Positions 1 to 64,000 of a stretch of DNA of 64,000 nt are shown here, one piece after another. Under the pieces are notes generated by a model. That model worked only from the letters and a program-made list of their open reading frames with translations. It made no database searches and was not told where the DNA came from. Each line of letters opens with the position of its first letter. Position 1 is the first letter of the stretch. Source of the DNA: Mariniblastus fucicola (GTDB taxonomy: Bacteria > Planctomycetota > Planctomycetia > Pirellulales > Pirellulaceae); NCBI RefSeq assembly GCF_008087665.1, contig NZ_CP042912.1:5146001-5210000 (forward strand). The letters run 5' to 3'. The position numbers were made by a program, and so were the translations under genes.

Positions 1-1485
1 CTCAACCTCATAGCCCGCTTCAAGCAACTTGTCGCGGTACTCGTCGGATGCCGCGTAGTCTTTGTCCTTGCGAGCCGCCACCATCGCAACCCGCCACTGC
101 TCGGCCTGGTCGTCACCGCCGCCATCATCTGAGCCCGTCGCCTGATCGCCATCCATGCCTTCGTTGAGCGGAGCAAGTTGCAGCACACTGTTCATCGCTT
201 TCCAGACCGCCAACGATTCCTGTGGATCGGGATGGTCGCCGCGAACCCAAGGATGCATGACTCCAAGTGCTTCCGCAATGTTCAGGTCATCGCCCAAAGC
301 CGCAGCAAACGCGCCCAGCACCGGATGGTTTAAATCGACTTCTGCCGTTTCGCCACCCGTTTTCGATTCAAGCTCGGCGCGGAACTTCATCAGCCGCTGG
401 ATCGTACTCGCAGAATCGACCAGGCCCTTCGCCGTAAAGTTCATATTGGTGCGATAGTGGGCTTTGATCAGCTCAAAACGCAACACTGCCGGATGGACAG
501 GTTTCCCCATGGGATTCCCGTCCTTGTCTTTGACCTTGCCTTCGAAAACGTCGCGCGCGGTGTAAAAATTACCCAACGACTTGGACATCTTTTCGCCTTC
601 GACAAACAGGAATCGGGCGTGGATCCAGAAATTTGCGAACGAATCCTTGCCGCTGCATCCGCAGCTCTGCGCGATCTCGCATTCGTGGTGTGGAAAAATC
701 AGGTCTTCGCCACCGGTGTGGATGTCGATCACGTCGCTGCCGAGCAACTTCGACGCCATCACGCTGCATTCGATATGCCAACCGGGATAGCCGACTCCCC
801 AAGGCGACTCCCATTTCATGATGTGTGCTTCATCGGCTTTCCAGAGCAGAAAGTCAGCCGGATGTTTTTTCGATGACTGATTCGAAGCTGAAACGCGACC
901 GCCGGCTCCACTTTGCAGTTCGCTCATCGTGTTGCCGCTGAGCTTGCCATAATCTGGAAAGCTCTCGGTGCTGAAGTAAACCGCGTCGCCGGCAATGTAA
1001 GCGTGGCCTCGTTCGAGCAATCGTTGGATCATGTCGATCATGCCATCGATGTGCTGGGTCGCCCGCGGCACTTTCTCCGGATACTCGAACGCAATCTTGT
1101 AGCCCAGCTTGCGACTGTCATCCATGAAGGCGTTGGTGTAGTAATCTGCGATCTGCCAAGGATCGTTGGGATCGTCGATTTCGCCTTCGGCAACGCGACC
1201 GGATTTCTTGTTTTCTTTGACGCGATCGCCGGCCTTTTTCATTCGGTCTTCTTCGCCCTCGACCATATGGCCGACGTCCGTGATGTTCATCACGTGGTCA
1301 ACTTCATAGCCGCCGAGTTCCAGGGATCGTCGCAGCAAATCGCCAAACAGGAACGATCGAAAGTTGCCGATGTGGGCAAAGTCATAGACCGTCGGGCCGC
1401 AGGAATACATGCGAACCTTATTGGGCTCAAGCGACTTGAACTCTTCGGTTGAATTCGTGAGCGAGTTGTAGAACTGAAATTTCAT
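1..1485 (-). CDS. cysS: Cysteinyl-tRNA synthetase (3' end outside window)
   Basis: Charges tRNA-Cys with cysteine in the cytoplasm; class Ia aminoacyl-tRNA synthetase. The reading frame starts at ATG 1485 and stays open to base 1, giving 495 codons, so the C-terminus lies outside the window. Visible family hallmarks are the N-terminal [16 protein letters not shown] segment (zinc-ligand Cys and the HIGH-type motif in the form HIGN), the WHIECS zinc/cysteine-binding motif, HHECEIAQS, and KMSKSLGN (the KMSKS loop). Length and order fit the family, whose usual size is about 460-500 residues. It is divergent from the PEP-CTERM gene across a 320-base gap. Identity is secure; only the C-terminal end is unknown. 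Confidence 0.96.
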
Positions 1486-1805
1486 GGTGCTGTGATTGCT
1501 GTGAGGTTGCGAAGTGCTAAACGGTATCATTTCAGCCGTTTTTCCTCGATACCGCTTGGCAAAAGATCGGAATTCGAGAGCTCCGCGAGAGCAATGAAAC
1601 CCGGCCAGAAAACGAACTGTCCTTGCGGAATATGCGGAAAATATCAATCACGTAGACTGTACATCCGTGGGCGAGCCAATTTTTTTCGTTTTTTTCGCTC
1701 ACTTATTAGCGTCGCATTTAACATTGGGTGACAGGCGCGACCAGGGCAATTACTATCCGGGTCTCGCCACCCACGATTCTTTCCTACAACTGATTCTGTA
1801 TCACC
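1486..1805. other. Intergenic region with a SEC-C-like micro-ORF
   Basis: This 320-base gap separates the divergent cysS and PEP-CTERM genes and should hold both promoters, although no convincing -35/-10 pair was found. A T-rich tract lies at about 1678-1700. On the plus strand, ATG 1594 opens a 45-codon frame to a stop at 1731. It begins [17 protein letters not shown], resembling the SEC-C zinc motif (typically CPCGSGKKYKxC) but lacking the terminal Cys pair and ending in an aromatic-rich tail. It is either a decayed SEC-C fragment or chance; it is not called as a gene. Confidence 0.3.
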
Positions 1806-2459
1806 ATGAATGTTCGCAACGTTTTCTCGCTTGCCATAGTCGCACTTGTGGCTTGCTGCTCACAAGGGTTTGCACAAACGTATTCGCTTGGATACGACCA
1901 GACGCGCTACGACGTTTCGCCAGGCGATTCAGTCGACGTAACGCTGATTCTTACCGAAGAAATCGCTGACGGCGAAACCGCCCGCTTGGCAGGCGGCGGG
2001 ACCGACGGATTGTTCGCATTTGGCTTGGGCGTTGACTATTCGTCATTCACCGGTGGAGCCAGTGGATCAACGTTTGGGTCAATCACTTTCAATTCAGATT
2101 TCCTTCAGTCCGATCCTGATTTCGTACAAGTTTTTGACAGCGGGTCAGTGGTCTCGTTTGAGACTTCAGAAACAAGCGGCCAAGGCGTGTCAGGGATGAT
2201 GATTTCGCCAAACGAGTACCAACTCGAACTTGCAACACTTAGCTTTGATGCCGGAGCAATTAATTCGCTTACAACACTGCAGCTTCGTACGGGTGAGGCA
2301 CCAGTCACCAACCCGGCACTGTTCTTTGCGGATGGAGAGACGCCCGCAGTCGGATTTGGCAGCACGCAGATTTTCGTCAACGCTGTACCGGAACCTGGCA
2401 GCGCTGCGATCCTGGCAATCGTGGCCGGCGTTGGAGTTCTGCGACGTCGCCGAAAGTAA
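1806..2459 (+). CDS. PEP-CTERM sorting-domain secreted protein
   Basis: Predicted exported protein of 217 residues. Residues 1-23 form a signal peptide (basic MNVRN, hydrophobic core, cleavage after GFAQ). The middle, about residues 25-185, is an acidic, Ser/Thr/Gly-rich beta-type region resembling cohesin-like or LPXTG-type secreted modules, but I cannot assign a named domain. The C-terminus has the PEP-CTERM signal: VPEPGS, then a hydrophobic helix, then the basic tail LRRRRK. In the PEP-CTERM/exosortase system this tail is recognised and processed in the inner membrane during export. No exosortase is in this window. A strong hairpin terminator follows 28 bases after the stop, so the gene looks monocistronic. 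The sorting call is firm; the function is unknown. Confidence 0.85.
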   Translation: MNVRNVFSLAIVALVACCSQGFAQTYSLGYDQTRYDVSPGDSVDVTLILTEEIADGETARLAGGGTDGLFAFGLGVDYSSFTGGASGSTFGSITFNSDFLQSDPDFVQVFDSGSVVSFETSETSGQGVSGMMISPNEYQLELATLSFDAGAINSLTTLQLRTGEAPVTNPALFFADGETPAVGFGSTQIFVNAVPEPGSAAILAIVAGVGVLRRRRK

Positions 2460-2487
2460 GCGATCAAGCGAACTAAAAACAGAAACG

Positions 2488-2515
2488 AGCCGGTGATCAT
2501 TCACCGGCTTTTTTT
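2488..2515 (+). terminator. Rho-independent terminator
   Basis: A perfect inverted repeat, AGCCGGTGA / TCACCGGCT, has a 4-base TCAT loop and is followed by a run of T residues ending at 2515. It ends transcription of the PEP-CTERM gene. The convergent purD gene ends about 100 bases further on. Confidence 0.92.
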
Positions 2516-2611
2516 GTGCGCAAGTGCAACGCGGAGCAGATTCGAATGGTCTGCATTGCCAGCAGAGCATTGCCTGTAAAATGCCGCCCGTCGATCGCGT
2601 CCAGCGTAACG

Positions 2612-3910
2612 CTATCGAGCCGTCATCGCTTTGTCGGCAATGTCTTTGCGGCACCAGGCACCGTCCCAGCGGATGCATTTGACCGCTTTGTAGGCCTGCA
2701 GTTTTGCAGTCGCCACCGAGTCACCCATCGCGGTAACTCCAAGCACGCGGCCGCCAGTGGTGACGACGTTGCCTTCGCTATCCACCTTCGTTCCTGCATG
2801 AAAGACTTTCACGTCCGGAATTTTGGCAGCTTCTTCAAGTCCGCGAATCACTTTGCCCGTTTCGTATTTTCCCGGATAACCGCCGGAAGCCATCACAACG
2901 CAAACGCTGGGGCGGTCGTCCCATTCCAATGGACCGATCGACGACAAACGCCTTTCACAGGTCGCTTCAATGATGTCGACCAGATCTGTCTTGAGCCGAA
3001 ACAGAAGCGGCTGACATTCGGGATCGCCAAATCGAACGTTGTACTCCAGAACTTTCGGTCCCTGCGGCGTCATCATCAAGCCCGCGTACAGGATGCCCAA
3101 AAACGGAGTCCGCTGACGCTTCATCGCGTGTACCGTTGGCACCAGAACATTGGACTCGACCCACCGCAACGTTTCGTCATCGATGGTCGGCGTCGGACAG
3201 TAGGCTCCCATGCCTCCGGTATTTGGGCCGAGGTCACCATCGAGAGCCCGTTTGTGATCTTCGGCCGGCGGCAACGTCAGAATCGTTTTGCCATCGGTAA
3301 TTGCAAGGATGCTGGCCTCGAAACCTTCGAGCCGATCTTCAATGATAAGCTTGTCACCTGCTGAACCGAATTGCTTTTGCCTGGCGATGATGTCGATCGC
3401 TTCCAAAGCTTCATCGCGCGTCGAGCACACGATGGCGCCTTTGCCGGCAGCGAGACCGTCGGCTTTGACTACCAGTGGCACATCTTCGGGCGTTTCAAAG
3501 TAACGTTCATTGATGAAGCGTTCGGCTCCTTCGGCGTCCCGGAACTCGTGAAAGTCAGCGGTCGGCACGTCAGCGTTGCGCATCACTTTTTTGCAGAAGG
3601 ATTTACTGCCTTCGAGTGCGGCGGCTTCTTTGGAAGGACCGAACACCGACAGGCCAGCGGCTTTGAACGCATCTGCCAACCCATCGCAAAGTGGCACTTC
3701 GGGGCCCGCGACGGTGTAGGCGATATCGTTCTCTTTGGCAAACTTGACCAGCGCAGGAATGTCGGTCGCAGCGATATCGACATTCTCTGCGTCTTGCTGC
3801 GTGCCGGCATTTCCGGGAGCTACGAAAACCCGCTCGACCCGGGGGGATTGAGCTACTTTCCAGGCCAACGCGTGTTCACGTCCGCCGTTTCCGACGATCA
3901 ATATATTCAT
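2612..3910 (-). CDS. purD: Phosphoribosylamine-glycine ligase
   Basis: GAR synthetase: ATP-dependent ligation of glycine to 5-phosphoribosylamine, step two of de novo purine synthesis, in the cytoplasm. The 432-residue length matches the family (about 420-430). The N-terminus MNILIVGNGGREHALAWK is the family signature. The ATP-grasp core shows VVKADGLAAGKGA (about residue 147), the PPAEDHKRA region, GPNTGGMGAY, the FLGILYAGLM strand and EYNVRFGDPECQ. The C-terminal domain includes the usual MASGGYPGKYETG segment. The start at ATG 3910 is the only reasonable one. It stands alone, convergent with the PEP-CTERM gene, with no other pur gene in the window. Confidence 0.97.
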   Translation of the reverse strand: MNILIVGNGGREHALAWKVAQSPRVERVFVAPGNAGTQQDAENVDIAATDIPALVKFAKENDIAYTVAGPEVPLCDGLADAFKAAGLSVFGPSKEAAALEGSKSFCKKVMRNADVPTADFHEFRDAEGAERFINERYFETPEDVPLVVKADGLAAGKGAIVCSTRDEALEAIDIIARQKQFGSAGDKLIIEDRLEGFEASILAITDGKTILTLPPAEDHKRALDGDLGPNTGGMGAYCPTPTIDDETLRWVESNVLVPTVHAMKRQRTPFLGILYAGLMMTPQGPKVLEYNVRFGDPECQPLLFRLKTDLVDIIEATCERRLSSIGPLEWDDRPSVCVVMASGGYPGKYETGKVIRGLEEAAKIPDVKVFHAGTKVDSEGNVVTTGGRVLGVTAMGDSVATAKLQAYKAVKCIRWDGAWCRKDIADKAMTAR

Positions 3911-4111
3911 TTCAGGAAGTCCGACCGCGGAGGATCGGGGTTTAATTTAACTGTAGCCAATCATGGAACCAGAACGGCGCCGACCAAAATGGAACATCCG
4001 AATCGAAACCGGGCGCCGCAAATTCTAAGGCCATGCTAAACGATTGTCACGGCCTCGATTGGCTCGTTGTGGTATAGTGTTGGTGTTACTTTCTTTTAGC
4101 AGAGAACAGAG

Positions 4112-4915
4112 ATGAAATTGAAATTGACCATGGGCGTCCTGCTGGCCGCCGCCGTGCTTTTACCCCAAACATTGTTGGCCCAGGAATCCAAGTCGGATTG
4201 GGGACATCTTTCGGGAACCGTTACCGTCGACGGCGACGTGGAAGCCCCCGAAGAAGAACCTGTCGGTGATCACGCCGACAAGCCCGTCTGCCTGGTCGAT
4301 GGGAAACTGCCCGTGGACGACAACATCGTCGTCAACGCCGAGAACAAGGGACTCCGCGACGTCTACGTCCTGATGTACTTGAAAAAGAAAAAAACGGATG
4401 CTGTTCATCCGTCCTACGAGGAAAAGAAGAAGGAACCTGTGGTTCTGGACAACGTAAATTGTCGCTTTGTTCCACACGCGGTTTTCGTTCGCACCGGCCA
4501 GAAACTGGTGCTGAAAAACTCGGATCCGGTGGGGCACAACTGCCACATCACGACGTTCAACAACGAACACAATCCGAACCTTCCCGCAAACTCAACTGCT
4601 GAAGTCAAGTTCGACGTCGAGGACTCACGCCCAGGCAACGTGACTTGTGACCTGCACAAATGGATGGACAGTATTATCTTCATCCGCGACAACCCGTACG
4701 TTGCAATCACCGATGCCGACGGCAAGTTCACGATCGAAAACCTGCCGGCTGGCGAATGGGAATTCCAGTTCTGGCACAAGAAGGTCGGCTATCTGAAGAC
4801 GCTGGCGATTTCAAACCATGAAGTCTCCAAACGAGGCGTCGCGACGATCAAAGTCACTGCGGGCGAGACGACTGATCTTGGAGAAATGAAGCTGCCTTCC
4901 AAATCGTTCAAGTAG
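4112..4915 (+). CDS. Exported cupredoxin-like (type-1 copper) protein
   Basis: A 267-residue secreted protein. Residues 1-23 are a signal peptide ending LLAQ. Residues about 105-195 form a cupredoxin-like domain: an upstream GHNCH (His142, Cys144, His145) and the later CDLHKWM (Cys179, His182, Met185) give a His-Cys-His-Met type-1 copper set. Residues about 195-260 are a carboxypeptidase-regulatory-like beta domain (DADGKFTIENLPAGEW). Similar planctomycete proteins are often annotated as methylamine-utilisation or plastocyanin-like, but no mau genes are here. It is followed on the same strand by a c-type cytochrome lipoprotein and an oxidase subunit I homologue, so it plausibly shuttles electrons to or from them in the periplasm. 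That role is inference. Confidence 0.8.
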   Translation: MKLKLTMGVLLAAAVLLPQTLLAQESKSDWGHLSGTVTVDGDVEAPEEEPVGDHADKPVCLVDGKLPVDDNIVVNAENKGLRDVYVLMYLKKKKTDAVHPSYEEKKKEPVVLDNVNCRFVPHAVFVRTGQKLVLKNSDPVGHNCHITTFNNEHNPNLPANSTAEVKFDVEDSRPGNVTCDLHKWMDSIIFIRDNPYVAITDADGKFTIENLPAGEWEFQFWHKKVGYLKTLAISNHEVSKRGVATIKVTAGETTDLGEMKLPSKSFK

Positions 4916-5005
4916 TCGTCCGCTGAGCTTGAGTCCATGTCGTGCATGGCCCCTCGCTTCGGGGAGGGGACTGCCGCGACAATATGGAGCCTCGACGATT
5001 CGCTT

Positions 5006-6376
5006 ATGTCGGCCAACAATATTGGAGTACGAGCGTCTTTCCCGAACGTGACTGTGTTGGCCAAACTTCATACCATCTTCGCGACCTTGATTTTTTCGGT
5101 CGCTCTTGTCGCCGTCGGCGGATGCGAAAAAGCTCCCGCGCCGACCTTTCACCTGAACGAAGTTGAGATTCTCAAGCAAGAGAAAGCTTCGCTGGCCAAC
5201 GGCGAGCACTTCGATGATTCGCACGACGACGAAATCCGCAACATTCTCTCTTCGCTGTTTGGCACACCAGATCAGCCCAGGTTTCCGTTTCTCCAAGGCG
5301 ACGAAGATCCGGCACATGAGTTCATCGATTTCGAAAATCTTGAGTGGGCCGCCGGACGAGTCCACAGCGATCAGGATGGAAAACCAATTTCCGGTCTCTA
5401 TCGCGAACATTGCGCTCAATGCCACGGCATCACGGGCGATGGAGCAGGGGCGACGGCAGCGTTTTTAAATCCGTATCCAAGAGATTTTCGATTGTCCAAG
5501 TTCAAGTTCAAATCGACTCCGCTGAGGCGTTCTCCAACCGATCACGATTTGGAACTGGTTTTGCGAAACGGCATTCCGGGCACAGCGATGCCTTCGTTTC
5601 GCACGCTGCCGGATGAAGAAATTCAGGCTTTAATCGACTACGTCAAATATTTGACGATACGTGGTCAGATGGAGCGGATGTTGATCTCGGAGCTCAGTTC
5701 CACCGAAGGCAAGCCGTTGTTGGACATGAGTCATGCCGAAGACGGGGATTTGGTTGCGGCGCTGGCGAAGATCGAATCGACGGATGCTTCAACAGATCGT
5801 GACGACGATGTCGCGGAATCCGATGAATCACGTAGCGCGTTTGAGGAACAGCTCGACTATCTGCTAAACGAACTTTATTTCGAAGGCCCGCTTAAGCGTT
5901 GGAGCAACACCGAAGATGCGGTGACTGAAGTTCCACCTGTTCCCGAATCGATTCGCACGACACATCCGGACCATTCGCAGCTCGTTGAGTTGGGACGCGA
6001 ACTGTTTTATGCCAAAGGCAACTGTGCGCAGTGCCACGGCGATACTGCGATGGGTGACGGGCAGCAAACAAGCTACGACGATTGGACCAATGACTGGATC
6101 AAGTCAGCGGGTGTGGATCCGACAGACAAATCAACCTACCAGGACTTTCTTGATGCAGGAGCACTCAGGCCACGCGCGATCCGTCCGCGAAACCTTCGGC
6201 TGCCCGTCTACCGCGGCGGTGGTCGTCCAGAAGATTTGTATTTGCGAATCAAGAATGGCATTGAAGGGACTCCAATGCCGGCGGCCGCGACGCTCAGCGA
6301 TCAGGAGATTTGGGCGATGGTGGCGTATGTGAAATCGTTGCCGTTCGAACAAGTCGTGCCACAAGAAACAAAGTAG
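5006..6376 (+). CDS. Two-haem c-type cytochrome lipoprotein
   Basis: Periplasmic electron carrier with two cytochrome c domains. Each has a CAQCHG haem-attachment motif (codons at 5411-5425 and 6023-6037). The likely axial methionines are in GIPGTAMPSF and GIEGTPMPAA. A linker of about 120 residues with an acidic stretch separates the domains. The N-terminus carries a lipoprotein signal ending in a GGC lipobox at about 5120, so the protein should be anchored to a membrane facing the periplasm. Start choice is uncertain: ATG 5006 is listed, an upstream ATG at 4937 is in frame, and GTG 5048 or 5054 would give a more compact lipoprotein signal; none has a strong ribosome site. It lies between the cupredoxin gene and the oxidase subunit I homologue and probably donates to or accepts from the latter. 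Confidence 0.85.
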   Translation: MSANNIGVRASFPNVTVLAKLHTIFATLIFSVALVAVGGCEKAPAPTFHLNEVEILKQEKASLANGEHFDDSHDDEIRNILSSLFGTPDQPRFPFLQGDEDPAHEFIDFENLEWAAGRVHSDQDGKPISGLYREHCAQCHGITGDGAGATAAFLNPYPRDFRLSKFKFKSTPLRRSPTDHDLELVLRNGIPGTAMPSFRTLPDEEIQALIDYVKYLTIRGQMERMLISELSSTEGKPLLDMSHAEDGDLVAALAKIESTDASTDRDDDVAESDESRSAFEEQLDYLLNELYFEGPLKRWSNTEDAVTEVPPVPESIRTTHPDHSQLVELGRELFYAKGNCAQCHGDTAMGDGQQTSYDDWTNDWIKSAGVDPTDKSTYQDFLDAGALRPRAIRPRNLRLPVYRGGGRPEDLYLRIKNGIEGTPMPAAATLSDQEIWAMVAYVKSLPFEQVVPQETK

Positions 6377-6619
6377 CCGACTTGCCAAGCGAACGAAGCG
6401 GAACAGCTCTTTCGTTCCCGTCACCGATTTGCTTTGGGGTTGGATTTGAATATTTCGCGTCGGCGGCTCTCACAGCAATTGCAGTGCTGCGTTGTGAACT
6501 TTGCAGCAAGAGACAAGTTAAGATGAAGCCATGCTTTCGCATCGATTCTGAGGCGGAGCAGAAGCAATGGCAGTAACGGTCGACAGAACTTTATCGCGAA
6601 AACGATCCATCCAGACAAC

Positions 6620-8398
6620 ATGGCCGATCCTCTTGCGAATCAACTACCGGGTGCAGAAAGTCAACGCCGCAGCGTGCCAGTCAGGTTTTTCACAACCTGT
6701 GTGTTCGCGACTGACCACAAAGTCATTGGACGACGGTTTCTCTTTTCGTCGCTGATCTGGTTCGCCATCGGAGGACTGTTTGCATTGGCCATCCGCTGGC
6801 AACTGGCATGGCCGTGGAGCGACGTTCCGATTCTGGGTTCGGCCATCAATGGTGAAACCGGAGTTCGGATGTCACCCCGGTTTTACGATCTTCTGTTCTC
6901 GATGCACGCCACGATCATGGTTTTCTTCGTGATGATTCCGATTCTCTTCGGAGCGTTTGGGAACTTCCTGATTCCACTGATGACTGGCGCCGACGACATG
7001 GCATTTCCGCGGCTCAACATGCTGGGCTACTGGTTGATGTGGCCCGCGTTTGGCTGCCTCACTCTCTGCTTTCTACTGTACGCCAACGGACTGTCGGCGG
7101 AATGGACGGTTCCACCGTCGAGCTTACTGTCGGACGTATCGCAGTCGATTAAGTTTGCACAGCAACTTTGGATTCTGTCGCTGCTGTTCGTCGTCGCGTC
7201 ATCGATGCTCGGTGCGATCAACATCCTGACAACGGTTTTGCAGATGCGGTCGCCTGGCATGAACATGATTCGCTTGCCGATGACCGTTTGGGGTTTGTTC
7301 ATCTCGGCGACCCTCCAAGCGATTGCGTATCCGGTCTTGATCGCCGCGTTGATGATGCAGCTGTCGGACTTGACGTTCGGAACAGGGTTCACTGGCCTGA
7401 ACCTGGCCGGAGACGATCTGTTCGCAGTCGACGGAAGCGCCCAAGCGATCCCGTGGCGGCGTTTGTTCTGGTCCGTTTCGCGGCCCGCGGCTTACATCCT
7501 GATCCTGCCGGTGATCGGCATGGTCTCCGACATGATTGCGTGTTTTTCGCGAAAGCCGCTGTTTGGATATCGCCCCATGGTCTGCTCGATCATCGCGATC
7601 GCCGGACTTGGTTTGGCTGTTTGTGCTCATCAGCAGTTCGCCGTTGAAACAAATGGAAGCCTGATGGTGTCTCTAGTGGTTCCGACGACACTGATCGTAA
7701 TCGCGATCAGCATCAAAGCTTTCAACTGGTTCGCCACGATGCGGAACGGACAATTGCAACTGTCGAATCCGATGCTATTCAGCATTGGCGTCGTCTTGAT
7801 GATCATGGTCGGCGGCTTCGTCGGAGTCATCATGTCCGTGCCCAAGATCGGCATGAATCGGGGCACTAACTTTGCCGTCGCTGATCTGCACTATCTGCTT
7901 TTCGGCAGCAGCATTCTGGGTGTTTTCGCGGCGATCTACTTTTGGTTCCCGAAGATGTTCGGCCGGAAGCTGAATCTGACACTGGGAAAGCTTCACTTTC
8001 TGTTTACGTTCTTGCTTCTGAACTGCACCTTCTTGCCGATGTATTTGCTCAAGCAGGCACATCTGCCTGGGACGTTGCCACCACATCAAGCTTCGGCTTT
8101 GGCTGCTGAACCATTCAAGAACATGAGCGACTTCAACGTGTTCATCACCTGGTCGGCGATACTGCTGGGAGCCACCCAGTTGATTTTTGTGGCCAACTTT
8201 CTGGGAAGTCTGTTTTTCGGCAAGAAAGCTGAAGCGAATCCGTGGCGATGCAATTCCCTGGAATGGACGACGCCCAGCCCGCCGGTGAGAGGAAACTTTG
8301 AGACTCAACCGCTGGTTTATCGTGGTCCGTATGAATATGGTCATCCTGATCGAGATCAGGACTTTTGGCCCCAGAGTGAGCCTGAAACCAGTAGTTAG
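6620..8398 (+). CDS. Haem-copper oxidase subunit I homologue lacking the O2-reduction site
   Basis: A 592-residue polytopic inner-membrane protein that aligns with A-type cytochrome oxidase subunit I (CtaD) over its length: FATDHKVIG at the N-terminus, the MTGADDMAFPRLN loop, SMLGAINILTT, MRSPGMNM, and SRKPLFGYRPM. The low-spin haem a ligands are kept (His96 in SMHATIM; His424 in ADLHYLL). The catalytic centre is not: the HPEVY motif reads RPAAY (Arg288 for the CuB His, Ala290 for the proton Glu; Tyr292 kept); the paired CuB histidines read HQ (His337, Gln338); the haem a3 ligand is Asp422; and the Mg-site HD is replaced. No subunit II or III gene adjoins. It is probably an electron-transfer membrane protein fed by the upstream cupredoxin and cytochrome c; automatic annotation would call it an oxidase. 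Confidence 0.85.
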   Translation: MADPLANQLPGAESQRRSVPVRFFTTCVFATDHKVIGRRFLFSSLIWFAIGGLFALAIRWQLAWPWSDVPILGSAINGETGVRMSPRFYDLLFSMHATIMVFFVMIPILFGAFGNFLIPLMTGADDMAFPRLNMLGYWLMWPAFGCLTLCFLLYANGLSAEWTVPPSSLLSDVSQSIKFAQQLWILSLLFVVASSMLGAINILTTVLQMRSPGMNMIRLPMTVWGLFISATLQAIAYPVLIAALMMQLSDLTFGTGFTGLNLAGDDLFAVDGSAQAIPWRRLFWSVSRPAAYILILPVIGMVSDMIACFSRKPLFGYRPMVCSIIAIAGLGLAVCAHQQFAVETNGSLMVSLVVPTTLIVIAISIKAFNWFATMRNGQLQLSNPMLFSIGVVLMIMVGGFVGVIMSVPKIGMNRGTNFAVADLHYLLFGSSILGVFAAIYFWFPKMFGRKLNLTLGKLHFLFTFLLLNCTFLPMYLLKQAHLPGTLPPHQASALAAEPFKNMSDFNVFITWSAILLGATQLIFVANFLGSLFFGKKAEANPWRCNSLEWTTPSPPVRGNFETQPLVYRGPYEYGHPDRDQDFWPQSEPETSS

Positions 8399-8542
8399 AC
8401 CGGTGGAATCTCCATATGTCAGGAACTTTTGACTGGCTACTTTGAAGAAATGAACTTTACGAGCATAATGTGCGTATCGAAAGTTTTGGCCAGCATTTCA
8501 ACGCATTTCCCCACACAAACGCACTGTAGTGGGTCCAACTTC

Positions 8543-10303
8543 ATGATCGAGAACTCCCTCCCCCTCATTCTGGCGCAAGACATCCGCGTTACCTATTGGC
8601 TGACGCCTGTTTGGATTCTGTCTGCTGGAATCACGCTCGGGTTTTTGCTGGTACTGTTGAGCTATTTGAAGATTTCGATTCTGCAGAGAATCCCGGGCAT
8701 CAATTCGGTCGCCTCAAAACGAGGCTCATTTATTGTCGGCGGCATCGTGCTGACATTGGTCTATCTCGGCTGCTACGCGGCGTTTCTGTATTGGGTCCAA
8801 GCGTTCACTTTCGATCTGAACCGGGATCTACAACCGATGCTTTATATGCTGCCGGTTTGCGCGCTGTTTGGATTTGGCGCCTGGACGCTGGTTGCGAAAA
8901 AGTTCGCGGGAGAGTTTTCGTCGCAGTTCAATGAAGGCCTGCTGAAGTGGCTGAACCGAATCTGCATCGCGTTCACGATCTTTTTCGTCATCGGATTCCC
9001 GCTGGCCAAGTTCAACGGCTTTGGAGTGATCGAGCCTGTCGAGGAACCGGTCGAGTTGATGAAGTCTCTGGCACGACTCCCGTTTGCTACCAGCGTGACG
9101 GACAGCATGACCATTGAGCCGAGCGAAAGGAACCACGCCGGCGACCAGTTTCCGGTAAATTTTCACGGTCGGGAACTCAAGGGAATTCGTATTAATTCAA
9201 CAGAACCGATCGAGGTCGCGGCGGAGCCCATTCGCGGAGACCTGCTGTATATCCTTCGCGTCGACCCTTCAGAAGAACTTCGATCGTACAGCCCGAGGTC
9301 TGACGGGCAGGGCATGTTCAAGCATGAAACGTACAACGAGATCTACATCAACAACCTTGGCGACGAGCCTGCTCAGGTAACGGTAACCATCGGAACCGGT
9401 CCGTTTTACAGCGAGGTGATTGTCATTCCAATCGTAGCGGCGATCGTGCTGCTGACGTACCTGCTGCCTCTGATGTTAGCCAGCGCCTTGCCGAAAATCT
9501 CTGCCATCGCTCTGTCGACATTCAAGACAGAAGTCTCCCAGCCGCTGTTTTTGCTGGTCATTCTGGTCGGTGCAGCGTTCATCGTGACCGCGATCTATAT
9601 CCCGTACAACACCTTCGGTGAAGACATCAAGATGTACAAGGATTCAGGTTTGAACCTTTTGCGTGTGATGGCCATTTTCACGGCGGTTTGGGCCGCAAGT
9701 AAGTCAGTCGCCGAAGAGATCGAGGGGCGGACCGCGCTGACCGTGCTCTCCAAACCCGTTAGTCGCCGGCAGTTCATCCTCGGGAAGTTTTCCGGGATCT
9801 CGATGTCGGTCGCGCTGCTGTTTTTGCTGCTGGGCTTGTGGTTCATGATCTGGGTCGCTTACAAACCAGTTTATGATGGCCAAGAGGCGGCAAACAAGTT
9901 GAGGGACTGGGCCCAGCCGTTCACGGAATCCTTCAATATTGCTCCGGGATTGTTCCTGTGCTTCCTGGAGATCGTGATTTTCGTCGCGATCAGTGTTGCC
10001 ATTTCGACTCGCATGGGCATCCTTGCGAACTTTCTAATCTGTGCCTCGATCTATGTGCTTGGACACCTGACGCCGATGATCGTTCAGTCTTCCGTTGCTC
10101 AATTCGAACCCGTCGTGGTGTTTGGTCAACTGGTGTCGACGGTCTTTCCGGTCCTGGACCACTTTGACATTCAGGCGGCAATCAGCAGGAATACGTCCGT
10201 TCCGCTGGCGTATCTCGCTGAAATGTTGGTGTACACGGGGCTCTATTCGACGGTCGCGATGCTTCTTTCACTGGTGTTCTTTGAAGACCGTGACTTGGCG
10301 TAG
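8543..10303 (+). CDS. ABC-2 type permease-like membrane protein
   Basis: A large membrane protein of about 586 residues. Two or three N-terminal transmembrane segments are followed by a soluble insert (about 9000-9410) and then a six-helix ABC-2-like permease half. The latter carries the characteristic cytoplasmic motif EEIEGRTALTVLSKPVSRRQF followed by LGKFSG, as in NosY- and Wza-type ABC-2 permeases. Start ATG 8543 (MIENSLPL) is preferred over the upstream ATG 8429 because the extra residues look non-coding. No ABC ATPase gene lies beside it, so its partner must be elsewhere, unless it has another role. It follows the oxidase homologue by about 145 bases on the same strand and may belong to the same unit, for example in maturation of the redox proteins. 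That link is inference. Confidence 0.7.
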   Translation: MIENSLPLILAQDIRVTYWLTPVWILSAGITLGFLLVLLSYLKISILQRIPGINSVASKRGSFIVGGIVLTLVYLGCYAAFLYWVQAFTFDLNRDLQPMLYMLPVCALFGFGAWTLVAKKFAGEFSSQFNEGLLKWLNRICIAFTIFFVIGFPLAKFNGFGVIEPVEEPVELMKSLARLPFATSVTDSMTIEPSERNHAGDQFPVNFHGRELKGIRINSTEPIEVAAEPIRGDLLYILRVDPSEELRSYSPRSDGQGMFKHETYNEIYINNLGDEPAQVTVTIGTGPFYSEVIVIPIVAAIVLLTYLLPLMLASALPKISAIALSTFKTEVSQPLFLLVILVGAAFIVTAIYIPYNTFGEDIKMYKDSGLNLLRVMAIFTAVWAASKSVAEEIEGRTALTVLSKPVSRRQFILGKFSGISMSVALLFLLLGLWFMIWVAYKPVYDGQEAANKLRDWAQPFTESFNIAPGLFLCFLEIVIFVAISVAISTRMGILANFLICASIYVLGHLTPMIVQSSVAQFEPVVVFGQLVSTVFPVLDHFDIQAAISRNTSVPLAYLAEMLVYTGLYSTVAMLLSLVFFEDRDLA

Positions 10304-10354
10304 TTGTTCGACGCCAAACGATCGCTGGCGGTTTGCAGGAACGACAATGTGAGT

Positions 10355-10669
10355 TTACTCGTCGCCGTCAGAATCAGCTTTCGATCCCGAGGTGCCGTTG
10401 AACTTGTTGGTGAACGCGAAGTAGATAATCACGTTTGCACCGACGAGAATGAACAGTAGTTTCGACCACGCAATGTTGACTTGGCGAGCATTCGGAGAGA
10501 TCCAGCTCACAAAGATCCAGTCGAATCCGAAAAACAGCAAGTAGGCAGCGACCAGCCCAATGTTGCTCCACAACATTGCCGAGATCATGCCGCTGGAGAA
10601 AAGAGTCTCGTTTTCTTTACGATTCTCTTGCGACGAAGTTTCTGGCGATCGATAGGGATTCGGGTCCAT
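10355..10669 (-). CDS. Small two-helix membrane protein with NPY N-terminus
   Basis: A 104-residue protein beginning MDPNPYRSPET, an N-terminal form (NPYxSP) that recurs in small planctomycete membrane proteins of unknown function. Two hydrophobic helices follow (about residues 30-57 and 68-86), then a charged Ser/Asp-rich tail (KADSDGDE). It is convergent with the permease gene and lies downstream of the lpxC-lpxA-oxidoreductase operon on the same strand, with a 58-base gap. Function unknown. Confidence 0.6.
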   Translation of the reverse strand: MDPNPYRSPETSSQENRKENETLFSSGMISAMLWSNIGLVAAYLLFFGFDWIFVSWISPNARQVNIAWSKLLFILVGANVIIYFAFTNKFNGTSGSKADSDGDE

Positions 10670-10727
10670 GCCAGATCATACGTATGAGCATGACATTTCT
10701 GCAACCAGAACTCTGCAACAACGACAG

Positions 10728-11843
10728 CTAGGCCGCACGTCGGACTTGGCCTGGCGTCCGAAATAGCTGATCGGGAATAGCATCGGTGCCAGAAGCAACC
10801 GCGACCATCGGCAGAGGACCGGACGACGCCGCGGTCCCCGGTTGCCATTGATGGCTGGCAATCGAGTCGATCACGCTTTGAGCAACTTCAACCGCCAAAG
10901 CACCGTGAATTGCTGGAACTCGAGGTTGAAGATTATCGCGAATGGCGGCGATAAAGTCGGCCTGCTCCTGAAGAATGGCATTGTTGCGTTCGACAACAAC
11001 TTCTTCCATCGGCAACACGTTATCAAACAGCGTCTCTCGTACGAACTGTTTCTGCGGTTCGGACAGATTAAAGAAGTCGACTTCGCGATTCTTCATCCAC
11101 GACGGCACACGCACGAAAGTAACTTTGCTTTCTGTAAAATCGATTTTCGCAAATCCGTCGGTGCCGAAGATTTGCATGCTTCTTTCAGCAGAGAAACTCG
11201 ATCGTGAAGCCGTCAGGTTGGCGACAGCGCCACATGAAAACTGCAACCTGGCCTGAGCCATGTCTTCGTTACCGCCGAACATTGAAAATCCAATCGCCCG
11301 GGTATCGACCAAACTTCCACCTACGATTGAGTTCACGAGGTCAATGTCGTGAATCATCAGGTCGTGAACGACACCAATATCAGTGGAACGAAAAGTGTAC
11401 GTACTGGTTCGGGACGCCTGAATGAATTTGGGCGTGCCAATTTTGGATATCGCGGTTTCAAACGCAGGGTTGAATCGTTCGACATGTCCAACCTGAACGA
11501 TGCAGCCCGTTCGGTCTGCCAGCGAAACGATATCGTTCGCAGTAGAAACGCTGTCCGTAATGGGTTTCTCGATCAGCGTGTGAATTCCGTGGCCAAGCAA
11601 ATCACTGGCGACCTGGTGATGGAAGCGAGTTGGTGTCGCAATGATGGCGGCATCAATATGGCCGATCAGATCCTGATAGTCGCTGATCGTTTTGGTATCG
11701 ATGGTCTCGGCAATTCGATCACAGGCTTCTGGAGAAGGATCTGCGACGGCGACAAGATTAACGCCACGATGTTCTCCGAGCAATTTGGCGTGAATGCGTC
11801 CGAGGTTTCCTGCTCCGACAACGGCGACTCGTAACTGGCTCAC
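10728..11843 (-). CDS. Gfo/Idh/MocA-family NAD(P) oxidoreductase coupled to lpxA
   Basis: A 371-residue cytoplasmic oxidoreductase. The N-terminal Rossmann fold shows VAVVGAGNLGRIHAKLL; then ATPTRFHHQVA and the catalytic EKPITD (Lys of the EKP motif). The C-terminal GFO_IDH_MocA domain includes DLMIHDIDLV. The start is GTG 11843, which overlaps the lpxA stop as GTGA, so translation is probably coupled. That placement suggests a substrate in lipid A or LPS sugar metabolism. A GnnA-like role (oxidising UDP-GlcNAc for a 3-amino lipid A sugar) is one possibility, but no GnnB-type aminotransferase gene is visible here. Family assignment is firm; substrate unknown. Confidence 0.88.
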   Translation of the reverse strand: MSQLRVAVVGAGNLGRIHAKLLGEHRGVNLVAVADPSPEACDRIAETIDTKTISDYQDLIGHIDAAIIATPTRFHHQVASDLLGHGIHTLIEKPITDSVSTANDIVSLADRTGCIVQVGHVERFNPAFETAISKIGTPKFIQASRTSTYTFRSTDIGVVHDLMIHDIDLVNSIVGGSLVDTRAIGFSMFGGNEDMAQARLQFSCGAVANLTASRSSFSAERSMQIFGTDGFAKIDFTESKVTFVRVPSWMKNREVDFFNLSEPQKQFVRETLFDNVLPMEEVVVERNNAILQEQADFIAAIRDNLQPRVPAIHGALAVEVAQSVIDSIASHQWQPGTAASSGPLPMVAVASGTDAIPDQLFRTPGQVRRAA

Positions 11844-12649
11844 GCTGCTTTTCTCCTTCGTTCCCGACCGCGGCCATGACGACCAGACTGGGATACGGAA
11901 AGTTTGTCCATCAAGTGTTCAATATCCGGAAGCATGTCGCCTTTGCTGTGCAGAATTTCACGAGCGTTCTCCAAGCCGACGCGAGCACGATACAACAGAC
12001 GATAAGCCTCGTTGAGCGCGTCGATGACTTCTTCCTTGAAGTTGTTTCGTTTCAGGGCCACGATATTGATGCAACGCGGGCGAGCCGGATTGCCGTCGGC
12101 CAACATGAATGGAGCAATGTCCTGTAAAACGCGACTGGCTCCGCCGACAAACGTATAGCTGCCGATCGCTCCGTAATGAGTCACGGCGACTGAACCGGAA
12201 AGCGTTGCATGGTGATCCACGTGGACGTGTCCGCCAAGCATGGTGCCGTGGCCGATGATGACGTGATCTCCCACGCGACAATCGTGCGCAACATGCACGT
12301 TGCCCATGAAGTAACAGTCACTGCCGACGCGTGTATAACCGTCTTCCTTGACCGTCCCGCGGTTGATCGTCACGCATTCACGGATCACATTTCGATCCCC
12401 AATGACGACCTTGGTCTCGTCGCCGCGGTAACTGGTGTCCTGCGGCGCTCCTCCAATCACGGCGTTAGGCGAGATCACGTTGTCTTCTCCGATCTCAACA
12501 TCGCCATCGATCGTGACGTTGTTCATGAGAACCGAGCCGCGTCCGATTTTTGCTTTCGGACCAACAACGCAGAAGTGGCCGATTTCTACATCGTCTGCGA
12601 TTTGAGCTCGCGGATCGACGACAGCCAGATTGGAAATTTTCGGTGACAT
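11840..12649 (-). CDS. lpxA: Acyl-ACP-UDP-N-acetylglucosamine O-acyltransferase
   Basis: First enzyme of lipid A synthesis: transfers a 3-hydroxyacyl chain from ACP to UDP-GlcNAc in the cytoplasm. The N-terminal two thirds form the left-handed parallel beta-helix of hexapeptide repeats (IADDVEIGHFCVVGPKAKIG and onward). The catalytic histidine is in HVHVAHDC-type context (NVHVAHDCRVG), and the C-terminal helical domain follows GNPARPR. Length from ATG 12649 is 269 residues, close to the usual 260-270. An in-frame GTG 12703 would add 18 residues that resemble no family member. It sits 60 bases after lpxC and overlaps the following oxidoreductase by 4 bases, so it is part of an LPS operon. Confidence 0.95.
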   Translation of the reverse strand: MSPKISNLAVVDPRAQIADDVEIGHFCVVGPKAKIGRGSVLMNNVTIDGDVEIGEDNVISPNAVIGGAPQDTSYRGDETKVVIGDRNVIRECVTINRGTVKEDGYTRVGSDCYFMGNVHVAHDCRVGDHVIIGHGTMLGGHVHVDHHATLSGSVAVTHYGAIGSYTFVGGASRVLQDIAPFMLADGNPARPRCINIVALKRNNFKEEVIDALNEAYRLLYRARVGLENAREILHSKGDMLPDIEHLMDKLSVSQSGRHGRGRERRRKAA

Positions 12650-12709
12650 GGGCTTTCTCTGCCTGGCTTCCCGAGCTGTTTTATCAAAAGGAATAATGTC
12701 CACGTTTTT

Positions 12710-13600
12710 TCATGCTGAATAACGGTTGATATTGTCAAGGCTGTCGCAGTCGAAAGCCTGGTGTAGGATGGCAAACGCCAGTTGGGAATTTAGCCGGTGT
12801 CCACTCTTGTGACCGTGCACTCTTCCGACAATGTCGTAACCGGTCAATGCCAGATCTCCGATCATGTCCAGAATCTTGTGCCGTCCACATTCGTCTTCGA
12901 AGTTCAGTACGTTGTCGATCGGACCATCGTCATCGAACACCAGCAGGTCGCGGTAAGAAACCCGTTTCCCCAAACCCTGCTGCCGCAGAACTTCGGCTTC
13001 ATGCTTGAGCACAAATGTTCGTGCCGGCGCAATCTGTTGTTGGTACGTTGAACGATCAAGTCGATATCGAGTGTGTTGTTTCCCGATTGCGGGGCAATCC
13101 GGATAGTCAACGTCGTAAACGAGTTCAAAGCTTTCGTTGGCCGTTGGCAAAGCCTCGACCCATGCGCCTTTTTCTTCAATCCGAATCGGAGTATCCAGCA
13201 CGATCTGCTTCCGTGGCTGATCCTGTTCGATTCGTCCTGCCGACTGCAGCGCTCTGGCGAACGCAATGCTTGATCCGTCCATACCTGGCATTTCAACCCG
13301 GTCGACTTCCACGATACAGTTGTCGATTTGCAAACCGACGAGTGCCGAAAGAATGTGCTCAACCATTTCAACTTTGTGTCCGTTGCAAGACAACGTCGTG
13401 CGACGTGGGCTTTGGACACGGTGATGAATCTGAGCCGGAATTTCAGGTTTGCCGTCGAGATCCGAACGAACAAACACGACTCCCGTTCCGGATACCGCCG
13501 GACGAAATTTGACTGTCACGTCCAACCCACTCCAGTACCCGATTCCGGATACCGAAACTTCGTTCGCGATTGTCGTTTGAAGTCGTGATGTCGTTTCCAA
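12710..13600 (-). CDS. lpxC: UDP-3-O-acyl-N-acetylglucosamine deacetylase
   Basis: Zinc deacetylase, the committed step of lipid A synthesis. Of 296 residues, the two-domain LpxC fold is marked by SGIGYWSGLDV, the MVEHILSAL zinc-ligand His, EMPGMDGSS, and the second zinc pair in GRHKILDMIGDL (His and Asp), plus GHKSGHRLN near the end with the catalytic His. The initiation codon is TTG 13600, supported by a well-placed ribosome site GGAGAG (13606-13611 on the opposite strand) and by LpxC homology beginning at once. This is a plain LpxC, not the LpxC-FabZ fusion known from some other phyla. It lies between ompH and lpxA. Confidence 0.95.
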   Translation of the reverse strand: METTSRLQTTIANEVSVSGIGYWSGLDVTVKFRPAVSGTGVVFVRSDLDGKPEIPAQIHHRVQSPRRTTLSCNGHKVEMVEHILSALVGLQIDNCIVEVDRVEMPGMDGSSIAFARALQSAGRIEQDQPRKQIVLDTPIRIEEKGAWVEALPTANESFELVYDVDYPDCPAIGKQHTRYRLDRSTYQQQIAPARTFVLKHEAEVLRQQGLGKRVSYRDLLVFDDDGPIDNVLNFEDECGRHKILDMIGDLALTGYDIVGRVHGHKSGHRLNSQLAFAILHQAFDCDSLDNINRYSA

Positions 13601-13670
13601 GAGAACTCTCCGACAGAATCATTGGAGCAAGCACAGTCAACCACGGGCGATTGCCGCGGAAGCCATCGAT

Positions 13671-14255
13671 CTAGCGTTGTTGCCCGGCAGCATTAGTCTG
13701 TGCAATCAGACTAACGATCTGCTGAGTGATCTCATTGTTGGGGCGATGGAATACGACCTTGCTGTTCACTTTTTGCATGATCGTACCCGGCTGACTCGGA
13801 TCCATCGCTGCAGAATCGTGACGGATGACCAACTGGATGGCACGTTGCTCGCAATGAGACGCGATCGCCTGCTTGATCTGAGAGTACGTGTCGTAGTGCA
13901 GTTGAGCTTCACGCTCCATCAGCATACGAAGCTTGCCACGTTGCTGGACTTCCAGAGCAGCCGACTCCTTGGCCAATTCTGTTTCCGCCTGGCGAAACTC
14001 GGGGGAATCCGGCTGGTAATTCTTCAGCACGCCCGCCTTCTCCATCAGCTTGGCTTGCATCTGGCGTGTCTCTTCCTTGAAGCGATCGGCTTCCGCCTTC
14101 AGTGATTCAAGCTGTTGAGAAAAACTTGGATGACTCTTGAAGACCAGGCCGATGTCAACGACGGCGACTTTGGTTTGTGCATTTGCAGAGTTGACGTTCA
14201 TTACGAGGGCGACAAGGCCCAAAATTGTGAACGTTTTGAAGATACGTAGGATCAT
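13671..14255 (-). CDS. OmpH/Skp-family periplasmic chaperone
   Basis: Periplasmic holdase that keeps outer-membrane proteins soluble on their way to the BAM complex. From ATG 14255 there are 194 residues: a signal peptide (MILRIFKTFTILGLVALV, cleavage near ANAQ), then the Skp-type beta strand KVAVVDIGLVF, a long alpha-helical coiled coil (about residues 45-130, rich in Lys/Glu/Gln), and a return strand AIQLVIRHD. The longer frame from 14324 adds a non-signal-like leader and is not preferred. It heads the operon ompH-lpxC-lpxA-oxidoreductase, the same functional grouping as skp-lpxD-fabZ-lpxA in Proteobacteria. Confidence 0.88.
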   Translation of the reverse strand: MILRIFKTFTILGLVALVMNVNSANAQTKVAVVDIGLVFKSHPSFSQQLESLKAEADRFKEETRQMQAKLMEKAGVLKNYQPDSPEFRQAETELAKESAALEVQQRGKLRMLMEREAQLHYDTYSQIKQAIASHCEQRAIQLVIRHDSAAMDPSQPGTIMQKVNSKVVFHRPNNEITQQIVSLIAQTNAAGQQR

Positions 14256-14429
14256 CACTTTCAGCACTCCCTTGCTGTCGTTGCGTTTTGGCAATGTTAA
14301 ATTCCTGAGGGGTTGGAGCGACAATCCATTGCCGCGATACCTTCAGGTTGGTGATTCGTGTTTGGTATTCTGTCGATGTGTTGGAAAAGTGTAAATACCG
14401 ATATGTGCTGGCAGTTTGCAGAACGAATA

Positions 14430-16094
14430 CTACGCGGTGACGGTAAACGTTTCGCGAAGTTCGTCAGCAAGTTCCTGGTATCGCAAGTAGAACCCTCGCG
14501 AAAGAGCCCACAGATAAAGGTTCAACCCGACAGACCCCAATAACATCAGAAACAGCATTAGTTGCGTCGCGTTGTCATTGGTTTTATTTTCTGGATCAAG
14601 ATCTCTGACTCCCTGACCTGGATTGGTTCCCTGAGGAGCTCCGGATCTCGTGTCAGTTCGATTTGGATTGCCGAAACCCCCAATCGAAAGGGCGGCTCGA
14701 TCCGCCACAGGTGGAGGCGTCTCATTCATACGATCTCCCGGCTGAGCTGCACGACGCTGCCCCTGGACCAGATCGCCGCGGCTATCGCCGCTAATATTGA
14801 ACAGATTCCGCAGATGATCACGATCGGCTTTAACAGCCTGAACTTCTGTTCCCAGTGATTGGTTTTGGTTGTCCAACTGAGCAACCCGTGTTTGCAAATC
14901 TTGCATTTGGCTCTTCAGCATACTAACGACGTACGTATCCGTTGTATTTGAAGGAGGAGCAACGGGCGTCGGCTGGCCTATGCCGAAGTTCCGGTTGGCA
15001 TAACGATCTGCTCGATAATCCTGCCGACTTCGAGCCTCAATTTGCTGCTGCTCATACCGCAATCGCTCATTTTCTTGCTGAAGCTTTCGATTTGAATCGG
15101 CCAAAGCCAGTTTTTCTTGAGCTTCTTTTTCCTCGAGCCATTTTTCGTACGCCAATCGCCGCCGCTCAATCTCGCTCATCGCGGTATTCTGCTCCCACGG
15201 ATTCGCCCGAACGTTTGGCTGTCGAACATTTGTGTCTCGAAAATTTGGATCTATCGTCGTGTCATCGCGGCCCGACGTGTTGCCCATCGTCGTGGCGCCG
15301 GCGAGTCGCCAACGACTATCGTCTGACTGGAATCCAGCGGATGGCGTTTGAGTCGACTGCGTGGCACGAGCCAAACCGGGAGGATACTCAATCGTCGCAG
15401 ATGTGTAGCGGCCTTTGAGATTTTCAGGAACCTCGAACTCAAACGAATAATCGCTCAAATTCGCGAGGTGCTTGTCGTTGAACGTAAACACAAGTGTGTC
15501 ACCACGCAGCGTCGGGACAACCTCTGCGGTAGGACCGGGCTTGGGCTGGTTGACGTCCGAGATGGTGATCCGGTTCACCATGGAATCCTTGACGGGTGCC
15601 TTCACCGTTCCGAACTTTTGCAGATCGGTTAGCACATCCGGCGGAATGCCCAAATAGCACACGTTCTTGTCCGGTTCGGAATATCGCGGAGTTCCAGATC
15701 GGGCGGGCAAGCCGCTCGACCCAGCAATCTCTGGTGACAATGTGTTCCTGGGCGGATAGCTGTCTCTTACCGGGCTTCGAGAATCAAGTAGAGTCGAAGT
15801 CTCTGACGTTCGTTCGTTCGCCCGAGGCGTTCCGAAAGCTCGGCGCGCACGGCGATTTGCACCCAACGTGCCACCGCTTTCAGCCATCGAACTTCGATCG
15901 CCAGACATGCGATCTTCGGTCTCAATGGGAACTACTGGTGGTTCGGCGTTCTCGCTTCGATCAAACGAACCTCCGAACGCACTTCGATCGGCGGTTCCAC
16001 TTTGCGTTTGGAATCCGTTACTATTATTACTCTGCTGAGCTTGCGCCATCCCGGTGCAAGACAAAATCAGCAGCGTTACCATCAATCCCTTCAT
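14430..16094 (-). CDS. Exported coiled-coil protein with C-terminal membrane helix
   Basis: A protein of 554 residues with no family I recognise. ATG 16094 gives a signal peptide (MKGLMVTLLILSCTGMAQAQ). Residues about 20-140 are low-complexity Ser/Asn/Gly/Arg-rich. Residues about 140-260 look like a compact beta domain (VCYLGIPPDVLTDLQKFG, then VTLRGDTLVFTFNDKH-type strands). A coiled coil spans about 315-440 (YEKWLEEKEAQEKLALA and MLKSQMQDLQTRVAQLDN). A hydrophobic helix lies near the C-terminus (LMLFLMLLGSVGLNLYLWAL), followed by a cytoplasmic tail. It is probably anchored in the inner membrane with its bulk in the periplasm. It lies upstream of ompH on the same strand but 175 bases away, so it may be separately transcribed. 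Confidence 0.7.
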   Translation of the reverse strand: MKGLMVTLLILSCTGMAQAQQSNNSNGFQTQSGTADRSAFGGSFDRSENAEPPVVPIETEDRMSGDRSSMAESGGTLGANRRARRAFGTPRANERTSETSTLLDSRSPVRDSYPPRNTLSPEIAGSSGLPARSGTPRYSEPDKNVCYLGIPPDVLTDLQKFGTVKAPVKDSMVNRITISDVNQPKPGPTAEVVPTLRGDTLVFTFNDKHLANLSDYSFEFEVPENLKGRYTSATIEYPPGLARATQSTQTPSAGFQSDDSRWRLAGATTMGNTSGRDDTTIDPNFRDTNVRQPNVRANPWEQNTAMSEIERRRLAYEKWLEEKEAQEKLALADSNRKLQQENERLRYEQQQIEARSRQDYRADRYANRNFGIGQPTPVAPPSNTTDTYVVSMLKSQMQDLQTRVAQLDNQNQSLGTEVQAVKADRDHLRNLFNISGDSRGDLVQGQRRAAQPGDRMNETPPPVADRAALSIGGFGNPNRTDTRSGAPQGTNPGQGVRDLDPENKTNDNATQLMLFLMLLGSVGLNLYLWALSRGFYLRYQELADELRETFTVTA

Positions 16095-16235
16095 GGAACT
16101 GCTCCAGATCACTTCATTTTCTGACAGCACCTAATTTACCCGTATTTCGGGCGTTCAGGAAATAGAGATATAAAAAACGCCAGCATCACCGTTCAGGGGA
16201 CCGTGGTCAGAAAGCGACCCATTTCAAGAGATCCC

Positions 16236-17189
16236 ATGAATCCAGCCCTTTCTTTCGTCATTCCGGCTCTCAACGAAGAAGATTCGATCGAGCAGTTACA
16301 CTCGGAAATCCTCGACGTTTGTGAGAAAAACAACCTCGAATTCGAAATCGTTTTTGTAGATGACGGATCCCGGGACAGCACCTGGCCAAAGATTCAGCAG
16401 CTTTGCCGCGACCACGATTCGACTCGCGCGATTCGCTTTCGGCAAAACTTTGGCAAGGCTGCGGCGCTGCGAGCTGGAGCCGCTGAAACAAAAAATCCGC
16501 TGATCGTGACGATGGATGCGGACCTGCAGGACGACCCGGCGGAAGTTCCCAACTTGCTGGAAAAGCTCAATGAGGGCTTCGATGTTGTCAGCGGCTGGAA
16601 ACAGGTTCGCAACGATCCGCTGGGCAAGACCTTGCCGTCAAAAGTCTTCAACAAACTCGTCAGCTGGCTCACGGGCGTGAAACTTCAGGATCACAATTGC
16701 GGATTCAAAGTTTATCGCCGCGAAGTTTTTGATGAAGTGAAACTCTACGGTGAGATGCATCGCTTTGTTCCAGTGCTGGCTGCCGCGCGCGGCTTTCGGA
16801 TTGCTCAAGTCGCGGTCAACCATCGAGCCCGGCAGTTTGGCGTCTCAAAATATGGGCTGACCCGACTTCCGAAAGGATTCCTCGATTTGTTGACGGTCAG
16901 TTTTTTGACCGGTTTCAACCATCGGCCGCAGCACGTTCTGGGATTCGCTGGCTTGATTTCGTTTTCGCTTGGCTTTCTCGGCGTCGCCTGGATGTCGATC
17001 TACTGGGTTTTGCGGATGACGATGTTCGAGGATTGGGAGCCCGTGCATCGCAGGCCCATTTTGCTGTACTCGTTCGGCGGAGTTTTGCTCGGGGCTCAAT
17101 TGTTGTGCATGGGTTTTCTGGCGGAGTTGATCGTGGCCAAGAACGCAGACACGCAGATTCCGTATTCGATCACAGAACGCGAAGACTAA
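16236..17189 (+). CDS. Family 2 glycosyltransferase, GtrB/DPM1-like
   Basis: Inner-membrane-associated glycosyltransferase that probably moves a sugar from a nucleotide donor to a polyprenyl phosphate. The N-terminal GT-A domain has SFVIPALNEEDSI, the VDDGSRDST motif, and MDADLQDDP (DxD-type). The RxFGKAAALRAG helix and the KVYRREVF segment also fit the DPM1/GtrB group. Two C-terminal transmembrane helices follow (about residues 225-255 and 270-300), as in GtrB. ATG 16236 is chosen because homology begins at the next residues; ATG 16203 is in frame but adds 11 atypical residues. The next gene is a large polytopic protein on the same strand, possibly using the lipid-linked sugar. Confidence 0.88.
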   Translation: MNPALSFVIPALNEEDSIEQLHSEILDVCEKNNLEFEIVFVDDGSRDSTWPKIQQLCRDHDSTRAIRFRQNFGKAAALRAGAAETKNPLIVTMDADLQDDPAEVPNLLEKLNEGFDVVSGWKQVRNDPLGKTLPSKVFNKLVSWLTGVKLQDHNCGFKVYRREVFDEVKLYGEMHRFVPVLAAARGFRIAQVAVNHRARQFGVSKYGLTRLPKGFLDLLTVSFLTGFNHRPQHVLGFAGLISFSLGFLGVAWMSIYWVLRMTMFEDWEPVHRRPILLYSFGGVLLGAQLLCMGFLAELIVAKNADTQIPYSITERED

Positions 17190-17302
17190 GCGAACACTAT
17201 GCGAAGACCAGGGCGGCACGGATTCCAGCCTATGCCACCTCCATAATTCACGCTTCGGGTTATGATGGAAGCGAACACAAAGAACTCCAACCAACGCACA
17301 CT

Positions 17303-18952
17303 ATGGCCAACGCCACAAACTCCTGCCCGTCCGAATTGCCTGCCTTCTGCCAACAGCGGCACTGGTCGATCTATTGGATCTTCATCGCCTGCTCGCTGGT
17401 GATGATCGGCGGTCGAGTCATGACGATGCAGAACTGGCAAACTCCAGGCGAATCGGTTTTTCACAGCGCCAACGATCGCAGCCGCTGGGCAACCGTGCGA
17501 GCACTCGGCGACCACAACACCTATGAAATCGACGAAGTCGCCCAGCCGGGCCAGCCGATTCGCTGGGACACGATCGATATGGTTCGCCACATCGGCGCCG
17601 ATGGCTACATGCATTCGTATTCCAGCAAACCGACGTTGTATCCGACGATGGTGGCCGGCATTTACAAAGCCGTCAAAGCCGTCACGGGAATGGAGATTAC
17701 CGAGCATTCATTGTGGGTGCCGCGGATCATTTTGCTGATCACCAATGTGCTGCCATGGGGCATCTTTTTGTTCTTCCTGGCGAAGCTGATCGATCGCGTT
17801 CCGGTGCGAGACTGGAGTCGCTATTTCGTTTTGGCGGTCGCAGGATTCGGAACGTACCTGTCAACCTTTTCGGTCACGCTCAACAATCATTTGCCGGCCG
17901 CGATCAGCGTGATGATCGCATCGTATTTTCTGTGTCGCATTTTGTGGAAGCAACGAAGCGATTGGTTGTGCTTTTTCCTGTGCGGGATGTTCGCCTCCTT
18001 TACAGCAGCCAACGAGCTTCCGGCGCTTTCGTTTCTGGCGATCGTTGGAGCATTCTGTCTGGTTCGTTCGCCGCTGATGACATTCGCCGGTTTCCTGCCA
18101 GGCTTCGCGCTGGTTGTGGCCGCTTTCTTTGGCACCAACTTTTTGGCTCACGGACAATGGAAGCCGCCGTATCTCCATCGCGGCGACGGAGACATGCTGC
18201 TTTCAATCGAAGGCGACCACGAAGCGTCTTTTAATGACGGCAAGCTACCGGAAGCGCTTCGCAGTGAGATCGCGACCGCGGCTCCGAAACTCAATTTTGC
18301 GCTGCCGAAGATCGTGAAAGGCGATTGGCCCAGCACGTCTGACGAAGTGCAGCGGTGGGTTGTCCGCGACCGGGACAGCGACGCTCAATATGCGGTGCGG
18401 CACCAGTCCGGCACGGATCAGTTCGCCGTTCACAAGTGGAGCAATTGGTACGAGTTTCCTGGCAGCTACTGGTTGGCGTCACGGGCCGAGTCAAAATCGG
18501 AAGTTGATCGCGGGCAGCCGGATCAGCTACTGTACGCGTTTCATTGCCTGTTTGGGCACCACGGTGTTTTTTCGTTGACGCCGGTTTGGATTTTGGCGTT
18601 CGCCGGCATGGTGGTCCTGCTGTGGAACGAGCGGATGCAGTTGAGACTTTTTGCGTTGATGACGATCGTTTTGACGGTGGTCGTGATTTCGTTTTACGTG
18701 CTGTATCGCCCGACGATGGATCGCAATTACGGCGGCGTGACGAGTGCCTTGCGTTGGCTTCTGTGGCTGGCTCCGCTGTGGCTGGTTTGCATGTTGCCCG
18801 TTGTTGAATGGCTGGGGAAAACCAGAAACGGACGGTTTGTTTGCATCGCCTTGCTGGTCGTAAGTGGTTTGTCGGCGGCGTATTCGTTGGACAACCCGTG
18901 GACGCATCCCTGGTTGTATGAGATTTGGAGTTGGACGGGTTTGCCGCGATAG
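17303..18952 (+). CDS. Polytopic membrane protein, possible GT-C-type
   Basis: A 549-residue inner-membrane protein with about ten hydrophobic helices and a soluble segment of roughly 130 residues (about 18150-18540). I do not recognise a specific family. An early periplasmic loop after helix one (residues about 40-130, with DMVRHIGADGYMHSYSSKP), followed by many helices, is reminiscent of GT-C glycosyltransferases that use polyprenyl-phosphate sugars. The position just after a GtrB/DPM1-like gene, with a 113-base gap, fits that idea, but no catalytic motif proves it. ATG 17303 (MANATNSC) is chosen; the longer frame from 17033 overlaps the glycosyltransferase and is non-coding there. Confidence 0.6.
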   Translation: MANATNSCPSELPAFCQQRHWSIYWIFIACSLVMIGGRVMTMQNWQTPGESVFHSANDRSRWATVRALGDHNTYEIDEVAQPGQPIRWDTIDMVRHIGADGYMHSYSSKPTLYPTMVAGIYKAVKAVTGMEITEHSLWVPRIILLITNVLPWGIFLFFLAKLIDRVPVRDWSRYFVLAVAGFGTYLSTFSVTLNNHLPAAISVMIASYFLCRILWKQRSDWLCFFLCGMFASFTAANELPALSFLAIVGAFCLVRSPLMTFAGFLPGFALVVAAFFGTNFLAHGQWKPPYLHRGDGDMLLSIEGDHEASFNDGKLPEALRSEIATAAPKLNFALPKIVKGDWPSTSDEVQRWVVRDRDSDAQYAVRHQSGTDQFAVHKWSNWYEFPGSYWLASRAESKSEVDRGQPDQLLYAFHCLFGHHGVFSLTPVWILAFAGMVVLLWNERMQLRLFALMTIVLTVVVISFYVLYRPTMDRNYGGVTSALRWLLWLAPLWLVCMLPVVEWLGKTRNGRFVCIALLVVSGLSAAYSLDNPWTHPWLYEIWSWTGLPR

Positions 18953-18974
18953 ATTTCTGTTTGCGGCCTGCCGT

Positions 18975-20273
18975 CTACAACGCCGCGATTTTTCGTTTGA
19001 TCAACTCCCGCTCGTGATCCGCGACGTCGCGAGAAAGTGCCAACAGCAATCGATCCACCGCTGCTGTTTTCTCGCCCGCCAGCTCGTGCACCTTTGCGAT
19101 CGCACAATCCAGCAGAAAGCTCTCCCGAATCTGATTTGACTGGTCAAGCCAACTCAGCTCGCGCATCGCTTCAGCTTCATCGCCGCGTTGCGCCAACGCG
19201 ATCGCCCGATTGAGCCGATAAACCGGAGACGCATGCAACTCCAGCAACCGATCGTACAGACTGACGATCGCGTTCCAGTCCGTCGCCTCAACGCTCTGGG
19301 CACGGCAATGCAACATCGCGATGGCAGCCTCCAGGTGAAAACGGCTTTCTGGCAATCCCGCTCGCTGCATCCATCGATCTGCGATCAGAATCAGATTCCG
19401 ATCCCACTTCGCCCGATCCTGATCTTCCAGCAAAACTGTTTCACCATCTTCGTCCTTTCGCGACTCCAAACGCGAACCGTGATACAGCATCAACGCCAAC
19501 AACGCGAAACTGGTCCGACTGCCGAGTTCGCTGTTGCACAAAAGATGACATAGCCGAGCGGATTCTTCGCAAAGATCGTCACGAATCGGATCGGAGCCCC
19601 GTGAGGTGCTGTATCCCTCGTTGAACATCAGGTACAGCGTGTCATGCACCGCCGACAGTCGCTCCTGAAGTTCACTTGCCGCCGGCAGTTCGATCGCAAT
19701 CGATTCCCTGGCCAGTTTTTGTTTCGCACGCTGAATTCGTTTTTTGACATTCTCCGGATTCAGCAGCAGCCCGCGAGCAATTTCGTGCACGCCGAAACCA
19801 CACAGGACTTTCAAGGTCAGCGCGATTTGCGATTGCCGATCGAGCACCGGATGACAGCAGACGAAAATCATCCGCAGCAGACTATCTGGCAGCTCGGCTT
19901 CCTCCAGCCAATGGTCTACCAACTGTTCAGGTGATTCGGACGGCACGACGACTTCTGCCATCGCGCGGCGGAACACCTCTTCGCGTCGCAGCTCATCCAG
20001 AATCCGATTTTTCGCAACGCGATGAATCCACGCCGCGGGATTCTTTGGCAGTCCATTCTGCTTCCACGAGTTCATCGCCTGTAGCATCGCGGCTTGCACG
20101 GTTTCCTCGATCAGTTCCAAACGCGCCAAACCGAACACCCGACTGAGCACCGAAACAAGGTTCGCGTGCTCGTGCCGGAAAAAATGTTCGACCAACGAGT
20201 CAGCGGACTCAGGCGAATCCGTTGACTCCGTACCGTTAGACGGCTGATTGGCATTTTGAAAACCGTCGCTCAT
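18975..20273 (-). CDS. ECF-type RNA polymerase sigma factor, ECF42 group
   Basis: A sigma factor of 432 residues, much longer than a usual ECF (about 190). Region 2 includes ETVQAAMLQAMNSW and NPAAWIHRVAKNRILDELRR; region 4 includes ALTLKVLCGFGVHEIARGLL and KKRIQRAKQKL. The C-terminal half is an all-helical, TPR-like domain (DUF6596 type, with HDTLYLMFNEGY, then YDRLLELHASPVYRLNRAIAL), which in the ECF42 group is needed for activity instead of an anti-sigma factor. The start at ATG 20273 overlaps the stop of the YCII-like gene as ATGA, the typical ECF42 arrangement. It probably controls its own operon and a small DGPF/YCII regulon. Confidence 0.93.
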   Translation of the reverse strand: MSDGFQNANQPSNGTESTDSPESADSLVEHFFRHEHANLVSVLSRVFGLARLELIEETVQAAMLQAMNSWKQNGLPKNPAAWIHRVAKNRILDELRREEVFRRAMAEVVVPSESPEQLVDHWLEEAELPDSLLRMIFVCCHPVLDRQSQIALTLKVLCGFGVHEIARGLLLNPENVKKRIQRAKQKLARESIAIELPAASELQERLSAVHDTLYLMFNEGYSTSRGSDPIRDDLCEESARLCHLLCNSELGSRTSFALLALMLYHGSRLESRKDEDGETVLLEDQDRAKWDRNLILIADRWMQRAGLPESRFHLEAAIAMLHCRAQSVEATDWNAIVSLYDRLLELHASPVYRLNRAIALAQRGDEAEAMRELSWLDQSNQIRESFLLDCAIAKVHELAGEKTAAVDRLLLALSRDVADHERELIKRKIAAL

Positions 20274-20623
20274 TCGGGAGCCGGGATGTCCATCAGTTCT
20301 CTGACTTCCACGCATCCGCCAACTTCAAACACTGGGCAGCCTTTGGTCAGCTTGGATGCCGCGTCCAGATCAGCAGCTTCGACCAGCGAGTATCCTCCGA
20401 TCAATTCCTTGCTTTCGGTGAACGGACCGTCGGTAACGACTTCGCCGCTCTTGACGACCTTGCCCTCCGGTTTCAGTGCATCGCCCGGTGCGACCATCCA
20501 GCCGGCTTCCATCCCGCCTTTGATCCAAGTCATCCAATTCTGGAAAACGGTTTGCATTTCTTCCGGGGAAGCGTTTTCAGAATCGAATTCGGATTCACGG
20601 TAAACGAACATGAATTTTGCCAT
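20270..20623 (-). CDS. YCII/DGPF-domain protein paired with the ECF42 sigma factor
   Basis: A cytoplasmic protein of about 117 residues with the YCII fold. Visible elements are MAKFMFVYRES at the start, the Trp/Gly-rich WMTWIKGGMEAGWM region, and VVTDGPFTESKELIGGY, the DGPF motif that names the group, then the terminal CVEVRELMDI strand. ATG 20623 places the domain at residue 1; ATG 20638 is an in-frame alternative. DGPF proteins are standard partners of ECF42 sigma factors. Their biochemical role is unsettled; YCII relatives include chlorinated-catabolite dehydrochlorinases. It is translationally coupled to the sigma gene and upstream of it. Confidence 0.92.
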   Translation of the reverse strand: MAKFMFVYRESEFDSENASPEEMQTVFQNWMTWIKGGMEAGWMVAPGDALKPEGKVVKSGEVVTDGPFTESKELIGGYSLVEAADLDAASKLTKGCPVFEVGGCVEVRELMDIPAPE

Positions 20624-20894
20624 CTCTTTAATCTCCATTGAGTTGCGGTCGCCTCACCGATGTGACGCATTATAGGAACGACGAACGCCGGGCTTCGCCG
20701 GGGACAAAATAGAGTAAAATTTCCCGGCCCGCATTTTGGTCCGCCTGACCATGTGCCTATTTGGCCCCAAATTGGGATTTCGGCGTCTTGAAGTGCCTGG
20801 GACCGCTGGTATGCTGGATAGATTAGGCGAAATGGCCGGGTTTGCCGGTCTTATTTGCGGGCGATTACGCCAACGATCAACTTGAGGAGCCACT

Positions 20895-22307
20895 ATGAGT
20901 AATTCTTCGCGATTGAAGAATTGTTTGCTGATTTTTTCGATAGCCTGCCTGTTCGCATTCGCGTCCCAGGACTCAGCGAAAGCTGACGGTAGCTGGGGAA
21001 GTTCGCGCGGCGGTTGGGGATCATCGGGCGGTTCAGGCGGAAGCATGGGCGGCGGAAGTTACGGCTGTCAGGGCGGCGGTTTGTTCAGCCGAGCGCCGGT
21101 TCGCAACTTGCTTTCTCGCGTCGGATCCGGAATTGGAAACGGCATCGCCAACATTGGCGACGGCATCGCTAACATTTTTGAGCGGCAACCACTACGCAAC
21201 GGCCTGTTCGGTTCGCGCGGTGGCTGGGGCAGCAATGGCGGCTACGCATCCAACGGCAGCAGTGGCGGAAGCCAAGGCACTTGGGGTAGCTCAGGTGGAT
21301 GGGGTTGCAGCGGCGGTGGATATGCAGGCTCTTCGACCTGGTCGCAACCATCTTACATCTCGGCGCCGGCAACAACGCTCGGTTCAGCCATTCCAATGGA
21401 TTCGGCCGTTCCAATTTACGACTCAGGCGCCATCATCGGTAGCACCAACATGGGCGGCTTCGGAAGTTCCGGAAGCATTTCTGCTTACGTTGATCCAGCG
21501 ATTTCTTACGGCACAATCAGTTCACCTGCTATGCAATACGAAACTAGCTCTCAAGTCCTTGACTACGGTTACTACGGATCGCAGTTTGGCCCGATTGGAA
21601 TTCCAACCGACGCGACACTCATCAACGGGACTGTGATCACGGGTCCCATGTTGGATGTCAATGGCCAGTCCGACAATGGAATTATCGAAACGCCTGGCGG
21701 GTCTGATCTTCCGGGCAACGATTACTACGATGGCGGCTCGGAGCCAACTCCGGACGACGCGTTCGGTGCAGAGGAAGATGACGATTCTGCTTACATGCCT
21801 CGCGGCAAAGCGATCCTTAGTCTGGACGTTCCGAAAGATGCCAAAGTCTTCATCAATGACAAACTGACTCGCACTTCCGGAACCACTCGCAGCTACGTCT
21901 CTCGCAACCTGATTCGGGGCAAAGAATATCGCTACCGAGTCAAAGTTGTCTCTGAGGTTGATGGCAAGGATGTCGTTAAATCGCGTGTCGTGACGATGCG
22001 TGGTGGTGAACAGAACGAGGTCGCTTTCAACTTTGATCCGATCGTAACCCGTGTTGTGTTAAGCGTTCCTGAGGATGCGAAAGTCATTATCGATGGCAAA
22101 GAAACATCAACCGCTGGAGCATTCCGTTCGTTTGCGACACAGCGACTCAAGTCTGGCAAGTGGGATGATTACTCGGTTGAAGTTTCTGTCGTTCGCGATG
22201 GAAAAACGCTGACTCGCAAAGAGAAATTTGATCTCGCCGCCGGTGAGTTTCGGTTCTTTGAGTTCGATTTCGATCAGTCTGCTGCAAACAGCATCGTGAA
22301 GAAGTAG
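20895..22307 (+). CDS. Exported Gly/Ser-rich protein with two TIGR03000 domains
   Basis: A 470-residue protein with a signal peptide (residues 1-30, ending SAKA). A Gly/Ser/Trp-rich region runs to about residue 145, including repeated WGSSGG-type units. A linker of about 150 residues, Ser/Thr/Pro/Asp-rich, leads to two tandem TIGR03000 domains. The first starts at AILSLDVPKDAKVFINDK (about residue 306) and contains RSYVSRNL; the second starts at RVVLSVPEDAKVIIDGK (about residue 386) and contains RSFATQRL. TIGR03000 is characteristic of planctomycetes, function unknown. The ribosome site GAGGAG sits 6 bases before ATG 20895. A hairpin follows the gene, so it appears monocistronic. A role in the surface or cell wall is only inference. 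Confidence 0.88.
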   Translation: MSNSSRLKNCLLIFSIACLFAFASQDSAKADGSWGSSRGGWGSSGGSGGSMGGGSYGCQGGGLFSRAPVRNLLSRVGSGIGNGIANIGDGIANIFERQPLRNGLFGSRGGWGSNGGYASNGSSGGSQGTWGSSGGWGCSGGGYAGSSTWSQPSYISAPATTLGSAIPMDSAVPIYDSGAIIGSTNMGGFGSSGSISAYVDPAISYGTISSPAMQYETSSQVLDYGYYGSQFGPIGIPTDATLINGTVITGPMLDVNGQSDNGIIETPGGSDLPGNDYYDGGSEPTPDDAFGAEEDDDSAYMPRGKAILSLDVPKDAKVFINDKLTRTSGTTRSYVSRNLIRGKEYRYRVKVVSEVDGKDVVKSRVVTMRGGEQNEVAFNFDPIVTRVVLSVPEDAKVIIDGKETSTAGAFRSFATQRLKSGKWDDYSVEVSVVRDGKTLTRKEKFDLAAGEFRFFEFDFDQSAANSIVKK

Positions 22308-22406
22308 GCATTGGGAGCTTTCAAGGTGTTGTAGGCTTCCAGCCTTCCGACGCAGCAATGCGTTGGGCCCTTGCAAGCTTTTTAACTGCAAACGAACAAC
22401 GACTCC

Positions 22407-22439
22407 AAGGCCGGTCTGCAACAGATCGGCCTTTCGTTT
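22407..22439 (+). terminator. Hairpin terminator after the TIGR03000 gene
   Basis: Stem AAGGCCGGTCT / AGATCGGCCTT with a GCAAC loop contains one G-T wobble. The T-run after it is weak and interrupted (TTTCGTTT), so it may be inefficient. It lies between the TIGR03000 stop at 22307 and the end of the convergent epimerase gene at 22452. Confidence 0.6.
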
Positions 22440-22451
22440 GCGCGTTCCCGT

Positions 22452-23381
22452 TTAACGACGCGATTCCAATTCGGCGACCGCTGAACGCCAGTCCTCGAAT
22501 TGAAACCCGAACCCGGATTCGAGCAATCGTCCAGGAATGACACGGCGGCTTTTCAGGATTAGCTCCGTATCGGTTCGCATGAATACAGCACCAATCTCAG
22601 CCATCCACTTCATCGCGGGCAAACCGAATCCGACGCCAAGCGCCTTCCGCAATTCCGACTGAAACTGTGCCTGAGGCAGGGGGTTCGGAGCAGCAAGATT
22701 CACCGGTCCGCTTAACGACTCGTTCTCAATCAAAAACCGGACTGCATTCACAAAGTCCTGCCCGTGAATCCAGGACACGAACTGTTTGCCGGAACCGATT
22801 CGTCCCCCGAGCCATCTCTGGGTCAGTCCGCAAAGCACGTCGAAAACGCCGTCCTTGTCGGGCGACATGACCATCGCAGTTCGCATTGCCACCTTGCGAG
22901 TTTGCGGCACCGAGGCCTTTTCCAGCTCCAACTCCCAGGCTTTGGCGATCTCGATACTTCGTGCCCAGTAAGCCGGCGTATCCTTTTCGTTTCCGCCGAT
23001 GATGCCAGTCGCTTCATCGTTCGCAGCATCAAACCGATGCGAATAGATCGTTGCCGTGCTCATCTGCAACCAGACTTTCGGCGGCGACACTGAATTTGCG
23101 ATAGCTCGGCCGATGACTCGAGTCGAGTCGACCCGCGAGTCCTTCATCTCAAGAAGATTCTCTTCGGTGTAGCGGCAGTTAACCGTGCGACCCGCGAGAT
23201 TGATGACGACGTCGGCACCATCAACATGCCGCGTCCAGGAACCAAGTCCAATCCCGTCCCAACGCATCGATTCGTCTGCCGCGTTGCGGCCCAGAACGAC
23301 AACTTCGTCGCCACTGGACTTGAATGCACGCTCGAGTAGTTGCCCGACCTGACCACTGCCTCCTGGAATAACGATCTTCAT
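22452..23381 (-). CDS. TIGR01777-family NAD-dependent epimerase (SDR39U1/YfcH)
   Basis: A short-chain dehydrogenase/epimerase-like protein of 309 residues. The Rossmann motif VIPGGSGQVGQLL is at the N-terminus, followed by VINLAGRTVNCRYTEEN, which is diagnostic for TIGR01777, then STATIYSHRF, the WELELEKA helix and the VSWIHGQDFVNAV segment. The C-terminal DUF1731-type region (VNLAAPNPLPQAQFQ and LGVGFGLPAMKW) completes the family. Substrate unknown; relatives are cytoplasmic. ATG 23381 overlaps the stop codon of the DUF2071 gene by one base (TAATG), so the two are coupled. The longer frame from 23432 is not needed. Confidence 0.9.
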   Translation of the reverse strand: MKIVIPGGSGQVGQLLERAFKSSGDEVVVLGRNAADESMRWDGIGLGSWTRHVDGADVVINLAGRTVNCRYTEENLLEMKDSRVDSTRVIGRAIANSVSPPKVWLQMSTATIYSHRFDAANDEATGIIGGNEKDTPAYWARSIEIAKAWELELEKASVPQTRKVAMRTAMVMSPDKDGVFDVLCGLTQRWLGGRIGSGKQFVSWIHGQDFVNAVRFLIENESLSGPVNLAAPNPLPQAQFQSELRKALGVGFGLPAMKWMAEIGAVFMRTDTELILKSRRVIPGRLLESGFGFQFEDWRSAVAELESRR

Positions 23382-24127
23382 TACCGGGCTTTCGTAGTTT
23401 CTGGACAGCAAAGATTTGGACGTCCATGCCATTCATGTTCGATACCTCGCATCAGTAACGCGCAGTCAAACTCAACCGTTCCCGGCGGAAACATCTTTGA
23501 GTTTTCGAAGTAGCTGGATCGAACTTCGGAAACTTCCAGGGCTTCCACGTTCCAGTTCTTACAACACAGCTCAAGACCATCGAACTTGCTGGACGCATGA
23601 GCATCCGAATAACCGAGGGAGCCCAGCTCGAAAAACTTCGAAGCAGAATCCAACGACTCGAATACCGAAGAGGCATTCCATGTGCCGACTGATCCTGCCA
23701 CGTGGACCGACTCGCCACCGTCGCGACTGGTCATCGTCACCGAAAAATCGTTTTCGCTTTCAACCGCTTCGAAATGTGCGTGATGATGTACGCCAGGAAA
23801 AATTCGACCGCCTGCCAGCGAGTTGAGTACCGAATTCGTGTCCCGTCGCGGAATGTAAACGCCGTGTTGTGTTTGCCCTTCGGAATCCCACTCAACGGCA
23901 ATTCGATGAGCTGCGTTTTCTGACCGAATGCCCCACTGAAATGGCGAAAACTTCGGACGAACATGTTTAAGGCGAATCAGACAAATGCCTCCGATCGCAT
24001 AGCCATGATAGAGCTGTGGACGAAACGGAGCCGGCAGGACAGAAGCCATGCAGCCTGCGTCGACTCGATAGTTCGCTAGAATGCGACGATCAATTAATCC
24101 GGAAATTGCAGGTAAACGCATCATCAT
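23381..24127 (-). CDS. DUF2071 (YqjF-like) family protein
   Basis: A 248-residue cytoplasmic protein. Features of the DUF2071 family are the N-terminal VLPAPFRPQLYHGYAIGGICLIRLKHVRP-type strand pair (only part of it quoted), the AAHRIAV and GVYIPRRDTNS segments and a GRIFPGVHHH motif. The reaction is unknown. It overlaps the epimerase gene that follows by one base, and the same pairing of DUF2071 and TIGR01777 proteins is seen elsewhere, so they may act on a common substrate. Start ATG 24127 is followed by two more Met codons, and initiation at either of these would change little. Confidence 0.75.
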   Translation of the reverse strand: MMMRLPAISGLIDRRILANYRVDAGCMASVLPAPFRPQLYHGYAIGGICLIRLKHVRPKFSPFQWGIRSENAAHRIAVEWDSEGQTQHGVYIPRRDTNSVLNSLAGGRIFPGVHHHAHFEAVESENDFSVTMTSRDGGESVHVAGSVGTWNASSVFESLDSASKFFELGSLGYSDAHASSKFDGLELCCKNWNVEALEVSEVRSSYFENSKMFPPGTVEFDCALLMRGIEHEWHGRPNLCCPETTKAR

Positions 24128-24307
24128 TCAAGGGTACCACGAAACAAACGGCATGCTGATAACCGCGAGTACGATCGATGCAAAACCCTATATAATGACT
24201 ACCCTGAACATTTTGGGACACATTGGCGTTCATGGTCGTCTGGCAATGAAACTGATCAAGTTCCAGAAACTTTTAGTTATATGAACTATTGCTGGTCGAA
24301 CGCATTA

Positions 24308-25942
24308 ATGAAAAACCTCTTCCTGAATCTCACGTTCCTGCCGCAATCAGCCTGGTTTCTGGCTCCTTTGATCGCCTTGGCCGTCACGATGCCGGCTATC
24401 GGGCAGGATGCTTCGCCCGAGTCCGAGCCAACCGTTGCCAAAGAGTCCAGCTCAGAATCGGACGTGGAGGAAGATGCAGAACAGGAAGCCGAGCCGTTTG
24501 CAGCAGAAATCGGCTTGCTCAAGGATTCATTTCCTGACGACAGCGACAGCGAACTGGTCAAAGAGCTGACGAAGACGCTCAAGCAACACAAGTCGAAGGC
24601 CTTGATCACCAACGACGCGATTATCTTCGGAATCCTGATGGTCATCCTTGGTCTGATCTTTTGGACTTCGAATAGTAACATCGGCTTGTTCAAACTTTTC
24701 TACAAAGTCGTTCCGATGCTGCTGGTTTGTTATTTCCTGCCGTCGCTTCTAACGTTCTTTGAATTGGTCGATCACCATAACTCGAACCTCTACTACATGG
24801 CCACGCGGTACTTGCTGCCGGCTACGCTGGTGCTGTTAACTCTAAGCATTGACCTGAAAGAAATTTTCAAGCTTGGCCCTAAAGCTTTGATCATGTTCCT
24901 GACCGGAACTGCGGGTGTCGTTTTCGGCGGGCCCATCGCCGTCTTAATCGTTTCGTTTTTTGCTCCGGACATCATTGGAGTCGATGGCCCTGAAGCGGTT
25001 TGGCGCGGACTCAGCACGGTTGCTGGAAGCTGGATCGGCGGCGGAGCAAACCAGGCCGCGATGCAAGTTGTGTTCATGAGTCCTCCCGACGGCGCGACGG
25101 CGGCAACCGAGAAAAATCTTGGGGATTTGTATAGTGTGATGATCGCAGTTGACGTTTTCGTGGCTGAGATCTGGATGCTGTTTCTGCTGTTGGGGGTCGG
25201 GAAAGCGGATGCGATTGATCGGCTTTTCAAAGCGGACTCTTCAAGCATTCGAAGGCTGCAAGAGAAGATGGAGAAGTTCAGCCAGAAAGTAGCTCGCGTC
25301 CCCAGCGCCACTGACTTGATGGTTTTGGGAGCCATCGGATTCGGTGCAACGGCGTTGGCTCACTACGGCGGATCGGAAATCTCTACCTATGTAAAGGAAT
25401 TGATCAAGGCAACAACTCCGCAGGATGTCGGCTCTGTCGAGGCTGGCGTGTCGGCGACATCGCCGTGGGCGTTTCTGAAAAGCCTTGGACTGGCCAGTTC
25501 ATTTTTCTGGCTGATCGTGATTTCAACCACGATTGGCATCCTTCTTTCGTTCACGCCGCTGAAAAACTACGAAGGCGCAGGGGCTTCGAAATTGGGAACA
25601 GTTTTCATTTTCATTTTGGTTGCCGTGATCGGCATGGGGATGGACATCAGTGCTGTTGCCAAACATCCAGGTTACTTTCTGGTCGGCGGCATTTGGATGC
25701 TGTTTCACGTTGGGTTGATGTTCCTGGTCGGCTGGCTGATTCGGGCACCGTATTTTTTCCTCGCCGTCGGCAGCAAAGCCAACATCGGCGGCGCGGCAAG
25801 TGCTCCGGTCGTCGCGGCGGCCTTCCATCCGTCGTTGGCTCCGGTTGGCGTTTTACTGGCGGTTCTGGGGTACGCATTGGGGACCTATGGAGCAATGGTT
25901 TGCGCGTGGATGATGCAAGCCGCGACGCCGGCAGGCGGATAA
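24308..25942 (+). CDS. DUF819 family polytopic membrane protein
   Basis: A 544-residue membrane protein. An N-terminal hydrophobic signal or anchor (MKNLFLNL and on) is followed by an acidic Ser/Glu linker to about residue 75, then about ten transmembrane helices. Residues VAGSWIGGGANQAAM are the conserved DUF819 motif, and the second half repeats it in similar form (SKANIGGAASAPVVAAAF), consistent with an inverted-repeat transporter fold. The family (YjcL-like) is uncharacterised and has been likened to secondary carriers. A TATAAT box lies at 24191-24196. ATG 24281 is an in-frame alternative start adding nine residues. Confidence 0.85.
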   Translation: MKNLFLNLTFLPQSAWFLAPLIALAVTMPAIGQDASPESEPTVAKESSSESDVEEDAEQEAEPFAAEIGLLKDSFPDDSDSELVKELTKTLKQHKSKALITNDAIIFGILMVILGLIFWTSNSNIGLFKLFYKVVPMLLVCYFLPSLLTFFELVDHHNSNLYYMATRYLLPATLVLLTLSIDLKEIFKLGPKALIMFLTGTAGVVFGGPIAVLIVSFFAPDIIGVDGPEAVWRGLSTVAGSWIGGGANQAAMQVVFMSPPDGATAATEKNLGDLYSVMIAVDVFVAEIWMLFLLLGVGKADAIDRLFKADSSSIRRLQEKMEKFSQKVARVPSATDLMVLGAIGFGATALAHYGGSEISTYVKELIKATTPQDVGSVEAGVSATSPWAFLKSLGLASSFFWLIVISTTIGILLSFTPLKNYEGAGASKLGTVFIFILVAVIGMGMDISAVAKHPGYFLVGGIWMLFHVGLMFLVGWLIRAPYFFLAVGSKANIGGAASAPVVAAAFHPSLAPVGVLLAVLGYALGTYGAMVCAWMMQAATPAGG

Positions 25943-26010
25943 TTCTCGCTCACATTTCTGGCTTGCATCCATCCGCGATTGACGTAGAATTCCGCAAGTC
26001 AGACTGACAC

Positions 26011-26094
26011 GGGGGCGTGGCGGAATTGGCAGACGCGCTAGATTTAGGATCTAGTGTCCTTACGGACGTGCAGGTTCAATTCCTGTCGCCCCCA
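26011..26094 (+). tRNA. tRNA-Leu (anticodon UAG)
   Basis: An 84-nucleotide class II tRNA. The acceptor stem GGGGGCG (26011-26017) pairs with CGCCCCC (26087-26093), followed by discriminator A. The anticodon stem CTAGA/TCTAG encloses loop TTTAGGA with anticodon TAG at 26045-26047. A variable arm with a short stem (TGTCCTTACGGACGT region) and a TPsiC arm with GTTCAAT complete the fold. The CCA end is not encoded. A reading frame through the tRNA (starting at 26017) is an artefact. Confidence 0.97.
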
Positions 26095-26105
26095 CTAAGA
26101 AAACC

Positions 26106-26142
26106 AGGGACTTATGACGATTCAGTTTTAGGTCCCTTTTTT
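26106..26142 (+). terminator. Rho-independent terminator after tRNA-Leu
   Basis: Stem AGGGACTTA / TAGGTCCCT (one wobble) with a loop of about 14 bases is followed by a run of six T residues. It begins about 12 bases after the tRNA 3' end. Confidence 0.75.
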
Positions 26143-26223
26143 CGTGCAATGTGCCATGGGGACAATTTGCGGCACGCCAGAGTTTTCAATCGCAGAACGG
26201 CGTCGACCGATCCTTTGGTGGGA

Positions 26224-26457
26224 TCAACTTTTGAGCAATCCCGATGTCGAGACATGCACATGGTAAATCCACTTAGTAAACTCGAATTGATGGTCACCTG
26301 GATTTTCTATTTCCAGCCTGACGATCGCGGTCTCGCCAAGTTGCAATTCCCCCAAATCACAATTCATTTCCCAGAACTGCGATTGGCGATGACGAATCAA
26401 AACGGTACTGCATTCGACTTCTGTTTGTGAATAAAGTGCATCAGGGCCGGGTTTATT
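26224..26457 (-). pseudogene. DUF1573-like gene remnant
   Basis: An open frame of 78 codons between two stops, with only one internal ATG. It reads as one strand pair of an immunoglobulin-like DUF1573/ASH module: CDLGELQLGETAIVRLEIEN, followed by PGDHQFEFTKW. There is no plausible start upstream and the frame ends before the module would be complete, so it appears to be a fragment of an exported DUF1573 protein. Assigned by residue pattern only. It lies in the decayed segment just after tRNA-Leu. Confidence 0.4.
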
Positions 26458-26501
26458 TCACGGCATGAATGCACGCACAACGGCGCACAAAAGCGAACTA
26501 G

Positions 26502-27083
26502 CCCAGTTACTCGATTGGAATTCGATACGAGATGCCGGTCGGAAATCGTCTGTCCAAAGCACGGGTGTGCCGACGTCAGCACGAGCTCGCTCAGCTCAAA
26601 GATGAGTATTCTCGTGCCCTCGAAGCAATTCAAACGGAAGTTGACATCGCGGTCCGCGAGCTGAGAACGTCTTACATGGAAATCGATGCGAAAAGCCTTG
26701 CCCTGGCGGCGGCGGCTGAAGTCAACACGATTCAGCAACGTTGGATGCGATCGATGGACGGAGGCGGGTCTGCGTCATTGAATCTCGAATCACTGCTCCG
26801 CGCGATGGAACGGGTGACCGAAGCAGAGCGGGAGTATACGACGTCGATCCTTACCTACAACCTTGCGTCGGTAAATCTGAAGCGAGCTAACGGCACGTTA
26901 CTGCAGTCCGAAAACGTGTCGGTGAATCGTAGCTGCGAGAACGGGTGCCAATTGATGCAATTGAACAAAGGCGACTCTTATGGAGTTGCACCAACGTTGC
27001 CATTGGAGACGATTGATTCGGAGTTTGCGATCCCGGCTAACGTCGAAGCAGTTGCACCGGCTGCCCCATCGACGGATCATTAA
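26502..27083 (+). pseudogene. TolC-family outer-membrane efflux protein remnant
   Basis: The frame corresponds only to the C-terminal half of a TolC-type outer-membrane factor: YSIGIRYEMPVGNR marks the second beta hairpin, a long helix follows (about residues 15-80 from ATG 26532, with AVRELRTSYMEI), and then the helical NLESLLRAMERVTEAEREYT and YNLASVNLKRANGTLL signatures. Family-like residues extend upstream of the only ATG (26532) to an in-frame TAG at 26499, and no signal peptide or first half is present. A full protein would be about 450-550 residues, against 183 here. It is therefore a truncated remnant, unless the fragment is expressed for some new use. Confidence 0.75.
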
Positions 27084-27131
27084 AAGCCGCTTCGCCGATC
27101 ACGTTTGGAGTTCGCGCGAAGTTCTGTGAGT

Positions 27132-28016
27132 CTACAGCTCAGCTTGCAAGGACCGTTTTCGGACGAAGCGCAATCCGCCTCGTCGCAGCAGAAACAGATG
27201 AACGATTGTGGCAGCGATCGACAATCCTACCAACAAGCCCCACTCAAACTTCGACAGGTGAGAAAAGTAGAAGTAGCCTGCCATCGAGGCAACGACCTGG
27301 CACATAATCATCACCGGCAATCGAAAGCCGACCTTTTGCCCAAGCATCGCCCAAATGGACGCCAAAGTGTTGACGGAGATCGTCGCGACAAGAACACCGA
27401 GCGTCAAAATCTGGTTCCCGTTCCCGGACGAGAAATTTAGCATTGGCCAAACAAGTCGAATCACCGAACAGAAAACAGCCACTCCGGCAGTCAACAGCAT
27501 CAATTGAAGAATGCTGAACTGCATGCCTTCTTCAAACTCAACGTCGCTTGCTTGGACGGTGACGAAGTTCCCGCGGAGCAACTTGACAGTCTCCAACGTC
27601 AAACCAACAACCAATCCGATGGCCAGCGGAATCAGGATCACTTGCAGTTCCGCGCCACCGGTGTTGGCCGCCAGAGCGACGCCCGTCAATATTAGAACAA
27701 AGAATGCCGGGACATATGGAATCCAGCCTTTCAAGACAGAGGCCCAGATCGCAACGATTCCCGCGAACGCGAGATTGACACCGACGAAACCAATCACGGC
27801 CAGCTCTTTGGAAGGCGAATTTGGGATAAAGCAGATCAGAAGCAAGTCGATCGCCATCAACGCCGCAGTGAAACACCACGCCAACTTGAACGAGTAAGTT
27901 CTCGATTCGCTCGTCTCTGACATAAGTTGCTGACCAGTCAAAATCTCAAAAACGGCTTTGACGTCGCCACGTCGATTGCTTGCCAAGCCTGCATCGATTG
28001 TATCAACCTCATCCAT
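27132..28016 (-). CDS. Polytopic membrane protein of unknown function
   Basis: Predicted inner-membrane protein of 294 residues from ATG 28016 (MDEVDTIDAG), or 263 from ATG 27923 (MSETSESRTY). The upstream part of the longer frame to 28274 is basic, Arg/Pro-rich and overlaps the divergent TorD-like gene, so it is rejected. Seven or eight hydrophobic helices are visible, including one beginning GMQFSILQLMLLTAGVAV, a version of the QFxLRxLL segment common in planctomycete membrane proteins. No enzymatic motif was found. It is divergent from the TorD-like gene; the intervening 220 bases should hold both promoters. Confidence 0.65.
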   Translation of the reverse strand: MDEVDTIDAGLASNRRGDVKAVFEILTGQQLMSETSESRTYSFKLAWCFTAALMAIDLLLICFIPNSPSKELAVIGFVGVNLAFAGIVAIWASVLKGWIPYVPAFFVLILTGVALAANTGGAELQVILIPLAIGLVVGLTLETVKLLRGNFVTVQASDVEFEEGMQFSILQLMLLTAGVAVFCSVIRLVWPMLNFSSGNGNQILTLGVLVATISVNTLASIWAMLGQKVGFRLPVMIMCQVVASMAGYFYFSHLSKFEWGLLVGLSIAATIVHLFLLRRGGLRFVRKRSLQAEL

Positions 28017-28236
28017 TGCCTGGTTGTTTGCGTTCCTAAAACAAGGTTTCGTGAACTTCACGGTGATCCACGGACTCGGCAGGCTTCGCGGCGGGTCAAG
28101 GGTTCGCGGCTTCCGACGACCGCTTGCCGCGACGGCACGCAATCGACGCCTCAATCGTTGCTGTTTGTGTCTCAACGTCTTCCATGTACGCTTCGGCGAC
28201 TTTGCCTCTGCAAGACCCGTCAACAACTGACCTGCC

Positions 28237-28809
28237 ATGCCCGACCCGACCGCACTCCAAACCGAAGCCGACATCTACGGCTTTCTAGCCCGCCTCTGGA
28301 TCGCAGCACCCGACGAAGCCGCGCTAGGCCAACTTCAAACCGGCAAACTTCACGAAGCCTGGACACAACTCGGTGGGCCTGTCCCGAAGTTCGACTCTGA
28401 GAGTCAAACGCTCGATAAACTCACGGGCGAATACCGCGAGAGCTTACTCACGCTCGAAGATCAGCCGCCTCCGCACCAGTCTGCCACCAATGACAATGGG
28501 CTCGAAGACGATTGCTTTGAATCGCTCAACCAGTTCGTCGACATCATCGGCCAGCCAAATGGTTCGCTCTTTGAGCAGCAGAAGGACAGGGATCACGCCG
28601 GCGTGCTGCTAGCGTTGATGCAACGTGTCTGTGCTTACGGAGCCCAATGCGATGCTGATGATGCGGAGGCAGTTGCGGAATTGCGAAGCCAGTTTTTTGA
28701 TGCTCATCTGGTTTGGTTGATCGACTACTGTGAAGTCGCGATGACCAGAACGGAAAGCAGTTTCTATAACGGCCTGTTCAAAGTCACGGCCAATTTCCTG
28801 AGCCGCTAA
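28237..28809 (+). CDS. TorD/DmsD-family molecular chaperone
   Basis: A helical cytoplasmic protein of 190 residues that resembles TorD-type chaperones, which bind the Tat signal peptides of molybdoenzymes during cofactor insertion. The N-terminal ADIYGFLARLWIAAPDE helix, the GEYRESLLTLEDQPPPHQS region (the equivalent of the conserved YxxLF-PPYES segment), the DHAGVLLALMQRVC helix, and the C-terminal LVWLIDYCEVAM fit the fold. No molybdoenzyme gene is in the window, so its client is elsewhere. It precedes the flagellar export genes on the same strand, but a 240-base gap makes co-transcription uncertain. Confidence 0.7.
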   Translation: MPDPTALQTEADIYGFLARLWIAAPDEAALGQLQTGKLHEAWTQLGGPVPKFDSESQTLDKLTGEYRESLLTLEDQPPPHQSATNDNGLEDDCFESLNQFVDIIGQPNGSLFEQQKDRDHAGVLLALMQRVCAYGAQCDADDAEAVAELRSQFFDAHLVWLIDYCEVAMTRTESSFYNGLFKVTANFLSR

Positions 28810-29051
28810 GCCGTTGTCAAAACAAGTCCGGCACAACTTTCTGGTTGCGAAAAAGCGATCTGTGAAACAGTCGTTCCGCCCAAAGACGTCCGTTGCTATC
28901 ACGTCGGTGAACTGAACGAAGTGATCTTGCCCAGATTCCGCGGATTGGCGAAAACAGCAAGTGGTTCCATGGAAGGGACAGAATGCGATCCCCAAAACTG
29001 GATCGCCAAATACCGAATCTCATCTCTCAATCGTCAAGGAAGGCGTTGCAG

Positions 29052-30173
29052 ATGAAGCGAAAACCACAATTCTTTTCACCCACAGCGCTTTCGTTGTGCG
29101 TTTTCGTTTTCGGCGTCACATTGGCGAACTGCAATGCGCAGAATCTGCAAACCAGTTCCGCAAATCAAACGCAGTTCTACGGTCAGTGGAGTCCGCCGGC
29201 GGAAACTCAACAGGAAGTGACTCCAGACCCAACCAAAGACAGATTCCGGGAGCTGTTTCCTCCAACGAAACTGCAACCCATCGCAGATCGCTCAGCCAGC
29301 CGCTATCCGCTGCCGCAGAAACCGGCGCCGATGGTCGAAAGCTTGCCAAAGGCTCGTCCTCTGCAACCAATTAGCCAGAACAATTTTCTGCAAGGATCGT
29401 TCTCACAGGAACCCAGCCCTGGCGGAGACTTTGCACGCGTGAACCATCACGAGGCTTCTACGGCAGAAGCCGTTATGCCACTGCCAAAAACCAACTCGAA
29501 CGCTGACTGGCCGCCCATTTCTGAATCGCTCGACGCCAATCAAATGGTCGACGGCATCAAACAGGAATCGGAAACAGCTCTCTCGGGGATCGTCGGATCG
29601 ATGCAAACCAGTGGCAAGGATTTCTGGAGCCAGTTCCAGGCAAACGGTGGCTGGGGAGAGAAAATCGCAAGCGTATTCAGCGGCGGCGATGATCGTTTCC
29701 GTAAAGTCTTCGGCTCGTTGGCAGTCGTCATTGGCGGCTACCTCGCGTTTGTCTGGCTCATGCGAAAATTCAATCTGTCGAACAATCGTGGGATCCCGTC
29801 GGAAGTCATCGAAGTCATCGGCAATGCTCCCTTTGGACCACGAAAGAATCTACAACTGGTCCGCCTGGGCAGCAAACTTCTGTTGCTGATGAGCGGCCCG
29901 GAAGGCACTCACCCGGTTGGCGAAATTACTGACGCCGCGGAAGTCGACTATTTAATTTCGCTGTGCAACGGCAAAGGAACCAAGGCGACTCGATCGGTGA
30001 TGTCGGCCGTCAAAAAGATTGGGCGTGGAGTTGCGGAATCGAGTGCTCCCGGACGGACGCTGCACCCGACCAGCCCCGGACCTTCTGAGAAGACTTTCTC
30101 TGCGTCGCAATTGGTGCAGGCTCTTGAGTCGATTCAGGGTTCCAGTCGTTCGAACACCGTTTTCGAAGCGTAG
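29052..30173 (+). CDS. fliO: Flagellar biosynthesis protein FliO-like
   Basis: Assembly factor for the flagellar type III export gate, in the inner membrane. ATG 29052 follows a good ribosome site (AAGGAAGG, 29036-29043). The 373-residue product has a signal-like N-terminus (residues 1-30), a long Ser/Pro/Gln-rich periplasmic region to about residue 210, one transmembrane helix (VVIGGYLAFVWLMRKF) and the cytoplasmic FliO domain with IEVIGNAPFGPRKNLQLVRL and KLLLLMSG. Typical FliO is only about 100-150 residues, so the periplasmic extension is unusual. It is followed 5 bases later by fliP. Confidence 0.85.
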   Translation: MKRKPQFFSPTALSLCVFVFGVTLANCNAQNLQTSSANQTQFYGQWSPPAETQQEVTPDPTKDRFRELFPPTKLQPIADRSASRYPLPQKPAPMVESLPKARPLQPISQNNFLQGSFSQEPSPGGDFARVNHHEASTAEAVMPLPKTNSNADWPPISESLDANQMVDGIKQESETALSGIVGSMQTSGKDFWSQFQANGGWGEKIASVFSGGDDRFRKVFGSLAVVIGGYLAFVWLMRKFNLSNNRGIPSEVIEVIGNAPFGPRKNLQLVRLGSKLLLLMSGPEGTHPVGEITDAAEVDYLISLCNGKGTKATRSVMSAVKKIGRGVAESSAPGRTLHPTSPGPSEKTFSASQLVQALESIQGSSRSNTVFEA

Positions 30174-30178
30174 AAAGC

Positions 30179-31144
30179 ATGACTCGTTTCTCTCAACTAA
30201 TTCCAACCGTTGCGCTGCTGGCCATCCTGTTGCTACCAGCCAGCGCTGTAGATGCGTATCAATCGCCGCTGGCTCCGATGCCGATTGGCACCAACGATGC
30301 CGTTTCGATTGAAAGTCCGACAGGCACGTTGGTGTCACCACAAAGTGCGCCTTTGCAGAACCTGCCTTCGCAAAGTGCGCCATCACGCGAATCCGAAACT
30401 GCAGCCCCGCCGGAAAATGTATCGGCGAGCATCGATCAACTGCTATCGGACCAGACGGAATCTCTGACGGCGCCCGAGTCGCTGCCTTCGTCGATCAAAC
30501 TGGCTGTAATTCTTGGCGTCCTGTCACTGGCGCCGGCGATCATTTTGATGTCCACGTGCTACGTCCGAATCATTGTCGTGCTGACCTTGCTGCGACAGGC
30601 CTTTGGAGTGCAGCAACTGCCGCCGACGCAGGTGCTGACGGCGCTTTCGATGTTCGTGACGCTGCTGGTGATGACTCCGGTTTGGCAGGAAGTCAAAACG
30701 GAGGCCTTTGACCCGTACACGCGTGCGGAGAATCCGATTTCGTGGGAAGAGGCCTGGAGCAACGGCGTGTCACCAATGAAGCGGTTCATGTTGCGGCAAA
30801 TTCAAATCGCAAACAACGAAGATTCCATTGCTGTTTTCTATCAGAACTTGCCACAAGAATCGGCTTCTGATTCTGCCGAGCTTCCGACGGAATTGGAAGA
30901 CGTCCCGATCAAGATCGTATTGCCGGCGTTCCTGATCAGTGAACTGAAGGTCGCTTTCTTACTGGGGTTTCAAATCTATCTACCATTTCTGATTCTCGAT
31001 CTGGTCGTTTCGTCGGTCACGGTGTCGATGGGCATGGTGATGCTGCCGCCGACGATGGTGAGCTTTCCGTTGAAGCTGATTTTGTTCGTGATGGTCGATG
31101 GATGGAATCTGGTGATGGGGATGTTGCTGCAAAGCTTTGGTTGA
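30179..31144 (+). CDS. fliP: Flagellar export gate protein FliP
   Basis: Core export-gate protein forming a ring of five with FliQ and FliR. The 321-residue product starts with a signal peptide (LLPASAVDA), then a Ser/Pro-rich stretch to about residue 90, then the FliP domain: ILMSTCYVRIIVVLTLLRQA, ALSMFVTLLVMTPVW, and the C-terminal MGMVMLPPTMVSFPLKL with DGWNLVMGMLLQSFG. These are diagnostic. The periplasmic insertion (about residues 170-240) is family-typical. The gene is in the order fliO-fliP-fliQ-fliR-flhB. Confidence 0.97.
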   Translation: MTRFSQLIPTVALLAILLLPASAVDAYQSPLAPMPIGTNDAVSIESPTGTLVSPQSAPLQNLPSQSAPSRESETAAPPENVSASIDQLLSDQTESLTAPESLPSSIKLAVILGVLSLAPAIILMSTCYVRIIVVLTLLRQAFGVQQLPPTQVLTALSMFVTLLVMTPVWQEVKTEAFDPYTRAENPISWEEAWSNGVSPMKRFMLRQIQIANNEDSIAVFYQNLPQESASDSAELPTELEDVPIKIVLPAFLISELKVAFLLGFQIYLPFLILDLVVSSVTVSMGMVMLPPTMVSFPLKLILFVMVDGWNLVMGMLLQSFG

Positions 31145-31247
31145 CGTAAGGCGATTGCAATAACTGGTACTGAGCCACGCGACTTTCAAACTCAGTTCAC
31201 TCAAAAACGTAACACTGTCCGACTTAAACACAGCCAAACCAAAAACC

Positions 31248-31790
31248 ATGGAACCTGAATCAGCAATCGAAGCCAGCCGCGAAGCGATCAAAGTCTGTTT
31301 CATGGTCGGCGGACCCATCTTGGCCGTTTGTCTAATCGTCGGTCTGTTGATGGGACTGGCACAAGCCATGTCTCACATCCAGGACCAGGCTCTGGCAACC
31401 GTCCCGAAAATCCTCGCCATCATGGCGGTCATTGGCTTGGCTCTGCCGTGGTTCGCGGATCGCATGATGGATTTCTCCAAAGAACAATTTAGCCGACCGT
31501 TCATGGCAAAAACTGCTTCTGCGTCCAGGACGGAACCCGTCGCCGAGCACCAAGTTGAATCATTGCTTGCGCCTGAATCGACATTTGACGAAAGCTACTA
31601 TCCGCGTCTTGATGCGCCACCGCTTGAGTCATCGCGGCCATCGCCATCGCGTCCGGTGGCGACGCAGGCTTCGTTTCAAAAACAGAAAATCAATCCGGTT
31701 CCCGGCGTCGAGAAAAAAGAGTCGCCGAACCCGTTCTCGCTTCCCAGCTACCGGTTTAGTCGCCGACCGAGCGAAAACATCGAAGGGTAG
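31248..31790 (+). CDS. fliQ: Flagellar export gate protein FliQ with C-terminal extension
   Basis: Residues 1-85 form the two-helix FliQ hairpin: AIEASREAIKVCFMVGGPIL, then GLLMGLAQAMSHIQDQALAT, VPKILAIMAVIGLALPWF and MMDFSKEQF. The usual length is 86-90 residues, but this protein is 180. The extra 95 residues are Ser/Pro/Glu-rich and disordered-looking (LESSRPSPSRPVATQ). The tail does not shift the frame relative to its neighbours and ends 9 bases before fliR, so it appears to be genuinely encoded. Its role is unknown. The gene is in the export operon. Confidence 0.93.
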   Translation: MEPESAIEASREAIKVCFMVGGPILAVCLIVGLLMGLAQAMSHIQDQALATVPKILAIMAVIGLALPWFADRMMDFSKEQFSRPFMAKTASASRTEPVAEHQVESLLAPESTFDESYYPRLDAPPLESSRPSPSRPVATQASFQKQKINPVPGVEKKESPNPFSLPSYRFSRRPSENIEG

Positions 31791-31799
31791 GGCAGGGCG

Positions 31800-32567
31800 G
31801 TGGTTTCAGCGTTCCTATTGGTCTTCTTTCGCATCGCGGCGATGGTTTTCACCGCTCCGATTTTGGGCAGCAAAGCCGTTTCGGCAAAGCATCGAGTTCT
31901 CGTTTCACTTGTCCTGGCCGGAGTCAGTTTTTCGGCAATGCCACAGGCGGCCACAAATGCCATTCCTCTGGATGCGAACTTCATAGCGCCGCTGGCCAGC
32001 GAGATTTCGATCGGCGTCAGCCTCGGGCTGGGGACGATGATCATTTTTTCCGCGGCACAAATGGCAGGCAACATCCTCGGGCAACTCGCTGGCTTGCAAT
32101 TCTTCGACCAGCTTGACCCAACCACCGGCGGTACCAGCTCACCTGTCGGCCAATTGTTTGGACTAACTTCTTTGGCAACGTTTGCTTTGATGAACGGGCC
32201 GGATCTGGTTGTGGGGTCGGTCCTGCACACGTTTCACCAGCTCCCCCCAGGCACAGCAATCGCCAGCGTCGGCTTGCTGGAACTGATCCCACAGATCCTG
32301 CAACAGAGTTTCATTCTCTCGATCAGCGGCGTCGGCCCCGGTATCGCAGCGATGCTGGTAACGAGCATTACTTTCGGTTTTGTATGCCGCACGTTCCCGC
32401 AAATGAATTTGACATCGCTGGCTCTCGGTTCCAACGTATCCATCATGTTCCTGGCAATCTTTCTGACGCTCGGAGGTTGTATTTGGCTGTTTGTAGATGA
32501 CCTGGGACCGACGTTGGAACAGATCCAATCGGTATTCGTCAGTTCCGCGACAGGATTCAGCCAATGA
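31800..32567 (+). CDS. fliR: Flagellar export gate protein FliR
   Basis: A 255-residue membrane protein completing the FliP/Q/R gate. Conserved parts are LVFFRIAAMVFTAPILGSK at the start, ISIGVSLGLGTMIIFSAAQ, NILGQLAGLQFFDQLDP, LTSLATFALMNGP and the last helix LTLGGCIWLFVDDL. Initiation is at GTG 31800 (no in-frame ATG before the fliQ stop), and its N-terminus is a few residues shorter than in enterobacterial FliR. The stop overlaps the flhB start as ATGA, so translation is coupled. Confidence 0.95.
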   Translation: MVSAFLLVFFRIAAMVFTAPILGSKAVSAKHRVLVSLVLAGVSFSAMPQAATNAIPLDANFIAPLASEISIGVSLGLGTMIIFSAAQMAGNILGQLAGLQFFDQLDPTTGGTSSPVGQLFGLTSLATFALMNGPDLVVGSVLHTFHQLPPGTAIASVGLLELIPQILQQSFILSISGVGPGIAAMLVTSITFGFVCRTFPQMNLTSLALGSNVSIMFLAIFLTLGGCIWLFVDDLGPTLEQIQSVFVSSATGFSQ

Positions 32568-33322
32568 ATTCTTCCAATGAGGAACGTCAGCATCCGGCCA
32601 CCGCAGCGCGGCTTAAGCGAGCGCGTGAAGAAGGCGACGTTGCTCACAGTGACGAACTGGCAACCGCGATTCAAATGGTCGCCGGAGTTGCGACGCTTTG
32701 GTTTTGCGCCGCCACCATTGGAAACGGTTTGAGGAAGACGACGATTGGGCTGTGGAGCTCCAGTTCGATCAGTGCTTCGCCGGACGCAATCGTGCAAACG
32801 TCTCAGTCGCTTTTGTGGACGACGATGCGACTGGTCTTGCCGTTTCTGATCTCAATGTTCGTCATCGGAACGCTGGCTCATGTGATGCAGACCAGATTTC
32901 TGATCAAACGACCCAAGATCTCACTTTCATCGATCAGCCCGACGCGCTGGTTTGGAAGTATTTTTTCCGCGAAGGGGTTCGGCCAGCTGATCATCGCGTC
33001 GCCGAAGGTTCTGGTCGCGTTAGGGGTCGGTGCGGCGTCTGTTTGGAGTCACCGCGAATCGATCTTCATGCTGGGCGGCATGCCCACCAACCTGCTTGCA
33101 TCCGCTCTACTGCAGATCACAGCCACCGTCGGAATCAGCGTCGCCGTTTCGCTACTGGCATGTTCTATCGTGGACTATGGAATGCAATGGTACGGATTTC
33201 AACAGCGGACCCGGATGACGGACCAGGAAATGCGAGAAGAAATCCGCGGCCAAACCGGTGACCCGCAGATCGCCAAAGTTCGCCACCAGCGAATGCGTGA
33301 AATCACTGGAGAGCATTCGTAG
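32564..33322 (+). CDS. flhB: Flagellar export protein FlhB, lacking the autocleavage domain
   Basis: Export-gate protein that normally switches substrate specificity. The 252-residue product has a typical N-terminus (ATAARLKRAREEGDVAHSDE), the four transmembrane helices of FlhB-TM, and the linker DQEMREEIRGQTGDPQIAKV. It then ends with RHQRMREITGEHS. Canonical FlhB is about 350-380 residues and continues into a cytoplasmic domain with the NPTH self-cleavage site; none of this is present, and the 22 bases between its stop and the convergent gene leave no room for it. It is a natural truncation or a secondary loss. Whether export still works is unknown. Confidence 0.9.
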   Translation: MNSSNEERQHPATAARLKRAREEGDVAHSDELATAIQMVAGVATLWFCAATIGNGLRKTTIGLWSSSSISASPDAIVQTSQSLLWTTMRLVLPFLISMFVIGTLAHVMQTRFLIKRPKISLSSISPTRWFGSIFSAKGFGQLIIASPKVLVALGVGAASVWSHRESIFMLGGMPTNLLASALLQITATVGISVAVSLLACSIVDYGMQWYGFQQRTRMTDQEMREEIRGQTGDPQIAKVRHQRMREITGEHS

Positions 33323-33344
33323 GTCCGAGCCGTGCTGATCAAGG

Positions 33345-34775
33345 CTACTGCTTTGCGATTGAGTAGATCGCAGATTCTGTTCGCAAGATCAGTCGATCAC
33401 CGGCGACAGCAGGACTCGCCATGCAAAACTCACCCAGGGAATTGGTGTGCAGCAATTCGTACTCGCTGCCGGTCTTGAGCACATACGTATCTCCCTGTTC
33501 GCTCAAGCAGAAAAGCTTGTCGCCCATCACCCACGGCGAACTTGTGAAGTCCGCGCCGCTGGATTTGATTCGCTTCTTGTACGATTGCTCGCCGGTGCTC
33601 GTGTCGTAACGCTGCAGAATTCCGTTGTCTTGTAAAACATAGAGTCCGCCGTCGTGAGCGACTGGGGTCGGAATGTAGGTTCCCGCACGCGGCCGCGACC
33701 ACTCAACAAACTCACTCTTGAGCGTTCCCTTCTCAAGCGTAATATCACCCTGTGCTCCGGGGCGAATTGCATAGACTGGCTGCATCTTTCCTCCGTTGAG
33801 CAACAGAAAATCGCCGAATGCGAACGAACTTGCAGACGGAGCCGGCGTCATGCCCTTCATCCTCCATAGCTCGTTGCCACTTTCGTCATAGCTCACCGCC
33901 AAGCTTGGTCCTACGGTCACGATTTCAGTTCGCTCTGGCGTTTTCCAAACGTACGGCGTCGCCCAACCTGACTTGGGCATTCCAGCCGGCGGACCTGAAG
34001 CCGAAGCGGCAGGCTTGCTGGCAGGTCCGCTTCGCTGAGTCTTCCAGATTTGCGACCCATCTGTTTTGTTGTAGGCGGCGATTGAAGAGGCTTCCTCGTT
34101 ATCGTCCAGAATGATGATCTTTTCGTCAAGCAACACCGGCGAGGTTCCTGTGCCGAACTCCATGTAGATCGGATGGTTCTCCAAGGAAGTATTCCAAACC
34201 TGTTTCCCATCGAGCGTATAAGCGTAGAGCCCGACATGCGTCGCATAGACGAACACATGATTGCCATCGCTGAGCGGAGTCTCGGAAGCAAAGCTGTTCT
34301 TGCGATGCATTCCTCCGGGCGGCTTTCCAGTGTGGTACTCATGCCGCCAAAGCTCTTTGCCGGAATTCAAATCGAGGCACACTAGAAAGCAGTGCAGGTT
34401 CACGCTGTCTGGCAATTCGAAGTCGCGTTCCATCACGCGTTTCTCGACTTCTTCCTGCGAAAGCCCCTCCTTCATCAGCTCTGCGACATAGGCATTACTG
34501 TAGTTCGTACCGGCTTGCGGCGGCTTCGTTTCGTTTTCGTTGACTGCGGTCGTGACGAAAACCCGATCATCTACCACGATTGGCGACGACCAGCCTCGGC
34601 CTTCAATTTCAGTTTTCCACTGAATGTTTTCCGTCGCAGACCACTTCGTCGCAACGTTCTGGCTTTCACTCACCGGGTTCGCGGCGTTACCACGAAACTG
34701 CATCCAGGACTGACCCCAGACAGGTTGAGCGAGCACGACAATCAACAGGAAACAAAATCGCGAAACGACGTTCAT
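33345..34775 (-). CDS. Exported PQQ-like beta-propeller protein
   Basis: A 476-residue protein with a signal peptide (MNVVSRFCFLLIVVLAQ, then PVWGQ). The mature part is made of PQQ-binding-like/quinoprotein repeats: WMQFRGNAANPVS at the start, then AGTNYSN and repeated VCLDLNSGKELW-, YTLDGKQVWN- and YNKTDGSQIWK-type blades (residue positions about 125-240), and further blades to the end. The family is common in planctomycetes and its members are periplasmic or outer-membrane-associated; BamB is a relative. No cofactor residues can be assigned from sequence alone, so it may be only structural. It is convergent with flhB. Confidence 0.85.
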   Translation of the reverse strand: MNVVSRFCFLLIVVLAQPVWGQSWMQFRGNAANPVSESQNVATKWSATENIQWKTEIEGRGWSSPIVVDDRVFVTTAVNENETKPPQAGTNYSNAYVAELMKEGLSQEEVEKRVMERDFELPDSVNLHCFLVCLDLNSGKELWRHEYHTGKPPGGMHRKNSFASETPLSDGNHVFVYATHVGLYAYTLDGKQVWNTSLENHPIYMEFGTGTSPVLLDEKIIILDDNEEASSIAAYNKTDGSQIWKTQRSGPASKPAASASGPPAGMPKSGWATPYVWKTPERTEIVTVGPSLAVSYDESGNELWRMKGMTPAPSASSFAFGDFLLLNGGKMQPVYAIRPGAQGDITLEKGTLKSEFVEWSRPRAGTYIPTPVAHDGGLYVLQDNGILQRYDTSTGEQSYKKRIKSSGADFTSSPWVMGDKLFCLSEQGDTYVLKTGSEYELLHTNSLGEFCMASPAVAGDRLILRTESAIYSIAKQ

Positions 34776-34874
34776 TGCGAATCCTCAGGGCAAAAGGGGA
34801 TAATCGTTGCATACCTCGAAACGGTGGCCCAAGTTTCAACGAGGCAGAGAATAAATCGGCACATCGAACGGCGT

Positions 34875-35684
34875 TCAGATTCGAATCGCCGCATTAAGAA
34901 ATCCTGAACCGATCAGCGAAATAAACAGGACCAGAATCATCCAGACCGTGGTCCGCCGCGGCCCCGAGTGAATCATCCAGAGTCCAAACGCCAGCTCGAC
35001 TCCCGTCAGCGTGAGTAGTAACCAAACGTTGTCTTCTCCACGAAAATCAAACAGAAATCGGCCTGCCAGGATAGACGGCACGAACGCGGGCAATCCGAAC
35101 GCGGCGAGCACATGCTCCCACTCGAAATTTCTGAACTCATCGGAAATGACAACCCATGCGTACGGAAAGTACATGCAAGCGATCAAGGAGCCCAATTGCC
35201 AACGCCAGGAAAGCAAGTGAGTCACAAACCAGGCAGAGAGAACAATGCCCAATGCGATTAGCCAAATCGTCGTGACCAGTCGAAAGCTGGTCAGACCTGC
35301 GATCGTAATCGCGATACAGGTCGTTATGACGATCAGCGTCCGGAGGTTGAACTGAAATTTGGACTGATCTTCAAGTTGAACCGTTGATGTCGCAATCGAA
35401 TCCAAATCGGTTTTCTCGTCGGCCGAACTTTCAGCAGCAAGACATCCATCAGGCGACGCATGTCGACACCACGGAAGCCATGGCAGCGCGATCCACGTCG
35501 CAATCATAAATCCAATGACTGCGTAGAACGCATGGCCAACAGAGGGCGACGGTCGGCTCTGATCAGCACCGGACCAGTCGTAAAACGTCGGAATCATCGC
35601 ACCGACGACAAAGACTGCTCCGACGAGCAACGGAAAGAAAACTACTTTGACCAGCCACGAGTCGCGAGCCACAACGCACTCCAT
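34875..35684 (-). CDS. Polytopic membrane protein with QFxLRxL segment
   Basis: A 269-residue inner-membrane protein with about seven hydrophobic helices. The segment FQFNLRTLIVITTCIAITIA (about residues 110-130) is the planctomycete QFxLRxLL motif found in many otherwise unrelated membrane proteins. A short soluble Ser/Asp-rich loop precedes it (residues about 75-110). No enzyme motif is visible. It lies between the PQQ-like protein and the sulfotransferase on the same strand, but gaps of about 99 and 36 bases and no common theme make an operon uncertain. Confidence 0.65.
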   Translation of the reverse strand: MECVVARDSWLVKVVFFPLLVGAVFVVGAMIPTFYDWSGADQSRPSPSVGHAFYAVIGFMIATWIALPWLPWCRHASPDGCLAAESSADEKTDLDSIATSTVQLEDQSKFQFNLRTLIVITTCIAITIAGLTSFRLVTTIWLIALGIVLSAWFVTHLLSWRWQLGSLIACMYFPYAWVVISDEFRNFEWEHVLAAFGLPAFVPSILAGRFLFDFRGEDNVWLLLTLTGVELAFGLWMIHSGPRRTTVWMILVLFISLIGSGFLNAAIRI

Positions 35685-35720
35685 ACTGATAACGTTTCCG
35701 CTGACAATTCTAACAGCGAA

Positions 35721-36872
35721 CTACTCGTAACCGAAGGCTTCCATGTACTCGCGCCAATGATGATTGATATCCTCGGCAAACTCTGGATCAATCCCGGAAG
35801 TACGTATTTTGTGATCCTTGCGAGCGTCGAAATAGGATTCGATCGACGGACTTGCCGCCTCAAAATTCCCAAGCTCCAACTGCTCGTATACGCCACGCAT
35901 CACGCCCGCCGGATCTTCCAACAGCGATTCAAATTTCACTTCCGCCAGTTGATTTTTCGGTAACGTTTCCCGCTGCTGAAAATAAGCCTGGTACATCAGG
36001 TCTTTGCACTCGAAAACGTAATTCTTCAACCAGTTATCGTCATAGTTCGGCAGCTGAAAGCCCTGAATTTCATCCAGCAGTTTCCACAGCCGCATCGTCG
36101 AAGCGACAACCTTGTGCGGATGCCGCGACAGGTGAATGAATTTCGCTTGCGGGAACCATTGAGCCAACTGCTTGACGCGACCTGTGTGCGGAGGCGACTT
36201 CAGCACCAACTGCTTCGACCCGTAGCGAATCGTAAGCGACTTGAGAAAGTGCTCCAGCGCCTTTTGCAATTCGACTCGCTGATTCGGTTCCGCCAATGAA
36301 AGGTTCAGTTGCAAATGATCGCGGCCTTTTCGATTCGGAAACGCAACCCGTCGATAGGGTGTCGGAGCTCCGTAGGCGCACAGCGCAAAATCGTCTTCCT
36401 GTGGCGATCCCAAACGCACCGACATGTCGTCCATTGGCCGCCGCTTGGGCAGCAACAGGCTCAGCAACGGACCCAGTAAATAGCGAGTGATGAGAAAATG
36501 ATTTGGCGTGAACGTGTCGAGAGTATTTGGAAACGCAAAACGTTCATCCAGCGACAACAGTTCGTGCATCAACGTCGTTCCAGAACGCCAATGTCCAATC
36601 ACGAAAATCGGAGGATTTTCGATCTGCGTATCGGTGATCTTCTTTTGCATCAGCAATCGCTGCACCGCAGCAGCGCCCGAATTGAGCACCGTGCAGCCCC
36701 CGACCAGCACCGTCATCGGATACTTGATCGGGTGGATCTGAAATCGATTTTCGCGCAGCAACGAAAGATAGTCGCCGCACTTCATGCCGCTCCAAAATCG
36801 CGGAGCCCAGGGCGGGTACCAGTTGCCTTTTGTTTTCTTCTCAGATCTAACAGCCATCGATACAGCGACCAA
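35721..36872 (-). CDS. Sulfotransferase-family protein
   Basis: PAPS-dependent sulfotransferase of 383 residues, presumably cytoplasmic or membrane-peripheral. The PAPS-binding loop (5'-PSB) is FVIGHWRSGTTLMHELL, the equivalent of the family RSGTT P-loop. The LVLKSPPHTGRVKQLAQ and FPQAKFIHLSRHP region matches the 3'-phosphate-binding segment, and residues near DPAGVMRGVYEQL follow. Substrate unknown; in planctomycetes this family is numerous. The start at ATG 36872 gives a normal N-terminus. Confidence 0.87.
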   Translation of the reverse strand: MVAVSMAVRSEKKTKGNWYPPWAPRFWSGMKCGDYLSLLRENRFQIHPIKYPMTVLVGGCTVLNSGAAAVQRLLMQKKITDTQIENPPIFVIGHWRSGTTLMHELLSLDERFAFPNTLDTFTPNHFLITRYLLGPLLSLLLPKRRPMDDMSVRLGSPQEDDFALCAYGAPTPYRRVAFPNRKGRDHLQLNLSLAEPNQRVELQKALEHFLKSLTIRYGSKQLVLKSPPHTGRVKQLAQWFPQAKFIHLSRHPHKVVASTMRLWKLLDEIQGFQLPNYDDNWLKNYVFECKDLMYQAYFQQRETLPKNQLAEVKFESLLEDPAGVMRGVYEQLELGNFEAASPSIESYFDARKDHKIRTSGIDPEFAEDINHHWREYMEAFGYE

Positions 36873-36914
36873 TCACATTGGCCAGATTCAATCATTCCGG
36901 AACGCAGCAAAAGC

Positions 36915-38684
36915 TCAGGCTGCATCGCCGAAGATCTTACCGTCTGGCGTCGTTAGCTTAAACAGCCCAAATATTTCGTCACGTGAAAGTCCGCGTTTCG
37001 CAGGCTGTTCCTCGACGTCAAGTATTTCGCGAAACAGCTCCCGTTTTGCTTCGAGTATCTCGTGAATTCGTTGCTCGATCGTTCCCGCCATGATCATCCG
37101 GGTGATCGTCACACTGCCGGCGGCCCCGATACGATGGGCTCGATTGATTGCCTGATCCTCGATTGCCGGATTCCACCAACGGTCGAACAGGAAAACATAG
37201 CGGCAAAACTGAAGGTTCAGACCAACGCTGCCGGCGCCGTAACTCATCAACAAGATATGTCGATTGGGATCTTCCTTGAATTCCTTGAGGATCGGCTCTC
37301 GTTGCTTGGACGGAATCCGACCGTGAAACTCAAGCGGATTGAATTCCGAGATCTGGCCGCTGACTTCCTTGATCGAATCTACCCATTGACTGAACACGAT
37401 CGCCTTTTGCCCGCTGGCAGCGATCTCTTCCATGTCCGCCTTGAGCCGCTCGATCTTGCTGCTGGATTTGGTGCGCGGATCAAAATTGCAAATTTGCTTC
37501 AATCGCAAGACCAGTTCGAAGACATGTTTGATCGTGACTTCGTGCCCCATCTCATTGAGCTTGATCACTCCGTCTTTCTCGGCGGCCTCATACGTTGCCT
37601 GTTGCTCCGCCGTGAGCCCAAGTTCCGCATCGCGCATCAAACGCGGCGGCATGTCTTTCATCACCAGATCTTTGGTGCGACGGATGATCAGGTCTTGAAC
37701 CCGAGTCCGAATCTGTCGCGCGTCGAGGCCCGAGTGGACCAACCCTGGCGAGACGAACTCACAGATACCGACCAGATCTTCAATGCTGTTTTCGATCGGA
37801 GTCCCGGTGATCGCCCAGGATCGCTTGCGTTCAATTTTCTGGATGACCTGGGAAGTTGAGTTGGCTTTATTTTTAACTCGCTGAGCCTCATCGAGGATTA
37901 CCAGATCGAAAGCCGGATCCAGATTCGTGACCGTGGCTTCATCGCGAATCATCAGCTCGTAGTTGGCGATTTTGACCATCGCACGATCGTGCTTCCACTG
38001 CCAGTCCCGGTCGACCTGCGAGCCTGAGATATTGGCGACGGTAATTTCGGGAGCCCACGTCTTGAATTCCCGCAGCCAGTTTGCCACCAGCGGTTTGGGA
38101 CAGATCAGCAAAATGCGTTTCGCACTTTCGGTCCGCAACAACAAGCGGATCGCAGTGATCGCCTGCATCGTTTTCCCGAGGCCCATTTCGTCAGCAAGGA
38201 TCGCGTTGTAGCGAGGAAACAGGAACGCGATGCCTTCGTATTGAAAGTCGAAAGGCTTGAACGGAAACCGCATCGTACGATTCGACAGGATCGACTCGAG
38301 CGGCGGTTGGAGCATGAAGAACAAACGGTCCTCGAGCTTGATCACGTCCTTGGGCGGCTTGATGCGAGTCCGAGTTTGGTTCTGTACGTTGCTTGGCGAA
38401 ACAGGCTCCGCAGATTCCAACTTTGGAACATCATCCGATTTCGCGCTCGAAAATTTGTCGCGATCCACTTCCTGCGGCTCAAAGAAGTAGCTGTAAATTT
38501 TCGGTGGCTTGCCAGCGGAACGCGCAGAGATAACAGGAACCTTTGCCCCGGAGCAGGCTGCCAACAAATCATCGGCAAAGAAATCCACCGGGCCATCGCT
38601 CAGTCCGATCGAAAGCCCGATGGCTGCAGGCTGGGCGGCGGGCAAGACACCATCAATGCCTGCGTTTTCAAAGTTATGCAGCAT
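36915..38684 (-). CDS. SNF2-family DNA-dependent ATPase/helicase
   Basis: A 589-residue SF2 helicase of the SNF2 type. Motif I is ILADEMGLGKTMQA; motif II is VILDEAQRVKN (DEAQ rather than DEAH); motif III is WAITGTPIENS. The helicase C-terminal lobe shows KAIVFSQWVDS, GSVGLNLQFCRYVF and the terminal motif QAINRAHRIGA. The start is probably ATG 38684, with upstream ATG 38747 as an alternative. The N-terminal ~150 residues are not a recognised domain. It overlaps the preceding gene by 11 bases, so the two are likely co-translated. It could act in nucleoid remodelling or transcription, but there is no specific evidence. Confidence 0.92.
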   Translation of the reverse strand: MLHNFENAGIDGVLPAAQPAAIGLSIGLSDGPVDFFADDLLAACSGAKVPVISARSAGKPPKIYSYFFEPQEVDRDKFSSAKSDDVPKLESAEPVSPSNVQNQTRTRIKPPKDVIKLEDRLFFMLQPPLESILSNRTMRFPFKPFDFQYEGIAFLFPRYNAILADEMGLGKTMQAITAIRLLLRTESAKRILLICPKPLVANWLREFKTWAPEITVANISGSQVDRDWQWKHDRAMVKIANYELMIRDEATVTNLDPAFDLVILDEAQRVKNKANSTSQVIQKIERKRSWAITGTPIENSIEDLVGICEFVSPGLVHSGLDARQIRTRVQDLIIRRTKDLVMKDMPPRLMRDAELGLTAEQQATYEAAEKDGVIKLNEMGHEVTIKHVFELVLRLKQICNFDPRTKSSSKIERLKADMEEIAASGQKAIVFSQWVDSIKEVSGQISEFNPLEFHGRIPSKQREPILKEFKEDPNRHILLMSYGAGSVGLNLQFCRYVFLFDRWWNPAIEDQAINRAHRIGAAGSVTITRMIMAGTIEQRIHEILEAKRELFREILDVEEQPAKRGLSRDEIFGLFKLTTPDGKIFGDAA

Positions 38685-39207
38685 CGGATTGCCGGGCAAC
38701 GTTCTGAGCTTCACCAATCGCCTGACGGATACGTTCGAAAGGTTCATCCAGCGTCAGCGTCGTCGTAAATCGATCGCAGGCTTCCTTGACGAACTCAAAC
38801 TGTTCAAGGTCCGTCGTCAAAACGCTTACGTTGAGATGATCAATGCGGAACTCAGGATACTGGACCGTCATTACCTCAAGCACAGAATCGCTTTCGGCGG
38901 GCTCGACCATCAAAACGGGAGCTGCAATTTCGCCGGCGAGTTGTTTAAGTTGACGTTGCTCGATGAACAGAAGCTCGGGAGAGGCAGAGCACTTCTTAAC
39001 CAGTGCTGCGCCAATCAAGTCGCAAAAAATATGGTTGTGATAGGTTTTTCCGTAGAGAATTTTCTGCGTACGGTTTTCCGTGACTGGCGCCGTACAGTGA
39101 AACTCGGTTGGTTTCCCGTCCTGGTTCACCAGCAGCAGCCCGCCGGTGTAGCCGAGGTTGTCGTCCGAAAGGACTTCAAGAAATCCGTAAGTGATAGATG
39201 CATCCAT
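38674..39207 (-). CDS. Unknown protein coupled to the SNF2 helicase
   Basis: A 177-residue protein beginning MDASITYGFLEVL. It has mixed alpha/beta character and no motif I recognise. Segments such as EFHCTAPVTENRTQK, LYGKTYHNHIFCDL and LMVEPAESDSVLEVM are readable but do not match a family known to me. Its end overlaps the helicase start by 11 bases, implying translational coupling and a possible functional link, perhaps as an adaptor. Function unknown. Confidence 0.65.
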   Translation of the reverse strand: MDASITYGFLEVLSDDNLGYTGGLLLVNQDGKPTEFHCTAPVTENRTQKILYGKTYHNHIFCDLIGAALVKKCSASPELLFIEQRQLKQLAGEIAAPVLMVEPAESDSVLEVMTVQYPEFRIDHLNVSVLTTDLEQFEFVKEACDRFTTTLTLDEPFERIRQAIGEAQNVARQSDAA

Positions 39208-39246
39208 GCTGTGTAACCGATCGCCGTTTTATGGCGATTCCAGAAC

Positions 39247-39426
39247 TCACGTTGCTCCAAGAATCCCACCCCGTCCCAAAAGACGAATTGGAGCAGTCGG
39301 CTTGTCAATACTCTTGTATCCACAAATGGGAAATCCTTTTCCCGAACCGACTCTGGTTTCATCGGTGACCGAACCAAACTGCTTGAACGGCGTATAGACG
39401 ACGAACTTACCCTGCCGAACCGGCAT
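39247..39426 (-). CDS. Possible small protein upstream of the SNF2 operon
   Basis: A 59-codon frame (start ATG 39426, in-frame GTG 39435) just upstream of the preceding operon on the same strand. It begins MPVRQGKFVVYTPFKQF and ends GRGGILGAT. Codon use resembles the neighbouring genes (CGG, GGT, TTC, AAG, GTC), which is why it is listed. There is no clear ribosome site and no recognised family. It fills part of a 410-base gap (39208-39619) that otherwise contains the promoter of the next plus-strand gene. Confidence 0.35.
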   Translation of the reverse strand: MPVRQGKFVVYTPFKQFGSVTDETRVGSGKGFPICGYKSIDKPTAPIRLLGRGGILGAT

Positions 39427-39541
39427 GCGCTGCACAAGCAGAACATTGTTAAATGAAGGTGTGAAGGTTTGATGGTCACGCTTGTTAGTGGCTCAAATGT
39501 TTTTTCAAATTTCGGAATACGAGATTGGAAAAGACAATTCC

Positions 39542-39570
39542 TCGACACTCGTACTACTGGCGTTTATACT
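39542..39570 (+). promoter_or_regulatory. Sigma-70-type promoter
   Basis: -35 TCGACA (39542-39547), a 17-base spacer, and -10 TATACT (39565-39570). It would start a transcript about 45 bases before the ATG at 39620. Called from sequence match only. Confidence 0.55.
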
Positions 39571-39619
39571 AGGTTCGTTCATCCACTTTCGATTATTCCA
39601 ACCGTGTCGGAGACGCAAC

Positions 39620-40087
39620 ATGCAAAACGATTCTCAAGATATCTCCCCTGTCTTCCGAATCGATGTGACCCAAAGTGCTAGCGAGCCCCAAATCGAAACT
39701 GCACAGGAACAGCATCAAACGACCGTCACCATGTTGCTGGAGCAGCTGGTTGTTGGTCAGGATCGTCAAAATGAGCTTTTGGAAGAAGTCGTTGAGCAAA
39801 TGGGAGCCGCCCAACGTCAGCGTTCTTCTGAGCTGCATCACTGGAAAGAAGCCAACCCTGTTTTGGCGAGACGCTGCCGTGCTGCTGCCGAAGCTCTCTC
39901 TCAAGTCCAAACGGAATTTCTGCACAACCTTACTTTTGAGGTTTCCGACAACTACGAGAACATGCTCGACGGTGAGTTTGTGATGAACGAATTCGTCGAT
40001 CGATACGGCCCACGACTGGCTCATCTCAATGGCGTGCTGCAACTGCTTTCGCAGCTCAGCGGCAAGCCTGCTCCTGCCGAGCACTAA
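39620..40087 (+). CDS. Unknown coiled-coil protein
   Basis: A 155-residue soluble protein. ATG 39620 follows a GGAG site with 7-base spacing; the longer frame from 39482 would add a membrane segment that is not supported by the promoter position. A helical, Gln/Glu-rich region (residues about 20-75) is predicted to coil, with TVTMLLEQLVVGQDRQNELL and EEVVEQMGAA. The middle contains an HHWKEANPVLARRCR-like segment and the C-terminus NEFVDRYGPRLAHLN. No known family was recognised. It is followed by a strong terminator. Confidence 0.6.
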   Translation: MQNDSQDISPVFRIDVTQSASEPQIETAQEQHQTTVTMLLEQLVVGQDRQNELLEEVVEQMGAAQRQRSSELHHWKEANPVLARRCRAAAEALSQVQTEFLHNLTFEVSDNYENMLDGEFVMNEFVDRYGPRLAHLNGVLQLLSQLSGKPAPAEH

Positions 40088-40126
40088 ACACAAATCAACA
40101 CTCATTCTGCTGATTCGGAATGAAGA

Positions 40127-40159
40127 AGCCCTGTCCCAACTCGGAACAGGGCTTTTTTT
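40127..40159 (+). terminator. Rho-independent terminator
   Basis: Perfect stem AGCCCTGT / ACAGGGCT with an 11-base loop, followed by six T residues. It is 40 bases after the stop of the 39620-40087 gene and before a TATACT box (40196-40201) that may serve the next gene. Confidence 0.9.
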
Positions 40160-40250
40160 GTGGGACCGCCGCAACATTCAGCAAGGCGATTCTTTTATAC
40201 TCAACCTGCTTCATTCGAAGAGTATTTTTGCTGAAGAAAAGGAACGCTGG

Positions 40251-41270
40251 ATGTTCGAGACTTATAAACCTTCAGGCGGGTTTGGCCTCATGGTCCTGCC
40301 AGCACTTCTGGTCGGCATGATTGTCGCCGTGGCGATCTCGTTCCTTTACCAGCTGTTGCTGAATCTGATTCCGTTCATCTACATCAACGTTCTGCTAACC
40401 GTTGGAGCAGGATTTTTGCTGAGCATCATCGGCATATCGATATGTTCCTGGGGCCATTGTCGCAATCGCATGCTTGGGTTTCTGGTTGGGCTGATGCTGG
40501 CCGTCAGTTTTCTGGGCGCCAAGTTCTGGTTTCAATACCAGGCCAGCATTCCCGAAATTCGTCAGGCCGTCGTTCAGGAGTTGCTGGCCAGCAAGGATTT
40601 CCAGGTGACGCAGGAAGACGCCGAGAAAGCCGCAGACAGCTTTGTCAAAACAGAGTACTCATTCCTTGAATATATCCAAATGCGTGTCGATCAGGGATGG
40701 AACATTGGACGGCGTGGAGGCGGCGGGCCGGTCGCTGGCTGGTTCGTGTATCTTGTTTGGTTGATCGAAGCAGGGATCATTGCGTTTATGGCGATTACCG
40801 GAGCGCTTTCGCAAACCGCGACTCCGTACAGTGAAAAACTGTCCGCGTGGGCGAATGAAGAGGAAATCGTGATGTCGCTGCCGATTTCGGATGCGGAAAT
40901 GGTGGCGCAAATCAACCAGGCGACAACCGTTGATCAGTTGCTTGAAATTCCGATCCCGAAAACGGACCAGTCCAACATTTTTGCGATCTACAAGACCAAC
41001 AGCATTCAGGGTCAGGAACTGGAAGACGCCTACCTGACGGTCGAACTGCTGGAGCTTTCGGTTAACAGCAAGGGTGAGCAGGAGAAGACCGAAACTCCGT
41101 TGGTGACGCATGCGATTCTGAGTTCCGAGAAACGAAAAGAGCTTGTCGAAAACGCCAGTCTGCTACAGGAAGCGCTTGCTGACTATCGACAAGCCGTTGA
41201 CGATGGATCGCTTGAGAACGATTCGGCAGAAGGTGAATTGTCGGACGAGGAAAGTTCCGAACAAGCCTAA
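40251..41270 (+). CDS. Membrane protein of unknown function
   Basis: A protein of 339 residues. ATG 40251 has an AAAGGAA site 7 bases upstream; the longer frame from 40029 reads through the preceding gene and terminator and is rejected. Three N-terminal hydrophobic segments (residues about 12-35, 42-62, 72-90) are followed by a soluble stretch with GG-rich RRGGGGPVAGW, then a fourth hydrophobic segment (about 165-190), and a C-terminal acidic Glu/Ser-rich domain (ending DEESSEQA). No family recognised. A TATACT -10 box (40196-40201) precedes it. Confidence 0.6.
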   Translation: MFETYKPSGGFGLMVLPALLVGMIVAVAISFLYQLLLNLIPFIYINVLLTVGAGFLLSIIGISICSWGHCRNRMLGFLVGLMLAVSFLGAKFWFQYQASIPEIRQAVVQELLASKDFQVTQEDAEKAADSFVKTEYSFLEYIQMRVDQGWNIGRRGGGGPVAGWFVYLVWLIEAGIIAFMAITGALSQTATPYSEKLSAWANEEEIVMSLPISDAEMVAQINQATTVDQLLEIPIPKTDQSNIFAIYKTNSIQGQELEDAYLTVELLELSVNSKGEQEKTETPLVTHAILSSEKRKELVENASLLQEALADYRQAVDDGSLENDSAEGELSDEESSEQA

Positions 41271-41359
41271 CTCTGGCCAAATAGCGGGACGCGGTCAGCG
41301 CGGTCAGGATCACCCGACCGCGAACCCGCAGAAGTTTCGACTTCGTTGGCCAAAGTTCT

Positions 41360-42832
41360 CTACGACGCAGCCTTTGCCGCAATCGATGGAACTTCATAGC
41401 CCGCACGATAGTCTCGCGACATCATGTGGCTGGCTTTTTCGTTGCCCAACACCTGTTCCGAGTTTTCGTCGAACTTGATGTCCGCGCCCAAAGTCAGTGC
41501 TTTGCCGGATTCGACGTCGACTCCGTTGGCAATGAGGTGCTGTTTCAATCGATCGAACGATTCCTTGAAAATATCGCTCTCGCTGTCGAGAGAAGACTCG
41601 ATGTCCGACAATGCAACTTGCTCACCGAGCTGATGAGACATTCCGCCGGTGTGACAAAGTGCACTGGAAATGTGACCTTCGACAATCGGAGCGTTCAGTT
41701 TCGACTGATCGTTGGACGCAACCGCATCGAGGAAGTTCGCGTAGTGATCTCCACTGCTGCTCCACGATTGGACTTCGTTGCCGTCATTGTCGAAAGCTTT
41801 CGCCGAACCGTATGACGGAATCACGACGTAGCCGTTTTCACACTGCACGATGACTCCAATCTTCGAGCCGCGATAGTTGTCCATGTTGCGATCCCAGTAC
41901 TTGGGGCTCTTCGATTCCACTTTCGCCTGAAACTCTTTTGCCTTTGGCAAGCCACGAGTTTCGAAAATCAATGGAGCGTCGGGATAGTCGTGAATTACGG
42001 TCTGCGTATTGGGCGTGTCTGCAGCGTCCTCGTAACCCAGTCGTCCGCCGATACTGAGCACGCGTGGCGAAATCGTGTCATAGCCCAGGAACCAACGAGC
42101 GATGTCCATTTGGTGAATCCCCTGATTCCCCATGTCTCCGTTGCCAGTGTTAAAGTCCCAGTGCCAATCGTAATGCAGTTTCGGGCGATAGAGCTCACGC
42201 TTCTCCGCCGGCCCGCACCACATGTCGTAGTTGACGCTTTTGGCCAGCTTCAAAGGAGAATCCAGCTTGCCAATACTCTTGCGCGGTTTGAAGCAGGTTC
42301 CAATCGCGTACTGAATCTTGCCGAGCGCTCCACCGCGAACCCATGCGGACGCTTCCTGCAAACTGGGGCTGGATCGGGATTGAGTTCCACACTGGATGAT
42401 ACGATCGTATTTCTTCTGTGCTTCGGTAAGCTGACGACCTTCCCAGACATTGTGCGAAACAGGCTTCTCACAGTAGACATGCTTGCCCGCCATAACCGCG
42501 CGGATGCCCATGATCGAGTGCTGATGGTTTGGCGTCGCGATCGAAACGGCGTCGATGTCTTTTTGCTCCAGCAGCTTTCGATAGTCGACGAAAGTAGCCA
42601 CGTCTTTGCCGTCGGCCCGCTGTCCAAGAATGCTTTCGTCACAGTCGCAGTAGGCCACGACGTTGTCGCCCAAGCCGCGAATGTGATCTTTGCCGCGACC
42701 GTTGAGACCAATGACGGCGCATCGAATTTTTTCATTCGTTCCCAAAACGCGACCATAGGCCATCGCGGGAAGACTGATCGCGGCGCCAGCGGCAAGCGAT
42801 GATTTGAGAAAGTGGCGTCGTTTGATCGTCAT
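41360..42832 (-). CDS. Tat-exported Gfo/Idh/MocA-family oxidoreductase
   Basis: A periplasmic NAD(P)-dependent oxidoreductase-like protein of 490 residues. It begins with a twin-arginine-type signal (MTIKRRHFLKSSLAAG), where the RRHFLKSS sequence fits the Tat motif, then a Rossmann domain with CAVIGLNGRGKDHIR, VSIATPNHQHSIMGI and the catalytic-type CEKPVSHN. The middle includes the family FKPRKSIGKLDSPLKLAK stretch. Such exported members are abundant in planctomycetes and are thought to act on sugars or uronates, with cofactor bound before export. Substrate unknown. Confidence 0.9.
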   Translation of the reverse strand: MTIKRRHFLKSSLAAGAAISLPAMAYGRVLGTNEKIRCAVIGLNGRGKDHIRGLGDNVVAYCDCDESILGQRADGKDVATFVDYRKLLEQKDIDAVSIATPNHQHSIMGIRAVMAGKHVYCEKPVSHNVWEGRQLTEAQKKYDRIIQCGTQSRSSPSLQEASAWVRGGALGKIQYAIGTCFKPRKSIGKLDSPLKLAKSVNYDMWCGPAEKRELYRPKLHYDWHWDFNTGNGDMGNQGIHQMDIARWFLGYDTISPRVLSIGGRLGYEDAADTPNTQTVIHDYPDAPLIFETRGLPKAKEFQAKVESKSPKYWDRNMDNYRGSKIGVIVQCENGYVVIPSYGSAKAFDNDGNEVQSWSSSGDHYANFLDAVASNDQSKLNAPIVEGHISSALCHTGGMSHQLGEQVALSDIESSLDSESDIFKESFDRLKQHLIANGVDVESGKALTLGADIKFDENSEQVLGNEKASHMMSRDYRAGYEVPSIAAKAAS

Positions 42833-42912
42833 TTGTTCTCCAATTTCCTGGACAATGTGGCTTGGTTGTCAGCCGCCCATTATAGCTACATTATGCCACC
42901 ACGTTCAGCCTT

Positions 42913-44889
42913 CTATGGAGCAAACGAATCCATCAACGTCAATTCCTCAAACACAGAACGGTAAGCGTTGATCGATTCAAAGTACTGGAACAGAGATCCA
43001 TAGAACTCGTCGCTGCCGAGCGTTGCGCTGTCGCCGAGGACAATTAGCTTCCGACGGGCACGGGTCAGCGCGACATTGGTTCGCCGATAGTCTTTCAGGA
43101 AACCGATTTCACATTGAGAATTGGATCGCACCAGCGAAATGACGACGACTTCTTTCTCACGCCCCTGAAACCCGTCGACCGTATCGACTTCGATATTCGC
43201 CAGATCAGAAACCTCACCCGATTCAGACTTTAAGTTTCGGAACAAACTTCTCAGCCGCCGAACCTGTGCTGCATACGGAGCGATCACTGCGATGTCTTCG
43301 ACCGCCACGCCTTGTGCGACCAGTTGCCGAACCTTGAAGACAACGAAATCCGCTTCTTTCTCGTTCAGTTTACTCAATCCCTCGGGCTCGATCGTTTCTT
43401 CCCAGCCAGCTCCGGCTGAATCAAAAAACTCAACTGGTGTTTCTGTTTCTTCGGTCGCGTCGATACCAGGCAGGTCGCACAATCGATGAGCCGCGACGTG
43501 ATCGTCGGCGACCAGCTTGCCGTCGTAAAAGTGGTCTGACGAAAACCTCATAATGTTTTCGTGCATTCGATACTGGCGAGTAAGCAATCGCGTTGTTGCG
43601 TCTCCACACAGGTTCATCAATCGCTCAAGCATGCTGATCGAGTAGCCCTTTTCGACGGCTTCGGAAGCCAACACCGTCGGCGGCAACTGAAATGGATCAC
43701 CTGCGAGGATCAAACGGTCGCTACGCAACAGCGGTACCCAACAACCTGGCTCGGGCGTTTGACAGGCTTCATCAACAACCGCAGTCTGAAACCAACGGTC
43801 CCCCAGCATTTCTTCGTTGAATGTCGTGGTCGCGCAAATCACGTCGGCTCGATCGAGAATCGATTCCACAGCCTGACGTTCCAGAAGTTTCGCATCTGAA
43901 AGCATACGTTTGGCTTCGCGACGAAGTTCCTGCTTCTCTCCGCGAGCAGGTTTGCCTCGCGTCCAGCGATCGGCCTTTCGAAACAGATCCTGAGCCTCCC
44001 GTCGCATATCGCGAACGACCGGAGCGTTTTCGTGATGTTCGGCCAAACCATCAAGCGAATGTTGCCGCAGTGACTCAGTGACTCGGGCCGGATGCCCTAA
44101 CCGGACGGCGCGGATGCCTTCTCCGATCAGTCGCTCGAGCAGATTGTCGACTGCGGTGTTCGAGGGCGCGCACGCAAGAACCTTTTCCCCGTCAGCGACA
44201 CATTCACAGATGAACGCGACGACGGTTGTCGTTTTTCCAGTTCCGGGAGGGCCATGGATCAGTGCGAAATCGTTGGCGGAGGTCACAAATCGAACGCAGT
44301 CCTGTTGCACCGGATTTAGCTCAATGCGAGAACGCAAAGCCTGCGGTTCCGCCGGAGTCGGTCGAAACGTTGGCTTACGTTCGCCCAGCAGAATCTCTCG
44401 CATCTGCCCCAGCCTGCCTTTGGAAATTCTGGCTGTATCGATGGCCGTCAGATACCGTTGCCGCGTGACTTCGTCGGCGGTCAGGTCAACACGAAAGACT
44501 TTTCCATCGGGCCAGCGATCGAGAGCGACTTCGATTGAATCGTTTCGGCGGCTGCTGACGACTCCTGATAGCGACTCGCCACCGTCGTCCCCGAAGTTGG
44601 AGACGACCACAGGGGATCCAACTTTCAGTTTGTGCCACGGCATCGGGCGATTTCGATTGCGACGACAGAACTGAACGAGGTGCCGTCCACCAAGTCCGTT
44701 TTTGTGATCCTGAATCACCAGATCGACGATCGTCTCGCCGCTTCTCTCTACGTTTTCCGCGCCAGTCCGCTTGCGCCGCTCGGCCATGCGAGCGACCTCT
44801 GCTTTTGACTCCAACGCAATGCACTCAACCATGTTGACGAAGTGAGACTCGATTTCAACCGAAGGCAGCCTTGCTCGACGACGTGACAT
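42913..44889 (-). CDS. UPF1/IGHMBP2-like superfamily 1 helicase
   Basis: A 658-residue SF1B-type helicase. The N-terminal OB/stalk-like region (VVVSNFGDDGGESLSG) is followed by motif I IHGPPGTGKTTTVVAF, AVDNLLERL, motif II VDEACQTPEPG, motif III LAGDPFQLPPTV, motif IV LTRQYRM, motif V DTVDGFQGREKEVV and motif VI VALTRARRKL. The order matches the AAA_11/AAA_12 family. It should unwind nucleic acid in the cytoplasm; DNA or RNA preference cannot be told. Length is typical. It lies 3 bases after the SSS symporter stop, on the same strand. Confidence 0.95.
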   Translation of the reverse strand: MSRRRARLPSVEIESHFVNMVECIALESKAEVARMAERRKRTGAENVERSGETIVDLVIQDHKNGLGGRHLVQFCRRNRNRPMPWHKLKVGSPVVVSNFGDDGGESLSGVVSSRRNDSIEVALDRWPDGKVFRVDLTADEVTRQRYLTAIDTARISKGRLGQMREILLGERKPTFRPTPAEPQALRSRIELNPVQQDCVRFVTSANDFALIHGPPGTGKTTTVVAFICECVADGEKVLACAPSNTAVDNLLERLIGEGIRAVRLGHPARVTESLRQHSLDGLAEHHENAPVVRDMRREAQDLFRKADRWTRGKPARGEKQELRREAKRMLSDAKLLERQAVESILDRADVICATTTFNEEMLGDRWFQTAVVDEACQTPEPGCWVPLLRSDRLILAGDPFQLPPTVLASEAVEKGYSISMLERLMNLCGDATTRLLTRQYRMHENIMRFSSDHFYDGKLVADDHVAAHRLCDLPGIDATEETETPVEFFDSAGAGWEETIEPEGLSKLNEKEADFVVFKVRQLVAQGVAVEDIAVIAPYAAQVRRLRSLFRNLKSESGEVSDLANIEVDTVDGFQGREKEVVVISLVRSNSQCEIGFLKDYRRTNVALTRARRKLIVLGDSATLGSDEFYGSLFQYFESINAYRSVFEELTLMDSFAP

Positions 44890-44892
44890 GGC

Positions 44893-46497
44893 TCATACCT
44901 TTTCCGGAAAAAAACGGTCCAGTGTTTCTTTGCTGGGCATTTTGGTGACGAAAGAAGTCACGACCATTGCCAACAACGTACAGGCGAATATGGCGACGAC
45001 CGGCATGATTTGAAGTTCGGTTCCGGGAATCGTCAAAGCGTATCCGCGATCGGCACCGAATTTGGATTCCTGAAACAACAAATACCAACTACCTGCTGCC
45101 GCGAGAATTCCGGACACCGCACCGGCAGCGGTGAGTCGTTTCCAGTAGAGCGCCGCGAAGATGATCGGAAAGAGCGCCGCGAAGCCGGAAAAGCACCAGA
45201 CTCCCAGCACGAAAACATCCCAACTGTACTGTGCGAAAATGTAAGTGATCACCACGATCAGGATAATGAAGACTCTGGCAATCCAAACTTGGGCCCTGTC
45301 GGAAAACCGTTCTTCGCCCAAATAGTGCGTAACAACATCGTTGGTAAACATGCTGCCGATGCAAAGAAACTGACTGTCCAGCGAGGACATGATCGCTGCG
45401 AGAATCCCAGCGGTCAGCAATCCTCCCAGCCATGCCGAGGTGTTGAGCTTGACGAGAATCGGCAGAATTTTGTTGGCACCATCGGGAGCCTTCAAGACTT
45501 CGGCAACCGGCGGAGGAATCAGGCTGGGGTCTGCAATCGCAGCAGTCCCCCAGATCCCAATCAACACGCATGGTACCCAAACGATCAGGATAAAGATCGG
45601 ATGCATGACGACAGAGAGCTTGAAACTTTTAGCGCTTTTCGCCGTTAGCCAATGCTGGAACAGGTGTGGAAACATGCCGACCGAAAGCGGGATCAACATA
45701 TAGGTGCAAAACTTGCTGGGGCTCATCCGGGAACGTGTCGTAAAATCGTAGGAGACTTTGGAGGAAGCATTTTGCAAACTCTGCAGAAACGTTTCGCCAC
45801 CTCCAATCTTGTTGGCCAATACGACAAACGTGACCACGCCAAGGACCATGAAAATCATCGTCTGAGCCGCGTTGGCCCAAGCCGTTCCTCGCATGCCTCC
45901 GAAGAAAACGTAGGTCAGCACGACGGCGCACACGACAGCACTTCCAAGCCATCTCGGAACGGCACCGTTCATTGGTCCATCGGATGGAAAGATTCCAGGA
46001 AGAGCACCCGTCGTCATCGCTTCGATCACGATGCCTCCCGACATAACGCCAATCAACAGGTAGGGAATCACCATCGCGACCAGAATCGGAAACAGCAACA
46101 GCCCGACCAAATCGCTTTCCAACCGGTCGCGAAAGAACTGGCACTGCGTCGAGTAACCGTACTTTCGACCAAAGCCATAGATCTTTACACCGATCATGAA
46201 GAAGCACAGCGAGTGAACGATTCCGCTGCTCGACGCCAGCATTCCGTACACACCGATGCCTTCCTTGAACGACGCCCCAGACGATCCGACCAGTGCGAAT
46301 GCGGTCATCGTCGTCCCAAAGATGCTCATCAATAGCAAAAAAGGCCCGATCGAGTGACTGGCCAGAAGGTAGTCGTTTCTTGTGCCGCTAAACATTCGAC
46401 TGGCGAAGTACCCCAGCAGCAGCAACGCCAAAAGGTAAACCGTGATGACGCCCAGCCGCACAAGCCCGGCGTTTGTTTCAGCAAGAAGAAGTTCCAC
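44893..46497 (-). CDS. Sodium:solute symporter (SSS family)
   Basis: A 534-residue inner-membrane transporter with about 13 predicted helices, driven by sodium. The SSS signature is partly readable: GIVHSLCFFMIGVKIYGFG, CQFFRDR, PYLLIGVMSGGIVIE, GGMRGTAWANAAQTMIFM and AAIMSSLDSQFLCIGSMF. The start is GTG 46497, overlapping the DUF3311 gene stop by one base. The substrate is not determinable (possibly a carboxylate or amino acid). It is paired with a DUF3311 subunit, as in many SSS operons. Confidence 0.93.
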   Translation of the reverse strand: MELLLAETNAGLVRLGVITVYLLALLLLGYFASRMFSGTRNDYLLASHSIGPFLLLMSIFGTTMTAFALVGSSGASFKEGIGVYGMLASSSGIVHSLCFFMIGVKIYGFGRKYGYSTQCQFFRDRLESDLVGLLLFPILVAMVIPYLLIGVMSGGIVIEAMTTGALPGIFPSDGPMNGAVPRWLGSAVVCAVVLTYVFFGGMRGTAWANAAQTMIFMVLGVVTFVVLANKIGGGETFLQSLQNASSKVSYDFTTRSRMSPSKFCTYMLIPLSVGMFPHLFQHWLTAKSAKSFKLSVVMHPIFILIVWVPCVLIGIWGTAAIADPSLIPPPVAEVLKAPDGANKILPILVKLNTSAWLGGLLTAGILAAIMSSLDSQFLCIGSMFTNDVVTHYLGEERFSDRAQVWIARVFIILIVVITYIFAQYSWDVFVLGVWCFSGFAALFPIIFAALYWKRLTAAGAVSGILAAAGSWYLLFQESKFGADRGYALTIPGTELQIMPVVAIFACTLLAMVVTSFVTKMPSKETLDRFFPEKV

Positions 46498-46727
46498 TAG
46501 CCAGCCTCCCCGGTTTTTGAGTCGGTTTCAAAGTCCTCTTCGAGGTCTTTCGGCCAGGCAAAGGTGCAAACGAAGAACCAGAAAATCGCCGCCGCTAGAG
46601 AAAGACATGCGTGATAAAAAAGTCCGATCGGCAAGAAGCCGAACACGAGCGTGTCGTCTGTCCAATACCAGAAATCCTGGTGAGCGATCAGCAGGGCTAT
46701 TATCAGCAGCCAGATCAGAATTTTCAT
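46497..46727 (-). CDS. DUF3311-family small membrane subunit
   Basis: A 76-residue two-helix membrane protein (MKILIWLLIIALLIAHQDFW, then FGFLPIGLFYHACLSLAAAI), the usual DUF3311 pattern with a short acidic tail. It is a standard partner of SSS transporters and overlaps the symporter start by one base (TAG/GTG). ATG 46727 is chosen over ATG 46775, which would add 16 residues of no family likeness. Confidence 0.85.
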   Translation of the reverse strand: MKILIWLLIIALLIAHQDFWYWTDDTLVFGFLPIGLFYHACLSLAAAIFWFFVCTFAWPKDLEEDFETDSKTGEAG

Positions 46728-46847
46728 TGAGCACTCATTGTAAAAGCGATCTACCGCCGCAGTGGCCCGCAGCAAATTGCCAGAGCGTGGGGCAGGGCCA
46801 AATCAGGCGCGGGAGATTTCGTGATCCCGTGCCACGCAGTTTAAACC

Positions 46848-47054
46848 CTATGAAGCCGCGGATGTAGTACGCTTGTCGCTGAATCGCTGTCCCGAACGAT
46901 AGAAGATCCCGGATTGGAACAGATTGCGTTGGTAAGCCAGGCGATTGCTTCCGATTGTCAGGCCAGATTTCCAGCAGTTTGCAGGATTTGTCTTTGACAG
47001 CGATTCCCAGTGCAAGCTCGCGAAGCCAAAATAGCTGGTTCGGCTACACGCCAT
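46848..47054 (-). CDS. Possible small unrecognised protein
   Basis: A 68-residue frame (ATG 47054) beginning MACSRTSYFGFASLHW, with codon use like neighbouring genes and an AAAGGTAAG ribosome-site-like stretch upstream. The in-frame GTG 47117 would collide with the start of the opposite-strand gene. It has no recognised motif. The rest of the gap 46728-47118 shows no other feature, and both strands could carry promoters here. Confidence 0.3.
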   Translation of the reverse strand: MACSRTSYFGFASLHWESLSKTNPANCWKSGLTIGSNRLAYQRNLFQSGIFYRSGQRFSDKRTTSAAS

Positions 47055-47118
47055 CTTACCTTTTACAGCAACCTGCTCGGACCAATGTTCTCCGGCGAAC
47101 TCAATTGGGCTAATCACA

Positions 47119-47469
47119 ATGATAAAAAATGAAGTCTCCAAACCTTCGGTCAACCTTTTTCCTGTCCTGGCCATGTCGATGCTGACGCTGCTTGGCGTGA
47201 TCGCGGCGCTGGTAATGCTGGTCGGATTGCACAACAAAGTCCCCAAAGCTGATGCCGCGGCGCCTGCTTCGATTGCGGTTTCCGAAATTGGAAACATCAA
47301 ACTTGACAAAGACATGGTGCGAATCAACTTAATGAAGCGCACCGCCGGCGGCAAAGTTGACAAACTTCAGGAAATCACAATACCGCTGGAGAAATTCGCA
47401 GCCGGTTTTCAACAGCAGGAAAACTTTATGGAACAGATGATTGAAAAAGGAATCATCACTCGGCAGTAA
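47119..47469 (+). CDS. Small single-span membrane protein
   Basis: A 116-residue protein with an N-terminal transmembrane helix (SMLTLLGVIAALVMLVGL) after a short positive tail, then a periplasmic region (residues about 45-116) with VSEIGNIKLDKDMVRIN and LEKFAAGFQQQENF. It is reminiscent of single-span ExbD/TolR-like proteins in outline, but lacks their diagnostic motif, so no function is assigned. The downstream neighbour is another NPF-type membrane protein on the same strand. Confidence 0.55.
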   Translation: MIKNEVSKPSVNLFPVLAMSMLTLLGVIAALVMLVGLHNKVPKADAAAPASIAVSEIGNIKLDKDMVRINLMKRTAGGKVDKLQEITIPLEKFAAGFQQQENFMEQMIEKGIITRQ

Positions 47470-47586
47470 GCTGGCCACGCTGCCAACTGCAGACCGTCAG
47501 GCGTGACAGTGTGATATAGTGAGTCTTTCCAGTTTCGCCCTGGGCCGTTGTGCGTCTGGATCGATTTTCAATCGGACATATTTGGC

Positions 47587-48372
47587 ATGAGCGAACCACT
47601 TCCCGAGAAAGATTTCAATCCGTTTGCGACGCCGGCAATCGCCACGCCAGCAGACAATTTCCAACCGGTCATCGATCTGGCACGCTATTCGACGGTGCGA
47701 ATTGGATTGCAGCTGATCTACTATTCTGTCGCCGCACTGGCCCTGATGGTGATCTCCCTGGTCGTCTTGAGCTTCGTCGTTGGTGGCATGCAAACCAGCG
47801 GCCCCGGTGGCCCTCCACCAGTCGCTATCATCACTATTTTGATACTGGGCTTGGGTTTCGTCATCCCTTCAGTCACCGCCCTGGTCGGATTCTGCATGTG
47901 CGCCGCATGCCCGCACCCGAACGAGAAGTCGTTGGCGGTCATGTCGATCATCGCGTTCTTCCTGAACTTTGCCGCCGCGTTCCTGGGTGGGCTTGCGGCA
48001 GGAGGGATCAACGTTGGCGCCCTGAGCACGCTGATTTCGTTGATCGGCAACATGGCTGGTATCGCATGCCTGGTTTTCTTCTGCCTGTTGCTTAAACGCA
48101 TCGGCAAGAACATCGGCAGCGAACTGATGCAGAAGAACTCGAAGTCGACGCTGGGCTGGTTTATCACGTTCATCGTCGTAGGCATTGGAGGAAGCTTTGC
48201 CGTCGGCGTACTTGCGTACGCGTTCGCCAGTAGCCGAGGCTTGTCTGGATTTTCGATGCTGGCGATTCCGCTTGCCACCGGGATGCTGGTGCTGAGCCTT
48301 GGAACTTTTTTCAAATTTCTGTCGATGCTTCGCAGCAGCATCAAGGAACTTTCACCAAGAACAAATGCATAA
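47587..48372 (+). CDS. Membrane protein with NPF-type N-terminus
   Basis: A protein of 261 residues from ATG 47587 beginning MSEPLPEKDFNPFATPA, the N-terminal NPF/NPY style shared with other small planctomycete membrane proteins. About six hydrophobic helices follow with small linkers; a Cys/Pro-rich FCMCAACPHPNEK loop is notable. The longer frame from 47548 is less likely. It ends 8 bases inside the sirtuin gene, so the two may be translated together. Function unknown. Confidence 0.65.
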   Translation: MSEPLPEKDFNPFATPAIATPADNFQPVIDLARYSTVRIGLQLIYYSVAALALMVISLVVLSFVVGGMQTSGPGGPPPVAIITILILGLGFVIPSVTALVGFCMCAACPHPNEKSLAVMSIIAFFLNFAAAFLGGLAAGGINVGALSTLISLIGNMAGIACLVFFCLLLKRIGKNIGSELMQKNSKSTLGWFITFIVVGIGGSFAVGVLAYAFASSRGLSGFSMLAIPLATGMLVLSLGTFFKFLSMLRSSIKELSPRTNA

Positions 48373-49078
48373 ACACAAACGTATCGTTATTCTCACTGGA
48401 GCCGGAATTTCTGCGGAATCCGGCATCCGGACGTTTCGCGATGGAAACGGACTGTGGGAGAACCACCGGGTCGAAGACGTCGTGTCGCCGGAAGGTTTTG
48501 CTCGCGATCCAGATCTGGTTTTGAATTTCTACAACCAGCGACGCCAGCAGCTGTTGTCTGGGGAAGTTCACGAAAACGCGGCTCATGTTGCTTTGGCGAA
48601 ACTTGAAAAAGAGCATTCCGGTGAGGTGCTGCTGGTCACTCAGAATGTAGATGATTTGCATGAACGAGCCGGCAGCAGGAACCTGATCCATATCCACGGA
48701 CAATTGCTTGAGCAACGTTGCGCGCGTTGCAGCTAGGTTTCCGAAATCCGAAAAGACATGAGTCGCGAGGACATTTGCGACGCTTGCCAACTGGTCGGCA
48801 CGCTTCGTCCGAACATTGTCTGGTTTGGCGAGATGCCGTTTGAGATGGAAAGAATCGAAGCCGCGTTGCAGCGATGCGACCTGTTTGTCTCGATCGGCAC
48901 TTCTGGAGCCGTCTATCCGGCAGCTGGTTTTGTGAGCGTCGCGAACGCTTGCGGGGCGGAGTCGGTGAGTCTGAATTTGGAGCAAAGCGATCACGACGGT
49001 GCGTTTGATCGTGGCGAATATGGTCCAGCGACCGAAGTAGTTACGGAGTTTGTGGAGGAGCTGTTAGCTGCGAAGTGA
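48365..49078 (+). pseudogene. Sirtuin-family NAD-dependent deacylase interrupted by an in-frame TAG
   Basis: CobB-like SIR2 protein: NAD-dependent removal of acyl groups from lysines. Both halves are in one frame: 48365-48736 (IVILTGAGISAESGIRTFRD, QNVDDLHERAG, HIHGQLLEQ, CARCS) and then, after TAG at 48734-48736, VSEIRKDMSREDICDACQ, GTLRPNIVWFGEMP and IGTSGAVYPAAGF. The stop falls in the zinc module, between the CARC and CDAC cysteine pairs, and the NAD-binding and catalytic His (HIHG) residues are intact. Total length would be 237 residues, normal for CobB. It may be a recent nonsense mutation, a sequence error, a readthrough case or a split gene with a second start at ATG 48758. The first half alone could not fold as an enzyme. 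Confidence 0.85.
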
Positions 49079-49144
49079 TTGGATTGACGCGGCACGCTCC
49101 AGTCGATTTCCGGCAGGTTGCCGAGGAACTCGCAAGTCCACAAC

Positions 49145-50152
49145 CTACTCGGGTTGCTGCTGCGACAGACAATGAAACGACCCGAGCCCAACCGCCAGGT
49201 TACGTGACGGCAACGGCACGACGCAGCGACCTACAGCCAACGACTGCATAACTTTCACGGCAGCAAGATCTTCCGCCACCGAGAACTGCGGCACGAAAAT
49301 GGATTCATTCGTGATCAGGAAGTTGCAGTAGCTCGCAGGAATCTCGCGGCCGAAAAACTCAAACCGCTGCGGCAACATCAAAGGAACCAGCCTTACGTTC
49401 GGCAGTTGCTGACGCAGCACGTCCACGTTGGCAGCAAGTGCCTCATAGCGAACATCATCTTCTTCAACCCAAGCATGAACGATCGTTTTGTCATCCACAA
49501 ATCGAGCCAACTGATCGATGTGCCCATCGGTATCGTCACCACAAAGTGTTTTTTGCTCTCCAACATCGCCTGGCAACCAGACGACACGCATACAGCCCAA
49601 ACGCTGACATAGAATCGACTCAACTTCATCCCGTGAAAGCCCGGCGTTACGATTTGGGTCTAGCGCACATGACTCCGTCGTCAGCAAAACACCTTCCGAG
49701 TTGACCTCAATGGCCCCACCTTCGAAGCAAAGTCCACCAGCGATGTGCCGGACTTTCAGCAGATCTGCGACGCGTTTTGCAACCTGCTGATCGGCGTCGA
49801 AAGGAGGATACTTTCCGCCCCAGGCGTTATAGTACCAATCGATAGCGACCAGTTCCTCCGAACCGAGTTCCTTCACAAAGGTTGGAGCGTAGTCGCGAGC
49901 CCACGCGTCGTCAGTCTCCATCTCAACGACCCGTACGTGATCGGCAGCCCCGAACTGCGATATCGCCAATTCAATTTCGCGTTTTGGCGTCATCACATTT
50001 GTCGTCTGGCTTTCACCAATTGCTTTTGCGAGCGAGACAAACTCGGTCTGAGCCTGCTGCAGGTTTGCTGGCCAGGTTTCAACGTTGTGCGGCCAGCTCA
50101 ACCAAATCGCTTTTTGCGGCTCCCACTCAGCGGGCATGCGAAACTGATTCAT
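49145..50152 (-). CDS. aguA: Agmatine deiminase family protein
   Basis: A cytoplasmic enzyme of 335 residues, converting agmatine to N-carbamoylputrescine in polyamine synthesis (or acting on a related guanidine). Motifs of the pentein fold are MPAEWEPQKAIWLSWPHN, METDDAWARDYAP (Asp residues of the active site), GGLCFEGGAIEVN, GDDTDGHIDQLARF (His-containing catalytic motif) and near the C-terminus GLGSFHCLSQQQP, where the nucleophilic Cys lies. Length matches AguA (about 340-370). The family also contains peptidyl-arginine-deiminase-like proteins, so substrate is not proved. Confidence 0.92.
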   Translation of the reverse strand: MNQFRMPAEWEPQKAIWLSWPHNVETWPANLQQAQTEFVSLAKAIGESQTTNVMTPKREIELAISQFGAADHVRVVEMETDDAWARDYAPTFVKELGSEELVAIDWYYNAWGGKYPPFDADQQVAKRVADLLKVRHIAGGLCFEGGAIEVNSEGVLLTTESCALDPNRNAGLSRDEVESILCQRLGCMRVVWLPGDVGEQKTLCGDDTDGHIDQLARFVDDKTIVHAWVEEDDVRYEALAANVDVLRQQLPNVRLVPLMLPQRFEFFGREIPASYCNFLITNESIFVPQFSVAEDLAAVKVMQSLAVGRCVVPLPSRNLAVGLGSFHCLSQQQPE

Positions 50153-50160
50153 GCGGGCGT

Positions 50161-50412
50161 CTAACGTGAAGTTTTGTCTTTGGAAAAACGTCGCATGAAG
50201 CGATCAAAGATCCAGTACTCAGCGAAGATCATCAGGATAGGAAGCCCAAACTGGAGCGGCTGATAAATGCGATCGTCGATCAAAGGATTGCTTGGCGAGA
50301 AAAACGCCCGGATGAAAATTCCGTTGGCGACAAACAGAGCCGTCATGATCAGGCCGACTACGAGCGTGAACGTGCATCCGTCCAGGCGATTGGATTTTCT
50401 CGATTTGGCCAT
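50161..50412 (-). CDS. Small two-helix membrane protein
   Basis: An 83-residue protein from ATG 50412 (MAKSRKSNRLDG). Two hydrophobic helices (FTLVVGLIMTALFVANGIF and LQFGLPILMIFAEYWIF) are followed by a basic tail. The longer ORF to 50529 adds a Cys/Arg-rich stretch that looks non-coding. It is 8 bases upstream of the agmatine deiminase end, on the same strand, so the two are probably in one transcript (deiminase first). No family recognised. Confidence 0.6.
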   Translation of the reverse strand: MAKSRKSNRLDGCTFTLVVGLIMTALFVANGIFIRAFFSPSNPLIDDRIYQPLQFGLPILMIFAEYWIFDRFMRRFSKDKTSR

Positions 50413-50649
50413 CAACAACAACTGGTGAACACGAACAAGCAACTCTCGACGAGAGGCAACCAATTCTGACGGCGAAGGTCCGCGAAAGCAACCGGCAGAG
50501 GATGCCCGGGGTTGCCTGCAAATTCGCAAAAAATCGCATCAAACGGAGTAAACGATCTCGCGATGGCCGAAGTCGCAACGAATGACTTCGCCGAGCGTAA
50601 CTTTGGGCTACAATAGACTCATCGAACAACCCCGGACTCGCTGATTGCC

Positions 50650-50910
50650 ATGCTGCACACGATTATTGCTCAACAGACTCAATACACGCTGGCCTACGCT
50701 CTTATCTTTGCGATAGTGTTTTTGGGCTTTCTGGTTGTTTGCGTTCCGCGACCTCGAAAACCGGCCTATCGATCTCCGGAAGAAGAAAAAGCGGCAAAGA
50801 AGAAGTCTGAAATCGACAAAGTTCGCGCCAAAAAGAAAAAGGCCCGCGACAAGCAAAACAAGAAGCGACAAAAGGCCCGCAAGAAAGCTCTGAAGAAGCA
50901 GAACCAATAG
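50650..50910 (+). CDS. Small membrane protein with Lys-rich tail
   Basis: An 86-residue protein with one transmembrane helix (residues about 13-32, LAYALIFAIVFLGFLVVCVP) and a highly charged C-terminal half, in which Lys/Arg/Glu make up most positions (for example KKKKARDKQNKKRQK). The tail is predicted helical and would bind nucleic acid or anionic lipid, though that is a guess. No family assignment. It stands between two minus-strand genes and appears monocistronic. Confidence 0.65.
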   Translation: MLHTIIAQQTQYTLAYALIFAIVFLGFLVVCVPRPRKPAYRSPEEEKAAKKKSEIDKVRAKKKKARDKQNKKRQKARKKALKKQNQ

Positions 50911-50961
50911 TCGCCTGGCAGATTTAAGGCATCGCCGATTGAGGCCGAATGGCTCAAGGGC

Positions 50962-52689
50962 CTATTCTATTTCCAGACGTGCCGATCGAACGCGACTCTC
51001 CTCAATCGCCTTTTGCTTGAGCTTCCTCGACTGTCGATCAGAGAGAACGCGGACCGGGACTGAATCGATCGCCGCGTCTTCGGCTCCAAGCAACATCGCT
51101 CGCACATCGCATTCGCCTTTGCATCCAGCCGGAACCTGCAGGTCGACTTCGAAGCCTCCCTTTCCAATTTGCAACTGCTTCTGCAACACGACCGAATCAT
51201 GGGCTTTGAGGTAGTCTTCGTGAATTTTTGCGAACGCCTTGTCCGATGAATCGTACTCATGCCGAATCGACGGGCGGTGTCGCAGTCGTCCGCGCTGATA
51301 CGCAAGCTCAACCAACAACGTCCCCGGTTTGTCCGTCGCACCCGACAATGCAATCGTGTCTCCTGCGGAGAACGTTGGCAGTTCATCATCCACCGCAACG
51401 TCAGGCGTTGGAGTTTTGATTCCCAGCGAAAGCTTTGTCGGTCGTTTCAGCCGCATCAGCGGATCACCAATCAACTGCATGAGATGCATGTGCTCTCGGC
51501 ATTCGGCGTCCAGCAATTTCGGCATCGGACTGAAAGTCTGACCGAGCGCATCGAGTGACTGTCGGTACTTGTTGTCGCCATCCGGCTTCTTCGCCATTCG
51601 TTGTTTCGCGCGAAGCATCAATTGGCCAAGCGTTTGACATTCGCCGCGAAAAAACTCGTTCATCATTTCGACCGAAAGAATGCTCATGGCGTACGGCATC
51701 GTGACGCGAGAACCACAAACAACGGCAACAGGCCCGTTGGGTTGTCGCATCATGTGCTCGGCAAGACAGTCTTCGTCGCCATCGTGAGCCCCGGTATAGC
51801 AAGCCAGGCAAATGGCGATCGGGCTTCCGGATTTGCAATCAAGCTGATCGACCAATTCGCAATCGAGGATTCGATGGTTCTGGTCAGGCAGCATAATGCG
51901 ATCGAGTTGGCCTCGATTTCCGTGCCCGCAGTAGACCCAGAACAAACAGCCTTCATTGAATCGTCCGATAGCCGTTTCGGAAAAGCGTCGCGGATCGGGG
52001 CAATACGGACTGGTCCAACTTCCGTACGTCATGCTCGTTTGGTAGCCGGCCGGAATCAGCTCTTTAACAATCTGCCGCGTCGTGTTTTCGATAATGGAGT
52101 CGACCATTCGGCCAAGGCCACCGACTCCGGCGACCAGATTGATTTTCCGCTGCCAAAGTTGACCGTTGGCTTCCTGTTCGTATCGAATGATTCGATTGAC
52201 GGTTTGAGTCAGTTCCTCGGGCGTGTCCGCCGTCAGCCTACCAACTGCCAGTTCCGGCACACCGTCTTCGTCAAGATCACCGTAGGGGTTGTCAGATGCA
52301 ATATTCGGTTCCGAGCCAAACAACAGGTTCACTTTGGCTGGCACGAGATTGGTCGGAACAAGCTTTCTCGGATCAAGCCAGCGGTCCCCGGCGTCGCCAA
52401 CCAGAACGATGTTCTCCAGCCTGTCGCCCTTGGCATACTCGGCGATTAGTTTCCTGTTTTGTTCAACGGTCGGCTTTGAAAATCGGATCGCGATGCGATG
52501 TCCCTGGCGACGGCGATACTCAACCCACGGAGCGAGTGCCGTTTGCAAATCAGGGTTGCATAGAACCAGCGTGTCGACTGCGTCGCGTTTGATTTGAGCT
52601 TGCGACGGCGTGGCAAGCAAAACACAGAACAGAATCCCGAAAATCGACAATCCAATCACACCTGGTTTGAGCATCCGCGTTGACTCCAT
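50962..52689 (-). CDS. Exported C25 (gingipain-like) cysteine peptidase
   Basis: A 575-residue secreted protein of the peptidase C25 clan CD type. N-terminal signal peptide: residues about 1-31 (cleavage near SQAQ). The catalytic His is in FWVYCGHGNRGQLDR and the Cys in PIAICLACYTGAHD, spaced as in the gingipain-type His-Cys dyad. Other segments: NIVLVGDAGDRW, GDLDEDGVPELAVGRLTA (Asp-rich, possibly Ca-binding). The C-terminal ~150 residues, starting about SLGIKTPTPDV, look like a beta-sandwich. It is on the same strand as, and downstream of, the CHAT protein gene, with a 131-base gap between. Cleavage specificity cannot be predicted. Confidence 0.8.
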   Translation of the reverse strand: MESTRMLKPGVIGLSIFGILFCVLLATPSQAQIKRDAVDTLVLCNPDLQTALAPWVEYRRRQGHRIAIRFSKPTVEQNRKLIAEYAKGDRLENIVLVGDAGDRWLDPRKLVPTNLVPAKVNLLFGSEPNIASDNPYGDLDEDGVPELAVGRLTADTPEELTQTVNRIIRYEQEANGQLWQRKINLVAGVGGLGRMVDSIIENTTRQIVKELIPAGYQTSMTYGSWTSPYCPDPRRFSETAIGRFNEGCLFWVYCGHGNRGQLDRIMLPDQNHRILDCELVDQLDCKSGSPIAICLACYTGAHDGDEDCLAEHMMRQPNGPVAVVCGSRVTMPYAMSILSVEMMNEFFRGECQTLGQLMLRAKQRMAKKPDGDNKYRQSLDALGQTFSPMPKLLDAECREHMHLMQLIGDPLMRLKRPTKLSLGIKTPTPDVAVDDELPTFSAGDTIALSGATDKPGTLLVELAYQRGRLRHRPSIRHEYDSSDKAFAKIHEDYLKAHDSVVLQKQLQIGKGGFEVDLQVPAGCKGECDVRAMLLGAEDAAIDSVPVRVLSDRQSRKLKQKAIEESRVRSARLEIE

Positions 52690-52820
52690 TGCTGTTTCGT
52701 CCGGGACTTCCAGTTTGCAGAAAGACGAGCGTCAAAGCAATAGAAATCCGCTGCTATCTGCGACAGCTCACATTCCAATCGAATTGCCGATCGTCCTGCC
52801 GATCCTCAATTCGCGCGACG

Positions 52821-55800
52821 CTAGAACACGCCGCCTGACTTTCTGGGATCAGCCTTGGGCTTTTCATCCTTATCAGGGACCGGTTTTTCTGCTTCTTCAG
52901 TAACTTCTTTTCCGTCAGCCGATTTTTCACCAGCTGTCTCGTCCGTCGGATCTCCGGCTTTGCCTGAAGTTTTCGGAGCCATTGATGGTGGCGGTGCTTG
53001 CCTGCCAGGAGGCATTGGCGTGGTCAAGCCAGGCTGTTTGGAAGGAGCCTGGTTTGCGTCCGGCGGCACGACGGCAGCGGCTTTGAGTCTTGGTTGGTCG
53101 ACGACGAAAAAGCTGGCCCAGAAGAAAGGATGCTCTGGTGAAATGTCGCCAGGGTCTTTTTCTTTTTTCACCTGAGGCTCTTTTTCGAAATCGAAATCGA
53201 AATCGCGAGCCGCCAACATTGCCTTTCGCAGCGATTGCGCTCCGGTCATATCCTCGGATAGATTTTCGGCATACAGCCGCGACAACCCGAGACTGATTGC
53301 GCCTCCGGTGGGCCATCGAGGAAGCATGATGGTGCGCGAACCGGACGCCATCAGCGTCACCGTTGTGACAAACATTTCCGAACCATTGGCTTTGCGACCT
53401 TTACCGAACGTCCTCAGCCCGGGCAGCGACAGGTATTCCGGTCCATACCACGGCAACGCCATCCACGATCGAATCGTCGCGTGACTGGAAGCATCAAACG
53501 GCACGGGCCGAAAGTCATAGCCGTTGGCGGGAATGAAAGATTCGCTCCACACCATCAAATGGTTCGTCAGCCATGCACCGAGTCCGCTGGGTGAGGACTG
53601 TTCCTGGTAGGTCTCGACATCAGGAAATTTCTTCTTGAGCTCTTCGACTTCAGCGAGCGTCGTTTCAAGTTCGCCACGATTGTGCATCGTCCCAACGGCC
53701 ACCGAATTGCGAGTCAACTGCGATCCCCCCGGTGCTTCTACCGCCAGGAACATCGTTGGTGCGTAACGAATCGGGCACAGGTCGACCAGAACTTTTTCCT
53801 CACCGTCGAACTCGACAGGCAGTGCTTCGAAAGGCATGTACCAGAGCATCCCATCCGGGATCACGACCATCTCAACAATGTTCGCAAATGATTCGTCCGG
53901 GATCTCGGCAAAGATTCCACTCTTGAGCTCCGTCGCTGATTCTTTCCAGTCTTCCGAGGTCAGTGTTTTGCCGTCCGTTGCAGCGCCGCCGATCGCACCA
54001 ATGTCTCGCAACAGTTTGGTCACCGCCCGATTGAGTCCTCGGGTGGAGCCAAGCGGAACGTAGCGAATTCGCTCGCGGCTGACAAAGAAAAGATGGTAGC
54101 CGCTGGCCGTGTTGAGCGTCGAAAGACAAAGTGTTCCCGGCGGGATCATTCGCTTGAAACTTTCCAGTGGCAATTGCGGCGGAAACGAGAGATTCGAAGG
54201 CTCCCGACTGAGCGCGTAGCTGGCCATCAACGCTTCCTGAGCCGCCGAAACTTGTGCCAGACGAGCCAAAAGTTGGCTCTTGTTCCGCGCTTCATCCGAG
54301 TCAGGCTCTGGTGAAAGCGGAAGTTTTACCAGCTGTTTCTGAATCTCCAATGCTCCCGTTAGCAATTCCTGATAGGCGCCGTTTCGGCTGAGAAAACTTT
54401 CACGCTGACGCGCGGTCGCCGGATCGAGCGAACTGGTTTCCGCGTTGAGCCCGTGGCGGAATGCGAGCAAACGACCTCCGAGAGGCATCGTTGAATAAAA
54501 TCGATGGCGACGAATCAGTTCGGCAACTTGCAGCGCTCGTTCGTATTGTCGACGACGGATCAGAATGTCGAACCAGTTCTCCATAGCAGTCACATGGTCG
54601 GTCGTCAGAAAAGCCATGGGCTCGATCGGATCAAATCTCCATTCCGCATCGGTCGGGTCATGCAGCAACGATCCATATAGTTTGTCGGCCTCCAGTTCAC
54701 TAACGGCGCCCGCGGAGATCAGGTCAGAAGCTCGACGTAAACGGAACAGCCAAAGCGAACCGTTTTGATACTGGCCCAACGCTGCCGACAAATCAGCCAG
54801 ACCGGCGGCAAAGTTTCCTTCCGTGAAACCGATCATTGCCGAAGTGTATTTGAGTCTGGCGTTGGCAACCGAAGCGCCCAACGTGTTGCGTCGTCGGTCG
54901 GCAGTGTTCGCCATCGCGAGGACTTCTCTGGCCGCTCGCGTGTTGGCAGCCTCGGCGTGACATTCAGCCAATCGCTGGATCAGTGACAACTGAGTGAGTC
55001 TGTATTTTTCCCGATTGGCCCACTGGATGGCATTCGCCAACGGAGGGTAGGGTGTCTTCAAAGTCAGCAGATGGTTCGTCGTTCCCAGAGACAACGACTC
55101 GTTGACCAAATCGTACTGATTGAAAACTCCCGCGGAGTAACTGGCTTCGAGCGCCAACGTTTCGGCCGTCGACTTCTTTCCGCTGGACATCGCGATCCGG
55201 GTTAACTCGGTCAGCCCGACGGGTGTCAACGCATGATCAAACTGCCCGTTGATTTGTAGGGACTTCGTCAGCATTCGCGCGGCATCGTCATTTCTTTCCA
55301 TCGCCGCCATCGCGATGCCCGAAAGAATCCCGTTGTAGGACCCCATAATGCTTCCATCGCCGGCGCCGCGAACCTTGACTCCGGTAAGCAGCTGTTTAGC
55401 CAACGGATCCAGCCGACTCATCGAACCGAGAATATGTTTGCGGCGGTGCATGGCCAACGCGGTACACCGCATGATCTCTGTTACATCGACGGACCGAAGT
55501 CTGGCCGGATCCCAGGCTCCTCCTTCCTGAAACACCAGCGGAGCGTCCAATCGACCGAACATGACCATGAACTTGGATGGCATCTTGGCGATGCTGGCAT
55601 TTCGAGTCGGCGTGCCCCAGTTGACTTTGGATCGCATGAACGCGCCAGTGTCGACTGGCAGGGTGGTCGGCGACTGGATCCGCGACTGCCATCCTGAATT
55701 GTTAAACGAAAGATATAGCTTCAGGGCTCGATCGTAATTCACCATCGCGTCAGCGTAGTTTCCGACGTGATAGTGGCATTCGCCCATCATGGTCAGATAG

Positions 55801-56039
55801 CAGACGGAATCCAGAAAGCGTTGGTCGCCGAATTGATAGGCCGTTGTGTACCCGCGCTGGAAATCCCGTCCGGCTCTGGCAAAATCGCCGTTCTTGTATA
55901 GCGAGAACGCCTGGTAGTACGAGACTTTGGGTAGACTTCCGCTGCTTCGCAGAGTCTGTGCACGCAGATGACTTGCACACACCAACCAGCTCGCGAATAT
56001 CAATAGAAATGTGACAGCACTTCGTCGTTGCAGCAGCAT
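52821..56039 (-). CDS. TPR-CHAT-domain protein with a degenerate active site
   Basis: A protein of 1072 residues with a signal peptide (ending HLRAQ). Residues about 30-560 are helical repeats of TPR type (AFSLYKNGDFARAGRDFQRG and GECHYHVGNYADAMVNYDRA). The CHAT domain occupies about 640-1000: ERIRYVPLGSTRG, MVVIPDGMLWYMPFEALP, CPIRYAPTMFLA, and the closing HPFFWASFFVVDQP. The catalytic pair is not visible: the usual AtHG motif is replaced by the VWSESFIP region, and the LSACxTG cysteine segment reads LSLPGLRTFG. It is therefore probably a pseudo-protease. A Pro/Glu/Lys-rich tail of about 75 residues follows. It precedes a C25 peptidase gene on the same strand. Confidence 0.8.
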   Translation of the reverse strand: MLLQRRSAVTFLLIFASWLVCASHLRAQTLRSSGSLPKVSYYQAFSLYKNGDFARAGRDFQRGYTTAYQFGDQRFLDSVCYLTMMGECHYHVGNYADAMVNYDRALKLYLSFNNSGWQSRIQSPTTLPVDTGAFMRSKVNWGTPTRNASIAKMPSKFMVMFGRLDAPLVFQEGGAWDPARLRSVDVTEIMRCTALAMHRRKHILGSMSRLDPLAKQLLTGVKVRGAGDGSIMGSYNGILSGIAMAAMERNDDAARMLTKSLQINGQFDHALTPVGLTELTRIAMSSGKKSTAETLALEASYSAGVFNQYDLVNESLSLGTTNHLLTLKTPYPPLANAIQWANREKYRLTQLSLIQRLAECHAEAANTRAAREVLAMANTADRRRNTLGASVANARLKYTSAMIGFTEGNFAAGLADLSAALGQYQNGSLWLFRLRRASDLISAGAVSELEADKLYGSLLHDPTDAEWRFDPIEPMAFLTTDHVTAMENWFDILIRRRQYERALQVAELIRRHRFYSTMPLGGRLLAFRHGLNAETSSLDPATARQRESFLSRNGAYQELLTGALEIQKQLVKLPLSPEPDSDEARNKSQLLARLAQVSAAQEALMASYALSREPSNLSFPPQLPLESFKRMIPPGTLCLSTLNTASGYHLFFVSRERIRYVPLGSTRGLNRAVTKLLRDIGAIGGAATDGKTLTSEDWKESATELKSGIFAEIPDESFANIVEMVVIPDGMLWYMPFEALPVEFDGEEKVLVDLCPIRYAPTMFLAVEAPGGSQLTRNSVAVGTMHNRGELETTLAEVEELKKKFPDVETYQEQSSPSGLGAWLTNHLMVWSESFIPANGYDFRPVPFDASSHATIRSWMALPWYGPEYLSLPGLRTFGKGRKANGSEMFVTTVTLMASGSRTIMLPRWPTGGAISLGLSRLYAENLSEDMTGAQSLRKAMLAARDFDFDFEKEPQVKKEKDPGDISPEHPFFWASFFVVDQPRLKAAAVVPPDANQAPSKQPGLTTPMPPGRQAPPPSMAPKTSGKAGDPTDETAGEKSADGKEVTEEAEKPVPDKDEKPKADPRKSGGVF

Positions 56040-56357
56040 GATGCCTCCCGGGGTGACAGAAACTTGCGACGTGGCTTGTCGACTAATTCAAGCGTATCGG
56101 CGTCGTAACGTTGCGTCACCATGAACATTGCCCCTCCCCATCTTACCAGTGCGTTCAACAGAGGTAAAACAGGCAGTTCGCGAAAGCGATCCCGGTTCGG
56201 CGCCAGATTCAGGCCAGCGAAGTTGTACGGGTTTTTTGTGCAAATGGTTCAAAGTTGGACAGTCATGCAGACGATAAAACTTGTGACGGTTATCCCGTGG
56301 CGAGATTGTCGCTGTGTATGTAGTTCCACGGGCCGCAAGAATGGAGTTTTCCAAACC
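56040..56357. other. Intergenic region before the small lipoprotein
   Basis: This 318-base gap lies between the divergent CHAT gene and the small lipoprotein gene. Both promoters should be here. I found no convincing -35/-10 pair and no hairpin; the frames present are short and do not look coding. Confidence 0.5.
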
Positions 56358-56588
56358 ATGAAATCCCAGAAAAAACAAAACACTCTTGTCTGTACTATCC
56401 TTGCCGCCAGCTTCGGCTTGGGCATGTTGTGCACTGGCTGCCAAACTAGCGTTGGCGGTCAGACGTTACCAAGTGCTTACTACTTGCGTGATGATGTGCA
56501 ATATTTCCAGAAAGGCCCTGAGTTCAAACTTGCTCGGGAAGCAGCGGCTTTGAAGGAAGCCCGTGGCGAAGAGATGCGAAACCGATAG
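56358..56588 (+). CDS. Small planctomycete lipoprotein
   Basis: A 76-residue lipoprotein. ATG 56358 begins MKSQKKQNTLVCTILAASF, with a lipobox ending in LCTGC (modified Cys at about residue 28). The mature segment has the recurring planctomycete pattern GGQTLPSAYYLRDDVQYF, then KGPEFKLAREAAALKE, which I recall from many uncharacterised lipoproteins of this phylum. Upstream in-frame Met codons give no signal-like sequence. A hairpin terminator follows. Function unknown. Confidence 0.8.
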   Translation: MKSQKKQNTLVCTILAASFGLGMLCTGCQTSVGGQTLPSAYYLRDDVQYFQKGPEFKLAREAAALKEARGEEMRNR

Positions 56589-56647
56589 CGTCGGGTCGCT
56601 TTCTCTTGGAGCAGACCTGCGCCTCGGCAGTCGATACATCGCAGCAG

Positions 56648-56685
56648 CCCGCCCAGTCTGGATTTATTCAGCTGGCGGGTTTTTT
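56648..56685 (+). terminator. Terminator after the small lipoprotein
   Basis: Stem CCCGCCCAG / CTGGCGGG with one bulged base and a loop of about 15 bases (56648-56679), followed by a T-run to 56685. It is about 60 bases after the lipoprotein stop. Confidence 0.82.
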
Positions 56686-56787
56686 CTGCGCGCTTGGGTC
56701 ATTTTACATGATGTCTTGCAACGCCCGTCGCCGCAAAGAACAGAGGTTCGCCAAGCGCCGATTGCCAGCATTCAGCGCAACAAAAGA

Positions 56788-56934
56788 AACTCTGAACTCT
56801 GAACTCTGAACTCTGAACTCTGAACTCTGAACTCTGAACTCTGAACTCTGAACTCTGAACTCTGAACTCTGAACTCTGAACTCTGAACTCGGAACTCGGA
56901 ACTCGGAACTCGGTACTCGGTACTCGGTACTCGG
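56788..56934. repeat. Heptamer tandem repeat, 21 units
   Basis: Twenty-one perfect 7-base units in a row, 147 bases: fourteen AACTCTG, then four AACTCGG, then three TACTCGG. Variants are stacked in blocks, so mutation and expansion ran in one direction. On the minus strand the array has no stop codon in any frame, coding a repeating heptapeptide (SSEFRVQ, then SSEFRVP-like variants), whereas the plus strand has regular TGA stops. It is in the gap between the lipoprotein and the LptD gene, with no clear ORF start or ribosome site for it, so it is listed as a repeat and not a gene. Confidence 0.98.
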
Positions 56935-57050
56935 AAAGAAACCCGATCAGCCACGCTGGCAAAGAAAAGTCGACGCAGAACGAACCTCCCGATTCGCACT
57001 AAATTGCGACATCAACCGACCACCCCAATCGGGAAACAGCGAAACCGCCG

Positions 57051-60000
57051 CTACTCCAACCACCGCGAACTGGCTGCCTGAATCGGAACACCACCGGGAC
57101 GGAAAATCCTTCCGCCGCCAATAAACCGGGGCTCAAAGCCAAACCGGATGCCGAGATTATCTCTGCTCGCGTCGTAATTGAATCCGACTTCCCACAAGAA
57201 CGATTCGCCGATGTAAACAACGCCCAACCGGTTTCCAATCGTACCCGTTTCACCAAAATCAACTTGAGCACCACCTTTGACGCCCCACGTATCACTCAAG
57301 CGATAGACCGCAGATGCAGAAATAATATTGCTGCTAATCGGACCTTCGATCGAACGCACGCCAAGGTACACGCTGCCGACCTCTGGCCGTTCGGCATACG
57401 CACCTACGCTAACCGTTCGCAATCCCTGGCTAAAGAAGTCTGCGAACCCGTCGGACAACAAAGTGACCCGATCGCCAAGGTGCCAGCGAAAGTCGTAATC
57501 AAACATTCCGGCATCAGCACCAAAGTTGTCCCGGTCTGCGTTTGGAAAAAGAGAAACTTTTGCGTCCAATGTGATCCAGTCAACAATTCGCTGCTTGCCT
57601 GGAGCACCGCGTCGCGTTTGCCATCGCTGCCGTGCACCCAACTTGATCACGGCAAGATCATCTGCGATTTCAGCAGACGGGCTGGTCACATTGCTCTGCA
57701 AACCTGATCGCAGCGCGTAGTAGCGTTCGTCATACTGCAACGGCACGTCATCACCGGCACCCAGTCCAAATGTATTGAACAGGAATCGACGCCGGAAATG
57801 CTCCTGAGCATCATCATCGAGTGGGTCGTAAAGTGGAAACCGGTCAAGATCCTGGGAAGCGTCGGCAACAAAGGCATTGAAGTCGAACGAAACTTTGTGC
57901 GCCAAACCGTTCACATTCCACAACGTGCTCTGAATCTCCGGATTGACTTTCCACAACGGCAAACTGCCTCGCACGCCGACCTGCCCAACGCCTCGCAACG
58001 CATCGTCGCCGTTCACGTCTTCTTGCCAGTATCCCAACTCGCCCATCACGTAGGGTACAACTTTTGTCGGCCCCAATTGCACAGGAAAATCAAGCTCGTG
58101 ACGCGAGTTAAATCGTACGCCGGTCGCATTTGCTTCCCATGCCAGCGGATCGAACTGCGACGCATCCGTCGCGTCGGTTGGCGTTTCGGCAACACGAATC
58201 CGACCGTAACCGGCGCTGGTGTGGTTATGCCAAACAACCCGATCACCAAATAACGGCTGGCCGATCATGAAGTGATCGACGCGCGGCAGCCAGCTGGTCT
58301 GCGTGAAGAAGTCGTTGAGCTGATAGTCGGCGGTCAGATTGAAGCTTTGCGTTCCAATGTTTCGCTCCAGCCAGATCCCGGTCGTGGCGTCCTTGGCCGT
58401 GTCCCATTCGCGTTCGTAGTATTGTTCCAGAAAGTTCCGATCTGAGATGTATCCCAATTCGGCTCGTAGCACATTGCCCGGCCCAAACTCATGCCGATGT
58501 CGGCCCACGCTGCGACCGCGAAACTCTTTTTCAGGAACCAGATTGCCACGTTGTCGACCGAGAAAATCAGTTCCGTCGTCATTGATGAACCAGCTTTTGT
58601 AAACTCCGTCCACCGGCCCGGCGATTCCGAACAGACCATTGCGTTTGTAGGAAAACTCGGTTCCAAAACCCAAACCGCGGTCGCTCAGATAGTCCAGAAT
58701 TCCGATCCAGTCCGTGCCTTTCGGTTTCCGCCGCCCGAGCAGCTTGTACATGTCCCAGCCGGTGCCCAGTTGGAAACCGAAGATCTGGTCGTTGCCGATA
58801 CGAAAGCGTCGCACGTACGATCCGGGGTCGGACAGATTGGTCTTGAATTTCGGCCAGTAGAAGACTGGCAATCCCCCGGCGTAAATGCGATTGGCTTCGG
58901 CTTGCACGAAGTAGTCGTCACCAACTTCCGGCTGTCCTGTCGTCTGATCGAAAAGCTGTGCTCCGGTTTGTTCGTCGAACAGCGGCGTCGGTTCGCGGGT
59001 CAAAGAAAGAGCTTCACTTTGCAACCAATACCGCGGAAAGCCCAGTCGACTGGTCGTGAACGCGGCTCCAATCGCCTGCATGTTGTTTTCATCCAACTGC
59101 TGCAAAACGTCCGCTTTGAGTTTAACTTTCCCGGCATAGCCTGGAACTTTCGTCAGCACTTCAGCATCGAGAATCGTTCCCTGTCTGGCATCAACGTTGT
59201 AGTACATTTGCTGGGCTTCGATCGTGCGACCGTCTTTGGCGAACACGACGTTGCCGTCCAGGTACATTTCACGAACCGAAGAACCGTCTGGCAACTCGGT
59301 GGTCCACTGAACGATGTTGTCCGCAAGGATCGTCAATCGCGATGTTCGATCGCCCTGGAACGGAGCCAGTCGATTGATTTCGTCGCTTTCGATTACGATT
59401 CGAATCCCGCCTTCAGCAATGCTGTAGCGTTCATTGGCGTTGTCCGGATTGATGCGAGACGTGAGATTGACTGGCGACGTAGAATCCCGACGCCCAACTT
59501 CCCCGACCCGATCCCTGCTGCCAGGACCGGAGGCTTGCGAAAATGCATCAGCCATCGGCATCGGCACCGAGATGCCTTGCTGTGAATTCGAATCTTGCGA
59601 TGATTGAAACGGAGCACTGAACGGCGAGTTATCCTGCATCTGCGTTTCCATGACCGACGGCACAGAAGATGGCGCGGGCAGACTCGCCGGAGCCCTCATC
59701 GTCTCACCGGTCAATGGCGAGACAAGAATTGGATTGCGTTCTTCAAACTGAGTCTGCTGCAGTCGACTGGTATCCGACCGTGGCCAGCCAACGCTCATCG
59801 AGTTCAAATTTGCTTGAAGCCGATCGAAGGCGCGTTGGTAGATCGGCGAGTTTTTATCGGCACTTTCTTTCGTGGAGGTTTTTAGCGCAACGGTCGAACG
59901 CGTGAACAGTCTCTCAAGAATCGAATCATCAGCGATGCGACTTGAGTTCCCGGCACGATCGATCGTGGCATCCTGCTCCAGATAAACGATGACCCGAAAC

Positions 60001-60290
60001 GCTGACTCGGGCGAGTCAATGTCGACGTCGTCGGCGGGTACTTCTACCCAGACGATGGCTTCCTGGGAGCTGGCTTTTAAACTTCCCTGGGTAATCTGAA
60101 CATTGCCGCGAAGGTGGAGGACTTCGTAGATCCCGGAGTGCCAACGTGAATCCGAATCCGCTTGAATGGTGATCGGAAGCTCGACATCCGGCCTGGCAAA
60201 ACTGATGTTCTGCCCGCTCAAATCTGGAGCGACAAAAATCGAAATCGCGCATAGCACCACGAGGAACGGCAACGTCACGATGCGTTTCAA
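57051..60290 (-). CDS. lptD: LptD-like LPS-assembly outer-membrane protein
   Basis: An outer-membrane beta-barrel that inserts LPS into the outer leaflet, with an N-terminal OstA/LptA-like domain. From TTG 60290 there would be 1079 residues: a hydrophobic leader (VTLPFLVVLCAISIFVAP), an OstA-like beta-jellyroll segment (IYEVLHLRGNVQITQGSLKA), a second one (REMYLDGNVVFAKDGRTIEA), then AAFTTSRLGFPRYWLQSE and a long barrel with strand patterns ending VGFNYDASRDNLGIRFGFEP. The initiation codon is uncertain: no ATG lies near the leader, TTG 60290 is a guess, and ATG 60497 would precede about 70 atypical residues. The usual partner LptE is not in the window. Confidence 0.8.
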   Translation of the reverse strand: MKRIVTLPFLVVLCAISIFVAPDLSGQNISFARPDVELPITIQADSDSRWHSGIYEVLHLRGNVQITQGSLKASSQEAIVWVEVPADDVDIDSPESAFRVIVYLEQDATIDRAGNSSRIADDSILERLFTRSTVALKTSTKESADKNSPIYQRAFDRLQANLNSMSVGWPRSDTSRLQQTQFEERNPILVSPLTGETMRAPASLPAPSSVPSVMETQMQDNSPFSAPFQSSQDSNSQQGISVPMPMADAFSQASGPGSRDRVGEVGRRDSTSPVNLTSRINPDNANERYSIAEGGIRIVIESDEINRLAPFQGDRTSRLTILADNIVQWTTELPDGSSVREMYLDGNVVFAKDGRTIEAQQMYYNVDARQGTILDAEVLTKVPGYAGKVKLKADVLQQLDENNMQAIGAAFTTSRLGFPRYWLQSEALSLTREPTPLFDEQTGAQLFDQTTGQPEVGDDYFVQAEANRIYAGGLPVFYWPKFKTNLSDPGSYVRRFRIGNDQIFGFQLGTGWDMYKLLGRRKPKGTDWIGILDYLSDRGLGFGTEFSYKRNGLFGIAGPVDGVYKSWFINDDGTDFLGRQRGNLVPEKEFRGRSVGRHRHEFGPGNVLRAELGYISDRNFLEQYYEREWDTAKDATTGIWLERNIGTQSFNLTADYQLNDFFTQTSWLPRVDHFMIGQPLFGDRVVWHNHTSAGYGRIRVAETPTDATDASQFDPLAWEANATGVRFNSRHELDFPVQLGPTKVVPYVMGELGYWQEDVNGDDALRGVGQVGVRGSLPLWKVNPEIQSTLWNVNGLAHKVSFDFNAFVADASQDLDRFPLYDPLDDDAQEHFRRRFLFNTFGLGAGDDVPLQYDERYYALRSGLQSNVTSPSAEIADDLAVIKLGARQRWQTRRGAPGKQRIVDWITLDAKVSLFPNADRDNFGADAGMFDYDFRWHLGDRVTLLSDGFADFFSQGLRTVSVGAYAERPEVGSVYLGVRSIEGPISSNIISASAVYRLSDTWGVKGGAQVDFGETGTIGNRLGVVYIGESFLWEVGFNYDASRDNLGIRFGFEPRFIGGGRIFRPGGVPIQAASSRWLE

Positions 60291-60511
60291 ATTGTCGCTG
60301 GTGAAGTTCAAGTTTCCAACGTTTGGCGTCGACTGAAAAAGATACTCCGCATCCCGCCGGCAGTGCGACAGCGGGGAGAATCCGTAATTCGGGCGGCGGA
60401 GTATAGGAGTCCGGCACAACGCAAGCAAGCCAGACTTGCCATCAAGCCAAACGTGTTTCAGAATGCCGGAATCAGGCATTTCACCCGCTCCGCTCAATCC
60501 ACCCAGATTTC

Positions 60512-60994
60512 ATGAACCCCGTGGCTCAACAGTTTTTGACTCAGGAAGCAATTCTGGCGTACGCTCGCGATGTTGACCCTGCTGGCAACGACCAATTCGC
60601 TGCTCAACTCCGCAGCGTTTCAGCAGATCAGTTGTTTGATAGCTCAATCGCAGACGATGAGTTGGCTCAGTGTTGCAAGTCGGGTTTGTGGCTGTTGCAC
60701 AATTTTCTGCACGAGTCGCACGAGATCAGCCAGTCGATCCATTCGGCAGAAGGAAGCTGGTGGCATGCGATCATGCATCGCACCGAAGGCGATTTTTCCA
60801 ATGCGAAGTACTGGTATCGCCGGGCGGGCGAGCATCAGGCGTTTGGCGACGTGACAGATGGCTTTGACCCGTACGCGTTCGTGGACCGATGCCAGCAGGA
60901 GTATCGCAACGGTTCGCTTTCGGATGATACGCAGGAAATTGCGTTCGCTGAATGGAAGGCTTTGTTTGACTACTGTTACCTGAATGCGGCGTAA
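60512..60994 (+). CDS. Conserved unknown protein
   Basis: A 160-residue soluble protein starting MNPVAQQFLTQEAIL. Helical; conserved-looking segments are SGLWLLHNFLHESHEIS, GSWWHAIMHRTEGDFSNAKY and WYRRAGEHQAF. I believe this is a widespread unnamed family in planctomycetes and their relatives, recognised by the WHAIMHR and DFSNAKYW stretches, but I cannot name its function. The trailing HCxxDP-type residues do not look catalytic. It is followed six bases later by cutA, so they are probably co-transcribed. Confidence 0.7.
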   Translation: MNPVAQQFLTQEAILAYARDVDPAGNDQFAAQLRSVSADQLFDSSIADDELAQCCKSGLWLLHNFLHESHEISQSIHSAEGSWWHAIMHRTEGDFSNAKYWYRRAGEHQAFGDVTDGFDPYAFVDRCQQEYRNGSLSDDTQEIAFAEWKALFDYCYLNAA

Positions 60995-61000
60995 ATTTCG

Positions 61001-61333
61001 ATGGAACGCAACCTGCCAGTCATCGTTTCCACGACCGCCGATGCGGAAGATTTGCTTGAACGGATTGCAAATGCGTTGCTGGAGAATCGACTCGCTGCTT
61101 GCTGTCAGATCAGCGGTCCGATCAAGAGCGTCTATCGTTGGGACGGAAAAGTCGAATCGTCCTCCGAGCACGCTTGCTCGATAAAAACCGTGTCAGATCA
61201 CGTCGACACCGTCATCAAAACCATCGGCGAACTGCACAGTTACGACGAACCTGAAATCGTCGTCACGCCAATCATTGGCGGAAGCGATTCGTACTTGAAA
61301 TGGATCTTTGATTCGGTCCAACCGGTGGAGTAG
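61001..61333 (+). CDS. cutA: Divalent-cation tolerance protein CutA
   Basis: A 110-residue trimeric cytoplasmic protein of the CutA1 family. Typical marks are the start LPVIVSTTADAEDL, ANALLENRLAACCQISGPI, KSVYRWDGKVE, and the SYDEPEIVVTPI strand. The metal-binding role is proposed for the family but not settled. Length is standard. It is preceded by the unknown 60512-60994 gene with a six-base gap. Confidence 0.93.
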   Translation: MERNLPVIVSTTADAEDLLERIANALLENRLAACCQISGPIKSVYRWDGKVESSSEHACSIKTVSDHVDTVIKTIGELHSYDEPEIVVTPIIGGSDSYLKWIFDSVQPVE

Positions 61334-61437
61334 GTTTCCAATCTGTGGTGATGGAGCAGCTGGATGCAATCTGTCATTGGAAAACATGCCAGCAGATCTG
61401 CTATTGCGGCGGAAACAACTTCTGTCACAGTGCGCGC

Positions 61438-61707
61438 ATGAGCACTGCACGAAAAAGCCAATCTACATTCTCCCGATTGGCCATCCTTGCGCTCGCTGTT
61501 CAGCTTACCGGCTGCGGTTCAACGCGTTTGAACCTCGGACCACCTGGGACGATTGGCATGCAACGCGAAAAAGCCGTCATCCATGACCCGTACCCAAGCA
61601 CCGACCTTGGCCCTCCGATTGTCGGCGGTCGACCAAGCGGATTTGACTTGCCTCTGGACCCAACCAAGGGCTTGCAGGTCAATCCGCACGCGCGGCAAAG
61701 CTACTAA
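61438..61707 (+). CDS. Small planctomycete lipoprotein
   Basis: An 89-residue lipoprotein. ATG 61438 gives MSTARKSQSTFSRLAILALA, with a lipobox ending LTGC. The mature part contains GPPGTIGMQREKAVIHDPYP and LGPPIVGGRPSGF, a pattern I recall from unnamed lipoproteins of this phylum. The upstream in-frame ATG 61345 would add a Cys-rich stretch that is not signal-like. It lies 104 bases after cutA on the same strand. Function unknown. Confidence 0.75.
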   Translation: MSTARKSQSTFSRLAILALAVQLTGCGSTRLNLGPPGTIGMQREKAVIHDPYPSTDLGPPIVGGRPSGFDLPLDPTKGLQVNPHARQSY

Positions 61708-61797
61708 GTCGGCTAAGCTCTGGCCTACGGATATTGAACGAGCGGACAGAATCGCCCGCACGTCCCGTACTGTTCGGATCAGCCAGCCAGGCGGACC

Positions 61798-62817
61798 CTA
61801 GTCTTTGAATGGCAGGCCTTTGACTTTGGTTTGAACTTTGCAGATGAAACCGCTGGAAGTCATATAAAGTGTTGAGCCGTCGTCACCGAACGCGCAATTC
61901 GCAGTCGGCTTTCCCATCAGGATTCGGCCGAGCAACTTGCCTTCCGGCGAGATAATCAACACGCCGCCAGGACCGGTGCCCCAGATGTTGCCTTGCGTGT
62001 CGACCGCCATTCCGTCGGGCATTCCGGGATCGCCTTTCTTGACCCACTGCGATGTGTCGTAAAGGACTTTGCCGTCACCGAGCGTTCCGTCGTCCTTGAT
62101 TGGCCAGCTTTGGAAAACCGGTGCTTCTTTGTCGGATTGAGCCACGTAGAGCGTTTTCTCATCGGGAGAAAGGCCGATGCCGTTCGGGCGAGTCATCTCT
62201 TTGGTCAACAGCGTGACGCTGCCGTCCGGCTTGATGCGATAAACACCATGCCATTCGATCTCCCGAGACGCTTCGTCCTTGAGTCCGTACGGCGGGTCGG
62301 TGAAGTAGATATCGCCGTTGGAGTGAATGATCAGATCGTTCGGGCTGTTGAATCGTTTGCCTTCGAAGCGATCGGCAATCGTCGTTTTCGTACCATCTTT
62401 CTCGACGCGATACACCCGGCGGTTGCCGTGATCGCAAGCGTGCAGCAAACCGTCATTGCCAAGCAGTAAACCGTTTGAACCGGGCTCGCGCCATTTCGTT
62501 TTCGGTCCGTCGTAGCCACTTGGATCCATAAAGACTGTGGTCTCACCCGTTTCCGGGTCCCATTTGCTGATCTTGTTCCTTGGCACATCGGACCAAATCA
62601 AAAAGTTTCCGTCCTTGATCCAAACCGGGCCTTCTGACCATTGATGCCCGGTTGAGATGACTTCAATCGGAGCATTAACATCGATCAGAGCGTCGAGTCC
62701 GTCATCAAGTTTTTCGATCGAGCGTTCGATCTGATTGGCTTTGTCCTGGGCTTGAGCGAGTGGAGCCAAGCCGACGATCAGCGAGACGGCTATGGAACAG
62801 GTGATCAATTTTTTCAT
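61798..62817 (-). CDS. Exported SMP-30/gluconolactonase/LRE-family protein
   Basis: A six-bladed propeller hydrolase-like protein of 339 residues, exported (MKKLITCSIAVSLIVG signal, ending AQAQ). SMP-30 marks: VISTGHQWSEGPVWIKD, with the metal-binding Glu, FNSPNDLIIHSNGDIYFTDPP, and the closing DGMAVDTQGNIWGTGPGG with a metal-binding Asp. The family includes lactonases such as gluconolactonase that act on sugar acids. The substrate is unknown. It is convergent with the lipoprotein gene. Confidence 0.9.
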   Translation of the reverse strand: MKKLITCSIAVSLIVGLAPLAQAQDKANQIERSIEKLDDGLDALIDVNAPIEVISTGHQWSEGPVWIKDGNFLIWSDVPRNKISKWDPETGETTVFMDPSGYDGPKTKWREPGSNGLLLGNDGLLHACDHGNRRVYRVEKDGTKTTIADRFEGKRFNSPNDLIIHSNGDIYFTDPPYGLKDEASREIEWHGVYRIKPDGSVTLLTKEMTRPNGIGLSPDEKTLYVAQSDKEAPVFQSWPIKDDGTLGDGKVLYDTSQWVKKGDPGMPDGMAVDTQGNIWGTGPGGVLIISPEGKLLGRILMGKPTANCAFGDDGSTLYMTSSGFICKVQTKVKGLPFKD

Positions 62818-62969
62818 CAGGAGTCCGTAATGGTTTGGCGGTTTTATGTGGTTCGAGTGATGCTCGATTTTACATCAGTTCGCAAGCGAGTTCCAACATT
62901 TGCGATCTGTGGCGGAATAAGAAGGCATGCGCGTCAGGATGCTGACACTCCGGCGCAAACTTCAAAGAA

Positions 62970-64000
62970 TTACGATCCCATCCAAACGTTGCTGTTGAGC
63001 AAAGGACGTCGTTTGGCAACAACCGCGGATTTCATCGCCATGTACTCCGAGGAGAACTTCGCTTCGCCGAGTTGCACCAATACGGAATCTGGTTCCAGCG
63101 ACTCCCAACGTGGATTGTCCAATAGCGCAGTCACATGCTGGCGCAAGTTGGATGCTTCGCCGGCAAACAGATCGACCTCGCCGCTGGCGATCACAAACAC
63201 GCCCGGACATTCGTATTTCGGGCTGTCGATTTTCTCGATGGATACACGGGACAAGCGACGCTTCGAAAATTCACCGTTTCGCTCGGCCGCGATGCGACGC
63301 GCACTTCGAGCCTGTTTGCGGATCGCGATCGCAGCCCGTCGATAGTCAGTCGAAGAAATCTCTGCGTCCTGCGGACCATATTCCGACGCAATTCGATCAA
63401 AATAGGCGGCTGATTCGGGAGAGCAAAACATTTCGTCGAGCGAGACCCCAAAGTCGACTTCGATCAATCGCCAAGCCACCTCGCTGGCGTAGCTGTATCT
63501 ACTCTGGTCGGACGTGGAAATTTTTGGCACACGTTTCGTGGAAGCCGGGAGCTTTTTCGACTTTCGCAAACTCAGCAGCAACCGATTCCAAACCGTCGCG
63601 TTTCCACCGATGCCTTTCGAGAGGCAATCGTCGATGAACCGTTTGTTCAGATCCTTGTCACACAACAAATAGTCAACCGGATACCCTTCGCCAGCAGTCA
63701 AATACGACTCAACGACGGCGTCAATCGTTTTGTCATCAAAGCCCTTCTTTCGCCGTTTACCTTTGGCCGTGCTGGGCGCACTTTCGATCGGATCTTCAGG
63801 GCCATCGATCGCGTCGCCGATGCCTGTTTTCTCCAGCCGATTGCCAATGTGTTTTACGTACTCTTCAGACAGCTCAAAACCCATCCACTGACGAGCCAAC
63901 TTTTTCGCGACACACAGAGTCGTGCCGCTACCGCCGAACGGATCCAAAACCAGATCTTGCGGGTTGCTCGATGACCGAATAATTCGCGCCAAAAGCTGCT
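62970..64000 (-). CDS. Site-specific DNA methyltransferase (N-terminal part outside window)
   Basis: Partial gene; the frame stays open past base 64000, so the catalytic N-terminus with the DPPY/NPPY-type motif is outside. The visible part begins QLLARIIRSSSNPQDLVLDP, then FGGSGTTLCVAKKLARQW and GFELSEEY, which are motifs X/I and the SAM-binding turn of beta-class N4/N6 methyltransferases. It is followed by roughly 260 residues of C-terminal extension without a recognised domain; a Lys/Arg-rich KGKRRKKGFDDKTID stretch precedes a helical region. A restriction partner would have to lie outside this window. It ends about 150 bases from the SMP-30 gene. Confidence 0.85.
   Translation of the reverse strand, partial: QLLARIIRSSSNPQDLVLDPFGGSGTTLCVAKKLARQWMGFELSEEYVKHIGNRLEKTGIGDAIDGPEDPIESAPSTAKGKRRKKGFDDKTIDAVVESYLTAGEGYPVDYLLCDKDLNKRFIDDCLSKGIGGNATVWNRLLLSLRKSKKLPASTKRVPKISTSDQSRYSYASEVAWRLIEVDFGVSLDEMFCSPESAAYFDRIASEYGPQDAEISSTDYRRAAIAIRKQARSARRIAAERNGEFSKRRLSRVSIEKIDSPKYECPGVFVIASGEVDLFAGEASNLRQHVTALLDNPRWESLEPDSVLVQLGEAKFSSEYMAMKSAVVAKRRPLLNSNVWMGS

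Follow-up and report, generated by a model that had tools for sequence, protein, structure and literature searches.

The stretch of DNA analysed here, 64,000 nucleotides of the Mariniblastus fucicola genome (hereafter the window), holds an open reading frame that runs from an ATG at 6620 to a stop codon ending at 8398. Its 592-residue product matches PF00115 (COX1) in Pfam at E 7.9e-99, and residues 27-567 align to solved aa3 subunits I with a best E of 2.9e-92, which bears out both the coordinates and the A-type subunit I homology proposed by the first-pass annotation. An AlphaFold2 model of the protein (mean pLDDT 73.4, pTM 0.81) resembles aa3 subunit I in Foldseek at a TM score of about 0.8. 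With this aa3-like fold and the PF00115 match, the protein, CoxA, is classed as a homologue of haem-copper oxidase subunit I, by sequence of the A type. The features around it are the following, the name purD being our assumption:

2612-3910, minus strand: purD, upstream syntenic anchor and rate control gene
4112-4915, plus strand: periplasmic protein resembling cupredoxins, from the same operon, below the Pfam cut-off and placed by synteny
4937-6376, plus strand: dihaem cytochrome c with two CxxCH motifs, a conserved upstream part of the operon under constraint like that in relatives
6439-6576, plus strand: probable coxB (subunit II) fossil, from tblastn and a CoxB profile, with an in-frame stop at 6574-6576
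6620-8398, plus strand: CoxA-like subunit I homologue without the binuclear centre, from Pfam and alignments
8429-10303, plus strand: ABC-2-type permease directly downstream, just below the Pfam cut-off, also present in the sister species

Matches to CoxA were found in 57 of 60 genomes of a family sample (E <= 1e-50), in 28 of 28 genomes of a genus sample (E <= 1e-40) and in 145 of 296 genomes of an order sample (E <= 1e-170). Within the family sample, an orthologue group at approximately 45-56% identity is clearly separated from CoxA paralogues at 32-40%. An orthologue at E < 1e-160 is present in 23 of the 28 genus genomes, the window's included; G066 has a CoxA fragment, and G065, G075, G079 and G081 have a paralogue match alone. 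All five are drafts, with the matches in G065 and G066 lying near contig ends, so absence of the oxidase is not claimed for them. For the survey of ligands, 160 loci with a match were reduced to 110 distinct proteins, 108 of which, the window's included, scored above 450 bits; the two lower ones were excluded. The CoxA of the sister species (G082) is 62-63% identical to that of the window and groups with it at 0.994 support in the CoxA tree. Horizontal replacement of coxA is unlikely given this grouping and the neighbouring genes common to both species.

Operon structure and the missing subunit II

In relatives, where Pfam was run on representative loci, the gene order is purD (opposite strand), cupredoxin-like, dihaem cytochrome c, coxB, coxA, ctaB, coxC, COX4_pro, SCO and DUF420. 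In the sister species the block stops after coxA and is followed by the ABC-2 permease, with ctaA, ctaB, coxC, SCO and DUF420 located on another contig. The window genome shows the same split: the permease at 8429-10303 marks the point where ctaB, coxC and SCO are absent, and the second block lies at approximately 6.30 Mb, about 1.15 Mb distant. It includes the CoxC of the same oxidase (L171:8036-9316, G000:C1 near 6.301 Mb), whose HFVD motif has lost its Asp. This genome also has oxidase genes in a caa3-like operon (at 141 kb) and, at 321 kb, one for a third PF00115 protein.

In the 243-base gap before coxA, a tblastn search of the whole window matched 44 residues to the sister's CoxB at 34% identity and E 0.007; the match covers the C-terminal region surrounding the CuA motif and leaves the first approximately 209 residues unmatched. 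Against a profile of 100 CoxB proteins the segment scores 9.3 bits, a value reached by none of 1000 shuffles (913 scored at all, with a best of 7.0). Positions 6439-6576 are thus a probable coxB remnant, and this fossil is all that the locus retains of the CuA-bearing subunit II of an A-type oxidase. A genome-wide search found no A2-type coxB elsewhere; the sole COX2 match lies at 143 kb in the caa3-like operon and shares 31% identity with the sister's CoxB. Among the 90 of the 108 distinct loci that have at least 1.5 kb of upstream sequence, a CoxB match of at least 100 bits precedes coxA in 88. The two exceptions, the window genome and G070, are also the only two among the 108 CoxA proteins with changed CuB ligands.

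Metal and haem ligands of CoxA

The ligand positions below were read from alignments to the 108 distinct orthologues (window included), and the residues given by the first-pass annotation (H96, R288, A290, Y292, H337-Q338, D422 and H424) were all correct:

6905-6907, plus strand: His96 codon, low-spin haem a ligand, kept
7481-7483, plus strand: Arg288 codon, at a position where the CuB His is found in 107/108
7493-7495, plus strand: Tyr292 codon, position of the cross-linking Tyr, kept (Tyr in 107/108, one stop read as X)
7628-7633, plus strand: His337, kept (His in 107/108, Gln in G070), and Gln338 in place of the third CuB His (His in 106/108, Pro in G070)
7859-7864, plus strand: Arg414-Gly415 in place of the Mg-site His-Asp, alignment uncertain by one residue (His in 105/108 and Thr in two at 414; Asp in 105/108, one Glu and one X at 415)
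7883-7885, plus strand: Asp422 codon, at the position of the haem a3 His (His in 106/108, one other X)
7889-7891, plus strand: His424 codon, second low-spin haem ligand, kept (His in 108/108)

The loss of CuB, a3 and Mg-site ligands (Arg288, Gln338 and Asp422; the Mg His-Asp) and the retention of His96, His424 and the Tyr292 position, as first annotated, are confirmed by these orthologues. Within the HH pair the second His is indeed replaced, with the addition that the first, His337, is kept. One reading had to be withdrawn: Ala290, taken initially for a lost Glu, is Ala in 108/108 orthologues and is the ancestral state of the subfamily, whose motif is YSHPAVY. We take the A2-like A-type subfamily to be defined by this motif where others have GHPEVY; a literature search found no paper on YSHPAV. 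The window protein has VSRPAAY, in which the shared Ala persists and Tyr286, present in 107/108, has become Val as a derived change.

Alignments around the ligand positions are ungapped to solved aa3 subunits and to orthologues, except that a single residue is gapped near the Mg ligands: here the window has NRGT versus HDT and lacks both His and Asp under either gap placement. The first-pass annotation had allowed that another alignment might restore the ligands; none does, the regions being ungapped save for that one residue even to the sister at 62-63% identity. It had also suggested modelling of the haem sites. Although the model does have the aa3-like fold, the sister, which keeps its ligands, shows pLDDT <50 in nearly the same segments, so the window model says nothing specific about the active site, and low confidence was dropped as a sign of its collapse. 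Residues 79-81, 155-169 and 479-499 fall below 50 in the window model but not in the sister's.

The proposal that the substitutions are fixed in a clade was not upheld: the sister retains all ligands and other orthologues of the genus keep them as well. The window protein is the only one of the 108 that lacks CuB and a3 ligands together, and on the alignments the loss is private to the window lineage. Retention of ligands by close homologues had been named as grounds for abandoning a non-oxidase reading; it is indeed observed, and it makes the loss lineage-private without making this protein an oxidase. Of the sites of a functional oxygen reductase, the two low-spin haem His (H96, H424) are present, the three CuB His are represented by R288, H337 and Q338, and the high-spin haem His is D422. 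The pair R488-R489, presumably the propionate-binding arginines, is lost too, which may weaken haem a binding as well. Judged from its residues, the protein cannot carry a normal haem a3/CuB centre, and the oxidase, with one CuB ligand, no a3 ligand and no CuA subunit, is dead on sequence grounds. It is very improbable that the enzyme still works, with Arg, Gln and Asp as unusual metal ligands or with the caa3 CoxB as partner: His337 and Tyr292 do remain, but Asp occupies the a3 ligand position, a single CuB ligand is left, both the Mg site and the propionate Arg pair have been lost, and the only COX2 found in the genome is the distant 31% homologue.

Compared with A2-like aa3/caa3 subunits I (PF00115) of Pirellulales, the window protein shares whole-length homology, the aa3-like fold, the low-spin ligands and synteny with cytochrome c and cupredoxin, whereas it lacks two CuB His, the a3 His, the Mg site, the YS tyrosine, the PRR arginines and coxB. 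Altered ligands or substrate residues are also known in the haem-copper superfamily from nitric oxide dismutase and qNOR-like relatives; those belong to the NOR branch and keep a catalytic binuclear centre, whereas the window protein derives from an A-type CoxA.

A few other orthologues show isolated changes. In L005 (G027) and L094 the Mg-site His is altered (in L005 the Asp also), with CuB and haem ligands unchanged. One in-frame stop each was flagged in the CoxA matches L043/L072 (G080), L036 (G073) and L005 (G027), that of L043 falling at the Tyr292 position in a draft genome; these stops may be draft-assembly errors or matches overrunning the gene end.

Distribution of losses, rates and the fate of the oxidase core

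Among 228 positions conserved in at least 97% of 107 orthologues, the window protein changes 58 and keeps 170, versus 3 changed and 225 kept in the sister. With helix boundaries from the AlphaFold model, and with helices I, II, XI and XII assumed after aa3 structures to serve haem a and VI-IX to serve a3/CuB, 24/60 invariant sites are lost (36/60 kept) in the latter and 4/48 lost (44/48 kept) in the former (Fisher p 1.6e-4, for a grouping chosen after the losses had been seen). In three divergent orthologues the same helices keep 45/48 (haem a) and 54-58/60 (VI-IX). Elsewhere in the window protein, the sites kept are 11/11 in helix III, 7/8 in IV, 11/14 in V, 10/14 in X and 51/73 outside helices, and the stretch 95-144 keeps 33/33. 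Overall, the protein largely retains the ligands of the low-spin haem and the helices beside them.

G070 (L052/L061), a second lineage of Mariniblastus, resembles the window in that coxB is lost, the adjacent CuB His pair is changed (HH to QP) and the CoxA frame is intact. Its coxB remnant comprises about the first 20 residues followed by a stop (13.8 bits), and no A2-type CoxB was found elsewhere in its genome. It differs in that the first CuB His (position 288), the a3 His and the Mg site are kept and 14/233 invariant sites are changed, versus 61/233 for the window protein and a median of 0 among other orthologues. A simple count of such losses is not a safe guide, since the divergent orthologues L081, L063 and L062 have 27-42 changed sites with all CuB and haem ligands kept. 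Omega is not raised in G070, either for coxA (0.05 vs 0.033 background, 2dlnL 2.0) or for coxC (0.086 vs 0.06). G070 and the window stand apart in the CoxA tree, so the two coxB losses are taken as independent, with G070 seemingly less far along than the window.

Evolutionary rates were estimated with our own codon branch model on a subset of the taxa fetched; the test of coxA, purD, cytochrome c and cupredoxin used 10 of 15. Synonymous sites are near saturation and single-branch omegas are accordingly rough; protein branch lengths are independent of the saturated sites. For coxA, omega is 0.223 on the window branch, 0.041 on the sister branch and 0.035 in the background (0.244 vs 0.033 with a slightly different taxon set), with omega = 1 rejected at 2dlnL 31.5 and equality with the background at 66.8. 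By region it is 0.19 (residues 20-269), 0.33 (270-420) and 0.185 (421-592), and omega = 1 is rejected in each (2dlnL 18.7, 8.2 and 4.5); since every region is raised, relaxation is general and not limited to the active site. For coxC, omega is 0.223 vs 0.067 (2dlnL 8.0 against the background and 5.9 against 1, the latter a weak rejection), and dN/dS of coxA and the distant coxC is about 3-7 times that in relatives. Omegas of cytochrome c and cupredoxin do not differ from the background. Several estimates were left unused: ctaB on the G000 branch was unstable (0.07, then 0.717 in another run), SCO on that branch rejected neither omega = 1 nor the background, and the stem values of purD (18.7) and DUF420 (20.1) ran off.

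Protein branch lengths (window, sister) are 0.575 and 0.020 for CoxA and 0.601 and 0.168 for CoxC. The other values are 0.028 and 0.048 for purD, 0.162 and 0.181 for cytochrome c, 0.086 and 0.140 for CtaB and 0.078 and 0.087 for SCO; cupredoxin (0.179, 0.066) and DUF420 (0.178, 0.070) are somewhat faster in the window. Neutral simulations, with substitutions only and the sister gene as start, gave a mean of 8.7 stops in coxA at 66% identity with 0/300 runs stop-free, and 1% stop-free at 80%; for coxC, 1/300 runs were stop-free at 70% and 2% at 80%. The actual coxA has no frameshift and four in-frame indel events relative to the sister. Unconstrained decay fits coxA badly, because omega = 1 is rejected and the frame is intact.

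The explanation we favour, at a probability of about 0.5, is that CoxA is a dead oxidase under weakened constraint, persisting as a membrane protein with low-spin haem or, free of haem, with a structural role. The gene would have come down by vertical descent from a Pirellulales operon for an ordinary A2-like haem-copper oxygen reductase, an operon that was split in the common ancestor of the window species and its sister. After the two species separated, the window lineage would have lost coxB, the CuA electron entry, and the oxidase would no longer have been fed by that route. The binuclear centre would then have shed the a3 His and all but one CuB His, along with the Mg site, the YS tyrosine and the propionate Arg pair. 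CoxA would have survived as an intact membrane protein of 12 helices that keeps both low-spin ligands, perhaps still binding haem, filling some residual role and probably paired with CoxC, which is accelerated on the same branch. We infer this order of events, whereas the homology and synteny, the lack of an A2-type coxB, the lost ligands, the acceleration and the intact frame are observed. Deletion of subunit II together with acceleration of subunit III, neither of which the first-pass annotation mentions, indicates that the whole oxidase core was dismantled. Counting against this explanation are the general relaxation of coxA, the loss of R488-R489, the weak rejection of omega = 1 for coxC, the somewhat faster cupredoxin and DUF420, and the omega that stayed low in G070 after its coxB loss; no positive selection was seen.

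The main rival, somewhat less probable though a serious contender, is plain decay under way: CoxA and CoxC became useless once coxB was lost and are relicts yet to meet a stop, with the accessory genes serving other haem-copper oxidases. Relaxation across all three coxA regions, the accelerated CoxC, the normal CtaB and SCO branches, the caa3-like operon and third PF00115 protein, and G070 as a possible early stage all suit slow decay. It is opposed by the rejection of omega = 1 overall and in each region, by the rarity of stop-free neutral runs, by the absence of frameshifts and by the uneven placement of losses over the helices. Maintenance of the protein is favoured over free decay by its intact frame under constraint and by the low-spin half that it has kept.

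The first-pass annotation went further and proposed selection for another function; the poor fit of unconstrained decay is as it expected, and a new function is a possibility. One form of it, which we consider doubtful, is that repeated loss of subunit II turns subunit I into a selected low-spin-haem pseudo-oxidase without a binuclear centre, kept with subunit III as an electron relay, haem or redox sensor, or scaffold. A related proposal is slightly less probable again: CoxA/CoxC would form a low-spin-haem conduit from the adjacent dihaem cytochrome c or cupredoxin to a new acceptor, or a haem/redox sensor. The kept low-spin ligands, the stretch 95-144 with all 33 invariant sites and the cytochrome c (both CxxCH motifs) and cupredoxin still adjacent at background omegas are consistent with it, but no acceptor site is seen, no known clade has the change fixed, a single sequence cannot reveal new conserved residues, and the two electron carriers may do no more than supply other oxidases.

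Few membrane enzymes are as conserved as subunit I of haem-copper oxidases, and here the subunit is intact, fast-evolving and without its catalytic centre beside a probable coxB fossil. A literature search judging relevance on titles and abstract openings, with most subscription journals outside its coverage, found no precedent in print. The window, its intact sister and G070, apparently at an earlier stage, form a natural series on a respiratory core after loss of electron entry, in which one may ask whether the low-spin haem half can survive alone; they offer a rare view of a respiratory enzyme becoming something else or dying. Elsewhere in the window, positions 28983-33322 hold a cluster that resembles flagellar export genes by eye (fliO/fliP/fliR/flhB-like).
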